Shown here piece by piece: positions 1 to 64,000 of a stretch of DNA of 64,000 nt; the first letter of the stretch is position 1, and each line of letters opens with the position of its first letter. Location: positions 1 through 64,000 of the forward strand of contig CAMJPC010000009.1 of assembly GCA_946407705.1 (NCBI GenBank). Reading direction: 5' to 3'. A model generated the notes under the pieces. The model saw nothing but the letters and a program-made list of their open reading frames with translations, was not told the origin of the DNA and searched no databases. Both the position numbers and the translations under genes were made by a program. The stretch comes from an uncultured Clostridia bacterium. Its GTDB lineage: Bacteria > Bacillota > Clostridia > Saccharofermentanales > Saccharofermentanaceae.

Positions 1-1447
1 ACTGCATGTTGCAGACATCGTGCTTGTCGATGGTTCTTCTGATCTTCTCAACGTCGCTGACATTGACTTTGTCTGCAAGTGCGGGCATGTCATCCCAGTG
101 GAAGCATCCGGGAACGCGGGACTCGCATGTGATGATGTTCTTCAGAACAGGAAGTCTTGCTGCTTCAAGCTTTCCGGGCTCGCTGTCCTTGAGCTCAGGG
201 CAGATCTCGTTGATGATCTGGATGTAGTCGCAGTCCTTGAACTTGTCGATCATGACGAGCGTGCATGTATCAGACTGTCTGAGCAGATATTCGATCTCAT
301 GTATCTTGTATGCCGTGTTTACTGTTACGAGAACGCAACCGATCTTTGTTGCAGCCCAGAATGTCAGATACCACTGGGGTACGTTTGTAGCCCAGATAGC
401 GATGTGGTCACCCTTCTTGCAGCCCATTGCGAGGAATGCTCTTGCAAGGTTGTCGACGTCATTCCTGAACTCGGGATATGTTCTCGTATAGTCAAGTTCT
501 GTATATCTGAAAGCATACTGATTAGGGAAAAGCTCGCAGATCTTATCCAATACATCCGGGAATGTCAGGTCGATCAAAGTCTCCTTGGGCCAGGGATAGT
601 AGCCTGTTCCCCTTTTGTCAGACTGGAGCTCGATCTTCTGCTTGGGACGGTAAGTCTCCATGTAGCCTGCAAACTGGGGTACGACGATACCTGCACCTTC
701 AAGGTTCTTGGACCATCTGTAAACCCATTCGAGTGATACATATCCGATGTAATCGATAGCCTGGAGAGCGTCGAACATTTCCTTGAGGGGCATGTCGCCT
801 GCTCCCATGAGCTTATATGAGACCTTGCCGTCTACCATGACGGAGTCTTTTACGTGAACGTGCTTGATATACTCACCAAGGTTATTAACTGTCTCAACGG
901 GAGACTCACCCATAAATCTGTAAGGGTGATGCATATCCCAGAGAGCAGCGACCTTGCGGTTATTGATCTCGTCCAAGAGCTTCTTGAGCCTCTTTGTATC
1001 AGCATAAACGCCGTTAGTTTCGATAAGGAGAGTAACGTTCATCTCTTCAGCGTAAGGAATAAGCTCTCTGATGATGGAGATAACAACGTTGTCGTCGATC
1101 TCCTTTTCGGGAGCTGGATTGCGGTCGCCAAGTACGCGGATGAAAGACGTTCCGAGCTTATTTGCGAGCTCGATGTATGCCCTGATCTCGGCAATAGCCT
1201 TATCCTTTGTAGCCATGTCGTTTATAGGCTCACCGGATGAAAGGCACGGAATTGTTAGTTTTAGATCTTTTAGTTTTGCGATGGTCTTAGGTAGTTCTTT
1301 ATCTGTGAAAGGTGCTGCTTTGACTGAGAAGATATCCTGTCCCAGTCCTCTGATCTCGATTCCGTCAAAACCGAAATCCTTAGCCATTGAGTAGATTTCC
1401 TGCCAAGAGAAGTCCGGGCAAGCCAGTGTTGAAAAACATGTTTTCAT
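1..1447 (-). CDS. Fusion protein: N-terminal xylose-isomerase-like TIM-barrel (sugar phosphate isomerase/epimerase) + C-terminal AMP-binding acyl-CoA synthetase (truncated by window edge)
   Basis: Hand translation from ATG at 1447 (-), preceded by a GAGGTGG RBS: MKTCFSTLACPDFSWQEIYSMAKDFGFDGIEIRGLG...LLIETNGVYAD...ALWDMHHPYRF...YIKHVHVKDS...SLEWVYRW...KRGTGYYPWPKETLIDLTFPDVLDKICELFPNQYAFRYTELDYTRTYPEFRNDVDNLARAFLAMGCKKGDHIAIWATNVPQWYLTFWAATKIGCVLVTVNTAYK. Codons across the junction (542-760) were checked one by one with no stop. Missing from the ORF track because it has no stop inside the window. Confidence 0.88.
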   Translation of the reverse strand, partial: MKTCFSTLACPDFSWQEIYSMAKDFGFDGIEIRGLGQDIFSVKAAPFTDKELPKTIAKLKDLKLTIPCLSSGEPINDMATKDKAIAEIRAYIELANKLGTSFIRVLGDRNPAPEKEIDDNVVISIIRELIPYAEEMNVTLLIETNGVYADTKRLKKLLDEINNRKVAALWDMHHPYRFMGESPVETVNNLGEYIKHVHVKDSVMVDGKVSYKLMGAGDMPLKEMFDALQAIDYIGYVSLEWVYRWSKNLEGAGIVVPQFAGYMETYRPKQKIELQSDKRGTGYYPWPKETLIDLTFPDVLDKICELFPNQYAFRYTELDYTRTYPEFRNDVDNLARAFLAMGCKKGDHIAIWATNVPQWYLTFWAATKIGCVLVTVNTAYKIHEIEYLLRQSDTCTLVMIDKFKDCDYIQIINEICPELKDSEPGKLEAARLPVLKNIITCESRVPGCFHWDDMPALADKVNVSDVEKIRRTIDKHDVCNMQ

Positions 1448-1514
1448 AAAACCACCTCACAAAATAAAGAATCGCTAAATTATATCTTTTTAGGGATAAT
1501 TTGTAAATCAAAAT

Positions 1515-1535
1515 ATGTCGACATTAAATCGACAT
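1515..1535. repeat. Inverted repeat ATGTCGA-N7-TCGACAT at the 3' end of plsX
   Basis: Read directly: atgtcgacattaaatcgacat; 7-bp arms, 7-nt loop. Confidence 0.6.
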
Positions 1536-2474
1536 CATTGCCTGATTTATGCAGCTGTATATAGTATTGGAATCTGCCTTGCCGTGTGCTTTGACCACAT
1601 GCTTCCTTATACCCAGGATAACCGCACCGCCGTACTCATTGTACTGATACAGGCATTCATTCTCTTTTAGGACTTCCAAAGCTGCCTTCAGGCTCTCGCC
1701 GGATAGTCGCTCCTCCAGACCCTTTCGGATACTTTCGGAGACCAATGTACCTGCACTCTCATTACCTTTTAGCAAGGCATTGCCAACCAGACCTGTGGAA
1801 ACGGCGACATCAGTCTCACCCGTAAGGAGATTGTCGGGCTCTATATTACCGATAAAGTTAAGACCTGAACCTTTAAGCAGTTTAAATGCTTCGATAAGGG
1901 TCTCTGTACCTTTGCAGTCTTCCCTGCCGACGTTCATAAGAGCGACCTTGGGATTGTTTACGCCTCTTGATTCCATGAGCTTTGCACCCAGGATGCCGAA
2001 ACTTAACATTTCATCGGGCGAGGGCTCAAGTGACGATCCGCAGTCTACGAGGCAGACTCTGTCTTCGATGCCGTAAGGAAGCAGCGCAGCGAGCACAGGC
2101 CTTTTGCAGCCTGTCTCGAGACCGATCTTGATGACAGATGCGATTATCAATGCACCGGTATTACCTACGCTTACGACTGCTGCAGGTCCTTCTGATTTGG
2201 AAAGAGACTCAAGCGCAACAGGCATTGAATAATCTGCACCGGGTTTTGCTGCGAGCATAGGATTGTCTTCATTTGTGAGAACCGAGCCGCAGTCCTTAAA
2301 ATCAAACCTGTCCTTGAGGTCAGAATGCTTTTCGGCTACGCCTTCATACTCTGAAGCGGGACCCACGAACGTGATAAACAGATCGGCATTGTCTGAAAGC
2401 GCTCTGAAAGCGCCTTCACAGATCACCGATGCGGGATTATCGCCGCCTGAAAGGTCAAGGAATATCTTTTTCAC
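1524..2474 (-). CDS. plsX: Phosphate acyltransferase PlsX
   Basis: ORF 316 aa; MKKIFLDLSGGDNPASVICEGAFRAL, AAKPGADYSMPVAL, VSVGNTGALI pattern typical of PlsX; next to DAK2/DegV genes. Confidence 0.85.
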   Translation of the reverse strand: MKKIFLDLSGGDNPASVICEGAFRALSDNADLFITFVGPASEYEGVAEKHSDLKDRFDFKDCGSVLTNEDNPMLAAKPGADYSMPVALESLSKSEGPAAVVSVGNTGALIIASVIKIGLETGCKRPVLAALLPYGIEDRVCLVDCGSSLEPSPDEMLSFGILGAKLMESRGVNNPKVALMNVGREDCKGTETLIEAFKLLKGSGLNFIGNIEPDNLLTGETDVAVSTGLVGNALLKGNESAGTLVSESIRKGLEERLSGESLKAALEVLKENECLYQYNEYGGAVILGIRKHVVKAHGKADSNTIYSCINQAMMSI

Positions 2475-4087
2475 TGATAGAGTACCACCAGATCATATAT
2501 GCCCTGTCCGCCGTATGCCGCTGATATCTCAGCATCGGGGCAGGATTTCTTTATGCCGGTTATGTTGCCCTGAACATGGGTAACAAGGACGTCCGTGGAG
2601 GTAAATACCGTTACGGACTCAATGTCTTCGATTCCGGGAACATGCTTAGTAAGCTCGATGAGTGCCGTGATAGCGTCGGATGAGCTGCAGACGATTATGT
2701 CGTCATCGACCACGCCGATATGATCGCCGGCTTTTACTTCAACGCCGTTATAAACGCCGGACTTGTCTGCAACTGAGACAAAACCCGTGTGAACATCCTT
2801 GATGGAATCGATCATAGTCTTCTCGATTATCTCGTAAGAAGCCGAAGGATCGATTAAGGAAAGTGCGCAATAGCCTTCCGCCATTGACTTGGTGGGAACG
2901 ATATGAAGAACCGAATCAGTCAGGAGTTCTCTGACCTTCTCGGCCGTCATTATGATGTTCTTATTGTTGGGAAGCAGGATAACGTGCTTAGCGGAAGCCT
3001 TTTTGCATGCGTCGAGCATGTTCTGCACGGAAACATTATCGGACTGCCCTCCCCTGATTATCTGCTTTACGCCCAAAGACTTATAGAGTTCTTCCATGCC
3101 GTCTCCGTCAGCTACTGCAACAATGGCGCAGTCCTGGGTAGCCGTAAGGAAGTTCTCGTGGTGCTGGACCGTCATGTTCTCGATCTTGAGCTTGGTAAAC
3201 TCACCATATTTATGGAAATAAGCCAGAATTTCCTCAGGCTTCAATGTGTGGATATGGATCTTGAGGTCACATCCGTCCTGAACGAGAACGAGAGAATTGC
3301 CAAAGCTCGACATATCGATACGGACTGTATCAGAATTGAAACTTGCGAGCTTGTCCTTTTCGATCTTCAATATGAGCTCGGTGCAGTAGCCAAACTGCTC
3401 ATCATCTGAAGAAGCACCGAGTGTTCCGTTATTGGAGAAAGTAGGCTTTAATGACTCAAATTCCGAGAAATCATACTCGAAATCGTCGTCCAATGCTGAA
3501 AGCATACCTGTTACCAGGCAGAGGAATCCCATTCCGCCGCTGTCCAAGACATCGTACTCCTTAAGGATCGGGAGCTTGTCGGGTGTGTGCTTTAATGACT
3601 CAGAAGCGCCTTCAACGACGTTCTTCATGAAGTCTTTTACGGTCGTGTCTTCATCAAATGCATCTTCAGCGTCTTCCTGTGCTTCCCTGCATACTGTAAG
3701 GAAAGTGCCTTCCACAGGATCTGCGACCGAAGAATAAGCTGATTGTGTACCTGAGATGAATGCACCGTCAAGGTTGCCCGGATCGAGTTCGGTCTCATCT
3801 CTCAAAGCCTTGAGGAATCCTTTGAGCCACTGCGAAAGGATAACGCCTGAATTACCCTGTGAATTCATGAGCGCGCTCTTATAAAGAGCATCGAAATCTT
3901 CGGGTTCAAGGTCCCTGTCACCGATCTCCATGAGGACTTTTACGATGCCTGACATCGTCTTGTCCATATTGGTTCCCGTATCGCCGTCAGGGATCGGGAA
4001 AACGTTCATGTCATTTAGTGTCTGCTTGTTTTCCAGGATGTTCTTGCTGCCTGCAAGAAGCATCTTCTTGATTACGCTAATTTCCAT
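2471..4087 (-). CDS. fakA: DAK2-domain fatty acid kinase catalytic subunit (YloV/FakA-like)
   Basis: ORF 538 aa; N-term NVFPIPDGDTGTNMDKTM, GNSGVILSQWLKGF (DAK2 phosphatase/kinase motifs); overlaps plsX start by 4 bp. Confidence 0.88.
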   Translation of the reverse strand: MEISVIKKMLLAGSKNILENKQTLNDMNVFPIPDGDTGTNMDKTMSGIVKVLMEIGDRDLEPEDFDALYKSALMNSQGNSGVILSQWLKGFLKALRDETELDPGNLDGAFISGTQSAYSSVADPVEGTFLTVCREAQEDAEDAFDEDTTVKDFMKNVVEGASESLKHTPDKLPILKEYDVLDSGGMGFLCLVTGMLSALDDDFEYDFSEFESLKPTFSNNGTLGASSDDEQFGYCTELILKIEKDKLASFNSDTVRIDMSSFGNSLVLVQDGCDLKIHIHTLKPEEILAYFHKYGEFTKLKIENMTVQHHENFLTATQDCAIVAVADGDGMEELYKSLGVKQIIRGGQSDNVSVQNMLDACKKASAKHVILLPNNKNIIMTAEKVRELLTDSVLHIVPTKSMAEGYCALSLIDPSASYEIIEKTMIDSIKDVHTGFVSVADKSGVYNGVEVKAGDHIGVVDDDIIVCSSSDAITALIELTKHVPGIEDIESVTVFTSTDVLVTHVQGNITGIKKSCPDAEISAAYGGQGIYDLVVLYQ

Positions 4088-4967
4088 TTAACTGTTCCTT
4101 TTTGTGTTTACCGCAGTAGAACACGATTATAGTTCCGGGGCCTACGGAAGCACCGACGATCGGGCCAATAACATAGAGGCTCGTTTCAGCTCCGGGTATG
4201 AGTTCCTTTATCTTTTCCGCAACCACATTCGCAGAAGCCTCATCATCGGCATGGCCGATATAGATGGTCTGAGAAAGCGGATCGGTTATATATTGCGCAG
4301 TCATGGCAGCGAGCTCGAAAAGTGATGACTTTCTGCCCTTTACCTTCTTGACTGCCAGATTGTGACCTTCAAGATCTGATATAAGAATCGGTTTTACGGA
4401 GAAAAGATTGCCGAAGAAAGCAGAAGAAGCGGTAACGCGTCCTGCAGCCTTGAGGTAATCCAGATTCTCGACTGTGCCGTACTGGTTAAAGAAAAGCTTG
4501 TTGTCTTCAATCCATGCGGCAGTATCTTCCAAAGACTTGCCCTCGTCTCTCATCTGTGCTGCCTTGATGGCCATTGAGCCCTGTCCCAGGCCGCTGATAA
4601 GAGAATCGATGCATATAATCTTCCTGCCCGGGAAGTCGGTCCTGAATTCGCCTGCCAAAACGTTCGCAGTATTAACTGAACCGGAAAGTCCTGATGAGCA
4701 AGCAATGTACAGGATGTCCTCACCTTTCGAGAGATGTTCTCTGAACTTCTCATCAAAGGTCTTAAAGGGAACCTGGACAGTCTTATATCTTTTGCCGCTT
4801 CTCATGGAATCGTAGAAATCCTTGGAGGAAATCTCATCCCAGTCGAGTGAAGCCCTGAAGATCTTGTCCTCAAGAGAGAACTCCATCTTGCAGTAATCAA
4901 TGGAATACTTCTCACGAAGTTCTTTTGAAAGATCGCTTGTGGAATCAGTGATGACGGCAAAGCTCAT
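4077..4967 (-). CDS. fakB: DegV family fatty-acid-binding protein (FakB-like)
   Basis: ORF 296 aa; AVITDSTSDLSKEL, ...IACSSGLSGSVNTA, IICIDSLISGLGQG; overlaps fakA. Confidence 0.88.
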   Translation of the reverse strand: MSFAVITDSTSDLSKELREKYSIDYCKMEFSLEDKIFRASLDWDEISSKDFYDSMRSGKRYKTVQVPFKTFDEKFREHLSKGEDILYIACSSGLSGSVNTANVLAGEFRTDFPGRKIICIDSLISGLGQGSMAIKAAQMRDEGKSLEDTAAWIEDNKLFFNQYGTVENLDYLKAAGRVTASSAFFGNLFSVKPILISDLEGHNLAVKKVKGRKSSLFELAAMTAQYITDPLSQTIYIGHADDEASANVVAEKIKELIPGAETSLYVIGPIVGASVGPGTIIVFYCGKHKKEQLNGN

Positions 4968-4984
4968 AGTGGTCCTCCTTCCCT

Positions 4985-5941
4985 TTAACCGTTAAGGAAC
5001 TGTGTAACTTCCTGATCGTACTTCTCCAAGTTTACTATTCTTAAGTGCGAATGTGCACCATGATCGAACCAAACGAACTTCTTTTTCGCGCTTCCGCAAG
5101 CGTTATAGATAAGTTCGAAATCATCGGGGCTGTTGCTCTTGTCCTCTCTTCCGCACAGGAAAAGTGCAGGAACTTCAACCTTCTTGATTTCTTCTATCGG
5201 CTTGTTCTTGAAAACGTTTACTCCGGCAAGTTTCTTATAAAGCATGGCCATCTGAATGCATACGGGGAAAGTGGGCTTTCCGTGGTTCTTCGTTCTCATT
5301 AAAAGAACTTTGTAGAAAGCACTGTACGGACCTTCAAGGATGATCCCCTTGAGGTAAGCCTGGTGGGCTGCAGCAACATAGATAGCCTGAGCAGAGCCTA
5401 CGCAGATGCCGTGGATGTAGAACTCGTTAATGCCGTACTTTTCGTGGATATGATCGATCCAAAGACCGGCATCCTCTCCTTCTTTCATTCCGGCGGTCGT
5501 ATAAATGCCTTCGCTTAAGCCGCAGGCGCGCGGGTCAACAACGATGACATTGCATCCTGCTTTTTGGAATACTTCCGCGAAATAGTAGCAGTAGAGCACG
5601 GTTTCAGCTCTTCCTGCCAATATCAGAACGGCACGGTCGTATCCGAAATTGAAATACTCGCCCTTAAGCTTAAGCCCGTCCCTGCTCGTTATTTCAATAT
5701 CTTCCTTATATGAAGCGTTCTCTTCTCCCCACTTCATTCCGGTATCGAACATAACGGAATGCTCCGCGTTCTCGGGGCAGCTGTTGCCTCTTGCCCACTT
5801 ATCCGGAGAAGTACGGATAAACATTTCGGAGTATTGCTTTTTAGCAATACCCCAAACGTATACCCACATGAATATGAATCCGCTGAGCGCTATGAATAAG
5901 ACGATCGCGGCAATGAAAAGAATTACCTGAACCGGCGTCAT
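4985..5941 (-). CDS. Membrane-anchored alpha/beta hydrolase with Cys at the nucleophile elbow (GICVG)
   Basis: ORF 318 aa; N-terminal TM helix, VVDPRACGLSEG, HGICVGSAQ, LFLCGREDKSNSPDDF, DHGAHSH. Confidence 0.8.
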   Translation of the reverse strand: MTPVQVILFIAAIVLFIALSGFIFMWVYVWGIAKKQYSEMFIRTSPDKWARGNSCPENAEHSVMFDTGMKWGEENASYKEDIEITSRDGLKLKGEYFNFGYDRAVLILAGRAETVLYCYYFAEVFQKAGCNVIVVDPRACGLSEGIYTTAGMKEGEDAGLWIDHIHEKYGINEFYIHGICVGSAQAIYVAAAHQAYLKGIILEGPYSAFYKVLLMRTKNHGKPTFPVCIQMAMLYKKLAGVNVFKNKPIEEIKKVEVPALFLCGREDKSNSPDDFELIYNACGSAKKKFVWFDHGAHSHLRIVNLEKYDQEVTQFLNG

Positions 5942-6867
5942 AATCCTGCTTTAACTTCGTTGAAGATCTTTGTCTCTTCGACAAGACCTTCGGAGATTTC
6001 ATTTCCGAGATAGAAAGCTACGATCATGCCGGGGCCGATAGCTGTTCCGTTAGCCATGTTAACACGTGTGGCAATGATCTCTTCAGGGTGGAATGTCTCT
6101 TTGATGAGATCCTGCATCTGGATCCACTGAGCCTTACGATATGTGTGTGAAACGAAGATTCTCTTCGGATTGGGTTCGATGGTCCTCTTCATGTATTCGA
6201 TGGATGCAGCGAACATCTTTTTATAACCTGTGACCTTGCCCATAACGGTATTCATACCCTTACGGTCGCACTCAGCCATAGGCTTGATGTTGATGAGACC
6301 GCCCATGAATGCAGCGATGTTGGATACACGGCCGGATCTCTTGAGGAAGTTGAGGTCATCAACTGTACCCATCTGGTGAACTCTGTACTTGTTCACGTTA
6401 AGCCATTCAGCGATTTCTTCCATGGACTTGCCCTGCTGCTTCATTTCGCCAGCATAAGAAACGAGAAGGCCTAAACCGCCTGAATATCTGACGGAGTCAA
6501 CTACGATGATCTTTCTGTCAGGATACTTCTCCATCATCTTATCTGCAGCGATCTTGCACTGACCGTAAGTTCCAGAAAGAGCGGATGAAAGTGAAATATT
6601 GAGGATGTCATAACCCTGCTTGAGATACTTCTCGAAGAACTCTTCCTGAAGCTCGATATTCTTGATGCCTGTAGTATAGATGGCATCCTTAGTCATGCTT
6701 CCATAGTATTCGTCAGGACTCATAAGCTCCCAGTCAAGAGTGGAATCCTCTTTCTTTCCGTCAGGAAGAATAACGATTCCAGGAAGATAATCGGTAATGC
6801 CGAATCTTTCTCTGAGATCCTTTGTCAGGTCCGTAGAACTGTCTGTAAGAATTACAAAATCACCCAT
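5938..6867 (-). CDS. fakB: DegV family fatty-acid-binding protein (FakB-like), second paralogue
   Basis: ORF 309 aa; VILTDSSTDLTKDLRERFG, ISLSSALSGTYGQCK, IIVVDSVRYSGGLGLLV. Confidence 0.88.
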   Translation of the reverse strand: MGDFVILTDSSTDLTKDLRERFGITDYLPGIVILPDGKKEDSTLDWELMSPDEYYGSMTKDAIYTTGIKNIELQEEFFEKYLKQGYDILNISLSSALSGTYGQCKIAADKMMEKYPDRKIIVVDSVRYSGGLGLLVSYAGEMKQQGKSMEEIAEWLNVNKYRVHQMGTVDDLNFLKRSGRVSNIAAFMGGLINIKPMAECDRKGMNTVMGKVTGYKKMFAASIEYMKRTIEPNPKRIFVSHTYRKAQWIQMQDLIKETFHPEEIIATRVNMANGTAIGPGMIVAFYLGNEISEGLVEETKIFNEVKAGL

Positions 6868-6893
6868 TTTAATACTCCTTTATAGTTATTTGT

Positions 6894-7163
6894 TTATTGA
6901 TTTTTTGCTTGTTCAATTGCTTTGATGACGTCTCCGACAGTCTGGAAAGCTGAAGAACCGGTCAGATCAAGGCGGACTTTCATCTTTTCCTCGATGTTCA
7001 TCATGATGACGACGAAAGATACGGAATCCATGTCAAGATCCTTAAGAGGTGTATCTTCCGTTATTGCTGAGAGCGGGGTGTCAAATTCGCGGTTCATAGA
7101 CTTATAACTGTCATAGATGACAGAGTAGAGTTCTTCAAGCATTTTTCTGTTCCCCTTCCGCAT
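6894..7163 (-). CDS. Acyl carrier protein
   Basis: ORF 89 aa; DLDMDSVSFVVIMMNIEEKMKVRL, phosphopantetheine Ser in a DSV motif. Confidence 0.82.
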   Translation of the reverse strand: MRKGNRKMLEELYSVIYDSYKSMNREFDTPLSAITEDTPLKDLDMDSVSFVVIMMNIEEKMKVRLDLTGSSAFQTVGDVIKAIEQAKNQ

Positions 7164-8547
7164 GTTTACCGGACTTCTTCTCGGCAGCTTCCTTGATCTG
7201 CTCGTTAACGCGCTCGAGATTGGCCTTCATCTGCTTTCTTGTTTCCTTTACTTCCCTGTTGAATTTAGGTGAAGATTCGCGGATCGCGATATGTTTCAAC
7301 TCGGTAAGTTTCTTGTAAAGTACTTCATTAGCTAGATTAACTGAGTTATTATCAGCCTTTTTAAAGGCACTGTCAAATTTAATCAATTCACCTATTACGT
7401 ACACTTGCTTCCTGAAAGGCTTATATGTCGTATGCATATAAACAGGTGCCACGGGAACTCCTGTCATAAGGGCCAGCATGACCGCACCGCTCATGAATGG
7501 GAGAAGATCGTCATCGTAGTTCATGTGGCCTTCAGGGAAAACAACAAGCGGTATATCATCCTTCAGGCATTCCATGCATGTCCTTATGGCACCCCAGTCA
7601 AAACCCGAACGGTCAAGCAGTATGCAGCCCATCGTCTTCTCGAAAAAGCCCCAGGACTTATTGATGTCAGCTACATCCTGAGCGGCAATGCATCTTGGAG
7701 AGAGCTTGAAAAAGACGTAGTACATGAAAGGAGCATCGATCCACCAGGAATGGTTGCTGACCAGAAGCATGCCCTTCTGTCTTAATCTGGTTCCTCTTGC
7801 CATTCCGTTTTCGTAAACGTACTTAGGGTGCATGAAAGCCCAGATAGCGGGATAAGCAGTGATCTTAACAAAGTTGTAGAGGAAGTTAGAATGTTTGTAC
7901 TTCTTTGGCTTTTTGCCTTCGGCTTCGTAGAAGTTTTCAAGATAGAACTGTCTGTAGCTCTCGATCGTATCGTAAAGGTCCTTGGTCAATGTCCTGGACT
8001 GATCCTGAAGATTCTCCTCTTTGATCAGATAATTGTCCGGGAAAATGGGTTCGCCGATAAACATTTTGTCTCTCTTGCCGGGGCCTATCTTACCGTTGTG
8101 ATAAACAGGAATGATCGGAGCGCCTGAGCCTAAACTCATAAGAGCTGCAGCCTGACCGAATTCCAGGAGCTTACCTTCAGTCTCGATATGACCTTCAGGG
8201 AAAATCAGAATGTTCTTGCCGTCTTTTAACAGCTTGACTGCTTTGTTGACGGCATCCATGTTGCCGCTTACTGCATCTACCCTAATGACGCCCATGGCTT
8301 TTACGAGGAAAGTCAGGACCGGATTGTAGTCATAGAACTTCGCGGAAACGAGTACAAAGAACCGTCTTCCCGGGAAAGCCAGAAGCGCACAAACATAATC
8401 AAGAAATGATGTGTGATTCAGGGCGGCGATTATTGGTCCTTTATAATCAAGCTTCTTTTTTGCACGCAGGAAATATCTCTTTACATTGAAAAAGAGTAAT
8501 GCGGGAATAATGCTTGTGATAATTAAGAACCATCTTACAAGGAACAT
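7135..8547 (-). CDS. Tandem-domain 1-acylglycerol-3-phosphate acyltransferase (PlsC-PlsC)
   Basis: ORF 470 aa; two HX4D motifs (NHTSFLDY, NHSWWIDAPF) and two FPEG motifs (IFPEGHIETEG, VFPEGHMNYDD). Confidence 0.85.
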   Translation of the reverse strand: MFLVRWFLIITSIIPALLFFNVKRYFLRAKKKLDYKGPIIAALNHTSFLDYVCALLAFPGRRFFVLVSAKFYDYNPVLTFLVKAMGVIRVDAVSGNMDAVNKAVKLLKDGKNILIFPEGHIETEGKLLEFGQAAALMSLGSGAPIIPVYHNGKIGPGKRDKMFIGEPIFPDNYLIKEENLQDQSRTLTKDLYDTIESYRQFYLENFYEAEGKKPKKYKHSNFLYNFVKITAYPAIWAFMHPKYVYENGMARGTRLRQKGMLLVSNHSWWIDAPFMYYVFFKLSPRCIAAQDVADINKSWGFFEKTMGCILLDRSGFDWGAIRTCMECLKDDIPLVVFPEGHMNYDDDLLPFMSGAVMLALMTGVPVAPVYMHTTYKPFRKQVYVIGELIKFDSAFKKADNNSVNLANEVLYKKLTELKHIAIRESSPKFNREVKETRKQMKANLERVNEQIKEAAEKKSGKHAEGEQKNA

Positions 8548-10514
8548 CAGTTTGTTTCCTTCTCGATCTTATTTGCTGTTGTGATTATGTAATCAGCGAT
8601 GGCCATTGGAGTAATGAGAGGCGTCTCGGTCATCATGATCTGTCTGCCGGTCCTCTCACCTGCTTTGCTCAAAAGCTCGACATACTGCATACTGTCGCCG
8701 CCGAGAGCAACAAAGTTGGATGTCTCGGAGATCTCGCTTCTGTCTTTGTTAAGTACCTCTGCGAACACTTCACAGACAGTATCAATAAGCTTGACATATT
8801 CATCCGTTCTGATCCTCTTGATCTCCTCATCTGAAGGATCAGAGCATTCTGTAAAGAACAGCTTTGATTCTTCGAGACCTGCAACAAGAGCCCTTCTGTC
8901 AACACCCTTAAGGTTCTCCGGCATATCACCGATGAGGCTTACCACTTTCGAAGGCCTCTCGATCATGGAGAGAGTTGAGATAGAATTGAACACGCCTTTC
9001 AGTGATGTCGTAAGTTCGAAAGCGCCTAACTTGCCGTTATCAGAAAGAACAAGGATCATCTGCTTGCTATCGGTTCTGGGAAGCTTTGCATATACAAGAG
9101 CCATGGCAGTATAACCGCCCTTGTTGATCCTGGATTCGATCTCTTCAGGTGAGATATTTTCGCCGTTGGGTCCGATGATAACATCATCCTTTCGTCCAAC
9201 GATGGAAAGCCTTCCGTTATCATCGATCTTTACGAAGTCATTTGTGGCATAGTAATCATCTTCGATCGGTTTGAAAACCCCATTAACGTAAGTTCCGTTC
9301 ATGGAATGATCTTTGGGGATAAGAAGTTCACCTTCATCTGAAAGCTTATAGTCGATGTTGGAGAATATAATGCCGACCTTGCCTTCATTCCTGAGCTTCG
9401 GTTTTCTTGCAAGTTCTACGGAAAGAACGCCGCACTCGGTCAAACCATATCCGTTATGGATCGAATACCCCAAACCGTTAAGTACTTCAATGGTTCTGGG
9501 TTGAATAAAACCGCCGCCTGAGATAAGGAATCTCAGTTCCTCACCAAGTAACTGACGTCTTATTTTCTTGAATATAATGCCTCTTGCAATGGTTGCACCT
9601 AAAAGCGGGAAGGCATTCTGAAGCTTATTGGAGAATCTGATCGCTTTATTGAATGTTTTAGTCTTCCCCTGCTTGGCAACCTCTGCTTCCAAAGCCGAAA
9701 CCGTTTTGTTCCAAACGAGAGGGATCGCGAAGAAATGAGTCACGCCTATTCTTCTGCAAACAAGCTGTATGGATTCAACGTCGTACCTGGGAAGGAAAAC
9801 AAAGCATCTTCCAAAGAAAGAAAACCACAAGAGCAGAGCTACGAGTCCGAAAATGTGATAAAACGGCAAGAACGCAAGATTCTTGATCTCAAGCTTTGAA
9901 TTATATTGTACTGCCGGATTCATTTCGACAAGATCGGCTGAAAGTTCAACCTGTTTGCAGATAGTCCTGCCGCTGTGGGAAATTATCTTAGGTTTAGATG
10001 TGGAACCGCTCGTAACGAGGATAACCTCATCTTCCCAATAGTCTTTTTCAGGAGCAGAATTGCCATCAATACCTTCAAGGACAGATTCCGGCTTTATAGC
10101 TCCGTTTACCATGTCATCCATTGATACGACGAATTCGGGCTTGAGTTCATCGATGATGTCATTAGTAATCGCAAGACTGTGTCTCGTATTGAGCAAGACA
10201 GGCTTAAAGCCGGATCTTAAAAGTCCCCAGAAGATCGCGACCCAGTCAACGGAATTCTCAAGATAGATTCCAGCGATTCTTGATCTGCCTTCGGCCGGTG
10301 CACCATACTTCTTCAAAAAAGCATTAGCAAAAACATCGGTTCTTGCACAGAATTCAGAATATGTGATTTTCGCGATCTTTCCGTTGTCTAAATATTCAGC
10401 GAAAAGTTCGCTGGTAAAACTCTCTCTGATGATCCTGAAAATAGTTTCAAAAGACTGATCAGAGCCATGAAGTTCCCGGATATTACGGGTTACGATTTTT
10501 GCGACCATTACCAT
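8547..10514 (-). CDS. AMP-dependent synthetase/ligase with C-terminal acyl/peptidyl carrier domain
   Basis: ORF 655 aa; VILVTSGSTSKPKIISHSG, IHNGYGLTECG, DDVIIGPNGENISPEEIE; C-term FVALGGDSMQYVELLSKAGE carrier motif. Confidence 0.87.
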   Translation of the reverse strand: MVMVAKIVTRNIRELHGSDQSFETIFRIIRESFTSELFAEYLDNGKIAKITYSEFCARTDVFANAFLKKYGAPAEGRSRIAGIYLENSVDWVAIFWGLLRSGFKPVLLNTRHSLAITNDIIDELKPEFVVSMDDMVNGAIKPESVLEGIDGNSAPEKDYWEDEVILVTSGSTSKPKIISHSGRTICKQVELSADLVEMNPAVQYNSKLEIKNLAFLPFYHIFGLVALLLWFSFFGRCFVFLPRYDVESIQLVCRRIGVTHFFAIPLVWNKTVSALEAEVAKQGKTKTFNKAIRFSNKLQNAFPLLGATIARGIIFKKIRRQLLGEELRFLISGGGFIQPRTIEVLNGLGYSIHNGYGLTECGVLSVELARKPKLRNEGKVGIIFSNIDYKLSDEGELLIPKDHSMNGTYVNGVFKPIEDDYYATNDFVKIDDNGRLSIVGRKDDVIIGPNGENISPEEIESRINKGGYTAMALVYAKLPRTDSKQMILVLSDNGKLGAFELTTSLKGVFNSISTLSMIERPSKVVSLIGDMPENLKGVDRRALVAGLEESKLFFTECSDPSDEEIKRIRTDEYVKLIDTVCEVFAEVLNKDRSEISETSNFVALGGDSMQYVELLSKAGERTGRQIMMTETPLITPMAIADYIITTANKIEKETN

Positions 10515-11623
10515 CAGACATTAAGCCCCCAGACTTCTTTGATCTGACCGCACATTTCAAGGATAGCTGCCTCACCCTGCGGAACTATGCCGAAATAGTC
10601 CAGGAAAGCATGAGTAACGCCTCTGTATCTTGTGATCTTGCAAGGAACACCTGCTTCTTTGAGGAGTTTTGCGTAATACTCCATCTGGATCCTGAGACCG
10701 TCATATTCGGCAGAGAAGATTCCCGTAAAAGGCATGACGGACAGATCGGCATATATAGGGCTGACATCCGGAGCCTTCTTAACTTCTTCGTATCTTTCAC
10801 CTGTGTAGTTTAAAAGGATTCCGGCCATGAGCTGATCGTTGCCCTTACCGTCACAACGTCCCAACTGAAGCCTTGAAAGAATGAGATCTTTCTCTTCATC
10901 GTTAATGGAATAGTCAGAAATATTCCATTCATACAAACTGTCACCTGAATAAAGGTCGACGCAGGGATAGAATAGTCCGAGATAGGAGATCTTCGCGTTA
11001 CTCTTATTATCGATTACCGAAGCAAGCGCGAGATTTGCGCCTGCGCTGTCACCGAAAAGACCGATCTTTTCCTTGTCGATACCAAGCTCATCGGCATTGT
11101 CGTAAACATATGAGATAAGATTCAGACAATCGTTGATTGCAGCGGGATAGCGGTTTTCAGGAGCAAGTCCGTATTCGATATTGAGAACGACACAACCGGT
11201 CTGTTCAGCTGTAAATCTGCAGGGCTGCTCATAGAAATGAGCTGCGCTTGCCATGAAGGAACCACCGTGGATATAGATAAGAACAGGGCTCTTCTTCCCT
11301 GCGGAATCAGCCCTTTCATATCTGAAACATGTAACATTTCTTCCGTTAGAAGAGATCTCAAAACTGCTGTTAATGATCTCATCTGTACATGCATCAAGAC
11401 ACTGAGTCTTTGTGGCAAGCCTCATTCCTTCAACAGAAAACTTGGCAGGCGCCATTTTCTGGAAAGCGAAAATTGCATTTCTTATGAAGAATTCACGCTT
11501 ATCAAGAACACCTTCACGGTCATCATCAGGAATACTCTTTATAGCGATATCAAGGCCTCTGACGTTGATATGACTATCTTCAGCCAAAATCTTATCTACC
11601 AGTTCTTTGTCACATCTGTTCAT
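10514..11623 (-). CDS. Alpha/beta hydrolase (HSL/acetyl esterase-lipase family)
   Basis: ORF 369 aa; IYIHGGSFMAS oxyanion motif, GLFGDSAGANLALA nucleophile elbow. Confidence 0.85.
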   Translation of the reverse strand: MNRCDKELVDKILAEDSHINVRGLDIAIKSIPDDDREGVLDKREFFIRNAIFAFQKMAPAKFSVEGMRLATKTQCLDACTDEIINSSFEISSNGRNVTCFRYERADSAGKKSPVLIYIHGGSFMASAAHFYEQPCRFTAEQTGCVVLNIEYGLAPENRYPAAINDCLNLISYVYDNADELGIDKEKIGLFGDSAGANLALASVIDNKSNAKISYLGLFYPCVDLYSGDSLYEWNISDYSINDEEKDLILSRLQLGRCDGKGNDQLMAGILLNYTGERYEEVKKAPDVSPIYADLSVMPFTGIFSAEYDGLRIQMEYYAKLLKEAGVPCKITRYRGVTHAFLDYFGIVPQGEAAILEMCGQIKEVWGLNV

Positions 11624-11628
11624 TTAAA

Positions 11629-12642
11629 CTATACCTTTCCCATAATGCCTGAACGGCCGAAAACATATGATAACACTACTACAACGAATAAAGCGCAGAA
11701 AGCACCGAGCGGAATGAACCATCCCTGAAAATCAAAAAGAAGCATGATCAGGGTGGCAATACAATACTTTATCGCACCCGTAATGTAATAGATTACGCTT
11801 ATCTTCTGTCTGTGCCTTATGCCTGCGGAGAAAACATTTAGTACGGCGTGCATGCCGGTTACCCAAACAAACATAACTGCAGTCCAGATATAAAAATGCG
11901 GAATGTCAAACCACGATAAAATCGCGATCGCGATGGTATAAAGTGCGTAAACAAGAGATGAGATCAGGCCGTACGAAAGAAGCGATCCCTGAATCCTTAT
12001 AGTATCCTTTATGGGCTTGAAGTGAGTGTTCTTGTTGTTGTTCTCATAAATCGTCTTAATGTCTATTCCGGCAATGGGAATGCCTTCCTTATGCGCTGTT
12101 ACGAGAACATTAAGCTCATACTCGTATTTATTACCCGGAATGTCGCAAAGCCAATCGGTCATGCTGACAGGAAACCCTCTCAGGCCTGACTGGTTATCCC
12201 TGAGATATACGCCGGTGATTATCGTGTAAACAGTCTTGGAAAGATCGTTGCCGATCCTTGATTTTATCGGAATATGCTCAGAAAGATCTCTCATTCCGAG
12301 AACGATGCCCTTTGTCTTCTGGGCAAGTCTGGAAACTCGTTCAATGTCATCAATGGCATGCTGACCGTCAGCATCAGCAGTAACGATATAGTCAACTGAT
12401 TCTGAAAGATTATTGCCGATATACTCAAAACCGCGTTTCAGAGCGTATCCTTTACCCTTATTCTTAGCGTATGAGACATAATAAACGTCGTCCTTCACCT
12501 GATCGAAGATTGGATCAAACCTGGAATCGCTGCCGTCATTGCAGACAACTACGATAAATCCTCTGGATTTCAGTTCTCTCACAATAGACGGGAACTTAAC
12601 ATCCGGATTATAAACTGGCAGCAGAACGGCTGTCTTCATCAA
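11629..12642 (-). CDS. Family 2 glycosyltransferase with C-terminal multi-TM region (GtrA-like)
   Basis: ORF 337 aa; AVLLPVYNPD, VVVCNDGSDSR, TADADGQHAIDDI, RDNQSGLRGFP; about 4 TM helices after residue 215. Confidence 0.82.
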   Translation of the reverse strand: MMKTAVLLPVYNPDVKFPSIVRELKSRGFIVVVCNDGSDSRFDPIFDQVKDDVYYVSYAKNKGKGYALKRGFEYIGNNLSESVDYIVTADADGQHAIDDIERVSRLAQKTKGIVLGMRDLSEHIPIKSRIGNDLSKTVYTIITGVYLRDNQSGLRGFPVSMTDWLCDIPGNKYEYELNVLVTAHKEGIPIAGIDIKTIYENNNKNTHFKPIKDTIRIQGSLLSYGLISSLVYALYTIAIAILSWFDIPHFYIWTAVMFVWVTGMHAVLNVFSAGIRHRQKISVIYYITGAIKYCIATLIMLLFDFQGWFIPLGAFCALFVVVVLSYVFGRSGIMGKV

Positions 12643-12692
12643 AACCTCTTAAATACGCAATTAACCTATTTTAAAAATAAGCACACTAAATA

Positions 12693-12720
12693 ATTCTATA
12701 TTTTAATTTTATTTTTTCAA
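12693..12720 (-). promoter_or_regulatory. Candidate sigma-A promoter for the lipid operon (TTGAAA-N16-TAGAAT)
   Basis: Read on the - strand about 50 nt upstream of the GT2 start. Confidence 0.5.
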
Positions 12721-12735
12721 TGATAAAATGGCTTT

Positions 12736-12751
12736 GTCGTTGTAAAACGAC
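12736..12751. promoter_or_regulatory. Perfect inverted repeat GTCGTT-GTAA-AACGAC, possible operator
   Basis: Read directly in the intergenic region upstream of 12796 (+). Confidence 0.4.
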
Positions 12752-12795
12752 TAATAATATGACGCTATTTTATAGTCATTCATGGAGGAAAGAAT

Positions 12796-13239
12796 ATGAT
12801 TTGTACAAATTGCGGAACCCAATTTGAAGATGGCAACGCTTTCTGCCCTAACTGTGGTACTCCTGCTGCTCAGCCTGCACCTGCACCTGCTCCTGCTCAG
12901 GCTGCTCCTCAGTATAACTATGCACCTCAGCCCCAGCCTCAGCCCGTTTATGCTCCTACAGCAGGTGATCCTGATGCTGCTAAGAGCTGCATGATCACAG
13001 GTATCCTTGCTGCTGCATTTGCATGCACATTCTTCGTTGGATTCCTCGGAATTGTTTTCGGACCCATGGGTCTCAACAAGGCTAAGGCTTATCTGACACA
13101 GTATGGTTCTTATCCTGTTAAAGTCAGAATCGGTAAGTACCTTTCAATCGGCGGTCTTGCACTCGGTATTTTCGATACTGTATATCTCTTCATCTACATC
13201 ATCGGAATCATCGCAGGCATTGCTTCAAACATTCGCTGA
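12796..13239 (+). CDS. Zinc-ribbon (double-CxxC) membrane protein with Ala/Pro-rich linker
   Basis: MICTNCGTQFEDGNAFCPNCGTPAAQPAPAPAP...; two C-terminal TM segments; RBS GGAGGAAAG. Confidence 0.85.
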   Translation: MICTNCGTQFEDGNAFCPNCGTPAAQPAPAPAPAQAAPQYNYAPQPQPQPVYAPTAGDPDAAKSCMITGILAAAFACTFFVGFLGIVFGPMGLNKAKAYLTQYGSYPVKVRIGKYLSIGGLALGIFDTVYLFIYIIGIIAGIASNIR

Positions 13240-13261
13240 TCCGATAACAAAGCAAAAATCA

Positions 13262-13287
13262 GGGGCTGCAACTGCAGCCCCTTTTTA
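13262..13287 (+). terminator. Rho-independent terminator between convergent genes
   Basis: GGGGCTGCA-AC-TGCAGCCCC followed by TTTTTATTT, 22 nt after the + gene's stop. Confidence 0.85.
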
Positions 13288-13306
13288 TTTGTATTTTATT
13301 GAAGGA

Positions 13307-14749
13307 TCAGACTTTTAGTTCTACGTCGTCTACTGCGAGATCTGCCTCGTGAGCCTTGAGCAGAGGCTTTACGCACTCGTCCAGGAATGCATCTACCTGC
13401 TCGGGGCATCTGCCGATATAGAGTTTGGGATCTCTTATCTTTAGGAGTTCATCCATTGTCATACCAAACTCAGGATCAGCAGCTATCCTATCGAGAAGAT
13501 CGTTGGGCTTGCCTTCATTCTTAACGACGGAACCTGCCTGCATGGAAAGCTGGCGGATCTTTTCGTGGAGATCCTGACGGTTTCCGCCCTTCTTTGTGGC
13601 TTCCATCATGATGTTCTCTGTCATCATGAAAGGAATCTCATCAAAGATGTGCTTCTCGATCATCTTGGGATATACAACGAGGCCGGAAGCAACGTTTGTA
13701 TAGATACCGAGGATCGCGTCAACTGCGAGGAATGCCTCAGGTACGGAGATACGCTTGTTCGCAGAGTCATCAAGGGTTCTTTCAAACCACTGCTCTGATG
13801 AGGTCATGGCTGGATTGAGAAGATCAGCGATGACATATCTGGAAAGCGAAGCGATTCTCTCGGATCTCATCGGGTTTCTTTTGTATGCCATTGCGGATGA
13901 ACCGATCTGGTTCTTCTCGAAAGGCTCTTCGATCTCCTTTAAATGCTGGAGAAGTCTGATGTCGTTGGAGAACTTGTGAGCGCTCTGAGCGATTGCAGCG
14001 AGAGCAGAAAGAACAGTGAAATCGATCTTTCTGGAATATGTCTGGCCCGATACATAGTAAGAAGACTCAAAGCCCATCTTGGCACAGATCTTCTTGTCGA
14101 GTTCCACGCATTTTGCGTGATCACCGTCGAAAAGATCGAGGAATGAAGCCTGTGTACCAGTTGTACCCTTGCAGCCGAGGAGCTTAAGTGAAGCGATGGC
14201 ATTCTCGACTGTCTCAAGATCGAAAACAAGATCCTGAAGCCAGAGTGTTGCCCTCTTACCTACCGTTACGAGCTGAGCTGGCTGAAAATGGGTAAAGCCC
14301 AAAGTAGGCATTGCCTTATATTCATCAGCAAACTTGGCAAGCTTTGAGATAAGGACGACAAGTCTCTTCCTGATAAGGGTAAGAGCGTCGCGCATGATGA
14401 TGATATCCGTGTTATCGCCAACGTAGCATGAAGTGGCTCCGAGGTGGATGATCCTGTCAGCACCGGATCCTGCTACCTGCTTACCGTATGAATGAACATG
14501 AGCCATTACGTCATGACGGCGGATCTTCTCTTCTGCTGCAGCATCCTCATAATCGATATCTTCCTTATGAGCCTTGAGATCTGCGATCTGCTCATCAGTG
14601 ATGTCGAGACCTAATTCTTTTTCAGCTTCTGCTAATGCGATCCAAAGAAGTCTCCATGTACGGAACTTCTTGTCAGGAGAGAAAATGAACTGCATCTCCC
14701 TGCTCGCATATCTCGAATTCAGGGGGCTCTCATAAATATCTTTTGTCAT
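13307..14749 (-). CDS. purB: Adenylosuccinate lyase
   Basis: ORF 480 aa; YESPLNSRYAS, GATSCYVGDNTD, QIGSSAMAYKRNPMRSERI signature. Confidence 0.95.
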   Translation of the reverse strand: MTKDIYESPLNSRYASREMQFIFSPDKKFRTWRLLWIALAEAEKELGLDITDEQIADLKAHKEDIDYEDAAAEEKIRRHDVMAHVHSYGKQVAGSGADRIIHLGATSCYVGDNTDIIIMRDALTLIRKRLVVLISKLAKFADEYKAMPTLGFTHFQPAQLVTVGKRATLWLQDLVFDLETVENAIASLKLLGCKGTTGTQASFLDLFDGDHAKCVELDKKICAKMGFESSYYVSGQTYSRKIDFTVLSALAAIAQSAHKFSNDIRLLQHLKEIEEPFEKNQIGSSAMAYKRNPMRSERIASLSRYVIADLLNPAMTSSEQWFERTLDDSANKRISVPEAFLAVDAILGIYTNVASGLVVYPKMIEKHIFDEIPFMMTENIMMEATKKGGNRQDLHEKIRQLSMQAGSVVKNEGKPNDLLDRIAADPEFGMTMDELLKIRDPKLYIGRCPEQVDAFLDECVKPLLKAHEADLAVDDVELKV

Positions 14750-14756
14750 GTTGGAA

Positions 14757-16043
14757 TCAACCCTCCAGAAGTTTATCTATAGCAGTAATTTTAGCACAAA
14801 CGCTAAGGATGCTCACTGCCTTGACGATGTTTTCGACCGGCGGGAATGAAGGACAAAGACGGATGTTGGAATCATCGGGATCCTTGCCGTAAGGATAGCT
14901 TGCGCCTGCAGGTGTAAGAGCTACACCTGCCTCCTTGCACATCTCTACAACCTTTGTTGCCGTGCCCGGGAATGCGTAGAAGCTTACGAAATATCCGCCC
15001 TTAGGATCTGTCCAGTGCCAGAGATCTGATCCGCCGAGTTCATCGTTAAGAACCTTCTGAACAGCTGCGAACTTGGGTCTTAATATCTCGGCATGCTTTC
15101 TCATATGCTTGTCGACTGCCTCAGCATTCGGCAGGAATCTGGCATGGGCAAGCTGATTTACTTTATTGGTGCAGATAGCCTGAACACCAAGATATTTCTT
15201 GGCTCTTGCCATATTGTCGGGGTTAGTTGCAAAACAGGATATACCGCCGCCTGCAAACGTGACCTTGGATGAAGATGCGAATTCATAAGGCCTGTTGGGA
15301 TTACCGGCCTCAGCGCAAAGTGAAAGGATATCAGGGATATGTCCTCTCTCACTTTCGTTATCGGTGATGTGGTGAACAACATAAGCGTTATCCCACATGA
15401 TCCTGAAATCAGGAGCTGCAGTCTTCATTGAAGCAAGTCTTCTGCATGTCTCTTCTGAATAAACGATTCCGTCGGGATTGCTGTAGCAAGGAACGCACCA
15501 GATACCGAGAACCTTGGGATCTTTTACGAGTTCTTCTACGACATCCATGTCAGGACCGTTATCCGTCATGGGAACCGGGATAAGCTCAAAGCCCAAAGTC
15601 TCGGTTACTCTGAAATGTCTGTCATAACCTGGAGCCGGACAAAGCCATTTACGGCCTTCTACCTCATACCAGGGCTTAGCTGACTCGATCTCACCAAAAA
15701 CCATGGATCTCATCAAAGCGTCAAACATCTGATTGAGGCTTGAAGAATTGCCCATAAAGACATTCTCCGTGTCTGTATTAAGGATCTCTGCGAACACCTT
15801 GCGGATATCATCGATACCTGCAGGAACACCATAGTTTCTGACATCCTGGCCTTTCTCGGACATGAAGCCAGACTCGCTCAAGTCATCATACATGTCACTT
15901 GCCAGATCAAGCTGCTCAGATGAAGGAACACCACGTGTCATATTGAGAGAAAGTGCCATGTTCTTGTATTCTTCATAGCGTTTTACAAGAAGTTCCTTCT
16001 CCTGTTTCAGCTCTTCAGCAGTCATTTCCCTGTAGCTCTTCAT
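14757..16043 (-). CDS. Class I/II aminotransferase, MocR-like aspartate aminotransferase type
   Basis: ORF 428 aa; LNMTRGVPSSEQLDLA, RNYGVPAGIDDIRKVFAEIL, ASSSKVTFAGGGISCFA (PLP Lys). Confidence 0.85.
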   Translation of the reverse strand: MKSYREMTAEELKQEKELLVKRYEEYKNMALSLNMTRGVPSSEQLDLASDMYDDLSESGFMSEKGQDVRNYGVPAGIDDIRKVFAEILNTDTENVFMGNSSSLNQMFDALMRSMVFGEIESAKPWYEVEGRKWLCPAPGYDRHFRVTETLGFELIPVPMTDNGPDMDVVEELVKDPKVLGIWCVPCYSNPDGIVYSEETCRRLASMKTAAPDFRIMWDNAYVVHHITDNESERGHIPDILSLCAEAGNPNRPYEFASSSKVTFAGGGISCFATNPDNMARAKKYLGVQAICTNKVNQLAHARFLPNAEAVDKHMRKHAEILRPKFAAVQKVLNDELGGSDLWHWTDPKGGYFVSFYAFPGTATKVVEMCKEAGVALTPAGASYPYGKDPDDSNIRLCPSFPPVENIVKAVSILSVCAKITAIDKLLEG

Positions 16044-16204
16044 TTCAGATTTCCTCTTTCAAAATGAAATATTGATAGATCAAAATTGCAATCAGGAGGC
16101 ATAATCCCTCCAAAAACCTCAACAATTATATTGAATATGCAATTTCAAAGCAATCAAATTTCATATATTTAAGGAAAGCAAGAGTTTTTCTACATTTTGC
16201 ACCA

Positions 16205-16603
16205 TCAGAACGGAATCATCTCGATTTTTTTAATCATTCCGCTTGCATCATGTGTCACCTGAGCAACCAAAAATACGATATTCAGATCATAGAGACGGTA
16301 TTTCGAAATCAGGTATTGAGTGGTCCTTTCGATCTTGTTTCGTTTTCTGTAATCAACGGTTTCTGCTGATGCCGGATAGTTACCGATGTTACGTCTGGTC
16401 CTTACTTCAACCACATAGACATCATCAGCTTTTCTAAAAACACAATCGAGTTCACCTACATTATGAACTTCAAAATTCCTGCAGATTAAGGAAAAGCCGT
16501 TATCCGTCATCATTTTGATCACCGCATCTTCCCCGGTGTCGCCCAGTATCCGTTTGCATGTTCGTTTATCAGAATTGTCCATATTTGATCTCCTAATAAT
16601 CAA
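16205..16603 (-). CDS. YraN/UPF0102 family endonuclease-like protein
   Basis: ORF 132 aa; GEDAVIKMM, NVGELDCVFRKADDVYVVEVRTRR, DYRKRNKIERTTQYLI. Confidence 0.82.
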   Translation of the reverse strand: MIIRRSNMDNSDKRTCKRILGDTGEDAVIKMMTDNGFSLICRNFEVHNVGELDCVFRKADDVYVVEVRTRRNIGNYPASAETVDYRKRNKIERTTQYLISKYRLYDLNIVFLVAQVTHDASGMIKKIEMIPF

Positions 16604-16649
16604 ATGAATTTAAGTTAAATATGAAAAATTTGTTATATTTGTTCTTTTA

Positions 16650-16678
16650 TTGAAATAAAGTATCGTCTGTCATATTAT
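16650..16678 (+). promoter_or_regulatory. Sigma-A-like promoter TTGAAA-N17-TATTAT
   Basis: Read directly, 30 nt upstream of ATG 16708. Confidence 0.6.
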
Positions 16679-16707
16679 TCTAATTAATAAATTTTTGAGG
16701 TGAATAA

Positions 16708-18348
16708 ATGAGCGTTGACGGTTTAGCTTTGGCTGACATTACCGCTTCTCTTGAATCATTTGACGGTATTCGTTTTTCCGGAGATGCTTTTTCTACTCTC
16801 TGCAATCAACTATCAATTTCCAAGATAGAAGACTTTGTCTATACTGACGGCAAGCTTATCAAGCGCACAGTCACTTACATTAATGGCGATTCCGATGCTG
16901 AATATATCGATAACAACATCAATTGCGTTGATGGCGTAAACGTTGTTGTACGCTATTACCGTCACAATTTCGCGCCCGTCAATGATTCCAACAGGAACGA
17001 TATGACTGCCGTATTCTGCAAAGCTGTCAGCGATTGTATCGCGCTCTCCCGCATCAAGGAATTGTTCGGCAATATGAGATATATCAATCCTGATACCGGT
17101 TTGCATAATCTCAATTATTACCATATGGCAATCCGCAAGATCATGGAATCAGAAGACCGGTTTATGTTCTCCTGCGCTTTCATCAGCCTTAAGGGATTTA
17201 ACCAGCTCAACCGTTTCTTCGGTTCCGATATTACCGGCAAGGCTATCAAGATGTTCGCTCAGAAGATCGATGGCTTTGTTAATAAAGAGGCCGGTGAATT
17301 TGCTGTTCATGTCGGCGGCGACAACTTCGTGGTTGTCATCCATACTTCTTCCCTTGAGTCACTTAAGACTTTCCTTTCAGCTGTTCAGGTAACACTTGAA
17401 AGTGATGGCGAGAGTTTCTCTCATATCGTTTCTGCAAGAGCCGGCATTACAAACATAATGCCCAGACACATGACATCAAATGATGTTCTCGGAGAGTGCT
17501 CAATTACACTTCAGATCGCTAGACGAAGCGGCGAAGACTTTGTCATGTTCTCCGAATTTGATTCTGCACACGACAATCAGAAGAATATCTCGAAAACGAT
17601 CTCTCAGGCCGTTGATGACAACAAATTCCTCATCTATTACCAGCCTGTTGTTGCAACTGAAGGCAAACCTTCGCTCTTTGAGGCTGAGGCTCTTGCCAGA
17701 TGGCCCCGCGACGGAAGGATCACCGCACCTGACGAATTCATCGAATATGCAAGAAATTCCGGTATCGTTACAAAGATCGATTTCCATGTCCTTCGTAAAG
17801 TTTGCGAAGCCATTAAGAATTGGCAGGCTGCAGATTTTAAACTTGTACCCATCACCTGTAATTTCGCAAGTAAGAATCTTTTCAATTCAAAACTTGTTTC
17901 TGACATTATCGATATCATTGATGAGCATGAAGTAGACAGAAAGCTTATCGGCATTGAGTTCTCCGAACCTGATTTCAAAGGCGGAAGAATCCTTCTTACA
18001 CAGGCAGCTCAGGAACTCTCCGATAAAGGCGTTAAAGTCACCATCGATAAGTTCGGTCTTGGAAGGTCTTCCCTTGATCTTCTTCAGGATCTTAAAGCTG
18101 ATTATCTCAAGTTCGACTTCGGTCAGCTTTCACTTGACGATCCCCGCGGAAGCATAATCGTTAAAGACATGATCAATCTTGCAGAACTTCTCGGATTTAC
18201 CGTTATATGTAAAGGCGTTAAGACAAGAGAAGTCGCAAATGAACTCATGCTTTGCGGCTGCACCCGCTTCCAGTCGTTTATTTACGATAAGCCTTTAAGC
18301 GAGAGATTCTTTGAACGAAGGCTTAAGAATCCGGTTTATACCGATTAA
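16708..18348 (+). CDS. GGDEF/EAL tandem-domain protein with degenerate catalytic motifs
   Basis: ORF 546 aa; GGDEF replaced by GGDNF; EALARW retained; DDFGTG replaced by DKFGLG; AEGVET replaced by CKGVKT; QGY replaced by QSF. Confidence 0.85.
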   Translation: MSVDGLALADITASLESFDGIRFSGDAFSTLCNQLSISKIEDFVYTDGKLIKRTVTYINGDSDAEYIDNNINCVDGVNVVVRYYRHNFAPVNDSNRNDMTAVFCKAVSDCIALSRIKELFGNMRYINPDTGLHNLNYYHMAIRKIMESEDRFMFSCAFISLKGFNQLNRFFGSDITGKAIKMFAQKIDGFVNKEAGEFAVHVGGDNFVVVIHTSSLESLKTFLSAVQVTLESDGESFSHIVSARAGITNIMPRHMTSNDVLGECSITLQIARRSGEDFVMFSEFDSAHDNQKNISKTISQAVDDNKFLIYYQPVVATEGKPSLFEAEALARWPRDGRITAPDEFIEYARNSGIVTKIDFHVLRKVCEAIKNWQAADFKLVPITCNFASKNLFNSKLVSDIIDIIDEHEVDRKLIGIEFSEPDFKGGRILLTQAAQELSDKGVKVTIDKFGLGRSSLDLLQDLKADYLKFDFGQLSLDDPRGSIIVKDMINLAELLGFTVICKGVKTREVANELMLCGCTRFQSFIYDKPLSERFFERRLKNPVYTD

Positions 18349-18388
18349 ATATTCACTTGTATTTTTATAGTTTTTGGAGGTGTCCTTT

Positions 18389-19579
18389 ATGATTTCAGAA
18401 AGGCTTAAGAAACAGTTGGCCGGCGGTTCGGCAATCCGTAAGATGTTTGAAGAAGGTAATCGTCTTAAAGCAATCTACGGTCCCGATAAAGTTTACGATT
18501 TCTCTATCGGCAATCCCGATCTTGAACCTCCTCATGAAGTTAGCGATGCATTAAAGGAACTCGCTTCCAATCCTACACCCGGTATGCACGGATACATGAG
18601 CAACAGTGGTTATGAATCAACCCGTGCTGCCATTGCTGCCAAGAAATCCGCTGAGTCCGGTCTGGAAATCAAAAGTGATGCCATCTGCATGACTGTAGGC
18701 GCTGCTTCAGCTATGAATGATGTTCTTCATTCACTTCTTGATCCTGAGGATGAAGTAATTGTCATAGCTCCTTACTTCATGGAATATAACGGATATATCG
18801 CAAATCATGGCGGAAAAGCAGTAATCGTCCAGACCGATGATAAGTTCATGCCTGTCATCAGCAGTATTGAAGCTGCCATCACAGCTAAGACAAAGGCGAT
18901 TATCATTAATTCACCTAATAATCCTTCCGGTGTTGTTTATCCTTCATCCCTCCTTTCTGAACTGAATGATATGCTCAAAGCACAGGATCATGTTATCCAT
19001 GTCATTTCCGATGAGCCTTATATCGATCTCGTTTACGACGGAATGACTGTTCCCTGTGCACTTAAATACATTGATAATCTGATCATTTGTTTCTCCTGGA
19101 GTAAGTCTCTTTCACTCCCCGGCGAGAGAATCGGTTATACACTCGTTTCTCCAAAGAATGCTGATTATGCTGATCTTACAGCTGCTATCGTTTTATCGAA
19201 CAGAACTCTCGGAAGCGTCAACGCACCTGCTATCTGGCAGCGCGTAATCGAGAAATCCCTCAACGCTAAAGTTGATGTTTCCAATTACGAGAACCGTCGT
19301 AATCTTCTCTATTCAAATATCGTCGATGCTGGTTTTGATTCAGTAAAGCCTAACGGAGCACTCTATATCTTCATGAATACTCCGGAAGGCCTCACCGATG
19401 ATCAATTCGCAGAATTGTGCGCTTCCAAGAATCTGTTGCTCGTTAAGGGTTCCAGTTTCTCCAGGCCCGGTTACTGCAGGCTCGCTTTCTGCGTTTCAGA
19501 GTCGACAATAAGGAATTCACGTCAAGCTTTCTTCGAGATTGCTGATGAGCTCGGAATTTCGCACCGTGCTTCACTCTGA
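18389..19579 (+). CDS. Pyridoxal-phosphate-dependent aminotransferase (aspartate aminotransferase-like)
   Basis: ORF track start 18374 is a TTG; the ATG at 18389 follows TTGGAGG. FSIGNPDLEPP, NSPNNPSGVVYP, SDEPYIDLVYDG, CFSWSKSLSLPGERIGY. Confidence 0.9.
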   Translation: MISERLKKQLAGGSAIRKMFEEGNRLKAIYGPDKVYDFSIGNPDLEPPHEVSDALKELASNPTPGMHGYMSNSGYESTRAAIAAKKSAESGLEIKSDAICMTVGAASAMNDVLHSLLDPEDEVIVIAPYFMEYNGYIANHGGKAVIVQTDDKFMPVISSIEAAITAKTKAIIINSPNNPSGVVYPSSLLSELNDMLKAQDHVIHVISDEPYIDLVYDGMTVPCALKYIDNLIICFSWSKSLSLPGERIGYTLVSPKNADYADLTAAIVLSNRTLGSVNAPAIWQRVIEKSLNAKVDVSNYENRRNLLYSNIVDAGFDSVKPNGALYIFMNTPEGLTDDQFAELCASKNLLLVKGSSFSRPGYCRLAFCVSESTIRNSRQAFFEIADELGISHRASL

Positions 19580-22500
19580 AAGCCAATCCCATAGGCCCTG
19601 CCGCTGAGCAGATAAGTAATAATCCGATTACCATGACAGGAGACGTACCGGCTCCTGTTTTTGGTATTCCGGGATGATTATATTTCAGTGTCTGATCTTT
19701 ATTCTTGAGATCTGCGTGCCTTACAACCTCAATGTCCTCCTTTTGTATTCCGGACTTTATCTCTTCTTCTGTTGCCACATCATATATGTTTTCGAAAATA
19801 ACTACCGATTCACCGAATTCCAAAGTTTCAGTATTAAATGTCAGCGGTACTTCTACAGTTCCGTTACTGCTTACCGGCTTAAACAGGACGCTGTTGGTTA
19901 CCGGTTTTCCGTCATTTAACATTGGTTTGCCATTTGATCTGTAAAGCGTTGCCACTGCACGGTAAGTATTTCCGACCGTGAATCCTTTATACGAGACCTT
20001 ATCTTTGATATTTGTTTTGGCAGCATAATCTGTTATGTTCTTCGTCCCCTTCGAACTGTTGGCAACTGTAGATGCAGTAGCTCTAAATACAGTCTGTTCT
20101 ATATCGTTTATGTCTTCGTGTGCTGCTATTATTGTTTTGCTCTTTGAATCTAAGAGTTTTTCGAATACAACAAATGCTGTATAGTCTTTTGTCAGTTTAA
20201 CTTTCTCGAATCTTATCTCAATTGAACCATCGGATCTTTCAGGAACGAAATCGATCGTTTTAGTGTATTTATTTCCATCTGAATCAACATATGCTTTACC
20301 GCTCGATTTATTCATCAATGTGCCTGTAAGCTGATACTTCCTGCCGGGCTTTAATCCCGAATAAGTAACAATATCAGTTATATCCGCAGTTTCAGAATAA
20401 GTAAGTGTTTTAGTTTTATTTGTTGTATCCCGAGCAGATGTCTTGATTCCCGGTACTGTTACAGTCTGGTCAACATCTGTGAGATCGAAATGGGTCATTA
20501 TATCTATACCGTCTGAAGAAAGACTTTCACCGGCAACGATTGAGCCTGAAAGAGCTGTTGTATCTACGTGTTCGAAAACAACTTTGACATATCCGTCTTT
20601 CTTGTCTGCTTTGAATTCAACAGATGCTGTATACGGTTTGCCGTTCGAATTAAGCAGTTTCTTGCCGGTTGCTTTTTCGAGCAGCGTTCCTGATATCTTA
20701 TACGTCTTCCCTATTATCAGATTTTTATAAGTTACATAATCAGTAAGTGACACGTCTTTTCCATATGAAGTGAGTTTCGAATTATCTTTATTTGAGTATT
20801 CATCTATCTTTCCATCGATCAGCTCGGTTTTTATGAACGGGACCGATACCTGCTGTTCAGCATTGTTTATGTCATCATGTTTGGCGTAAAGGATTTCTTT
20901 CCCTGAGCTGTCAATGATGTACAATTCCTCCATTACCGTTAAAGTCTCTCCTCCAAGCTTGGAGGCATCTATAACAAAAGGGATCATTATTGTTCCGCTT
21001 CTTTCATCTTCTGTTTTGATCTCAAAGATCTTATCTACCGGCTTTAGTATTTCCGTTCCGTCGGATTTGACTATCCACGCCTTAATCTTATATTGATATC
21101 CCATTATTAGATTCTTATACGTCAATTTATCAGTGATACTGACACCACATACTGCTGCTATCTGTTTTGAACCATTTGCGGTACTGACTGCTGTAGTTGA
21201 AATAGATGTTACATAATCATTGAAGTATTCGATTGCACCGTCTTTAATGTCAGTTACCGTGTTTTCGAAAAGCGTTGTTTTGTAGGCCTGCGTTAATGCA
21301 GGATCGTTATTCGAGCCTTTAACTATATCTTTAGCAAACCGTATTATTATTACTTTGATCTCTTTACTGGCTTTCATTCCTGACGGAGCTTTGATCTCTG
21401 ATATGACATAAGTTCCCTGAGGTACTATGTAATTACCTTTTGAATCAACAAAGAGCTTATCTCCTCCTGAATGATGCGTTTCATCATAGAAAACCTTTCC
21501 GTCAGCATCTGTTTTGAATAACCATTTCTTCGATGGCGTCTTATCTTTATGTGTCCCGTTTTCATAGAAACCTGCATAGTAATCAAGTTCAAACTCAATG
21601 CCATCCAAAGGAACCATTGATAATATGTCATCAGAAACATCAGTACTTTTGACCTTCTTTATGAGCCAATCAAATCTGGTAAATACCGGTTCATCTTTAA
21701 ATTCGATCTCGTTTCTTATACCATCACTGACAGTAAACATGATCTCATTCTTATCAAGATAAAGACCGTAGCCGGAATGAATCTCTTTTGCAATATAATC
21801 ACCTTCAGGCAGGAATATCGAACCGTCGCTGTTTAACTGGTTTGGAACAGTTATCCCGTCAGCATATTTAAATTGAGCCACATTACCGTCTTTTCCGAAA
21901 GTAATGCTTAATATCTGCTTACCATTATCCTTATAACAGATCTCGTATTCAGTTCCTTCAGGTGAATAAAGGCTCAGATCAACAACATGATCTTCACAAG
22001 GGTTTATCTTTTTCCTGAAGTAAGCTTTACCTGTCTTATATTCTTCGGTGAGATGGATACTTTCATCAAGTATCTGATATATCGTTGCATCGCCCGAATA
22101 ATATGTGACTGCCTCATTTCCTTCCTGATGTATCTTAACAAGCAATGGTTTATCAGGGCCGGGCACTCTGTAACCGTCAGGAGCTGATATTTCTTTAATT
22201 ACATATGTGCCAATAGGGAGCACTGTTCCGGAATCGATATGACTCATATATTCATTTTCAGCGCCTTCAGCCAATCTAAGGCTGCTGATTTCGTAAACTG
22301 TTCCGTTTAGTCTGTCTTCAGAATCTTTGATCAAAGCAGAACCTTTGCACTCGATAAGTCTGTTTCCGTCTTTGTCATAGATATCTTTATAACTGTCAAT
22401 GCTTACGGAATCATAGTACTCAACTCTGAATACTGCTCCCTGCAATGATTTTTCCGTTATGCTGTTCCATCCTGATGTATCCTTTTTCAAGATCCTTAAC

Positions 22501-24614
22501 TTAAGTGATTTGCCAAGTGGTTCGTCTTTGAGTTTTACCGTGTACAATCCGGTTGAATCTGCTTTGGAGAAATTCACATTGTACTTTACCGGATCCAGAA
22601 TAAAACCTTTACCAGCTGAAATTTCGCAAACATAATAACTTGTACTGTAATCCTTGATCTCAAACACATCTGTCTTACCTTCAGCGTCAATGACAAATTC
22701 ATGCACCAAAGTTCCCGAAGCCTTATAAAGACCGTATTTAGTTCCTTCAATTGAATAACATGCATTGTTAAAAGTCATTTCGGGTGCTGATGATGCTTTC
22801 GTAACGGTAACCTTAATATCTCTGTAAAATGTCTCATAATTCAGGGCAGCAACATGAGTGTATGTTTTGCTCCCGGATCCGCCTTCAGATTTGGAATACG
22901 GCACACCTGCTGTCTGATCGCCTCCGGGTGCGTCATATACCTTTTTACCCGAACCTGCATATATTGCAGCGTGGGTCCATACAAAGCCTGAAGATTTGTA
23001 ACCGCCGAAAAGAAGAATACTCCCTTTCTTGGCGCCTAACTTTTTGATCGCTGCCGTAAGACCGCCTGCTTTCTTTATATTTATGCCGCCGGGATGACCA
23101 ATCGCATGGGGAGATTTTTCAGACCATGTGGTACAACCGTCAACAAGGTGATATCTGGAATTTGACAGGCTGGTTCCGTTGTAAGTCACGTTGCCGTTGC
23201 TTCTTTTGAGACCGGATATCTTTCCGTTTGTAACCTTTAATCCAGATATGAGATGCAAAGCCTGTGCATATGCGAGATTAACATATCTCATACAGTCAGC
23301 CTGGCCGTTACCCGTACCGTATTCCACACCTTTCATTGCTTTGCACGCTGCAATTACGGCCGTTCCAAAGTCTTGAGATCTGTGGTATCCGACTGCATAG
23401 AGCTCTTTGGCTGTAGGCCAGGTCATAGATGATTTGTTTATCGAAAACTCAGGTTCTTCATTTCCCTCCTGCTGTGTGTTTTCAGACTCTGCTTCTGATT
23501 CACTTTCTTTTTCGCTTTCAGTAGCAGACTCTGATTCATTTTCTTCTTTCTTTTCACGATATTCAGTTGCGCATTCTGATGTCTTACCGGAGATCATAAG
23601 GCCTGCGAATATTGCCGCGGCTTCAGAGGTTGATCCTGACCGGACATAATAATCTACTGCTTTTCCGTAATTTGATTTATCGATTTTATATCCGTCGCCG
23701 TCTATCGATCCTACCGTTATGACGTTTTTTATGCCTGCAGGGATATATCCAGATGCGTCACTGTTATTATTGCCTGCTGATGCTATTACCTTGATGCCTT
23801 GTTTTATTGCCTCTTCTACCAGCGAAATGAATCCTTCGTAGTCACCGCTATTCTTCAACGAAATGGCCATGAGGATATAGTCAACTTTATGATCGATCGC
23901 ATACCTTAGTCCGGCATAGACGTCTGAAAGTTTACCCTTTCCGTTATCTCCAATGGCTTTGATCGAAATTATATATGCTTCATCAGTCTGACCCAGGATA
24001 AGCGATGACATGGATGTTCCGTGTCCGTTTTTATCAGAACCGTCATCTCCCAAGACCGATATCTTCTCGTTTGCAAGATCAGAACCAGTATCAATGATCG
24101 CTATCCTGGTTTTGGCATTTGGATTTACCTTGATTTCTCTAAAGACAAACTTGTTTTCATCAGAGCAAAGTCCAACATTTGCATCAATACTGTAATCGAT
24201 GTCTTTCTTATCAAGCGTCTTGAGTGCAGCTTCATAATCCTTCTTGTTCTTAAATGACATTACACACGAGCCGCCATAATCGACACCTTCAGCTCCTGAT
24301 ATGTCAGGCATTCCCTTCTTTGAAGAAGCAGCGATCCTGTACTGTTTAGGAAGTTTGGATACCTTCTTGACGAATTCTTTTCCGTTGCGCGCTTCCGTTA
24401 TGGTATCTTTGGTTTGCGTTTCAGGTGTTTTTCCCGTTGCGATCGTGGTCGGTATAACCGATTCGGAATGAGAAGCTTGCGAAGCTTCGGAAGATTCGGT
24501 TACCTGTGTCTCTTCCTTATTCACATCTGCATTTACCGGTGTGAACATCAAAAGCTGATTAACGATCAGAAGCAGTATCAAAATGATATATGGCAGTTTT
24601 TTATTCCTTTTCAT
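19443..24614 (-). CDS. Giant wall-anchored surface protein: S8 subtilase-like + NlpC/P60-like + SpaA-like and VaFE repeats + sortase motif IPKTG
   Basis: ORF 1723 aa; signal peptide; IAIIDTGSD / KNGHGTSMSS / GSTSEAAAIFAG triad; ADCMRYVNLAY...FVWTHAAIYAG; repeated SLTDYVTYKNLIIGKTYKISGTLLEKATGK / DVDQTVTVPGIKT repeats; GIPKTGAGTSPVMVIGLLLICS. Confidence 0.85.
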   Translation of the reverse strand: MKRNKKLPYIILILLLIVNQLLMFTPVNADVNKEETQVTESSEASQASHSESVIPTTIATGKTPETQTKDTITEARNGKEFVKKVSKLPKQYRIAASSKKGMPDISGAEGVDYGGSCVMSFKNKKDYEAALKTLDKKDIDYSIDANVGLCSDENKFVFREIKVNPNAKTRIAIIDTGSDLANEKISVLGDDGSDKNGHGTSMSSLILGQTDEAYIISIKAIGDNGKGKLSDVYAGLRYAIDHKVDYILMAISLKNSGDYEGFISLVEEAIKQGIKVIASAGNNNSDASGYIPAGIKNVITVGSIDGDGYKIDKSNYGKAVDYYVRSGSTSEAAAIFAGLMISGKTSECATEYREKKEENESESATESEKESESEAESENTQQEGNEEPEFSINKSSMTWPTAKELYAVGYHRSQDFGTAVIAACKAMKGVEYGTGNGQADCMRYVNLAYAQALHLISGLKVTNGKISGLKRSNGNVTYNGTSLSNSRYHLVDGCTTWSEKSPHAIGHPGGINIKKAGGLTAAIKKLGAKKGSILLFGGYKSSGFVWTHAAIYAGSGKKVYDAPGGDQTAGVPYSKSEGGSGSKTYTHVAALNYETFYRDIKVTVTKASSAPEMTFNNACYSIEGTKYGLYKASGTLVHEFVIDAEGKTDVFEIKDYSTSYYVCEISAGKGFILDPVKYNVNFSKADSTGLYTVKLKDEPLGKSLKLRILKKDTSGWNSITEKSLQGAVFRVEYYDSVSIDSYKDIYDKDGNRLIECKGSALIKDSEDRLNGTVYEISSLRLAEGAENEYMSHIDSGTVLPIGTYVIKEISAPDGYRVPGPDKPLLVKIHQEGNEAVTYYSGDATIYQILDESIHLTEEYKTGKAYFRKKINPCEDHVVDLSLYSPEGTEYEICYKDNGKQILSITFGKDGNVAQFKYADGITVPNQLNSDGSIFLPEGDYIAKEIHSGYGLYLDKNEIMFTVSDGIRNEIEFKDEPVFTRFDWLIKKVKSTDVSDDILSMVPLDGIEFELDYYAGFYENGTHKDKTPSKKWLFKTDADGKVFYDETHHSGGDKLFVDSKGNYIVPQGTYVISEIKAPSGMKASKEIKVIIIRFAKDIVKGSNNDPALTQAYKTTLFENTVTDIKDGAIEYFNDYVTSISTTAVSTANGSKQIAAVCGVSITDKLTYKNLIMGYQYKIKAWIVKSDGTEILKPVDKIFEIKTEDERSGTIMIPFVIDASKLGGETLTVMEELYIIDSSGKEILYAKHDDINNAEQQVSVPFIKTELIDGKIDEYSNKDNSKLTSYGKDVSLTDYVTYKNLIIGKTYKISGTLLEKATGKKLLNSNGKPYTASVEFKADKKDGYVKVVFEHVDTTALSGSIVAGESLSSDGIDIMTHFDLTDVDQTVTVPGIKTSARDTTNKTKTLTYSETADITDIVTYSGLKPGRKYQLTGTLMNKSSGKAYVDSDGNKYTKTIDFVPERSDGSIEIRFEKVKLTKDYTAFVVFEKLLDSKSKTIIAAHEDINDIEQTVFRATASTVANSSKGTKNITDYAAKTNIKDKVSYKGFTVGNTYRAVATLYRSNGKPMLNDGKPVTNSVLFKPVSSNGTVEVPLTFNTETLEFGESVVIFENIYDVATEEEIKSGIQKEDIEVVRHADLKNKDQTLKYNHPGIPKTGAGTSPVMVIGLLLICSAAGPMGLAFRVKHGAKFRAHQQSRRKLDVNSLLSTLKRRKRACSNRAWRNWNP

Positions 24615-24629
24615 ATAACTGCCTCCGTC

Positions 24630-25592
24630 TTAAGACACATCTTCTTCGATCGATGCCCTGGATATTCTGCGATCACTTAATGAGAAAAGATAAATACTGT
24701 CAGAAAGCCTTTCAGACGGTCTTACACTCTCGTAATTCGTTGTCTTAACGATATTTGCAAGTCTGTTTTGCTTCACATAAGTCTCGGCTGAAAGCACGAT
24801 GAGATCATGAACGGATGAAGGCAGAATGTAACAGTCTGTACCGATCTTTTCGGCAACTTCTGCGATTACGTCTTCATAAAGGAGTGCATTAGCTCCGAAA
24901 AAGTCGTGACGGTTTGTAAGCACGTATACACGTTCTTTTTCCGGAGTCTTCGTGTAACCCGGAAATGCTTCCTTGATCTCTGTCTCATCCGCGCCCCATT
25001 TACGCATCAAGCGTCTCATCATCACTTCTATCCTTTCTGCTTTGAATGGAAAGAGCCTCTTGGTATTTACGTATGCGAAATCGTACAATTCATCTTCGGT
25101 AAACCCTTCCGCCGCGGCTATATCATTCGTTATAAGAAATCCCGATACACCGTTGTTACTGATCCCTGTAATAGCCCTGTAAACGACAGATAGATCCTCG
25201 AAATTCCTGTGAGGGCACCTTGTAAGCATTTCGATGTTATCTGCGGTGTTTACTATCTGAAAAACTATCTTTTCCTTCACCTTGGAGAAGTCCAGGGACA
25301 GGATGTTCTTAGGAATGTACTTGATCGATTCCTCAAGATAAACAGCCTGTTCTGCCATCGTCTTCTCGAACGATCCCGATTCCTCATACTGTGCATAGAG
25401 CCTCTCCATATAGAAGGTCGGTGCAATGAATGATTTACAAGGTGCCTTTGGCTTGATCGCTATCCCTGTAAGCACTTCGTTGAGCTTAGGCACCTGATGA
25501 AGCTCAAGCTTGCAATCAGAGTATTTCTCAGGCAGATAATCAATTAATTCATTCATTACCCGCTCTTGAAACTCTTCGTAACTCATCAACAT
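24630..25592 (-). CDS. DUF5688-like protein
   Basis: ORF track start 25667 overlaps a hairpin; the ATG at 25592 follows AGGAGG. MLMSYEEFQERVMNELIDYLPEKYSD...; family assignment from memory. Confidence 0.7.
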   Translation of the reverse strand: MLMSYEEFQERVMNELIDYLPEKYSDCKLELHQVPKLNEVLTGIAIKPKAPCKSFIAPTFYMERLYAQYEESGSFEKTMAEQAVYLEESIKYIPKNILSLDFSKVKEKIVFQIVNTADNIEMLTRCPHRNFEDLSVVYRAITGISNNGVSGFLITNDIAAAEGFTEDELYDFAYVNTKRLFPFKAERIEVMMRRLMRKWGADETEIKEAFPGYTKTPEKERVYVLTNRHDFFGANALLYEDVIAEVAEKIGTDCYILPSSVHDLIVLSAETYVKQNRLANIVKTTNYESVRPSERLSDSIYLFSLSDRRISRASIEEDVS

Positions 25593-25624
25593 AAATATGT
25601 CCTCCTGACTGATTTTTACGCATG

Positions 25625-25664
25625 AAAAAACGCACCCACGAACCAAAGGTTCGAAAGGTGCGTT
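25625..25664 (-). terminator. Rho-independent terminator / possible leader attenuator
   Basis: On the - strand: AACGCACC-TTT-CGAACC-TTT-GGTTCG-TG-GGTGCGTT-TTTT. Confidence 0.8.
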
Positions 25665-25681
25665 CATTCATTTGCATTATC

Positions 25682-25710
25682 AGTATAAGAGGTTATCTAG
25701 TCTCATTCAA
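25682..25710 (-). promoter_or_regulatory. Sigma-A-like promoter TTGAAT-N17-TATACT
   Basis: Read on the - strand between the thiN stop (25734) and the hairpin at 25664. Confidence 0.55.
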
Positions 25711-25733
25711 TATCTAAAAGTCTCAACTTTTCA

Positions 25734-26384
25734 TCACTCATTATTAGTAACGATTACAGCAAGCAATCCCTCTTTTATTGATACCGTAAACTCGGAAACA
25801 CCGTCTTTTGGCCTGTTTGAAAAAGACAGAGATTTACCGAATGACAATGTTGCATTGTCCAGCGGATAATAAAGACCTTTTAAAGTAACCCCTTCCACGT
25901 TTTTATCGGCAGACAAAGGTACTAAAGAAACAGATGAATCATTGCCCCATTTATCGAGTTTAAGCGTAACAGAATCATTGCCTGAAAGGAAATTGACTTC
26001 GGTCACGCCATCATCAAGAACGATGTTACGGCCTTCAGAATAAAGCTTTGCCGCAATCTGGATATTGGCGATTATGTGATCGAGCCTTCCTGTCAGAGGG
26101 CATACGACCGTTACACTGTCATCCTCCGGAATAAATGTCAGAGCGATTTCAGTATCCGTCATGTCCTTTTCGACAGGATATTTCATGATGGGAATTCCGG
26201 TTTCCTTTATTGATTCCAATCCCTCTTCGCTGACTGAATCCATGTCTCCTACAGCCATTTCGGGTGTAATGCCGTATTTGAGACAGAAATCTATGCCCCT
26301 GTCTGCTGCGATAACATGATCTTTACCGATAATATCAGCGGCCTTTGAAGTAAGCGGGCCGCCTGTTATCACATAGTAATGCAT
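25734..26384 (-). CDS. thiN: Thiamine diphosphokinase
   Basis: ORF 216 aa; VIAADRGIDFCLKYGITPEMAVGDMDSV, PVEKDMTDTEIAL, PLTGRLDHIIANI. Confidence 0.92.
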   Translation of the reverse strand: MHYYVITGGPLTSKAADIIGKDHVIAADRGIDFCLKYGITPEMAVGDMDSVSEEGLESIKETGIPIMKYPVEKDMTDTEIALTFIPEDDSVTVVCPLTGRLDHIIANIQIAAKLYSEGRNIVLDDGVTEVNFLSGNDSVTLKLDKWGNDSSVSLVPLSADKNVEGVTLKGLYYPLDNATLSFGKSLSFSNRPKDGVSEFTVSIKEGLLAVIVTNNE

Positions 26385-27028
26385 GCTTTAAGATCCTCAA
26401 CAGCCTTTCCTGGATCATCATCGTTGAAAACAGCGCTTCCTGCAACAAAATACCTGGCGCCCGAATCATAAGCTTCCTTAATGGTCTTCTTGTTGATGCC
26501 GCCGTCAACGGAAAGGAATGTTTTAGCTCCAGCTGCGTCAATGGCATTCCTTACGGCACTGATCCTCTCGTCAGAACCATCAAGATATGTACTGCCGCCA
26601 AAACCGGGTACTACTGTCATTACAAGGATAAGATCCACTTTATCTACGAAAGGAATAACCTTTTCTATAGGTGTATGAGGATGAATCGAAATACCGACTT
26701 TAAGACCGTAAGACCTAATGAGAGCGATCAAACCATCGGGATCTTCGGTGCATTCGATATGGAAAGTAAGCATGTTTGCACCGGCATCAACAAATGGCTT
26801 AACAAACTTCTCAGGATTTGTAAGCATGAGATGCACGTCGAAAAACAGGTTGGTGTATCTTCTGATAGATTCAACTACGGGAACTCCGATCGAAAGATTA
26901 TCAACGAAATGTCCGTCCATAACATCAAGATGAAGGTAATTGGTCTTTCCCTCAACAGCCTTGATATCACGCATGAGATATCCGAAATCAGCAGCAAGCA
27001 GTGACGGCGCTATCTCAAAATCATTCAT
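26369..27028 (-). CDS. rpe: Ribulose-phosphate 3-epimerase
   Basis: ORF 219 aa; APSLLAADFGYL, HLDVMDGHFVDNLSIG, MTVVPGFGGSTYL, VDGGINKKT. Confidence 0.95.
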   Translation of the reverse strand: MNDFEIAPSLLAADFGYLMRDIKAVEGKTNYLHLDVMDGHFVDNLSIGVPVVESIRRYTNLFFDVHLMLTNPEKFVKPFVDAGANMLTFHIECTEDPDGLIALIRSYGLKVGISIHPHTPIEKVIPFVDKVDLILVMTVVPGFGGSTYLDGSDERISAVRNAIDAAGAKTFLSVDGGINKKTIKEAYDSGARYFVAGSAVFNDDDPGKAVEDLKACITM

Positions 27029-27948
27029 AATCTTTTCCTCCGTTTGTAGTTGTTACGGTTATCATACAGTTCTTTATAGAACTCTCTGTATCTTTGCATT
27101 CTGCCCTCGTCTATCATACACTTTTGAAACGCTTCGTCCACAGCACAACCTGCTTCTCCGACATGACCGCAGTCGTCATATCTGCAATCGGAAGCGTATT
27201 TGATTATCTCAGGATATCCTTTGCAGACATCCTTATGTGTAATCCCGAGATCGAAAAGCGATAAAGACGTAAATCCGGGTGTATCTGTAATGAATCCGTC
27301 CCCGAAATCATGAAGTTCACAGTGACGGGTAGTATGTTTTCCCCTCTTAAGCTTAACGCTTATCTCGTCGGTTTCCATGGCACGGATGCCGAGGATCCTG
27401 TTGCAAAGAGAACTCTTTCCTACTCCCGAAGGCCCCGCAAAAGCAGAAATTCCGCTTCCGGTAAGTGCCATGAGAGTATCTTTGGATACCGGATTGTCAG
27501 GCGAAGATATCATGACATCAAAGCCGGCTGACTCATAGATACTTGAAAGCTTATTGGCTTCTTCCTCGCCCAGATCACTCTTGGTAAATATGATGACAGG
27601 CTTGATCCCCAGAACTCCTGATATGATCAGCATCTTATCCAGAAGCTTAAGATCCGGGACCGGTTCTGTTACCGAAAAGGTCAGCAGAAGATAATCGACA
27701 TTGGCAAGCGGAGGCCGTTGAAGACTGTTCCTTCGCGGAGCAAAAGCACTGATAACATAAGGAATGTCTACATCGCCCGAATCTTCAATATATACGGTAT
27801 CTCCTGCCTGCGGAACGAAATCCTTCTGTCTGAATACACCTCTGACCGAGCAGAATACTTTCTTTGTACCTGAATCATCGCTGATCCGGACAGTGTAGAT
27901 CCCGCCAATACCTTTGGTAATTATCCCTTCAATTCTGCCATCACCCAT
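27025..27948 (-). CDS. rsgA: Ribosome small subunit-dependent GTPase A
   Basis: ORF 307 aa; FTKSDLGEEE, FAGPSGVGKSSLCNRIL, KRGKHTTRHCELHDF, DTPGFTSL. Confidence 0.95.
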   Translation of the reverse strand: MGDGRIEGIITKGIGGIYTVRISDDSGTKKVFCSVRGVFRQKDFVPQAGDTVYIEDSGDVDIPYVISAFAPRRNSLQRPPLANVDYLLLTFSVTEPVPDLKLLDKMLIISGVLGIKPVIIFTKSDLGEEEANKLSSIYESAGFDVMISSPDNPVSKDTLMALTGSGISAFAGPSGVGKSSLCNRILGIRAMETDEISVKLKRGKHTTRHCELHDFGDGFITDTPGFTSLSLFDLGITHKDVCKGYPEIIKYASDCRYDDCGHVGEAGCAVDEAFQKCMIDEGRMQRYREFYKELYDNRNNYKRRKRL

Positions 27949-27959
27949 ATTTGAAGACC

Positions 27960-30140
27960 TTAAGGGGTTGCGTCTTCTTTGAGAGTAGGCTTGGTTTCCG
28001 GTGCCGGAGGATCCGGCGGATCTATAGGCGGAACGGTAGGTTCCGGCTTAGGTGTCGGTGTTGCCGGCTCAGGAGTAGGCGTCGGCGGCGGAGTAGGCGT
28101 TGCCGTAGGTGCCTGAGTAGGTGTAGGAACAGGTGTCGGAGTAGCTGTGGGTACAGGCGTAGGAGTCGGAGCAGACTTGAATACGGCTGTAAATGATACG
28201 CTGGTATTACCGACAACAAATGTATAGTTGCTGTTAATGGATACTACATCTCCGTTTGCATCGAGCCATGAATCGAACTGGAATCCGGATGCAGGCGTAG
28301 CCGTAAGTGTTACCTGGGTTCCTTCGCTGTACTGGCCGCCGCCGGTTACGGTACCGCTTCCCTTCGCACTAACCGTGACTACGATCTGCGGAGGTGTAGG
28401 AGTAGGCGTACCGCCGTTCTTATAGTCTTCTTTCGTACCGATATAGAGCTTAACGGAAGACTTTCTTGCAACGGATGTTCCGGGTACCGGATCTGTGAGA
28501 AGTACTATCTGCTGTGTCTCAGTCATATTGAGTACTTCCGTAGAACCGTCGAGCGTAAATGTAAGGTTGTTCTTATCGAGGATCTCCTTAGCTTCCTTTA
28601 CGTTCTTACCTACAACGTCAGGTACGACGCTGCTCGTAGGCTCTGTCGCATATATAATGACAACCGATGATTTTCTGGGAACCGTTGTTCCTGCAGCAGG
28701 CTCAGTCTTGATAACGAGACCGGGCTTGACTGTATCTGAAGGTTCAGGCCTGAGTGATACATCAAGGTCAAGAGCTGTAAGCGATGTGTAAACATCCTTA
28801 TAGTCAACTCCTGCATAGTCTGCAAGAGTAATCGTTTCATCAGCTGAAGAAACAGTTAATACGAGTTTGCTCAAGGTGCTGCCAGAAGTAATGACAACGC
28901 CTTCACTGATGCTCTGAGCCATGACAAGACCCGGCTGGTACTCTTCACTCTTCTCATATTCAATGGAGTAATTGATCTTATTGGTCTCAAGTTCCCTGAT
29001 GGCTTCTTCGGCTTTCATACCGACATAATTCTTGACCGTATAATCAAGATTCTGCTCAATATTGGTAGCGTTATGTACGGATTTTATTACAAGAACGCCA
29101 AGACCGATAAGAACGCCGGCTATTACTGTTATGATCAGCGCCAAAAGAATGTTGTCACGATATCTCGAAAGTCTGATGGCCTCAGCACTCTTCTCTATCT
29201 CGTTGATCTTATCGTATTCGGGATTTTGCCTGAACGAAATGTTAGGTTCAGTCTGTGTATTGTGATCGGGAGCTTCGGTGATGACACCGTAAACACCATT
29301 AGGATCAACAAGAAGTGCATCCAACTCATCTACAAGCTGGCGCATCGTCTGATATCTTCTTTCGGGAGTCTTTTGCATGCACTTATTGATGATGGCATCA
29401 AGACCCATAGGAATGCCCTGCATCATTGAAGAAGCAAGCGGCGGATTTTCCTGAAGATGCTTAACGGCGATAGAGACATTGGATTCGCCGTCGAACGGAC
29501 AACGTCCGGTAACCATCTCGAAAAGTGTTACACCGATGGAATAGATATCGGATTGGGGTCCAACTTTGCTTCCTCTAGCCTGCTCAGGTGAGAAATAATG
29601 TACAGAACCGATTACACCGCCTGTCATGGTTATTGTCGTGCTGGAAGCAGCGCGCGCAATACCGAAGTCAGTGATTTTCGAGACCTTGTCTCTGGAAATG
29701 AGAATGTTCTGAGGCTTAATGTCGCGGTGAACAATGCCTTTCTGATGGGCATAGTCCAAAGCAAGGCTTATCTGGATAACGATCGGAACAGCATTACGCC
29801 AGTCGAGATGTCCATTCTGATTGATAAGATCCTTAACAGTGATTCCCTCAACATATTCCTCAACAATATAACGAAACTGCCCTTCATGACCAACTCCGAA
29901 TACTTTTACGATATTTGAGTGGTTCAGTGAAGCGACAGCCTTAGCTTCTGAATCAAAACGACGGATGAATTCCTCATCTGATGAATACTCGGGTTTGAGT
30001 ATCTTGATAGCAACGTTTAATCCGGTATTCATGTCAATTCCGAGATAAACATTTGCCATACCGCCGCTGCCTATCAGCTTGACGATACGATACTTATTCG
30101 CAAATATCATGCCCTCCGGGCCGTGTGCCTGATTCGCCAT
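27960..30140 (-). CDS. prkC: PASTA-domain Ser/Thr protein kinase (PrkC/Stk1-like) with C-terminal bacterial-repeat domain and Pro/Thr-rich tail
   Basis: ORF 726 aa; LIGSGGMANVYLG, HRDIKPQNILI, DFGIARA; TM; three PASTA-like units; VTVSAKGSGTVTGGGQYSEGTQVTLTATPASGFQFDSWLDANG; PT-rich tail. Confidence 0.9.
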   Translation of the reverse strand: MANQAHGPEGMIFANKYRIVKLIGSGGMANVYLGIDMNTGLNVAIKILKPEYSSDEEFIRRFDSEAKAVASLNHSNIVKVFGVGHEGQFRYIVEEYVEGITVKDLINQNGHLDWRNAVPIVIQISLALDYAHQKGIVHRDIKPQNILISRDKVSKITDFGIARAASSTTITMTGGVIGSVHYFSPEQARGSKVGPQSDIYSIGVTLFEMVTGRCPFDGESNVSIAVKHLQENPPLASSMMQGIPMGLDAIINKCMQKTPERRYQTMRQLVDELDALLVDPNGVYGVITEAPDHNTQTEPNISFRQNPEYDKINEIEKSAEAIRLSRYRDNILLALIITVIAGVLIGLGVLVIKSVHNATNIEQNLDYTVKNYVGMKAEEAIRELETNKINYSIEYEKSEEYQPGLVMAQSISEGVVITSGSTLSKLVLTVSSADETITLADYAGVDYKDVYTSLTALDLDVSLRPEPSDTVKPGLVIKTEPAAGTTVPRKSSVVIIYATEPTSSVVPDVVGKNVKEAKEILDKNNLTFTLDGSTEVLNMTETQQIVLLTDPVPGTSVARKSSVKLYIGTKEDYKNGGTPTPTPPQIVVTVSAKGSGTVTGGGQYSEGTQVTLTATPASGFQFDSWLDANGDVVSINSNYTFVVGNTSVSFTAVFKSAPTPTPVPTATPTPVPTPTQAPTATPTPPPTPTPEPATPTPKPEPTVPPIDPPDPPAPETKPTLKEDATP

Positions 30141-30152
30141 TTTTATACTCCC

Positions 30153-30899
30153 TTATATATTGCCGGACGGTCTGACTAAACCGGCAATTATTGTCATATT
30201 ATCAGTACTGCCACCTTTCAATGCCGCATCGATTAGGCAGTTGCAGACCATCTGAAGATCTTTCCTGTTATTTAGCGCGGCAATAAAGTCACCTTTCCCT
30301 ATGAACGAATAGAGACCATCCGAACATAACATTACAATATCACCGTAACTTAAATTATAACTGTAAAAATCAGGTTTCAGATATACATTTTCACCAAGTA
30401 CTTTGACCAGAACATTGCGTCCGGGATGCATTTTTGCCTCAGATTCGGTAATAATACCCGTCCTGACAAGCTCAGCAGCCTTGTTATGGTCACTTGTAAG
30501 CTTCTGAATCTCTCTTCCGTGGCAAAGATATGCCCTTGTATCTCCGATATGAGCTATATAGAGCTTTCTGTCATTCAAGACAGCGGCCGTAAGGGTCGTG
30601 CACATGCCGGCTGTGTCAGAATGCTTAATTCCGTGACGGAGTATTTCTTTGTTTGCCTTATTAAATGCTGATGAAAGAACATCTTGAATGGCATTTTCAT
30701 CGCTTAAAGAATCTGGTTCAGACTCGAAATACTTCATTAAAGTCTCAATTGCGATCTTACTTGCCACTTCACCGCTGACTTCACCGCCAAGTCCGTCAGC
30801 TACCGCCATGCAAAGACAACCGCCGATGTTCTTTACATCGTAACTGTCTTCATTGCATTCCCTGACAGGGCCGGTCTCACTTCTGGCGGAATATATCAC
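30153..30899 (-). CDS. stp: PP2C-family protein phosphatase
   Basis: ORF 248 aa; RECNEDSYDV, MAVADGLGGEVSGEVAS, IAHIGDTRAYL, LCSDGLYSF, GGSTDNMTII. Confidence 0.92.
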   Translation of the reverse strand: MIYSARSETGPVRECNEDSYDVKNIGGCLCMAVADGLGGEVSGEVASKIAIETLMKYFESEPDSLSDENAIQDVLSSAFNKANKEILRHGIKHSDTAGMCTTLTAAVLNDRKLYIAHIGDTRAYLCHGREIQKLTSDHNKAAELVRTGIITESEAKMHPGRNVLVKVLGENVYLKPDFYSYNLSYGDIVMLCSDGLYSFIGKGDFIAALNNRKDLQMVCNCLIDAALKGGSTDNMTIIAGLVRPSGNI

Positions 30900-31942
30900 T
30901 TGTCTTTACTCTCCATACCGCGTCTCAATTGTCCGCAGGCGGCCATTATATCAGTGCCCATTTCCCTTCTGAGCGTTGCGTTTATGCCGCCGGATTCGAG
31001 GATTTCCTGAAATCTTCTGACATTCTGCTTGGGTGAAGTGTGATAATCGCTTCCCGGAAACTCGTTGGCAGCAATGAGATTAACGTGCCATAGTCCCCTG
31101 CCTAAGAGCTTTACGAGCATTTCTGCATGAGCAGGACTGTCATTTACGCCTGCGAAAAGGCTGTACTCAAAAGTAAGTCTTCTGTTTGTCTTAGAAATAT
31201 ATCTTCTGCAGGCTCCCATGAGTTCATTAAGATCGTATCTTCTTGCGATCGGCATGATCTGCTTTCTCAGCTCATCATTTGGAGCATGCAAAGATACGGA
31301 AAGATTGACCTGAAGATCAAGTTCGGTAAACTTGTCTATCATTGGAACCAGTCCACAGGTGGAAATGGTTATGTGTCTGGCTCCGAGATTCAGTCCTTCG
31401 GGATTATTAGCGAGTTTAACGAAGTCCATTACGGCATCAAAGTTATCGAAAGGCTCTCCAATACCCATAATTACTACGCTTCTTATCCTTTCGCCCATGT
31501 TTCTCTGTGAAACGGCAACCTGTGCAAACATTTCGCCCGATGAAAGAGATCTTCCGAAGCCGAGCTTAGCAGAAGCGCAGAAGGTGCATCCCATCTTGCA
31601 GCCTGCCTGAGACGAAATGCATACGGAAAGACCTGTCTTATAGCGCATGACGACAGTCTCGATGATATTCCCGTCATAAAGTTCATATACGAATTTGGTG
31701 GTACCGTCGATTTCTGAAACAAGCTTCTGCCTGATCTTAAGTCCACCGAAAATAAAGCTCTCTTCAAGCTTTGTCCTTACTACGGCAGGAACATTATTCA
31801 TATCAGCGGTATCTGTAACTCCGGAAGCAAGCCACTTGTATATCTGACCGGCCCTGTATGACTGAATGCCATTCTCACGGCACCAAAGATCGAGGTCTTC
31901 CTTTGTCAGATCAAGGCAGAATTTCTTATTCACTCGGATCAT
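30896..31942 (-). CDS. rlmN: 23S rRNA (adenine(2503)-C(2))-methyltransferase
   Basis: ORF 348 aa; CISSQAGCKMGCTFCAS radical SAM motif, IMGIGEPFDN, ACGQLRR. Confidence 0.95.
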   Translation of the reverse strand: MIRVNKKFCLDLTKEDLDLWCRENGIQSYRAGQIYKWLASGVTDTADMNNVPAVVRTKLEESFIFGGLKIRQKLVSEIDGTTKFVYELYDGNIIETVVMRYKTGLSVCISSQAGCKMGCTFCASAKLGFGRSLSSGEMFAQVAVSQRNMGERIRSVVIMGIGEPFDNFDAVMDFVKLANNPEGLNLGARHITISTCGLVPMIDKFTELDLQVNLSVSLHAPNDELRKQIMPIARRYDLNELMGACRRYISKTNRRLTFEYSLFAGVNDSPAHAEMLVKLLGRGLWHVNLIAANEFPGSDYHTSPKQNVRRFQEILESGGINATLRREMGTDIMAACGQLRRGMESKDK

Positions 31943-33350
31943 CCTTTCTGTCCTTTTCCATTCTGCAGATAAAGAAGCCTTCGGTGCCGTCTATATCCGG
32001 GAAAAGCGTGATCATACCATTTTCAGCAGTTTCTTTCCTCTCATCATCAAGCGAGATGGTATCAGGAAGGTACTTGAGAATGGAAACAGTATGGAAACTC
32101 TTATGAGAAGCAAGGAAATTTGCGACCTGATTCTCATTCTCATCACTGTTTAAAGTACAGGTGCAGTAAACGAGAGTACCGCCGGGACAAACCATCTTGG
32201 CAGCACTGTCAATAATCGATGCCTGTATCGGTAATAGTTCCTCGATGCGCTCATAAGTTATCTTTTCTCTAATGTCAGGCTTTCTGCCAATGAGACCCAG
32301 ACCGCTGCAAGGAACGTCACACAACACAAGATCAAAAGACTTGCGGGAATCCTTGTTTTCCTTACTTATTTTCGAAGCATCGCAGCACTGTACCGAAATG
32401 GACTTAAGACCAAGTCTTTCTGCGTTTTCCTTTACCAGTTCAAGCCTGGAATCGTTGATGTCACATGAAAGAATGCTGCAGTTATCGTGGCAAAGCGTTG
32501 CCATATGAGTTGATTTTCCGCCCGGAGCCGAGCAACAGTCAAGGATCTTATTTCCTTCTGCCGGCGATGCGATAAGTGATGCGAGCATAGCGGCTTCACC
32601 CTGGATGAACATTCCGTATTTGGAATAGATGTCAGAATTCTCAAGGCCTTTAAGTCCGCCAGATATCTCTATTGCGTCACTGATTATCTTTGCGGGTTGA
32701 GCAAATATGCCGGCTTCTTTAAGTTCTGAGATGATCTTTTTCTGTTCGATCTTTGAACTGTCAAATCTTACGGTCGTACCGGAAGGCTTAAGGAAAGCCA
32801 TTCCGATGTCAAAGGCTCTGGATTTACCGTAATCCTTCTTGAAAATGCCATAGATCTCAGGCTTAAGCGATGTCCTGATGCCTGGTTTATACTGCTCGAG
32901 GTTTTTCTTGGCCTCGGGTGCGGACGCATATTTGCGTACTACAGCATTAACATATCCCGATACTTTGTGATTGTATTTCTTAGCAATCTCTACTGATGAA
33001 TCGGTAACGGCGTAATCAGGAATGTTTTCGCCAAACTGAAGCTGCCATACTGCCATTCTGATGATGGTTCTTGTGATCGGATCCATCTTTTCAGGTTCTT
33101 CCTTTGTTATATGGCGGATAAGGAAATCGATCGTGAAAGTATAAGTGAGAGTGCCATAGAGCATTGCTCTGGTGAAATCAAGTCGTTTACCGAGCGAAGC
33201 TGCTGCTTTATCTGTCTTCTTCAATATAAGATTTGAAAAAGCGTCATCGAAATACACCTGATAAAGCATCTGAAAACACAGTTCCCTCTCGTTCCCGGTT
33301 TCTATAAGCTTTATGATGTCTTTCTTTTTGTACTTGATCGGGCTGGTCAT
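31926..33350 (-). CDS. rsmB: 16S rRNA (cytosine(967)-C(5))-methyltransferase
   Basis: ORF 474 aa; N-terminal NusB-like fold; DCCSAPGGKSTHMA, DVPCSGLGLIGRKPDIR, GTLVYCTCTLNSDENE. Confidence 0.95.
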   Translation of the reverse strand: MTSPIKYKKKDIIKLIETGNERELCFQMLYQVYFDDAFSNLILKKTDKAAASLGKRLDFTRAMLYGTLTYTFTIDFLIRHITKEEPEKMDPITRTIIRMAVWQLQFGENIPDYAVTDSSVEIAKKYNHKVSGYVNAVVRKYASAPEAKKNLEQYKPGIRTSLKPEIYGIFKKDYGKSRAFDIGMAFLKPSGTTVRFDSSKIEQKKIISELKEAGIFAQPAKIISDAIEISGGLKGLENSDIYSKYGMFIQGEAAMLASLIASPAEGNKILDCCSAPGGKSTHMATLCHDNCSILSCDINDSRLELVKENAERLGLKSISVQCCDASKISKENKDSRKSFDLVLCDVPCSGLGLIGRKPDIREKITYERIEELLPIQASIIDSAAKMVCPGGTLVYCTCTLNSDENENQVANFLASHKSFHTVSILKYLPDTISLDDERKETAENGMITLFPDIDGTEGFFICRMEKDRKDDPSE

Positions 33351-33365
33351 GAGAATACCCCGTAA

Positions 33366-34343
33366 TCAGGCAAAAGTCTGTCCGGCTTTATAATTGTGTG
33401 CAATATCGCGGGCGAAAAGCCTTTTCCCGCCGGCAAACTGAAGCTCGATTATCTGTAAATAACCCGATCCGCATTTAACTATAAGGTCTTTACCCTTGCT
33501 TGCGACGATTGTGCCAGGCTCAGCCCGCTCCGCGGCAGCCTTGTCTGCAAATGCCGGGAGCTCGGTAACTATTCTGGAATCATAGATCTTGAGTTTTCTT
33601 TCTCCCGCCTCCGTATAGGCACCAGGCCAGGAACTGAGTGCCCTGACCTTGTTATGGACAACAGTTACATCCATATCCCAAGTAAAATGGCCTTCTTCAG
33701 AAGCGATCGGAGGGCAATATGTAGCCTTTGAATCATCCTGTTTAACGGGAACGAGCTTTCCTTCGGTAATGTCCAATACAGCCTGAGGAAGAATTGATGC
33801 CGAAAGCTCAGCGAGTTTCATCATTAGCTCATCGGAATGCATGTCAGGTCCAATCTCAATCTCTTTTTGAACGAGCATATCGCCTGTATCCATCCCTTCA
33901 GCCATCTCCATGATGGTAATGCCGGTAACCTTATCTCCTTCCATAACCGCTCTCTGAACAGGAGCAGAACCCCTTCGTTCAGGCAAAAGACTGCCATGGC
34001 AATTGATGCAGCCATATTTGGGTATGTTCAATATGGAAACAGGTAAGATCTTTCCGTAAGCAGCAGTAACGATCATGTCCGGCTTTGCATCGGAAATGAC
34101 ATTAAAAGCCTCATCCGTCTTAAGCGTAGCAGGCTGGAATACTTCTATGCCTTTTTCCTGTGCTGCAACCTTTACAGGCGGCGGAGTAAGTATCTGCTTT
34201 CTGCCAACAGGTTTATCAGGCTGGCAGCAACAAAGAACGACATTGAAGCCGCCGTCAATGAGAGCCCTGAGATTGACAGCTGCAAATTCAGGCGTTCCCA
34301 TAAAAACGATTCTTAAATCGCGGGGATCAGTCAAAAGGATCAC
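33366..34343 (-). CDS. fmt: Methionyl-tRNA formyltransferase
   Basis: ORF 325 aa; [44 protein letters not shown]. Confidence 0.96.
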
Positions 34344-34834
34344 TCCTCCTCGTCATCGTCGTTTTCTTCAACGCGATATACTTTTCCGTCAACTGACTTA
34401 TCTATAAAAAGGATGCCGTCAAGATGGTCATACTCATGGCAAATGCATCTTGCAAGAAGCTCATCAGCTTCAAGAACGAATTCATTTCCGTTACGGTCCA
34501 AAGCCTTAACCTTAACATGATCAGGACGTTCCACTTCACAGGTCTTTCCCGGAACTGAAAGACAGCCTTCACTTCCGACCTGTGAACCACTTGATTCAAG
34601 GATCTCAGGGTTAATGAATTCAATCTTACCGTGATCGTCACCGATATCGACGATAAAAACACGTCTTAATACGCCAACCTGAGGAGCAGCAATGCCTATT
34701 CCCCTGTTTTCGTAATACATTGTATCTGCAAGATCATCGAGCAGTTTTATAATCCTGGGAGATATCTCATCCACAGGACGTGATTTCTTTCTAAGTAACG
34801 GATCACCCTCAATTACGAGATTTCTTAAAGCCAT
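34340..34834 (-). CDS. def: Peptide deformylase
   Basis: ORF 164 aa; [33 protein letters not shown]. Confidence 0.97.
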
Positions 34835-34864
34835 CGATATACCTCATTTAATAAATATAGGTTA

Positions 34865-34893
34865 ATTATAAAGTTCAATTCATATGCGGGCAA
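34865..34893 (-). promoter_or_regulatory. Sigma-A-like promoter TTGCCC-N17-TATAAT for the def operon
   Basis: Read on the - strand about 31 nt upstream of the def start. Confidence 0.6.
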
Positions 34894-34917
34894 GTATTGA
34901 AGAACCGAGCTTAATCA

Positions 34918-36564
34918 TCATTCGTTTGAAAGTGCGCTGACATTTACTTTACCGACCTTGGTTCTCGGTATGGAATCAAGCACGACGAAACTTCTTGGCA
35001 TTGCAAAGCGGGAAACTGAAAGGTTCAGCTCATTCTTAACGTGACTCAGAGCCTCGTCAAAGCTGCCATCATGCTCCGCTTTCTTGTCAAAAACGATGCA
35101 AGCTCTTACTATTTCGCCTCTTAGATCGTCAGGAATACCGATTACAGCACAATCAGTAACCTCAGGACAGGACATGATGATATCCTCGAGAACATTCGGA
35201 TAAACATTATAGCCGTTGGTTATGATCATCCTCTTGAGCCTGCACTCAAAGTAGATCAGACCGTTATCGCCTTTTCGGCCGCAGTCTCCCGTACGAAGCC
35301 AGACAACCCCGTTTTCGTCCTTTTTAAGAACGTCATCAGTTTCTTTTTCCTCGTTATAGTAACCGATCATGACAGCAGGTCCTGAAATAAGGATCTCGCC
35401 ATTAGTGCCGTCAGGTAATTCTTTGCCGGTCTCAGTATCAACGATCTTAAACAAAGTGTCTCTATATGCCCTGCCTATGCAATTGTGTTCAGTACAACCC
35501 GGCGGCATAAGGCTTATACCGGAAAGACACTCGGTAAGGCCGTAACCCTGTCTGACGACAGCATTGCTGCCGTGTCTCTTAAGAAGATCATTCATTTTAT
35601 CCTGAATATCTGAAGGCAATCTGTCACCTCCGGATATCACAAGCTTTAAGAACGACATATCCATATCCTTTGCATCACCGGATACGATAGCCGAGAAAAT
35701 CGCAGGAACGCCCGCTATGACAGCAGGTTTATACTTCGAGATGAGCTGAATGAACTTCTTTACCTTAAAGGCAGGAAGCAGAATCGAAGTTCCGCCAAAG
35801 GTAAGTACAGTATGGATTCCTACACCAAGGCCGAAACCGTGGAAGATCGGCAAAACGGCAAGGAACCTGTCACCTTTTTCGAGACATTCACAACTCTCGA
35901 TCGCTTCATAAGCACTGTTGTTGAAGTTTAACGAAGAAAGCAAGACACCTTTCGAAGGTCCCGTAGTACCACCAGTATAAAGCATTGCACAAGCATCTTC
36001 AGGTACAGGCTTCTCATCTGCTTTAAGAGTGTATGCCCTGTTTCCCGTTTTCATGAATTCCGGGAAGGCCTTAAAACGGATGAAAGAAGGTGTCTTTACT
36101 CCTGATTTAACCTTATATGCAAGCTTTGCCATCCTGGGAAGGTATTCCGAAGGACTGCAAAGGATTACTTTATGAACCGTTCCTGCCAGGAAAGAAATCC
36201 CTGCGGGTATCTCATCATATACAAAAACGATCTGCGGATTGGTCAGTTCGATATAGGACTTTAATTCCCTGACAGATGAAAGCGGGTGAATCAGATCACA
36301 CACCGCACCTAATTTTGAGCAGGCATAAAAGACAAAAACAGCCTGCGGAATGTTCGGTAAGACAACGGCAACATGCATGCCGCGTCTGACACCAAGAAAA
36401 TACATGGCTGCGGCACATCTGTCTATGTCAGCCAATAATGTGGAATATGTGATCTTGTTACCGTAGTATTCAAGAGCGGCAAGATCACTAAACTCTTTGC
36501 ATTTAGTCTTTATGCTCTCGTAAAGAGTCAATCCGCTAATATCAAAATCAGGTGTATCAGACAT
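34918..36564 (-). CDS. AMP-dependent acyl-CoA synthetase/ligase
   Basis: ORF 548 aa; AMLYTGGTTGPSKGVLLS, RQGYGLTECLSG, LRTGDCGRKGDNGLIYFECRLKRMIITNGYNVYP. Confidence 0.88.
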   Translation of the reverse strand: MSDTPDFDISGLTLYESIKTKCKEFSDLAALEYYGNKITYSTLLADIDRCAAAMYFLGVRRGMHVAVVLPNIPQAVFVFYACSKLGAVCDLIHPLSSVRELKSYIELTNPQIVFVYDEIPAGISFLAGTVHKVILCSPSEYLPRMAKLAYKVKSGVKTPSFIRFKAFPEFMKTGNRAYTLKADEKPVPEDACAMLYTGGTTGPSKGVLLSSLNFNNSAYEAIESCECLEKGDRFLAVLPIFHGFGLGVGIHTVLTFGGTSILLPAFKVKKFIQLISKYKPAVIAGVPAIFSAIVSGDAKDMDMSFLKLVISGGDRLPSDIQDKMNDLLKRHGSNAVVRQGYGLTECLSGISLMPPGCTEHNCIGRAYRDTLFKIVDTETGKELPDGTNGEILISGPAVMIGYYNEEKETDDVLKKDENGVVWLRTGDCGRKGDNGLIYFECRLKRMIITNGYNVYPNVLEDIIMSCPEVTDCAVIGIPDDLRGEIVRACIVFDKKAEHDGSFDEALSHVKNELNLSVSRFAMPRSFVVLDSIPRTKVGKVNVSALSNE

Positions 36565-37817
36565 TAAAATTCCCAGGAAGAAATGTACTTCTTCTGTTCA
36601 TCAGTAAGCTCGTCGATCTTAATATTCTTCGTTTTAAGAAGGATTTCAGCAACCCTGTTGTCGATCTCTTCAGGTGTCTGATAAACATCGACAGGTAAAC
36701 GTGCAATACTGGTAGCGATATACATTGCAGACTGTGCCTGAAGAGCAAAACTCATATCCATGATCTCTACGGGATGTCCGTCTCCGGATGCCAGGTTAAC
36801 AAGCCTTCCTTCAGCTATTATGCAGACAGTCCTGCCGTTTGAGAGCTTATATCCGACAACATTATGACGAAGCTCAGAAGAAGAAACTGCCATTCTCGTG
36901 ATGTCTTTCATGCTGACTTCACAGTCAAAGTGTCCTGCGTTGCAGCATACGGCACCATCCTTCATCATGAGGAAATGCTTTTCAGTGATAACGTCCTTGC
37001 AACCCGTAACAGTAACGAAGAAATCACCCAAAGGAGCAGCTTCATCCATTGTCATTACGGAATAGCCTTCCATAAGTGCTTCACAAGCCTTAACGGGATC
37101 GATCTCGGTAACGATTACATTGGCACCGAGACCCTTTGCTCTCATGGCAACTCCCCTGCCGCACATACCGTAACCTGCAACTACAACAGTCTTACCGGCA
37201 ACAACAAGGTTTGTGGTAGCCATAATTGCGGTCCATACAGATTGACCTGTACCGAATCTGTTATCGAAAAGGTGCTTGCATCTTGCATCGTTAACAGCGA
37301 TTACGGGATATGCCAGTTTGCCTTCCTTCTTAAGGATCTCCAGACGGTGTACACCTGTAGTTGTTTCTTCGCATCCACCGATGATATTCGGAGTTAGATC
37401 CTTCATTTCAGAATGAAGGAGCAAAGCAAGGTCTCCGCCGTCATCGATTACGATGTGAGGTCCAAAAGACAGTGTTTTCTTTAAACGTGCGAAATACTCT
37501 TCTTCCGTATCACCATGAACAGCATAAACGTTCATAATGTTCAGCGAAGCAAGAGCTGCAGCAACATCATCCTGTGTAGACAAAGGATTGCATCCGGTCA
37601 AAGCAACTTCAGCGCCGCCTCTGGCAAGAGCTCTTGCCAGACATGCAGTCTTTGCTTCTACGTGTACGGAAACAGAGATCTTAAGTCCTTCGAAAGGCTG
37701 ACTCTTAATAAGCTCAGCTTCTATTGCACGAAGCACCGGCATATTGCGGTAAGCCCATTCGATCTTTTCTAATCCATAAGGTGCGAGGCTTATATCCTTT
37801 ACTTCGTAATTAAACAT
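36564..37817 (-). CDS. ahcY: Adenosylhomocysteinase
   Basis: ORF 417 aa; GGAEVALTGCNPLSTQDDVAAAL, NDARCKHLFDNRFGTGQS, VVAGYGMCGRGVAMRAKGLGANVIVTEIDP. Confidence 0.94.
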   Translation of the reverse strand: MFNYEVKDISLAPYGLEKIEWAYRNMPVLRAIEAELIKSQPFEGLKISVSVHVEAKTACLARALARGGAEVALTGCNPLSTQDDVAAALASLNIMNVYAVHGDTEEEYFARLKKTLSFGPHIVIDDGGDLALLLHSEMKDLTPNIIGGCEETTTGVHRLEILKKEGKLAYPVIAVNDARCKHLFDNRFGTGQSVWTAIMATTNLVVAGKTVVVAGYGMCGRGVAMRAKGLGANVIVTEIDPVKACEALMEGYSVMTMDEAAPLGDFFVTVTGCKDVITEKHFLMMKDGAVCCNAGHFDCEVSMKDITRMAVSSSELRHNVVGYKLSNGRTVCIIAEGRLVNLASGDGHPVEIMDMSFALQAQSAMYIATSIARLPVDVYQTPEEIDNRVAEILLKTKNIKIDELTDEQKKYISSWEF

Positions 37818-37830
37818 CGCTTAAGCTCCT

Positions 37831-38673
37831 TTATTTAAGTCGTTTGATGAATTCCTTTACAAGCGCACAGCTTTGATCTGAAGCGGCAGCTGCCGTATCG
37901 AGAACTTCTTTCTCGGAAAGCGGTCCGTCATTGATTCCTGCCGCCATATTCGTTATGCAGGATATCGCAACGACCTTCATTCCCATATGGTTTGCACATA
38001 TAGCTTCAGGTACGGTAGACATGCCTACGCAGTCAGCACCTAATGTGCGGAGAGCTCTGATCTCGGCAGGTGTCTCATACTGAGGACCCTTTGTGTATGC
38101 GTAAACACCGCGGGTAAGACTGATATTCAGATCCTTGGCACAGGATTCGAGCAAAGCAATGCATTCTTTATCATAAACATTGCTCTGATCAGGGAACCTT
38201 ACACCTAATTCGTCAATGTTCGGTCCTCTCAAAACGGACTCTGCATAGAATGACAGATGATCCTCAATAGCAACAAATTCAGGCGGAACCATGTCTTTCC
38301 TGATGCCGCCGGCAGCGTTTGTAAGAAGGATCATCTTAACTCCGATCATCTTCATAACTCTTACATAAAAGATGATCTTCTCTATCGGAAAGCCTTCATA
38401 ATAATGGAATCTTCCACTCATCATGAAAACATCTTTACCGGACAGAGAACCGCAGACCAGCTTTCCTGCATGACCGGGAGCAGTTGAACACGGGAAATCA
38501 GGGATTTCATCATAAGGTAAGGTAAAATACTTTTCACAAATCTCTGTAAGCGGACCAAGACCTGAACCTAAGACCAGACAGATCTCAGGGACCTTACGTC
38601 CGTTAAGGTGACTTACGATATAATCGCCTGCTCTTTTTAAAGATTTGAAGTATTCTTCCTTATTTTCGATCAT
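37831..38673 (-). CDS. punA: Purine-nucleoside phosphorylase
   Basis: ORF track start 38742 overlaps secA; the likely start is the ATG at 38673. VLGSGLGPL, GHAGKLVCGSLSG, RFHYYEGFP, TNAAGGI, GPQYETPAEIRALRTLGADCVGMSTVPE. Confidence 0.93.
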   Translation of the reverse strand: MIENKEEYFKSLKRAGDYIVSHLNGRKVPEICLVLGSGLGPLTEICEKYFTLPYDEIPDFPCSTAPGHAGKLVCGSLSGKDVFMMSGRFHYYEGFPIEKIIFYVRVMKMIGVKMILLTNAAGGIRKDMVPPEFVAIEDHLSFYAESVLRGPNIDELGVRFPDQSNVYDKECIALLESCAKDLNISLTRGVYAYTKGPQYETPAEIRALRTLGADCVGMSTVPEAICANHMGMKVVAISCITNMAAGINDGPLSEKEVLDTAAAASDQSCALVKEFIKRLK

Positions 38674-38674
38674 A

Positions 38675-41464
<2,790 letters not shown>

Positions 41465-41917
41465 TTACTCAGTTTTCTCCTCTTGTTCTTTATTATCGCG
41501 TTCGTTAAGTCTCTTTAGTGCGGTCCTGTATCCGCCGTCCGGGTTTATGTAGCAGGTCTTTACACGTGATATGGTCGTAGAACTGACCTTTGTACTGCTT
41601 CTGGCCTTGCCACGAACTCTTCCGCTACTGTGCTTTGTCTCGGAAGATGCACCGGATTCCTCACTCTCCGGGGTGCCCGAAAGTTCTTTGATAATCTCTT
41701 CGTAGCTCTTTCCCTGTTCTATCCTTCTTACGATCTGCCAACGATGAAGAAAAGACTGCAATTCATTTACCGAACAAAGATCCTTGAAGAACTTGTGAAT
41801 CTCCTCGGGATTCTTCATGGTGAGAATGGCGTTATAGAGATCCGTAAGCTCTTCCATCTCACTGTCAGTAAATGCAGCAGCGAATTTCAGCTCGTTTCTG
41901 TCCTTGTTCTTAATCAT
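41465..41917 (-). CDS. YerC/YecD TrpR-related DNA-binding protein with insertion in the HTH
   Basis: ORF 150 aa; ELTDLYNAILTMKNPEEIHKFFKDLCSVNELQSFLHRWQIVRRIEQGKSYEEIIKEL...STTISRVKTCYINPDGGYRTALKRL. Confidence 0.8.
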   Translation of the reverse strand: MIKNKDRNELKFAAAFTDSEMEELTDLYNAILTMKNPEEIHKFFKDLCSVNELQSFLHRWQIVRRIEQGKSYEEIIKELSGTPESEESGASSETKHSSGRVRGKARSSTKVSSTTISRVKTCYINPDGGYRTALKRLNERDNKEQEEKTE

Positions 41918-41922
41918 GGCGA

Positions 41923-42171
41923 TTACCCGACAGCATCATTTACGAAATCAATAAGCGGAGCTGCATATCCTGTATAGAAAGCAACGAAAATAATCGTAAC
42001 AACTACAACCGCCAGAATGCCGACCAGGCATCTGGAAAAGAAAAGGTTCGTCTTGGCCTTTCTAAGAGTATCACCGATAGACAGGTTGGACCCGTTATCG
42101 TTGTTTATCATTGAACTGGCCAAACTCGGCCTTCTGACAGCATTTTCGCGTTTCAAACAAGACACCTCCAA
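41923..42171 (-). CDS. Small single-TM hypothetical protein
   Basis: ORF 82 aa; one strong hydrophobic segment CLVGILAVVVVTIIFVAFYTGY. Confidence 0.5.
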   Translation of the reverse strand: MEVSCLKRENAVRRPSLASSMINNDNGSNLSIGDTLRKAKTNLFFSRCLVGILAVVVVTIIFVAFYTGYAAPLIDFVNDAVG

Positions 42172-42261
42172 AATTATCCGATATATCTTAACGCAATATT
42201 AAGTTTAATACAATAAATTAAATAAAGAGAAAAATCCTGTCAAAAATCAAATTATCGGTTT

Positions 42262-43251
42262 TCAGGAGTATTTGGTCGATTTGCCGTATTCCTTGATAAC
42301 CAGGTTCACACCTTTGCCCTTTGCATACTCCGACAAAGATTCTATCGTATTTTTGCGGTCCGCGGGAGAATTTCCAGGTATTACGACCGTAAGAGTCCTG
42401 CCTTTTATGTTCCTAACGCTGTAATTCTTGCCGTTAATAACCTTGTCTGTACCGTTAAACGAACTTAATTGATCAATATCGGCCTTTATGGTCTTCGTTA
42501 TCTTGCCCTTAGACTTATAATACGGTGCTGTCAGGTCAATTGACTTTAGAGAACTGACATTTCCGTTATCATTGCTGTCAATGACCGGATAAGTCTTGGG
42601 CAGATTTGTGCCGTAAATATCACGAAACCTGTCGCCACGGCTGAAATTATTAAGGCTCCAGATGTCATTCGAGGTGTTTTTGGGGTTATCACCTTCAAGA
42701 ATCAGAGATGAATCACCGTATAACGGGATTACAGAGAATATGGTTCTTTGCTTTCTTCCGGCTATGGTAATCACCGAGTATTTCGTGGTTACTTCGATAA
42801 CGTGCCTTTTGCTGCTTATATCAAAAGAAACATCGATATCATCAGGACAAAAGAACGAAGAACCTCCATTCCGTTCTTTGTAGTACTTAACGATATTCTT
42901 GGCCATTGTTCCTGCTAGTACCCCTTCCAGAACGGCTTCTTCAAATCTATATCCCGATGCAGTATTAAGGCCTCCCGCCACTTTGGATACAGTACCAAGA
43001 ACAGATGATGCTTTTGTCCCATCCAGCGCCGTATCAGGAAAAGCATTCAGGAGAAAAGATGCCGTATCTCCGGCCGGAACAGTAAGCGGATACAAGAGCG
43101 ACATGTTCTCGCAACACTGATTGACAGATCTGGTCATCAGGATATCCGTTCTGTAAAGATTGATCGCACTGATTATGCTTGCGATAAGCAATAAAACACA
43201 TGTAAAGCATATAGCTGCCTCGATTGTCACGCTTCCCTTTTTGTTTTTCAT
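42262..43251 (-). CDS. TadE-like pseudopilin-type protein
   Basis: ORF 329 aa; MKNKKGSVTIEAAICFTCVLLLIASIISAINLYRTD class-III prepilin-like N-terminus (G/S-x-TIEA). Confidence 0.65.
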   Translation of the reverse strand: MKNKKGSVTIEAAICFTCVLLLIASIISAINLYRTDILMTRSVNQCCENMSLLYPLTVPAGDTASFLLNAFPDTALDGTKASSVLGTVSKVAGGLNTASGYRFEEAVLEGVLAGTMAKNIVKYYKERNGGSSFFCPDDIDVSFDISSKRHVIEVTTKYSVITIAGRKQRTIFSVIPLYGDSSLILEGDNPKNTSNDIWSLNNFSRGDRFRDIYGTNLPKTYPVIDSNDNGNVSSLKSIDLTAPYYKSKGKITKTIKADIDQLSSFNGTDKVINGKNYSVRNIKGRTLTVVIPGNSPADRKNTIESLSEYAKGKGVNLVIKEYGKSTKYS

Positions 43252-43257
43252 GTTTAT

Positions 43258-43695
43258 TTACCCGTAGAGTGCATAACTTCTTGTTATCTGGATCTTCTTA
43301 AAGCCTGTATCCGCGTTTGCAGTTAAACCCGTATAAAGATCACCATAATCTCTTTTGAGAACAGTCAGACCGCGTTCAAGCATTTTGTCATCAGGTACAG
43401 CCTGCATGAAAAGGAATAAGAAATCTCTGTACCCTGCCGTAACGATTTTCTTATCCTTATGTTCATAGAGTGTCACTCTTTCTCCCTTCCTTAAGACATT
43501 GATGTCCTTGCCTGCTTTGAACGTTGCTATCAGAAGTATCAAAGCTACGGTTATGACCCTGTAATCTATGTCAACCGAACCTTCAGATAAGGCCGCGATA
43601 ATTGCCGCGATTATCTTTGAAACAATATCCACCTTCGATCTGTAATCCTTATCAAGGTAATCCTTAAGAAAGTTCGTTCCTGTAAGCACAGACAA
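43258..43695 (-). CDS. C-terminal fragment of a DUF5702-like pilus-associated protein (apparent frameshift partner of 43611-44618)
   Basis: ORF begins at a TTG with no good upstream start; its TNFLKDYLDKDYRSKVDIVSK continues where frame A degenerates. Confidence 0.55.
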   Translation of the reverse strand: MSVLTGTNFLKDYLDKDYRSKVDIVSKIIAAIIAALSEGSVDIDYRVITVALILLIATFKAGKDINVLRKGERVTLYEHKDKKIVTAGYRDFLFLFMQAVPDDKMLERGLTVLKRDYGDLYTGLTANADTGFKKIQITRSYALYG

Positions 43696-44618
43696 AGCAG
43701 GAAATTCACGGCCGCAAGCGATTTAACACCCGTTAGTCCGGTAAGGATGTATTCTGAGTCATCACTATTTTTACTGTGGATCTGTGAATATGATGTCCCG
43801 TTTATCGTGGAATCACAGTCCTCTTTCAGAGAACAGTCAAAATTGTAAGAAAAGTAATTTGCTTCATAAACATGAGTCAGAACTTTAAAGCTTTTCTTTC
43901 CCAGTGTCTCATGCAGTCCTATAAGCTCATCAAACAGGCCGATCGCAGGTTTCATGTTCTTAATGCTTATGTTGATCGAGAAGTCCTTGAGATCATTATC
44001 GTCATTACATTTTTTCTTCAAGCTTTCAAGGATCTCAATCTGCTTCTCGTAATCATTGATATTCAGCTTTTCCCCGACCTTTTCGAACCAACTGCTTATC
44101 TTTTCAGAACCGCTTATTATGTCACTGACATAACCTGCAGCAGGACTTGAAGTGTATTCCTTGATCTTTTTCAAGACTCCTGTATCAAGCAGCTCGTTTA
44201 TGAGTTCCGAAAATACATCTGCAACCCTGTTTATCGCGATACCTGTGGCCCTGTAGGAATAGTACATATTGATCGCATCCCGAAGAGCTTTCCTGTCTAT
44301 TTTCTTGTAACCGCCTAAGTTCAATTCTGGTCCTTCGGTATATCCGCATGCCAGGAGAGCCTTGGAATAGATATCGTCATCGACTGCATCTTTGGTAAAT
44401 GCGTATACTCCGTAAACATCGAAAAGCTGCCTGTTATACTCACACATAATGCTTTCCACCTGGGCATCAACCGCATTATTGACCTTGGTAATATAGTCAA
44501 GTTCCCATACAAAAGCCAGAAAAGTACATTCGACAAGAATTACCGATGACAGAATTATTGCCAAGAAGACAGATGATGCTCCGTGGCGCTTGATCCTTTT
44601 CTTAATCGTTCTTCTCAT
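43611..44618 (-). CDS. N-terminal part of a DUF5702-like pilus-associated membrane protein (apparent frameshift)
   Basis: ORF 335 aa; RRTIKKRIKRHGASSVFLAIILSSVILVECTFLAFVW..., SEYILTGLTGVKSLAAVNFLLCLC then out-of-frame tail QERTFLRITLIRITDRRWILFQR. Confidence 0.6.
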   Translation of the reverse strand: MRRTIKKRIKRHGASSVFLAIILSSVILVECTFLAFVWELDYITKVNNAVDAQVESIMCEYNRQLFDVYGVYAFTKDAVDDDIYSKALLACGYTEGPELNLGGYKKIDRKALRDAINMYYSYRATGIAINRVADVFSELINELLDTGVLKKIKEYTSSPAAGYVSDIISGSEKISSWFEKVGEKLNINDYEKQIEILESLKKKCNDDNDLKDFSINISIKNMKPAIGLFDELIGLHETLGKKSFKVLTHVYEANYFSYNFDCSLKEDCDSTINGTSYSQIHSKNSDDSEYILTGLTGVKSLAAVNFLLCLCLQERTFLRITLIRITDRRWILFQR

Positions 44619-44919
44619 TTGAAGTCACCTCGCTCGCTACAGTAGCAGCTCTGCCGTAGATAAGACGGAAGTTATCCGATAAACCGGTCAGATATGTGCA
44701 AAGCTTCTCAGGAGAAGTGTTATAAGAAACGGCTGAACCGATCTTCTTTTCAGTCAGAAGTCTGGTGTCCTTATTCTGATATTCGTATTCCTCAAAACCG
44801 TACCTGCAGTCATAAAAAGCCTCTATGGCAGTTGATTCAGGTGCAGTTACAATGAACGTGAGTATTGTAAGAACTATCGTAAATACTATTGCTGTTTCCA
44901 GTGTTGACATTGAATTCAC
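44602..44919 (-). CDS. TadE/pseudopilin-like small membrane protein
   Basis: ORF 105 aa; MNSMSTLETAIVFTIVLTILTFIVTAPEST, prepilin-like ...TLETA; RBS GGAGGTG. Confidence 0.55.
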   Translation of the reverse strand: MNSMSTLETAIVFTIVLTILTFIVTAPESTAIEAFYDCRYGFEEYEYQNKDTRLLTEKKIGSAVSYNTSPEKLCTYLTGLSDNFRLIYGRAATVASEVTSNEKND

Positions 44920-44969
44920 CTCCTGCAGTTAATTTGATTAATCATATAACGGCAGGCACGATGAATTTA

Positions 44970-44995
44970 CCGACAAAAACCGACAAAAACCGACA
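44970..44995. repeat. Three CCGACA units at exact 10-bp spacing (TGTCGG on the - strand), upstream of the pseudopilin operon
   Basis: Read directly: ccgacaaaaaccgacaaaaaccgaca; unit starts 44970, 44980, 44990. Confidence 0.9.
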
Positions 44996-45000
44996 AAGAA

Positions 45001-45026
45001 ACGCCCGGCGGACCGGGCGTTAAAAA
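45001..45026 (-). terminator. Rho-independent terminator downstream of pheT
   Basis: - strand: AACGCCCGG-TCCG-CCGGGCGTT-TCTTT. Confidence 0.7.
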
Positions 45027-45109
45027 TGCTCACGAGCACTGATTTTATTTAATTACAAGTCACTTTCAAGCTTTTTTGTTGCTATATTACCTATTTAAGA
45101 ATTTCAAGG

Positions 45110-47527
45110 TCATGCACGGAGAGTTATTCCGAACTTGTTGCCAAGGTTTTCAAGGATGGTGCTTACGAAGCCGTCGATTATCTCAGGCTTGAATTCCTCA
45201 TCCTTAGGCGTGAAGACTACGCTAAATGCAAGACTCTTCTTGTTAAGACCAAGCTGTATACCTTCGTAGATATCGAAAAGCTCGATCTTGGTGATGTACT
45301 CGCAGGAAGCCTTGATCTCCTTTTCAACCTGAGCACATGTAATACTCTTATCCATAACGAAGCAGAAGTCACGCTTTTCCTCAAGGAACTTCGGAAGAGG
45401 AATGAACTTTCTTTCCTTGCCATAGTACTTGCTCAGAGTACGCAGATCGATCTCGGCAACATAAGCAGGTACCCTCATGTCAAGCTCATCGCAAATCTCA
45501 TAGAGTACCTGACCCAAATAGCCGACATTCTCGCCGTTGCAGATGACCTTGGCCGTTCTGCCCGGATGAAGGAATGTCTTCGCATCCTTATCGTAATCGA
45601 ACTCAACGTCCAAAGAAGCAGCGATAACGTCGACAAGGCCCTTAAGCGAGAAGAAATCCTCATCCTCGCCGAAAACGCCAATGCAGATGGTCTCGCGCTC
45701 ATCAGGGTACTCCGTAAGAGGCAAGCTCTTAGGCAGGAACTTGTTGCCCATCTCGTAAATGCGGCCTGTCAGGATGCCGTTCTTCTGGTTTCTGGCCATA
45801 GCCTTGATCATCTGAGGCGCCAAAGTTGTACGCATCAGAGAAAGATCGATATTGATCGGATTCAAGATCTTGATGGCAGTTCTTTCGGGAGCATCCTCGG
45901 GAAGTTTCAGAAGATCGAAATCCGAGGGTGAGAAGAACGAATAGTGTACGCCTTCTGAAGCACCGGCTGCGCAAAGATCGCGTCTGATCTTGAGTTCTGA
46001 ACGCTGCTTTAAGTTATATCCGCCGCTCGTAACCTTAGCCGTAGGAATGAATGTGGGCACGATGTGATCGTAACCGTACATACGGATAACTTCCTCAGCA
46101 ACATCCTGATAAGACTCCATATCAACGCGGTATCCCGGAATGGCGATAGTAAGTGAATCACCGTTAAGTTCAGGCGCGAAGTTAAGTCCCGTAAGGATTC
46201 GGATGATGTCTTCATCAGGAACCGTAATGCCAAGTACTCCGTTAACCTGTTTAACGCTTACTGTCAGCTTTCTGGGCTCGATCGAGTTACCTGTATTCAC
46301 ATCGAAAGCTGTTTTCGAGACCTTGCCGCATCCGAGTTCTTCAATAAGATGCAGAGCTCTCTTCATTGCCATAACCGTAGTGTATTCATCAACACCCTTG
46401 GAGAATCTCATGGAAGAATCAGAAACCTGACCCAAAGCCTTAGAGCTCTTACGGATATTATCGTGAGCAAACTTTGCAGCCTCGAACATTACCGCATTGG
46501 TCGAAGCAAGGATCTCGGAATTGAGACCGCCCATGATGCCCGCCAGAGCGACAGGTTTCTTACCGTCGCAGATGACAAGGTTATCGGAAGTAAGTTCGAA
46601 TTCCTTCTCATCGAGAGTAACGATCTTCTCGCCGTTCTCGGCACGGCGTACGTGGATCTCACCGCCTTCGAGATAAGAATAATCGAAAGCGTGCATCGGC
46701 TGACCGAGTTCATAAAGCACATAGTTTGTGATATCAACTACGTTAGAGATAGCAGAACAGCCAACAAGAGCCAGACGGCGCTTCATCCAAGCCGGTGATT
46801 CAGCGATTGTAACGTCAGAAACATAGTGTCCGATGTATCTCGGGCAAAGATCAGGTGCTGACACACGAATGTTGAAGTCGATCGAGACATCGCTCTCAGT
46901 ATAATCAAGAGCAGGCTCCTTGACCTGCTTTCCAAGAACTGCGGCTACTTCCCTTGCAATACCGAAGATGCTCTGACAGTCGGGCCTGTTTGCCGTGATG
47001 GACACATCGAAAATGTAATCATCCAAACCTAAGATGGGCTTAACGTCAGCACCGGGGACTGAATCCGCAGGCAAGACGAGAAGTCCGTTGTATCCTGCAC
47101 CCGGGAACATGTCCTCAGAAACGCCAAGCTCAACACCGGAGCAGAGCATACCGAACGAATCGTATCCTCTGAGCTTGCCCTGACCTATAGTCATGACGCC
47201 TTCAACTGTTACGTGATCCTTTGCTGTCGCATAGACCTGCGCGCCGATAAGAGCCAGAGGATACTTGCCGCCTGCCGCTACGTTGTCAGCGCCGCAGCAG
47301 ATCTGAAGAACGCCGTTCTCGCCGGCATCAACAGTGCAAAGATGAAGATGAGTGCCTTCGATCGCTTCACAGGTCTTAACTTCACCGACAACGACTTTGC
47401 TTATGTCCTTGCCTACTTCATACTTTTCCTCTACCTCGAAACCGCAGCTGAAGAGCTTTTCTTCAAGAACGTCCGGGGTAACGTCAATATCAACATAATC
47501 TTTAAGCCAGCTTAATGGTACTAACAT
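45110..47527 (-). CDS. pheT: Phenylalanine-tRNA ligase beta subunit
   Basis: ORF 805 aa; MLVPLSWLKDYVDIDV, ANRPDCQSIFGIAREVAAV, NVVDITNYVLYELGQPMHAFD. Confidence 0.97.
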   Translation of the reverse strand: MLVPLSWLKDYVDIDVTPDVLEEKLFSCGFEVEEKYEVGKDISKVVVGEVKTCEAIEGTHLHLCTVDAGENGVLQICCGADNVAAGGKYPLALIGAQVYATAKDHVTVEGVMTIGQGKLRGYDSFGMLCSGVELGVSEDMFPGAGYNGLLVLPADSVPGADVKPILGLDDYIFDVSITANRPDCQSIFGIAREVAAVLGKQVKEPALDYTESDVSIDFNIRVSAPDLCPRYIGHYVSDVTIAESPAWMKRRLALVGCSAISNVVDITNYVLYELGQPMHAFDYSYLEGGEIHVRRAENGEKIVTLDEKEFELTSDNLVICDGKKPVALAGIMGGLNSEILASTNAVMFEAAKFAHDNIRKSSKALGQVSDSSMRFSKGVDEYTTVMAMKRALHLIEELGCGKVSKTAFDVNTGNSIEPRKLTVSVKQVNGVLGITVPDEDIIRILTGLNFAPELNGDSLTIAIPGYRVDMESYQDVAEEVIRMYGYDHIVPTFIPTAKVTSGGYNLKQRSELKIRRDLCAAGASEGVHYSFFSPSDFDLLKLPEDAPERTAIKILNPINIDLSLMRTTLAPQMIKAMARNQKNGILTGRIYEMGNKFLPKSLPLTEYPDERETICIGVFGEDEDFFSLKGLVDVIAASLDVEFDYDKDAKTFLHPGRTAKVICNGENVGYLGQVLYEICDELDMRVPAYVAEIDLRTLSKYYGKERKFIPLPKFLEEKRDFCFVMDKSITCAQVEKEIKASCEYITKIELFDIYEGIQLGLNKKSLAFSVVFTPKDEEFKPEIIDGFVSTILENLGNKFGITLRA

Positions 47528-47544
47528 ATCTTTGCCTCCTCACC

Positions 47545-48588
47545 TTAATCGTCGATCTGTTCAAGTACGCGGAGATCAGACTCAAACAGGAGTTTGATGT
47601 TGTTGATACCGTACTTGAGCATGGCAATACGATCGATACCGATACCGAAAGCCAGACCGCTGTATTTATTGCTATCGATTCCGCAGCCTTCAAGAACCTT
47701 CTTGTTGACTACGCCTGCACCCAAGACCTCTATCCAGCCTGTTCCCTTGCAGAGCTTGCATCCCTTGCCGCCGCACTGGAAGCAGGAAACGTCTACCTCA
47801 ACGGAAGGCTCCGTGAACGGGAAATATGAAGGACGGAGACGGGTTCTTGTCTCTTCGCCGAAGATCTTCTTAACGAAAACATCAAGCATTCCCTGAAGAT
47901 CGCAGAGAGTGATGCCCTCATCAACTACAAGTCCTTCCATCTGGGAGAACATCGGTGAATGCGTAGCATCGTCATCGGAACGGAAAACCTTACCCGGTGA
48001 GATGATCTTGATCGGGGGCTGCTGAGACTCCATGACATGGACCTGGCCTGCCGATGTCTGTGTTCTAAGAAGGAATTCAGGGCTCAAATAGAATGTATCC
48101 TGCATGTCACGCGAAGGATGATCCTTAGGGATATTCAGAGCCGTGAAATTATAGTGGTCAGTCTCGATCTCATTACCCTCGTAAACAGAGAAACCCATTG
48201 AACCGAATATGTCTACGATCTGGTTTCTTACCTGGGTATTGGGATGAAGATAACCCTTCTTAAGCTTCTTAGAAGGCAATGTCACATCGATGGTCTCGGA
48301 TTCATAACGTGCTTTCTGCTCAGCTTCCTTGAACTGTGCATCCAGGGCATCGAACTTCTCTGTAGCCCAGTTTCTGATCTCGTTGACCATCTTGCCGTAA
48401 TCGGCCTTCAGTTCTTTCGGAATCTTGCCCATCTCCTTCATGAGAGAGCCGATCTTACCTTCCTTTGAGTCCATAACGCTCTTTCTATACTCAAAGACAC
48501 CCTTGGAACTCTTGATCTCAGTAAGATCTGTCTCGATCTTGGCTCTGATCTCAGACAACTTTGCACTTAATTCACTAAGTTCAGCCAT
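47545..48588 (-). CDS. pheS: Phenylalanine-tRNA ligase alpha subunit
   Basis: ORF 361 aa (track start 48630); likely start is the ATG at 48588 ([19 protein letters not shown]) after an AGGAGGAAAAC RBS, since 48615-48643 is the T-box terminator. [45 protein letters not shown]. Confidence 0.96.
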
Positions 48589-48606
48589 GTTTTCCTCCTT
48601 CTTTGC

Positions 48607-48887
48607 ATAAAAAAATCCCACGGCAATCATTAATTGCCATGGGACGAATTGCTATTTATCGCACCTTCGCGGTACCACCCATGTTCGAAAAGCGTAAGTA
48701 TATGCTTTCCGCACTTAAATCGCGCTGTAATGCCGCCGCTATGCATCCGCTTAATCAGTAAAATACCGTTTTCGCAGGAAAGCTCCAGTGTTGAAATTCA
48801 TCTTATTGCCCTTCGTATCGTGCTTTCAGCCGGTGACACGACTCTCTTTCCCGGAAGCAAAAAGACTACTTACGCACCTTCATTGCA
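48607..48887 (-). ncRNA. T-box leader (tRNA-Phe-responsive) upstream of pheST
   Basis: - strand: T-box core GGGTGGTACCGCG (48668-48680), then competing terminator TCCCATGGCAATTAATGATTGCCGTGGGATTTTTTT; candidate UUC specifier in TGAATTTCAACACTGGAGC (48793-48795). Confidence 0.92.
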
Positions 48888-48893
48888 TTGCCC

Positions 48894-48923
48894 ATTGTAC
48901 ATATATGATAACTAAAAAGTCAA
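48894..48923 (-). promoter_or_regulatory. Sigma-A-like promoter TTGACT-N18-TACAAT for the pheST T-box leader
   Basis: Read on the - strand directly upstream of the T-box. Confidence 0.6.
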
Positions 48924-48931
48924 GCAAACCC

Positions 48932-49543
48932 TTATACGGCAAAGAAAGGATTGTATTTTATCTCGTCAGCGATCGTCGAATCGGGTCCGTGACCGGGATA
49001 AATCCTGATCTTAGGATCCATCTTGCTGAGTTTTCTTACAGAATCCATCATGACCTTGGAAGATCCGCCTATCATGTCGGTTCTGCCAACCGAACCTGCG
49101 AAAACAGTGTCGCCGGTAAACATATGCTCTTCACCATCAACGGAAAACAAGTAGCAGACAGAACCCCTTGTATGTCCCGGTGTAGCTATTACTTTTATGG
49201 ATACGGAACCCGATTCAATGGTCTCAGCCGGCTTTTGATAAGAAAAATCAAAGGTCTTGGCCACCCCATCCATGAAAGAACAGTTTGATCTCGGGTCTGA
49301 TATGAGTTCTGAATCCTCAGGACTCATGTAAACAGGAGCTTGCGGGTACTTTTCAAGCCATTTTTCAACGTATTTGATGTGATCATAATGGCCATGCGTT
49401 ATCAGAATGGCTGAAACAGACGTTATTTCCTGCTTTATCGTGTCAGGATCGACTGAAGGATCGATAACAAACAACTCATCGCAAACATATGCCAAATACA
49501 TATTTGACGTAAGCGGACCACGAGGGATACATATGATGTTCAT
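48932..49543 (-). CDS. MBL-fold metallo-hydrolase (glyoxalase II-like)
   Basis: ORF 203 aa; LITHGHYDHIKYV, TPGHTRGSVCYLF, FTGDTVFAGSVGR, YPGHGPDSTI. Confidence 0.92.
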   Translation of the reverse strand: MNIICIPRGPLTSNMYLAYVCDELFVIDPSVDPDTIKQEITSVSAILITHGHYDHIKYVEKWLEKYPQAPVYMSPEDSELISDPRSNCSFMDGVAKTFDFSYQKPAETIESGSVSIKVIATPGHTRGSVCYLFSVDGEEHMFTGDTVFAGSVGRTDMIGGSSKVMMDSVRKLSKMDPKIRIYPGHGPDSTIADEIKYNPFFAV

Positions 49544-49549
49544 TGAAGA

Positions 49550-49966
49550 TCAGGCGCCTGTTCCCTGCCTGTCGGCAGCATTCCATTCACGGTAATCAAG
49601 CGCACCGCTATCAATCGCGGTAATAAGGATCTCGGCAGAAGCGATATTCGTAGCATAAGGAATTATGTTCTGGTCGCATACATCAAGAAGCTCTCCCGGG
49701 TTGGATTCACTCTTGGTTCTGCCGTCTCTGAGATAGATTACGCAGTCGATACCGTTAAACTCGGCTCTGGAAGCCAGCTGTTCAAATCCGCTCGAATAGT
49801 CTACCGAAAGACCTGAAACATCGAGATCTGCGGAAGATTTAAGTAATTTAGCGGTGTTATAAACTGAAATCAGCTGATGCTTCTCAAGAAGGGGCTTATA
49901 AGCAATGCAAAAGTTGACAAGAAGCTCGGTCTTCCTATTGTCAGCCATCAAAACGATTTTCATCAA
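49550..49966 (-). CDS. mgsA: Methylglyoxal synthase
   Basis: ORF 138 aa; KIVLMADNRKTELLVNFCIAY, GIDCVIYLRDG, CDQNIIPYATNIASAEILI. Confidence 0.87.
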   Translation of the reverse strand: MMKIVLMADNRKTELLVNFCIAYKPLLEKHQLISVYNTAKLLKSSADLDVSGLSVDYSSGFEQLASRAEFNGIDCVIYLRDGRTKSESNPGELLDVCDQNIIPYATNIASAEILITAIDSGALDYREWNAADRQGTGA

Positions 49967-50087
49967 AAAGCCCCCATTAAAGATACTGCCAAAATTTTAC
50001 AGTATTATCACTATGCGGACAATTTCCCTTTAATACAAAACTGCAACATAAAAACTGTTTATCATGTCAATTCAGTTTTCAAGGCTG

Positions 50088-52397
50088 TCAGGCAAGGTGA
50101 TCTCCGGGTGAAGGATTATTGATATATACGGGATAAGTATTGAAATAATAAGTGTTGTAATATGCAGCGATGATCTTTCTGGCGATGATCGTAGTTGATG
50201 AACCCCACTCGCCTCTTTCTACAACGAGAGCTACAGCAATCTCAGGGTTATCCTTAGGAGCATAGCAGACGAAAAGACCGTTGGAATACTCTTTTCTTAT
50301 CTTCTCGAAGCCCGTCTCAGCCGTTCCCGTCTTACATGTAACCTTTATCGGGAATGCCGAAAACTGTCTTTGAGCCGTTCCTCTCCAGTACTTTGAACCT
50401 TCCGTAACGCAGATCATGGCATTACGTACTGCCCTGATGTTCTCTTCAGGAATACCGATATCGACTGATTCAGCCTGGCCTTTATAAAGAACCGAGCCGT
50501 CACTGGCAATGACAGAGTCAATGATATAAGGCTTAACGAGCTTGTTTGTGGCAATTCCCGCTACGTATCTGCAAAGCTGGAGAATCGTAAAGCAGTTATC
50601 GAACTGTCCGATAGAAACCTGAGCGGTATTTGACGGGAACCAGATCTTATCGTACTCGGATTCATGCAGGAGTCTCTTCGTTTCACGGCTCGACATAACG
50701 CCTTTTATCTCACCCGGGAGATCGATGCCGGTCTTAACGCCAAGACCGAATCTCTTAGCCATGTTAGCAATATTGTCGATACCTGTACTAACGCCCAATC
50801 TCATGAAATAGATATTGCAAGAGGTACCCATGGCACTATCAAGGTTAAGAGGACCGTGACCGCCATAGGGATACTCGAGACATCTGAATATCCATCCGTC
50901 TACGTCCAGAGGGCTGATGCATGAGATCCAGTTGGATTCGGGGGTTATCGTGCCGCTTTCAAGGCCGGCAAGAGCCGTAATCGGCTTAAATGTAGAACCG
51001 GGAGCGTACATTGACATGATGGCTCTGTTCCACAAAGGAAGGTCTGCTGCAGTCATTTCCGCATATTCATCAAGTCCGAGATAATATTTTACCTGTTCAG
51101 TAGCCTGGGGATCGCCATAGTTAGCCAGGATAAAGTCATTCGGGTCATAGTTAGGATAAGAAGCCATAGCCAGAATGGCTCCCGTCTTAACGTTCATAAC
51201 AACGAAAGCTCCTGAACTTGCCGTTTTATATCCTGTATGGTTACGGGCTTCTTCTACCTGAGCGTCGTTAATGTACTGCTTTAAGGCTTCCGTGCCGACT
51301 TTCTGAAGCTTTGAATCGATCGTGAGGTTAACTGTGGCTCCTGCTTTAGGCTTTACACCATAATTGGACGGGACAAACATACCCTCTTCACCCTGCTTTG
51401 TCCAAATATTGTAAGGTGAGATTCCGCTGTCTCCGTGCAGATATCTTTCCATCTGCGATTCAACGCCTGATTTGCCTACCATGTCATCGTTTGTATATCC
51501 GAATCGTGAAAGATCCTGGAATGTAGTCTGCGAGATACGTCCTACGTATCCCAGAACATGGCATGAAAACAGAGCTTCAGGAGAATATGTGCGGGCATAG
51601 CCTTTTCCACAGACAATGCCCATGTAATGGTAGTTTTCCTCTGCGAAGAGCTTTATCAGGTCTTCCGGAACATCTGTAGCGATCTTGATAGGCGTACCTT
51701 TGATGAAAGCCCAGTTATCGGTAAAGATCTGGTATCTGATCCTTACGATCCTGTATGCTTCTTCAATCGTGTATCTGTTATCAAGATTAAACTTCTGTCT
51801 CAAGTAAAGGAAAAAGACATTCGGATCCGTCTTAACATATTTATCCGAATACGTGACAATAACGCCCTGGGAATAATCTTCGAGGGCGAAAAGATTGGAA
51901 TTGCTCTGCCAGGTTCTGATCTTATCCTCTTCTTTTATGAACTTAGGATCAGGGTCCATGGTGAAATACTGGTCAAGTTCGGATACAGTAATGCAATGGT
52001 ATTTATCGAAAAGCTGGCTTAATTCAAGGCAAAGAGCATTCAATTCATTATCATTCAGGTACGCGTTGGCGATCATGACAGTGTTATATTCGATCGAAGA
52101 AGCGAGTTTTAAGCCCTTACTGTCAAGGATGTCACCTCTTGGAGCTTCGGAAACATACTGTCTCAAAACACCGGTAGAACCTTCTGAAATGGTCTTCTGA
52201 TAGTCAGAAAACTGAAGTCTTGCCGTCATTACGAGGATCGCGACACCAAAAGAACTGAAAATTACGGCAAGAACCAGGAAACGGTTGCTGAATAAAGACA
52301 TAAACCTCTTAAAGAGGTTATTCTTTTCTTTACCCCCGTTATTTTCGGAATTTCGGTCAAACGCACCGTAATCGTCTATCTTCAGATCTGCAGCCAT
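50088..52397 (-). CDS. mrdA: Penicillin-binding protein 2 (elongasome transpeptidase)
   Basis: ORF 769 aa; VMNVKTGAILAMASYPNYDPNDF, YAPGSTFKPITALAGLE (SxxK), KTGTAETG (KTG), followed by mreD-mreC in the same operon. Confidence 0.93.
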   Translation of the reverse strand: MAADLKIDDYGAFDRNSENNGGKEKNNLFKRFMSLFSNRFLVLAVIFSSFGVAILVMTARLQFSDYQKTISEGSTGVLRQYVSEAPRGDILDSKGLKLASSIEYNTVMIANAYLNDNELNALCLELSQLFDKYHCITVSELDQYFTMDPDPKFIKEEDKIRTWQSNSNLFALEDYSQGVIVTYSDKYVKTDPNVFFLYLRQKFNLDNRYTIEEAYRIVRIRYQIFTDNWAFIKGTPIKIATDVPEDLIKLFAEENYHYMGIVCGKGYARTYSPEALFSCHVLGYVGRISQTTFQDLSRFGYTNDDMVGKSGVESQMERYLHGDSGISPYNIWTKQGEEGMFVPSNYGVKPKAGATVNLTIDSKLQKVGTEALKQYINDAQVEEARNHTGYKTASSGAFVVMNVKTGAILAMASYPNYDPNDFILANYGDPQATEQVKYYLGLDEYAEMTAADLPLWNRAIMSMYAPGSTFKPITALAGLESGTITPESNWISCISPLDVDGWIFRCLEYPYGGHGPLNLDSAMGTSCNIYFMRLGVSTGIDNIANMAKRFGLGVKTGIDLPGEIKGVMSSRETKRLLHESEYDKIWFPSNTAQVSIGQFDNCFTILQLCRYVAGIATNKLVKPYIIDSVIASDGSVLYKGQAESVDIGIPEENIRAVRNAMICVTEGSKYWRGTAQRQFSAFPIKVTCKTGTAETGFEKIRKEYSNGLFVCYAPKDNPEIAVALVVERGEWGSSTTIIARKIIAAYYNTYYFNTYPVYINNPSPGDHLA

Positions 52398-53014
52398 GAA
52401 GTATCCTCATTACTCTTTATCACGTCATCCGATGTGTTTCTCTGTTCAGCAAGACCTACAGGACCCGCAAATCTCAATAAAACAAGAAGCGGGATACCTG
52501 CTATCAGATTAAGTAATGTCTGTAAAAGACTTGATCTGACAACGATCTCATATACTCCGAGGTCATAACTTCCGGCTGAAGGAACGAGAAATGTCCAGCT
52601 GTATGCCAGAAAATGACCTGAAAACTTATAAAGCAAAGTAATAAATGCGATCGAAACAAACGCGAAAGGTATATTCCGATGCATTCTCTTCGTAAAGAAA
52701 GACGAAGCCACGGCACCTGCGAGGAACATGACAAGCATTCCGATACCAGCAGTAACATGTACCGTTCCGTCTATGCCGATTATGGCTATCGGAGCAAGAC
52801 AGTCTCTTACGAGTCCCATAATCAATCCGACAATGACTCCGTCTTTAAAACCATAGAAATAGCCTGTCAAAACAACAAAGACAAATGTAATGTCTGCTGT
52901 CTGACCGCCAAAACCAAGTCGGTTAGGATAAGATACCTGAAGCGAAGAAAGCAACAGGATATAAACGGCGTAAACGACTATCTTACGAATCAGTTTACGT
53001 TGGTTCATCATCAT
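52382..53014 (-). CDS. mreD: Rod shape-determining protein MreD
   Basis: ORF 210 aa; multi-TM, located between mreC and pbp2. Confidence 0.85.
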   Translation of the reverse strand: MMMNQRKLIRKIVVYAVYILLLSSLQVSYPNRLGFGGQTADITFVFVVLTGYFYGFKDGVIVGLIMGLVRDCLAPIAIIGIDGTVHVTAGIGMLVMFLAGAVASSFFTKRMHRNIPFAFVSIAFITLLYKFSGHFLAYSWTFLVPSAGSYDLGVYEIVVRSSLLQTLLNLIAGIPLLVLLRFAGPVGLAEQRNTSDDVIKSNEDTSWLQI

Positions 53015-53922
53015 CCCTGTCCGCCCTGACCTTGTGCAGAAGATTCGGAAACTCCCGGTTCTCTTTCCTTCTTATCATCGGAAATGAAAGGAATCATTAC
53101 GAAGACATCTTCGAGTTCTCCTATATTGGAGAAAGGCTTAAGAGTAGCAGTGACTTCAACAGGATTGGACTCATCTACGCTGACAATGGTACCGATCGGG
53201 ATACCGTCGGGGAACAATCCACCTTCACCAGAAGTAACGATAACCGTTCCGGGAACAAGTCTGACACCCTTTTCGATTCCTTTTACCTTACAAAGTCCTG
53301 ATCTCTTAAGAACGGAGTCTCCGCTGACAATTACGGAAGCACCGTTAACTTCGTTTACCTTACCGGCAACCGAGAAACCTTCGTGAAGGAGCGGCAGAAC
53401 CTTGGAGTCAGATCCCTGAGTCTCGATTACTCGACCGACAAGGTTCATTTCGACATCGACGACAGGATAAGACTGACCCTGCTCGAGCGAGATACCTTCA
53501 TTCTTACCTGCATTGATCCTGATAACCGAGAACCACTCATCTGCTTCTCTGGAAAGTATCGTAGCACCGTAAATATCATAATTACTGAAAGTATCCCTGA
53601 TATGGAACGCTTCCTTAAGCTCCTCATATCTGATGGCGGCTTCCTCGTACTGGTTGAGCCTGTACTTAAGGTCAGCGATCTCTTCTTTAAGGGTCTTGTT
53701 TTCTTCCCTGATGGCAATACCGTCAGCAATAGCCGCCCAGAAGTCCGAGAAAGCATTACCGGTGGTCTTTACGCCTTTTTGCGCAGGTGAAACAGCATTT
53801 GAAGCAATACCGACTGCAGCTTTAAGAGGGCTTCCTGGAAGGAAACTCAGAATAATACCCGCAATCAGAAGAAGTGAAACCGCAAGTACGATAAACCACT
53901 TCGATGTCAAAAGCCTTTTCAA
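53011..53922 (-). CDS. mreC: Rod shape-determining protein MreC
   Basis: ORF 303 aa; N-terminal TM, coiled coil, ATILSREADEWFSVIRINAGKNEGI, GRVIETQGSDSKVLPLL. Confidence 0.92.
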   Translation of the reverse strand: MKRLLTSKWFIVLAVSLLLIAGIILSFLPGSPLKAAVGIASNAVSPAQKGVKTTGNAFSDFWAAIADGIAIREENKTLKEEIADLKYRLNQYEEAAIRYEELKEAFHIRDTFSNYDIYGATILSREADEWFSVIRINAGKNEGISLEQGQSYPVVDVEMNLVGRVIETQGSDSKVLPLLHEGFSVAGKVNEVNGASVIVSGDSVLKRSGLCKVKGIEKGVRLVPGTVIVTSGEGGLFPDGIPIGTIVSVDESNPVEVTATLKPFSNIGELEDVFVMIPFISDDKKEREPGVSESSAQGQGGQG

Positions 53923-53942
53923 ATCAAACGCACCTCAGTCTA

Positions 53943-54467
53943 TTAAGCCTTTTTGCCGCAACAATTCTTGTACTTCTTGCCGGAACCGCAAGGGCACGGA
54001 TCATTTCTGCCGATCTTATCTGAATGAGCGATATTAGCAACACGGTAATCGTGTGTGATCTCCTTCATTCTCTCTTCAGTAAGAACATTCTTCCATGCAG
54101 GGATGTTGTAAAGCCAGTCAGCTTTGGCATCATGCATGTTGTAATAAAGTTTCTCATAGTCAATGTCGAGGCTGATCTCGGACTCATCAGTAAGAGATTC
54201 AAGATCAAGTGAATCGCCGTTCTTAAGGCTGGACTTGATTCCGTCAAGGAAACCGACATAGACTTCCATGTTGGATGCGTTGAAACCAAGCTTTCTGGAC
54301 AGAGCGAGAAGCTGACCGTTCAGGAACTCGGAATTGTCAGGATAAGCTCCGAGGATCTTCTCATAAACAGCCTTTTCAAGCTGATAGTAGCGGTTTACAT
54401 ATTCAATGTATTCCTGCTCATTGGAATTGTTCTCGGATCTCTCGATCCATGTTGTATAGTAGCTCAT
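53943..54467 (-). CDS. SEC-C zinc-binding motif protein
   Basis: ORF 174 aa; C-term [24 protein letters not shown]. Confidence 0.8.
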
Positions 54468-54487
54468 TTATCTTTCCTCCTAATGAA

Positions 54488-55684
54488 TTACAAATTTGAA
54501 GCGACCTGAGTAAGGAATTCAGTAGTATTGACAACCTTTTTCTCAGGGAGATCGAGAAGGCTGTCAAGATCACCTGTAATTATACCCGATTCAATCGTTG
54601 AAACAGCACTCTTTTCAAGTCTTGCCGCGAAATTCTCTAAATCCTGCAGGCCATCCATCTGAGCACGCTTGCGGAGAGCTCCGGACCATGCGAAAAGCGT
54701 AGCCATCGGGTTTGTCGAAGTATTCTCACCCTTGAGGTATCTGTAATAGTGCCTTGTTACTGTACCGTGAGCAGCCTCAAACTCGTATTTGCCGTCAGGA
54801 GAAACGAGAACCGAGGTCATCATGGCAAGAGAACCGCAAGCGGAAGCGAGCATGTCACTCATTACGTCTCCGTCATAGTTCTTGCATGCCCAGACGAAAC
54901 CGCCCTTTGAACGCATTACTCTTGCAACAGCGTCATCGATGAGCGTATAGAAATAAGTAATGCCGGCTTCAGCGAACTTAGCTTCGAATTCTTCCTTATA
55001 GATCTTCTCGAAGATATCCTTGAAACGTCTGTCATATACCTTGGAGATGGTATCCTTTGTGGCAAACCACAGATCCTGCTTGGTATCGAGTGAATACTGG
55101 AAGCAAGACTTAGCAAAAGCCGCAATGGATTTGTCGGTGTTGTACTGACCCTGAAGCACACCGCCGCCTGTATACTCAAATACCGTCTGCTTCTCCTGTC
55201 TTCCGTCGGGATAAGTAACAACGAGATCTGCTCTTGCAGGACCGTCTACCAGGAATTCAGTGTTTCTGTAAACATCGCCGTAAGCATGACGGGCAATGGT
55301 GATGGGCTTCTCCCAGCAAGATACGAAAGGCTTGATGCCGTTTACGAGGATCGGGCTCCTGAATACCGTACCGTCAAGAATTGCTCTGATGGTTCCGTTA
55401 GGGCTCTTCCACATCTGATGCAGGTCATACTCAGTCATTCTCTGCGCATTAGGTGTGATCGTAGCGCACTTTACGGCTACGCCGAGCTCTTTAGTCCTGT
55501 TTGCAGCATCAATGGTGACCTGATCTGCGGTCTTATCCCTGTTGGGAAGTCCGAGGTCAAAATACTCACTCTTAAGATCAACGAACGGAAGGATGACTAT
55601 ATCTTTGATCTCTTTCCAGATTATCCTTGTCATCTCGTCGCCGTCCATCTCGACGATAGGGGTCTTCATCTCGATCTTGCTCAT
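54488..55684 (-). CDS. icd: NADP-dependent isocitrate dehydrogenase
   Basis: ORF 398 aa; PIVEMDGDEMTRIIW, KCATITPNAQRM, SPNGTIRAILDGTVFRSPI, AHGTVTRHYY. Confidence 0.95.
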   Translation of the reverse strand: MSKIEMKTPIVEMDGDEMTRIIWKEIKDIVILPFVDLKSEYFDLGLPNRDKTADQVTIDAANRTKELGVAVKCATITPNAQRMTEYDLHQMWKSPNGTIRAILDGTVFRSPILVNGIKPFVSCWEKPITIARHAYGDVYRNTEFLVDGPARADLVVTYPDGRQEKQTVFEYTGGGVLQGQYNTDKSIAAFAKSCFQYSLDTKQDLWFATKDTISKVYDRRFKDIFEKIYKEEFEAKFAEAGITYFYTLIDDAVARVMRSKGGFVWACKNYDGDVMSDMLASACGSLAMMTSVLVSPDGKYEFEAAHGTVTRHYYRYLKGENTSTNPMATLFAWSGALRKRAQMDGLQDLENFAARLEKSAVSTIESGIITGDLDSLLDLPEKKVVNTTEFLTQVASNL

Positions 55685-55748
55685 ATATTTCTCCTTAATT
55701 AAAAAATTCCTAAGCGATTCTAAGTCATTACTAAATTCGCGTCAATTG

Positions 55749-56786
55749 TTACCTGTCACCTGTTGCCGCTTTTACCAAAATAATCTCAAGCGCATATCTC
55801 TCATCGATCAGGCCGTGTTTGACGTCTGAATCCGATGCACAGGCTGCCAGATATGTTGAAATCAGGCGGTTCATCGAGAAAGCTCCGGCCTGTTTGACAA
55901 GTTTGCCTGCATAAAAATCGTTGATATTTGCTTCAGATGCAAGTTTTCTGCCATCACCAGCCTCTTTAGCCATGATCAACTTCTTGAGGTGGTTAAGGAC
56001 CGCTACCCTGATCTGTATGACGGGCTCCCTGGTAAGGATAAGATTGTTCAGAGCACCCAATGCCTTGGCAGGATCTCTGCTTCCGCAGGCATCCATGATG
56101 TCAAAAATACGTCCACTGAGGTCCGGGGGGCAGCAATCTTCAATGATCGACTCGTCCACCCTGCTAAATCCCGCATTTTGGCAATAGAGTGCGATCTTAG
56201 CGACTTCTCCGGATATCGTAAGCATCCCGGAACCGCATCTGGAGATCAAAGACATCATTGCTCTGCTGTCGATCGTAAGGTTGTACTTGGCGAAAAGCTT
56301 GGAAACCCTTGAAGCAATGTCATCTTCTTCCATGGCGGTCATCTGAACGACCGTTCCGCTCTGAATGAAGGTCTTAACTATCTTTTTACGTAGATCGACA
56401 GTATCTTCAACGAAAATAACGACCGCAGAAGACGGAATGTTCTTAAGGATCTCTATTTCTTTCTCATCAGGCTCTTTGGCCATTACTCCTGACTGTCTGA
56501 CAACAACAAGGCGTCTGGTGGACATCCACGGAGGCATCGATACCATCTCTTCAAGCTTGGCAAAGCTGAAATCATCATCAGCTCTGGTATCGATTATGCT
56601 GTAATCAACAGTTTCTCCGCCTTCGGCTATGTATTTCTTCCTGGCAGTCTTCAGGGCGCCGTCGATCAGATACTGTTCATCCCCATACAACAGTATGAGC
56701 CCGAGTGAATCGGGCTGATTTACCAGTTTGGTGAAGAATTCCTTGTATCCTATAACGCCCTTGGGGAGAGACTTAGCTTTGGCCAT
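55749..56786 (-). CDS. holA: DNA polymerase III subunit delta
   Basis: ORF 345 aa; LILLYGDEQYLIDGALKTARKKYI, domain order and C-term typical of HolA. Confidence 0.87.
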   Translation of the reverse strand: MAKAKSLPKGVIGYKEFFTKLVNQPDSLGLILLYGDEQYLIDGALKTARKKYIAEGGETVDYSIIDTRADDDFSFAKLEEMVSMPPWMSTRRLVVVRQSGVMAKEPDEKEIEILKNIPSSAVVIFVEDTVDLRKKIVKTFIQSGTVVQMTAMEEDDIASRVSKLFAKYNLTIDSRAMMSLISRCGSGMLTISGEVAKIALYCQNAGFSRVDESIIEDCCPPDLSGRIFDIMDACGSRDPAKALGALNNLILTREPVIQIRVAVLNHLKKLIMAKEAGDGRKLASEANINDFYAGKLVKQAGAFSMNRLISTYLAACASDSDVKHGLIDERYALEIILVKAATGDR

Positions 56787-57999
56787 CGGAGTTAGCCTCC
56801 TTCTTGGCTTCTACGACCCTTCCGTTCGGATAGTAAATATCAACGTCAACGTCAGCATTGATTCCGGCTATCCTTCCGGTAGCGCTGAACTGCCAGAAAT
56901 GAATCGTTCCGACATAAGACGGCTGTGTTTTCCAATCTGCAAGCCAGATCTTGTAATGACCGGGCTTGAACCAATTCCTCAAAAAGTAAGGATTTGCGTA
57001 GATCATTGCATCGTAGCCGTATTTTTCCATCTCGGAACAGAACAGATAGAACATATTGTTGAGATCTGAAGAGTTCATCTTGAGCTTCTGGAAACCCTTC
57101 CATTTCTCGAAGTCATAAGCCACCGGGAAATCGATCTCCTTGCCCTTAAGAGCAGCCGCAAGCTCTGCGCAGTGCTTTTTCATGAGTTCTTCAGTATTAT
57201 CGACGGAATAATAATAGACGCCGATAAGGAGTCCTGCCGCTTTGGCATCCTTGTAATACTCCTCAAACTTGCTGTCGATGCCAAACTTGCCGTTGTTATA
57301 GATGGCAGCGCGCAAAATAACGAAATGGCATCCTGCATCCTTAACCTTCTGGAAATTGATATTGCCCTGATATTTGGATACATCGATACCGATGAAGGCA
57401 TTTCCGGTCTCATATTTCTTCTTGAGATCTGCAAAAGTCGGTTTTTTGGACTTTGTCGTAGAACTGCTGGTCTTAGTAGAAGATGACGGCTTCTTTGTTG
57501 CTGTCTTTTTGGTGTATACGTTAACCGTAACATCAATGGTCTTGCTGTTACCGGCATCATCAGTAATTGTCATCTTGATCGGATAATCGCCGGTAGCATT
57601 AATGTCAACTTCGCCTGTAACCTTTAATTCGACCTCTCTGTCGACGTCATCAACATATCCGACATAATCATCAGGCACGAATTTAGTTCCTTTAAGAAGC
57701 TTAATCGTACGCGGATAGCTGATAAACACAGGAGCCTCGGTATCTACTTCCGGCGGTTCCATGTGAAGCGATGAAGGAATTGTCTCTGATTCAGTCACTG
57801 ATTCGGTCGGTTCAGTAGCTGTATCGGATTCGGATTTCACGCCGGAATCCGTAGTCTCGGATATCTGTGTCTCAGTAGAAGATTCTGTAGAAGGCTGATA
57901 TTTATACTCGTTCATGTTAAGCATGCAACCGGGCACGGCCAGGGTCGCAGCCATACAAAGACCAAGCGATATAAGCTTTATGAGTTTGCCATATTTCAT
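56773..57999 (-). CDS. Secreted/lipoprotein GH25 lysozyme with Ser/Thr-rich linker and Ig-like (DUF5011-type) domain
   Basis: ORF 408 aa; AVPGC lipobox-like, Ig-like TGDYPIKMTITDDAGNSKTIDVTVNVY, FIGIDVSKYQGNINFQKVKDAG...YDFEKWKG. Confidence 0.9.
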   Translation of the reverse strand: MKYGKLIKLISLGLCMAATLAVPGCMLNMNEYKYQPSTESSTETQISETTDSGVKSESDTATEPTESVTESETIPSSLHMEPPEVDTEAPVFISYPRTIKLLKGTKFVPDDYVGYVDDVDREVELKVTGEVDINATGDYPIKMTITDDAGNSKTIDVTVNVYTKKTATKKPSSSTKTSSSTTKSKKPTFADLKKKYETGNAFIGIDVSKYQGNINFQKVKDAGCHFVILRAAIYNNGKFGIDSKFEEYYKDAKAAGLLIGVYYYSVDNTEELMKKHCAELAAALKGKEIDFPVAYDFEKWKGFQKLKMNSSDLNNMFYLFCSEMEKYGYDAMIYANPYFLRNWFKPGHYKIWLADWKTQPSYVGTIHFWQFSATGRIAGINADVDVDIYYPNGRVVEAKKEANSDGQS

Positions 58000-58124
58000 T
58001 AATTAGGACTCCCTAAATATTTTCATTGACTAATTATAACAAAGTTAACTATATTTAAAGTCAGAAATGTGCGGAATAAATGAAGCTTTATTGCCATATG
58101 TTATACTTGTTTCAGGAGTGACCG

Positions 58125-60068
58125 ATGAATTCCCAGAACAATAAGATGACAAGGCGTTTCACGATAATAGCTGCCGTCATACTGGCAGTCTCATTAGTCA
58201 CAGCCTTCATTTTCGATCTATTTCCCCGCATCCGTAAAGAAGCCGTCGTTAAAGGCATTTCCGAGTACAAGACCGACACCATAGCTCCGGATTCATCGGC
58301 TGATTATTCTCTGGAGTTTCTACGGACAAGTTTCGATTCAATTGTCTTCTTCGTCATGGACGGAGACGCCAGTTCGCTTTCTGTCACCATAACGTATTCC
58401 GGAAATGGTACGGAAGTCCTAAAAGATGTCCGCATAACCAAGGAAATGTGTGCTCCTGAAGGCAAAACCACAACCGTAAGACTCACTTCAGTAAGCGGAA
58501 GATTCAGTCCGGACCGATATAAGGTTAAGATTTCCAATAATTCAGAAGCTCCTGTTTCAGTGGCAACCGGCAAAAACGACGAATCTCTGACCGTAAGGCT
58601 CCTTGTAAAAACGAATACCGGGTATATTACAGCGGCTGTTGTATGCTGTCTGTTGGTTGTTTTCGCCGCAATGACAATGTGCTTATATCTCAAAGAAGGG
58701 CTAAACCCGCCTCCGGCTCCCGAAAAGCTTTTCCTGGCAGCCGCCATACCGCTTTGTGCTGCAATGATCATCCTTCTTCCTCCCTGGAGTACAGGAGACA
58801 GCGAAGCACACTATCTTGCATGCTACCGCCTTTCAAACCTGTTTCTTGGTCAGGGTTTTGACGGCCAATGGCTCGGACGTGCAGATGACGTTGCATTCTT
58901 CAGAGATATCTGGTGGAATTCAACACCTCCTTCAACAGGCGGTTATGAGATCTTAAAGAGTAATTTCAGCCTGTTTGCTTCGGACAAGAGCCTTGTCCAA
59001 ATGAGTTCCACATCCGAAAAGATGAACTATTACTCGGCTTTCTGCTATATTCCTCAGACCTTTGCTCTTGTTGTCGGCCGTCTGATCGGATTTGGTCCCG
59101 TTGCCAACTGCTATCTGGTCAAAGTCTTCACTGCCGCTTTCTACATCTGCCTTTGTTACAGAGCCATCAAGAAAGCTCCGTTGGGAAAAGGGATAATCGC
59201 TATGTGCGCCATTCTGCCGTCTTCTCTTTTGATGAGCGGCGCATTTTCGTACGATTGTATGGTAATAATCGTAACTCTCAACTTCATTTCATCAGTTTTT
59301 CTCCTGAAAACGGATCCTGACGGCAAAAAATCCTTGGTTTATTGTTGTATTGCGGCCTTTGTCCTTGGAGCGGTCAAAGGCGGCGGATATCTGCTGTTAC
59401 TGCCTTTAGTATTTATTGTTCCTGCCGGCAAAAAGGCACTCAAATTCTTGAACAAAGTGCTCCCCATAGTCAGCGGACTGTTCTCGGTATTCCTGTTCGA
59501 TATGGTTCTTCCCGAACGTGAACTGTTTCAGTTCGGCAGCAAGGGTAACGGCTTCATGACAGCTTCTTTCGCTCTTGAGAACCCGATCGCTTATCTCATA
59601 ATGACGGTGAAATCATATGTAAGATTTGCCGGTGAACTCACTTCTGACTTGTTCGGTTCAAAGCTCAGCTGGGGAGAAAACACCATTCCCCTCGCTTTCA
59701 GCCTGATAATGTTAGTTGTACTGATAATCGTTGCATCAAGCGATGAAACTCTGGATTCGATAAAAGCTAAGGATATTACCGTAATGACAGCAGTTGTCCT
59801 CATCGCGTTGCTTACAACTCCCGCAATGCTCTTGAGTTGGACTCCCGAAGGCTCAGACGTGATCCTCGGCATTCAGGGACACTATTTCCTCCCTGTTCTC
59901 CCGCTTTTCGCGATAGCGGCAGGCAAAGGAATCCGCAAGCTTGCAAGCAAGGCCGGCATAGCCAAATCCAAGGCTGCCGTTGCAATCACGATGTCTCCAT
60001 ATCTTCTCGTTGTATACTTGCTGTTCTTTGCTTTCTACTTCATTCTCAGACTCTATACATCTAGGTAA
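58125..60068 (+). CDS. DUF2142-like polytopic membrane protein
   Basis: ORF 647 aa; N-terminal ectodomain, then many TM helices with LLPPWSTGDSEAHYLACYRLSNL. Confidence 0.7.
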   Translation: MNSQNNKMTRRFTIIAAVILAVSLVTAFIFDLFPRIRKEAVVKGISEYKTDTIAPDSSADYSLEFLRTSFDSIVFFVMDGDASSLSVTITYSGNGTEVLKDVRITKEMCAPEGKTTTVRLTSVSGRFSPDRYKVKISNNSEAPVSVATGKNDESLTVRLLVKTNTGYITAAVVCCLLVVFAAMTMCLYLKEGLNPPPAPEKLFLAAAIPLCAAMIILLPPWSTGDSEAHYLACYRLSNLFLGQGFDGQWLGRADDVAFFRDIWWNSTPPSTGGYEILKSNFSLFASDKSLVQMSSTSEKMNYYSAFCYIPQTFALVVGRLIGFGPVANCYLVKVFTAAFYICLCYRAIKKAPLGKGIIAMCAILPSSLLMSGAFSYDCMVIIVTLNFISSVFLLKTDPDGKKSLVYCCIAAFVLGAVKGGGYLLLLPLVFIVPAGKKALKFLNKVLPIVSGLFSVFLFDMVLPERELFQFGSKGNGFMTASFALENPIAYLIMTVKSYVRFAGELTSDLFGSKLSWGENTIPLAFSLIMLVVLIIVASSDETLDSIKAKDITVMTAVVLIALLTTPAMLLSWTPEGSDVILGIQGHYFLPVLPLFAIAAGKGIRKLASKAGIAKSKAAVAITMSPYLLVVYLLFFAFYFILRLYTSR

Positions 60069-62391
60069 ACTCTAATATCACAGCGCCTTCCTGGTCGATC
60101 CTGTAAATCCTGCTGCCCACATTCATGAGTCTAAAAAGCGTTGCCGGTGCGGGATGTCCGTAAAGATTGTTTCTTCCTGCCGAGATTATCGAGATATCAG
60201 GAAGTGTCTTTATCAGGAATTCCTTGCTGCTGGCATATTTCGAGCCGTGATGAGACACTTTCAGGATATCCACATCGCCGATAAGATTCCCGGAAACAAG
60301 TTTTTCTTCAGATTCAAAGCCTATATCTCCTGTAAACAGGATCCGCTTCCCGTTACATTCCATCAGAATGACAAGACTGCCCGGATTTCCGCCTGAAAAC
60401 TCATCTATGGGGTAGATCACATTGAGACGTACTGAATCAGACAGTTCAAACACATCTCCGCCCTTTGTCTGTATAAGCCTGTTCCTGAAATCCTTCGTAT
60501 CACAATTACGAATGAAAAGCGATTTCTCAAAAGCTTCAGTATCACCGTCTACGCCGGTAAATCCGGAATAAATGGACTTGATCCTGCCTTTACGGTTAAG
60601 GGCAGCGATTCCTCCTGCGTGATCCTGATCCCAATGTGTCATGAAAGCCATATCCACCGAATCTATGCCGTAATAATCCAGAAGATCCGATACCGCAGAA
60701 TCTCCCTCTTCATAGGTCCCGCCATCTATGAGACATGTCTTGTTTCCCGCGATGATCAGACAGCAATCTCCCTGCCCGACATCTGCAAAGACCAATTCCG
60801 CTTTTAAAGGTCTTATGATATCGGCAATAACAAATCCCGATAACACAGCCATCAAGCCGCAGCTTGCTTTAAACAGAATCTTTTTGAAGGCAAAACGCGG
60901 CATCAGCAGAAGGAAAACAAACAGCCAAAAACACAAGACATAACCCGGTTCAATCGGTTTTCCGGCCGCCGGGCCCAAAGACAACTCACTCCCTATACCT
61001 ACAGAATTGCGGAGAATGCTTAGAAACAGAAACGACGGTGAAGATACGTAAGATGCTGATTCACTTGGAAAAAGCCATGATAAAACCACACCAGGAACAA
61101 ACATCATGCAGGTGCCTTTGGCAAAAAATCCCCCAATTGCCTGAACAATGAATTGAACAAGGGAGAATCTGCAGTTGATCATTCCCGAAAAAGGCATCAT
61201 ACCTATTATCGCTGCTGTTTGAGCACTAATTGCCATGGCAAGCCCGCGCTTTTCTTTCATAAACGATAAAAAGTCCATTATCCTTCCAGAAAGGAGTCTT
61301 ATTGAAATGCAAGCGGAAAAGCTTAGCAAAAAACCTGTCCTCGCTGAACAGAAAGGATCTGCCGCGATCATCACGAGAGCAGACGCGGACAATGCAGAAA
61401 CGTTATCCTTGCCGGTAAAAGCACAAGAAGACATAAAAGCAGCTCTCGTAACAGATTCGCTCCATCCTGTTATGCACCCGATAATGAACACGAAAATACC
61501 GTAAATCAGTGAACTTTTCTTTCTGTCAGGACATAACAAACCGAGTAAATAAGGCAAAACGGCCAGAAAGCCTGCAAAATGAGTGCCTGATACCGCGAGA
61601 AGATGCGAACAACCGGATAATCTGAAATCACGTATTGCATTGTCATCGGCAAGTGACGAATCACCGAGACAAACAGCTGCAATAAGGCCTTTCTCCTCTT
61701 TGCTTCGTCCAAATGTGAATCGGTTCAGGATTCTGCTTCTAAGACTGAAACACAGATCCGGAAAGGAAAAGATCGAACGTCTGAACCCCGAAGGTTCTTT
61801 GGTTACAGTCAAAGTATCGGCATAAAACTGATATCTGATTCCCCTGCTCTTCAGATAGTCTTTGTAATCGAATTCTCCCGGATTTCCCGCTGACAAAGGT
61901 TCCCGGAAACTTCCGTAAGCTGTAAAAACACATCCGGGCATAAGTTCAGGAGGAACGAAATCCTTAGTAAACTTCAATTCCGAATCCAATCCTTCTATCT
62001 TAGCAGTTATCCTTGAAGTTCCGGACAGTTTCTTCTCACATGAAATAACTGTTCCGGTAACATCTGCTTTCGAATCATAAGGAGAAACAACATTCAGGGC
62101 GGAATATATCCTATAACAGCAAAACAGCACTAGAATAACAGTAAGAACGGCACAAAAAGCACACTCCGTGTTGCGCTTCCTAACTCCGTAAATACCGAGA
62201 GCCACCAATAACGGAATCGATAAGCTTAACGGGAATAGCGTTCCGGCCTTATAAGTCATAAAACATGACAGGAAAAGCATTATTGCAGGCACAAACAAAG
62301 GTCTTTTCTCATAACGTTCGATGACATTACTTATGGTTAAACCTGAAGGTGTTCTTGGAATATTCAGTTTGATTCTGTTAAAATCTGTCAT
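60061..62391 (-). CDS. comEC: ComEC/Rec2 DNA-uptake channel with C-terminal MBL domain
   Basis: ORF 776 aa; CSHLLAVSGTHFAGFLAVLPYLLG, FADVGQGDCCLIIAGNKTCLIDGG, THWDQDHAGGI. Confidence 0.94.
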   Translation of the reverse strand: MTDFNRIKLNIPRTPSGLTISNVIERYEKRPLFVPAIMLFLSCFMTYKAGTLFPLSLSIPLLVALGIYGVRKRNTECAFCAVLTVILVLFCCYRIYSALNVVSPYDSKADVTGTVISCEKKLSGTSRITAKIEGLDSELKFTKDFVPPELMPGCVFTAYGSFREPLSAGNPGEFDYKDYLKSRGIRYQFYADTLTVTKEPSGFRRSIFSFPDLCFSLRSRILNRFTFGRSKEEKGLIAAVCLGDSSLADDNAIRDFRLSGCSHLLAVSGTHFAGFLAVLPYLLGLLCPDRKKSSLIYGIFVFIIGCITGWSESVTRAAFMSSCAFTGKDNVSALSASALVMIAADPFCSARTGFLLSFSACISIRLLSGRIMDFLSFMKEKRGLAMAISAQTAAIIGMMPFSGMINCRFSLVQFIVQAIGGFFAKGTCMMFVPGVVLSWLFPSESASYVSSPSFLFLSILRNSVGIGSELSLGPAAGKPIEPGYVLCFWLFVFLLLMPRFAFKKILFKASCGLMAVLSGFVIADIIRPLKAELVFADVGQGDCCLIIAGNKTCLIDGGTYEEGDSAVSDLLDYYGIDSVDMAFMTHWDQDHAGGIAALNRKGRIKSIYSGFTGVDGDTEAFEKSLFIRNCDTKDFRNRLIQTKGGDVFELSDSVRLNVIYPIDEFSGGNPGSLVILMECNGKRILFTGDIGFESEEKLVSGNLIGDVDILKVSHHGSKYASSKEFLIKTLPDISIISAGRNNLYGHPAPATLFRLMNVGSRIYRIDQEGAVILEFT

Positions 62392-62436
62392 GATTCGATT
62401 TTAAAGGCTGCCAAAGCAAAAATCAGCGTCAAAAAA

Positions 62437-62462
62437 CCGACAAAAACCGACAATTACCGACA
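62437..62462. repeat. Three CCGACA units at exact 10-bp spacing in the comEC/ysxC divergent intergenic region
   Basis: Read directly: ccgacaaaaaccgacaattaccgaca; unit starts 62437, 62447, 62457. Confidence 0.9.
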
Positions 62463-62485
62463 AGTTGAACATTCTTATAAACGCT

Positions 62486-63082
62486 ATGAACATAAATTTT
62501 TACAACATGAAATACAAAATGACGTGTGCTGACGTTAAAGGTCTTCCTGAAACGGAAGTACCTGAGATCGTCATATCCGGAAGGTCTAATGCCGGTAAAT
62601 CATCGCTCATTAATGCTCTGGCTAATACAAACAAGCTTGCACGAGTATCAGGAAAGCCCGGAAAGACAAGAGAGATCATATATTTTGACCTTGACGGCAA
62701 GGCATTGGTCGCAGATCTTCCAGGTTACGGATATTCTGCTGCCTCAAAAGAAGTCACAGCCAAGTTTTCAGACCTGTGTGACAATTACTTCAGATGCGGA
62801 AGAAAGATATCTCTCGTCTTATTCCTTATGGATATCAGAAGAACACCTTCTGAAGAAGACGTTGGAATGCTTGATTTTCTTAATCATGCGGGTATCCCCT
62901 ACATCATCGTATTTACAAAATGCGACAAGTTTTCCGCTGCAGAACTCAGAAAGCAGTTATCTTCGTTATCAGAGTTCTTTGATTTTGACAACAATGCCGA
63001 AGTTTTTGCGGTTTCTTCCAAGGATAAAAAGGGAATCAACGACCTAAAATCAGCCATTTCTGACATCTTAGGCAATATCTGA
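62486..63082 (+). CDS. ysxC: Ribosome biogenesis GTP-binding protein YsxC/EngB
   Basis: PEIVISGRSNAGKSSLINAL, GKPGKTREIIYFDLD, DLPGYGYSAASKEV, FTKCDKF; track start 62465 is a TTG, ATG at 62486 is an alternative. Confidence 0.93.
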   Translation: MNINFYNMKYKMTCADVKGLPETEVPEIVISGRSNAGKSSLINALANTNKLARVSGKPGKTREIIYFDLDGKALVADLPGYGYSAASKEVTAKFSDLCDNYFRCGRKISLVLFLMDIRRTPSEEDVGMLDFLNHAGIPYIIVFTKCDKFSAAELRKQLSSLSEFFDFDNNAEVFAVSSKDKKGINDLKSAISDILGNI

Positions 63083-63156
63083 ACAGGCAATTCTTAAGCC
63101 ATCACAAAAATAACCACAACTTTTCTTTTTCTTTTCGTGCAATTATTCAACAATTA

Positions 63157-63176
63157 TTCCGTTTGAAATAACGGAA
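63157..63176. promoter_or_regulatory. Inverted repeat TTCCGTT-TGAAAT-AACGGAA overlapping a candidate -35 (TTGAAA)
   Basis: Read directly upstream of the ATG at 63224. Confidence 0.45.
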
Positions 63177-63223
63177 CTATCCTTTAATATTTAAAGTATT
63201 AACGAGGAGGGTTTTGGTCTGCG

Positions 63224-64000
63224 ATGAGCGATCTCTATGTCAGTTCCGGTTATGATCAGGCATCTATGCCCCCTTTCGGACCCATAGGTATAATTTCACA
63301 CACCGCAAATCGAGATTTCGTTAAATGCGTTTCTGATGTTCTTTTCGAGAAAAGGTCCGCACGCGTTGAGAAAAAGAGCAATCCCTTTGTAAGCAGCCCC
63401 GGTTATTGCAGATCCGATTATATTATCGATTCAGCCTTTAACAGATACGATAACGGAGAAGGCACCTTTTCACTGCTCGAAAGCGTTCGCGGCCATGATA
63501 TGTACATCATTACCGACGTTCTTTCTCACAGTTACAGTTATGAACTTGTTGAGGGTGATCATGTTATCAGCCCTGATGACCACTACAGGGATCTTCTGAG
63601 GATCATCACGGTTCTCAAGGGCAAAGCCAAGCGTATCAATGTAATCATGCCTTTTGTTTACGAAGGAAGGCGTGAAAAGCTTGATTCCCACCGCGAATCC
63701 TGGGATTGTGCCGAAATGCTCCAGAAACTCTATGAGCTCGGAATCGCTAACCTTATCGTATTTGATCCTCATGATGGCAGGATCGAGAATGCAGTTCCTC
63801 TCATGAGCATTGAGTATCCGAGATGTCAGTTCAAACTTACATCTTCCCTTCTCAACAGATTCGATTCAATCAAACTTGATAAAGATCATACTATCGTTGT
63901 AAGCCCTGACGAGACCGGTGTCTCGAGGGCGATTTTTTACTCATCGCACCTGAATCTGCCTTTGGGCATCTTCTATCGTGACAGGGATTACACAAGAAAG
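63224..64000 (+). CDS. prs: Ribose-phosphate pyrophosphokinase-like protein (truncated by window edge)
   Basis: Hand translation: MSDLYVSSGYDQASMPPFGPIGIISHTANRDFVKCV...MYIITDVLSHSYSYELVEGDHVISPDDHYRDLLRIITVLKGKAKRINVIMPFVYEGRREKLDSHRESWDCAEMLQKLYELGIANLIVFDPHDGRIENAVPL; RBS GAGGAGG. Confidence 0.8.
   Translation, partial: MSDLYVSSGYDQASMPPFGPIGIISHTANRDFVKCVSDVLFEKRSARVEKKSNPFVSSPGYCRSDYIIDSAFNRYDNGEGTFSLLESVRGHDMYIITDVLSHSYSYELVEGDHVISPDDHYRDLLRIITVLKGKAKRINVIMPFVYEGRREKLDSHRESWDCAEMLQKLYELGIANLIVFDPHDGRIENAVPLMSIEYPRCQFKLTSSLLNRFDSIKLDKDHTIVVSPDETGVSRAIFYSSHLNLPLGIFYRDRDYTRK

Follow-up and report, generated by a model that had tools for sequence, protein, structure and literature searches.

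Positions 1 to 64,000 of contig CAMJPC010000009.1 (assembly GCA_946407705.1), from an uncultured Clostridia bacterium, were analyzed and are referred to here as the window (64,000 nucleotides). At the left end, one open frame joins a xylose-isomerase-like TIM barrel to an AMP-forming acyl-CoA ligase. The locus raises two questions: whether this fusion is a genuine protein, and what such a barrel would do beside a ligase. Many gut and rumen Clostridia carry the fusion; that it is real and that its halves work jointly are well supported.

Extent and distribution of the fused gene

The fused gene (2..1447, minus strand) reads from an ATG at 1447 to the window end without a stop. Judged from full-length relatives, it comprises the N-terminal 482 of ~841 codons. 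The protein stops at residue 482 because window base 1 is also base 1 of the contig, and the C-terminal ~360 residues were found on no other contig of the same genome. The frame encodes an AP_endonuc_2 TIM-barrel domain (residues 1–270; 638..1447, minus strand) identified by Pfam PF01261, AlphaFold, conservation, and Foldseek, an interdomain linker (residues 271–294; 566..637, minus strand) that is uninterrupted across the fetched close relatives, and the N-terminal part of the ligase domain (residues 295–482; 2..565, minus strand) identified by Pfam PF00501 and NCBIfam PRK12583. Pfam places AP_endonuc_2 at residues 22–245 (E 5e-31), followed by the first part of AMP-binding at residues 304–425 (E 2.2e-22), in agreement with the in-frame fusion proposed in a preliminary description of this DNA. 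The motifs quoted in that description were recovered at residues 143 (ETNG), 170 (WDMHH), 196 (HVHVKD), and 238 (SLEW), along with the AMP-binding stretch, and the metal ligands it took to be retained are E143, D171, H198, and E240. As it also stated, the frame is missing from the ORF list, the only reason being that it continues past the contig end. The start codon is preceded by a likely ribosome-binding site (GAGGTGG; 1452..1458, minus strand).

The fusion is present in 28 of 34 genomes of the same genus. A scan of public genomes yielded 80 loci, 71 of them complete single uninterrupted frames and 9 truncated by contig ends. Counted from the true start, nearly all of these relatives are 840–847 residues in length; the one at L075 is shorter (777). 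Pfam domains in the 841-residue relative P0001 are AP_endonuc_2 (22–244), AMP-binding (304–689), and AMP-binding_C (741–816). In a phylum sample of 399 genomes, the fusion was found in 20 other genomes representing 11 families, and many genomes of that draw encode a free-standing ligase at 45–63% identity. Most close relatives originate from rumen or gut samples. The preliminary description had noted that a stop or frameshift at 560–720, or homologs encoded as two genes, would count against the fusion. In every close relative fetched, the frame continues across the junction. Two adjacent genes do occur in more distant relatives, but the fused arrangement is conserved in its own right. A literature search returned nothing relevant on this fusion.

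In trees of the two halves, for which no root was inferred, all fused sequences lie on one side of a branch (barrel tree 99/97; ligase tree 100), and both trees are consistent with one origin of the fusion. The L088 copy lies on a contig labeled Methanobrevibacter MAG79; this contig is probably mis-binned, because its fused gene groups with Clostridia in both trees. One further genome of the phylum sample, assembled as a single contig, carries the fused gene in pieces, through a frameshift or stop (G265:C1:1145766-1148285). This barrel family also has another fusion partner: at L202:3862-5862 (plus strand), a distant barrel relative (31%) is N-terminal in a 666-residue protein whose second half is, by eye, aldolase-like.

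The ligase half and the unfused gene pair

The window holds only the first part of the PF00501 domain, and motifs A3–A10 lie beyond the contig end. In P0001, PF00501 (302 bits) and PF13193 (71.5 bits) both score above the curated cut-off. Motifs A3 (TSGTTG-PKG), A5 (TE), and A8 (GR-KD) are kept in essentially all relatives, A7 is also kept, and the A10 catalytic lysine motif (G-K) is kept wherever listed and covered. Both halves retain their catalytic motifs in the conserved majority of relatives. NCBIfam PRK12583 aligns to residues 288–829, the whole ligase half, with 702 bits, and the A3, A5, A7, A8, and A10 motifs are kept as in these fatty acid CoA ligases. Unlike them, the fused protein scores below the 832-bit cut-off and bears an N-terminal TIM barrel, and the ligase half is related to PRK12583 but not a member of it. 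Sequence and structural matches of the ligase are to adenylating enzymes generally, and its chain-length or branching preference is not readable from sequence.

In nine genomes, the ligase and then the barrel are encoded as two genes on the same strand, 17–40 bp apart. This adjacency and the single fused group in both trees strengthen the coupling of two chemistries proposed from the window. The fused order is reversed, with the barrel first; therefore, losing the stop codon between the present-day neighbors would not have been enough to produce the fusion. Some genomes have barrel and ligase genes located apart. Genes for a 2-oxoacid:ferredoxin oxidoreductase lie 3′ of the unfused pair in seven of eight testable genomes, the ninth pair (L176) stopping at a contig edge and being left out of this count. 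The four genes are PorC_KorC, PorD_KorD, PorA/VorA-like, and PorB/VorB-like, although profile scores do not separate pyruvate from 2-ketoisovalerate oxidoreductases. Genome G164 has the TIM gene with the same four oxidoreductase genes and the ligase elsewhere. This oxidoreductase type is also found without the pair (e.g., L215), and in the fused genome G339 it is encoded away from the fusion, with an alpha subunit at 68% identity. Of 20 sampled fused genomes, only 1 has a close copy of the enzyme linked to the pair, and ligase–oxidoreductase linkage among fused genes is confined to G043 and, probably, G052. The oxidoreductase in L213 has a DUF1624-like gene beside it, identified by eye.

The adjacency of the unfused genes, with the oxidoreductase 3′ of them, is an argument for cooperation of the halves in activating acids for 2-oxo-acid synthesis, like the rumen route from isovalerate to leucine. 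The best explanation as a whole, which we hold tentatively, is a two-domain enzyme readying acids for 2-oxo-acid and amino acid synthesis. Two side-by-side genes would have fused in Clostridia, most simply once. With its intact motifs, the C-terminal half would turn a free carboxylic acid into a CoA thioester. The N-terminal metal-dependent, AsbF-like barrel would bind a small compound, probably carboxylate-bearing, and may isomerize, dehydrate, or otherwise reshape it before or after activation. The CoA ester would pass to the 2-oxoacid:ferredoxin oxidoreductase acting as a synthase (acyl-CoA + CO2 + reduced ferredoxin to 2-oxo acid), and the 2-oxo acid would serve amino acid synthesis. Gene neighbors and rumen physiology suggest branched short-chain acids, such as isovalerate, as the likeliest substrates. 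Isovalerate carboxylation to leucine in the rumen is established physiology (cited in PMC7356843). The pathway proposed here is a reasoned reading of the neighbors, and the acid-activation and 2-oxoacid oxidoreductase steps of the rumen route match the genes beside the unfused pair. To our knowledge, genes for the activating step of the isovalerate route are not assigned in these bacteria, nor has any copy of this fusion been linked to isovalerate carboxylation.

Neighbors of the fused gene vary, and most copies are without a conserved neighbor. No T-box or riboswitch naming an amino acid was found upstream of fused or paired genes at 15 loci; the sole T-box seen (L106) precedes a pheS-like gene. 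At L106:10825-12569 (plus strand), in a Ruminococcus MAG, the fused gene is followed by phenylacetate-CoA-ligase-like and ACT-domain genes, by eye another acid-activation gene set. At L205:3562 and L205:213 (both minus strand), also by eye, the fused gene is flanked by a type II pantothenate-kinase-like gene, 34 bp upstream, and by a DUF1624-like acyltransferase gene.

The barrel half and LeuA-like genes

In the window protein, PF01261 scores 108.7 bits against a cut-off of 31.1. AlphaFold models the barrel domain as a confident TIM barrel (pLDDT 95.6); the full-length model is mediocre (pLDDT 80.5, pTM 0.64). Of the four E-D-H-E metal ligands, E143, D171, and E240 are present in 33/33 fused rows and H198 in 31/33. 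Ligands are partly lost in L189 and L206; the G111 barrel is without D171, H174, and E240, and G043 has lysine for E143.

LeuA-like genes accompany some fused copies, a link to leucine that favors the proposed pathway. In G043, the fusion lies between an upstream LeuA-like gene and a downstream pyruvate:ferredoxin oxidoreductase, and the genes overlap at their ends. G052 has the same order, with a gene of equal size and cluster in the oxidoreductase position, and G111 has a LeuA-like gene and then the fusion. The LRDGEQ motif is lost from all three LeuA-like proteins. Of the HCHND motif, G043 keeps ND and G052 keeps N, both without its two histidines, and G111 has lost it entirely. Because these residues are lost while the C-terminal domain stays, the LeuA-like proteins of these three divergent genomes are probably dead as synthases. 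Such genes overlap the fused gene at L206:6601-8028 and L189:10534-12051 and adjoin it at L207 at about 10291 (all minus strand), and a role as leucine sensor is possible for their products. A dead LeuA as a general partner of the fusion was rejected, as it occurs only in G111 among the 399 sampled genomes. At L098, a LeuA-like gene that is intact by eye lies 108 bp upstream of the fusion.

These copies bear on a reading in which the barrel is mainly structural or regulatory, binding a metabolite and controlling the ligase, with its own catalysis dispensable. G111 and G043 have lost metal-site residues while their ligase motifs stay intact, and in both a dead LeuA-like gene with its C-terminal domain kept overlaps the fusion start. 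However, all other sampled fused barrels and nearly all separate ones retain the metal site, and the separate gene encodes an independent protein. We consider a dispensable barrel unlikely.

Foldseek matches the whole epimerase/isomerase superfamily at similar scores (TM 0.7–0.8), and therefore the fold alone names no reaction. The best whole-length PDB match of the barrel profile is AsbF, a 3-dehydroshikimate dehydratase (PDB 3dx5; E 2.3e-19; ~20% identity in the structural match), followed by Art22 (E 2.4e-17). The AsbF active center comprises 11 listed residues (PMC9324987). Eight are matched here: R102, E142, D172, H175, H198, K200, Y217, and E253 correspond to R104, E143, D171, H174, H198, K200, Y211, and E240. 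These alignments show no equivalent of R104 in IolI, Art22, or MJ1311. AsbF Tyr70 and Phe211 have no match in the barrel, and His144, counted as part of the active center, is replaced by Asn145 in 32/33 fused and 14/18 separate barrels, with His in more distant barrels. From these residues, we infer that the substrate is probably carboxylate-bearing and that the reaction differs from that of AsbF.

Alternatively, the barrel could be an AsbF-type lyase or isomerase that generates the carboxylic acid, perhaps using a shikimate-like compound, with the fused ligase activating the product. In petrobactin synthesis, AsbF works with a partner adenylating enzyme. The whole-length profile match and the eight shared residues, among them R104, favor this possibility. 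Asn145 and the two unmatched residues count against it, as do the grouping of the ligase profile with fatty-acid ligases and oxidoreductase neighbors ill-suited to protocatechuate, and it seems quite improbable. Unlike AsbF, the barrel here is fused to a ligase. QuiC1 and QsuB likewise join a dehydroshikimate dehydratase domain in frame with another enzyme domain (PMC7442255); there, the second domain is 4-hydroxyphenylpyruvate-dioxygenase-like, whereas in the Clostridia fusion it is an acyl-CoA ligase.

The lipid-type cluster and significance of the fusion

Genes at window positions 1524-11623 (minus strand) were identified by eye as PlsX-like, FakA-like, two DegV-like, alpha/beta hydrolase, ACP, double PlsC-like, and AMP-ligase-with-carrier genes; the cluster resembles fatty-acid or lipid assembly and is present in close relatives. 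A weak terminator-like hairpin follows the PlsX-like gene (1515..1535, minus strand), weak because the region contains two such hairpins where 1.1 would be expected. A promoter-like TTTACA-17-TATAAT site (1479..1507, minus strand; 11/12 consensus matches) lies 31 bp before the start codon of the fused gene and in the same place in relatives. Sites scoring at least 10/12 occur at −40 to −80 in 49 of 80 relatives, a count that is not independent because close relatives share descent (20/47 among more distant relatives), and 4.4% of shuffled upstream sequences have such a score anywhere.

The preliminary description drew on the gene's position at the end of a lipid operon and proposed sugar or polyol isomerization coupled to acyl activation, acting on a sugar phosphate and yielding, for example, an acyl-sugar or glycolipid head group. 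The barrel shares its fold and E-D-H-E metal site with the AP_endonuc_2 enzymes IolI, D-tagatose/D-allulose 3-epimerase, and UlaE, and the window and 27 of 69 testable relatives have FakA/DegV, PlsX-, and PlsC-like genes upstream of the fusion. The other 42, with enough upstream sequence, are without this neighborhood, and a promoter-like site of its own is conserved before the fused gene. Lipid-operon coupling was accordingly rejected as lineage-specific. Unlike the sugar isomerases and epimerases, the barrel conserves R104 and K200, two residues that IolI does not show, and no sugar genes are nearby. Genes for glycosyl or sugar-acyl transferases do not recur next to the fused gene; the recurring partner of the unfused pair is the 2-oxoacid:ferredoxin oxidoreductase, and the nearest enzyme by profile, AsbF, has a carboxylic-acid substrate. 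A glycolipid product is thus very unlikely. An assembly or annotation artefact, to which the position of the window gene at a contig end might point, is excluded by the 71 intact copies from genomes assembled separately, some of them in records whose titles do not mark them as MAGs (AB4001, YAD3003, and KHP2).

Counting against the proposed acid-activation role, no reductive-carboxylation step is known to need a sugar-isomerase-like enzyme. A bolder and doubtful proposal is that the barrel performs an undescribed metal-dependent reaction on a carboxylic or 2-oxo acid, channeled to CoA activation and ferredoxin-driven carboxylation. This would be a new step of anaerobic amino acid synthesis, placed in certain lineages beneath a dead LeuA, which retains the regulatory C-terminal domain and may sense leucine. 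If true, the barrel reaction would lie outside the accepted scheme of the isovalerate route. The gene encodes a conserved, uncharacterized two-enzyme fusion of rumen and gut Clostridia, whose unfused form points to a probable pathway partner, and provides a testable entry to the activation of free acids such as isovalerate for amino acid synthesis.
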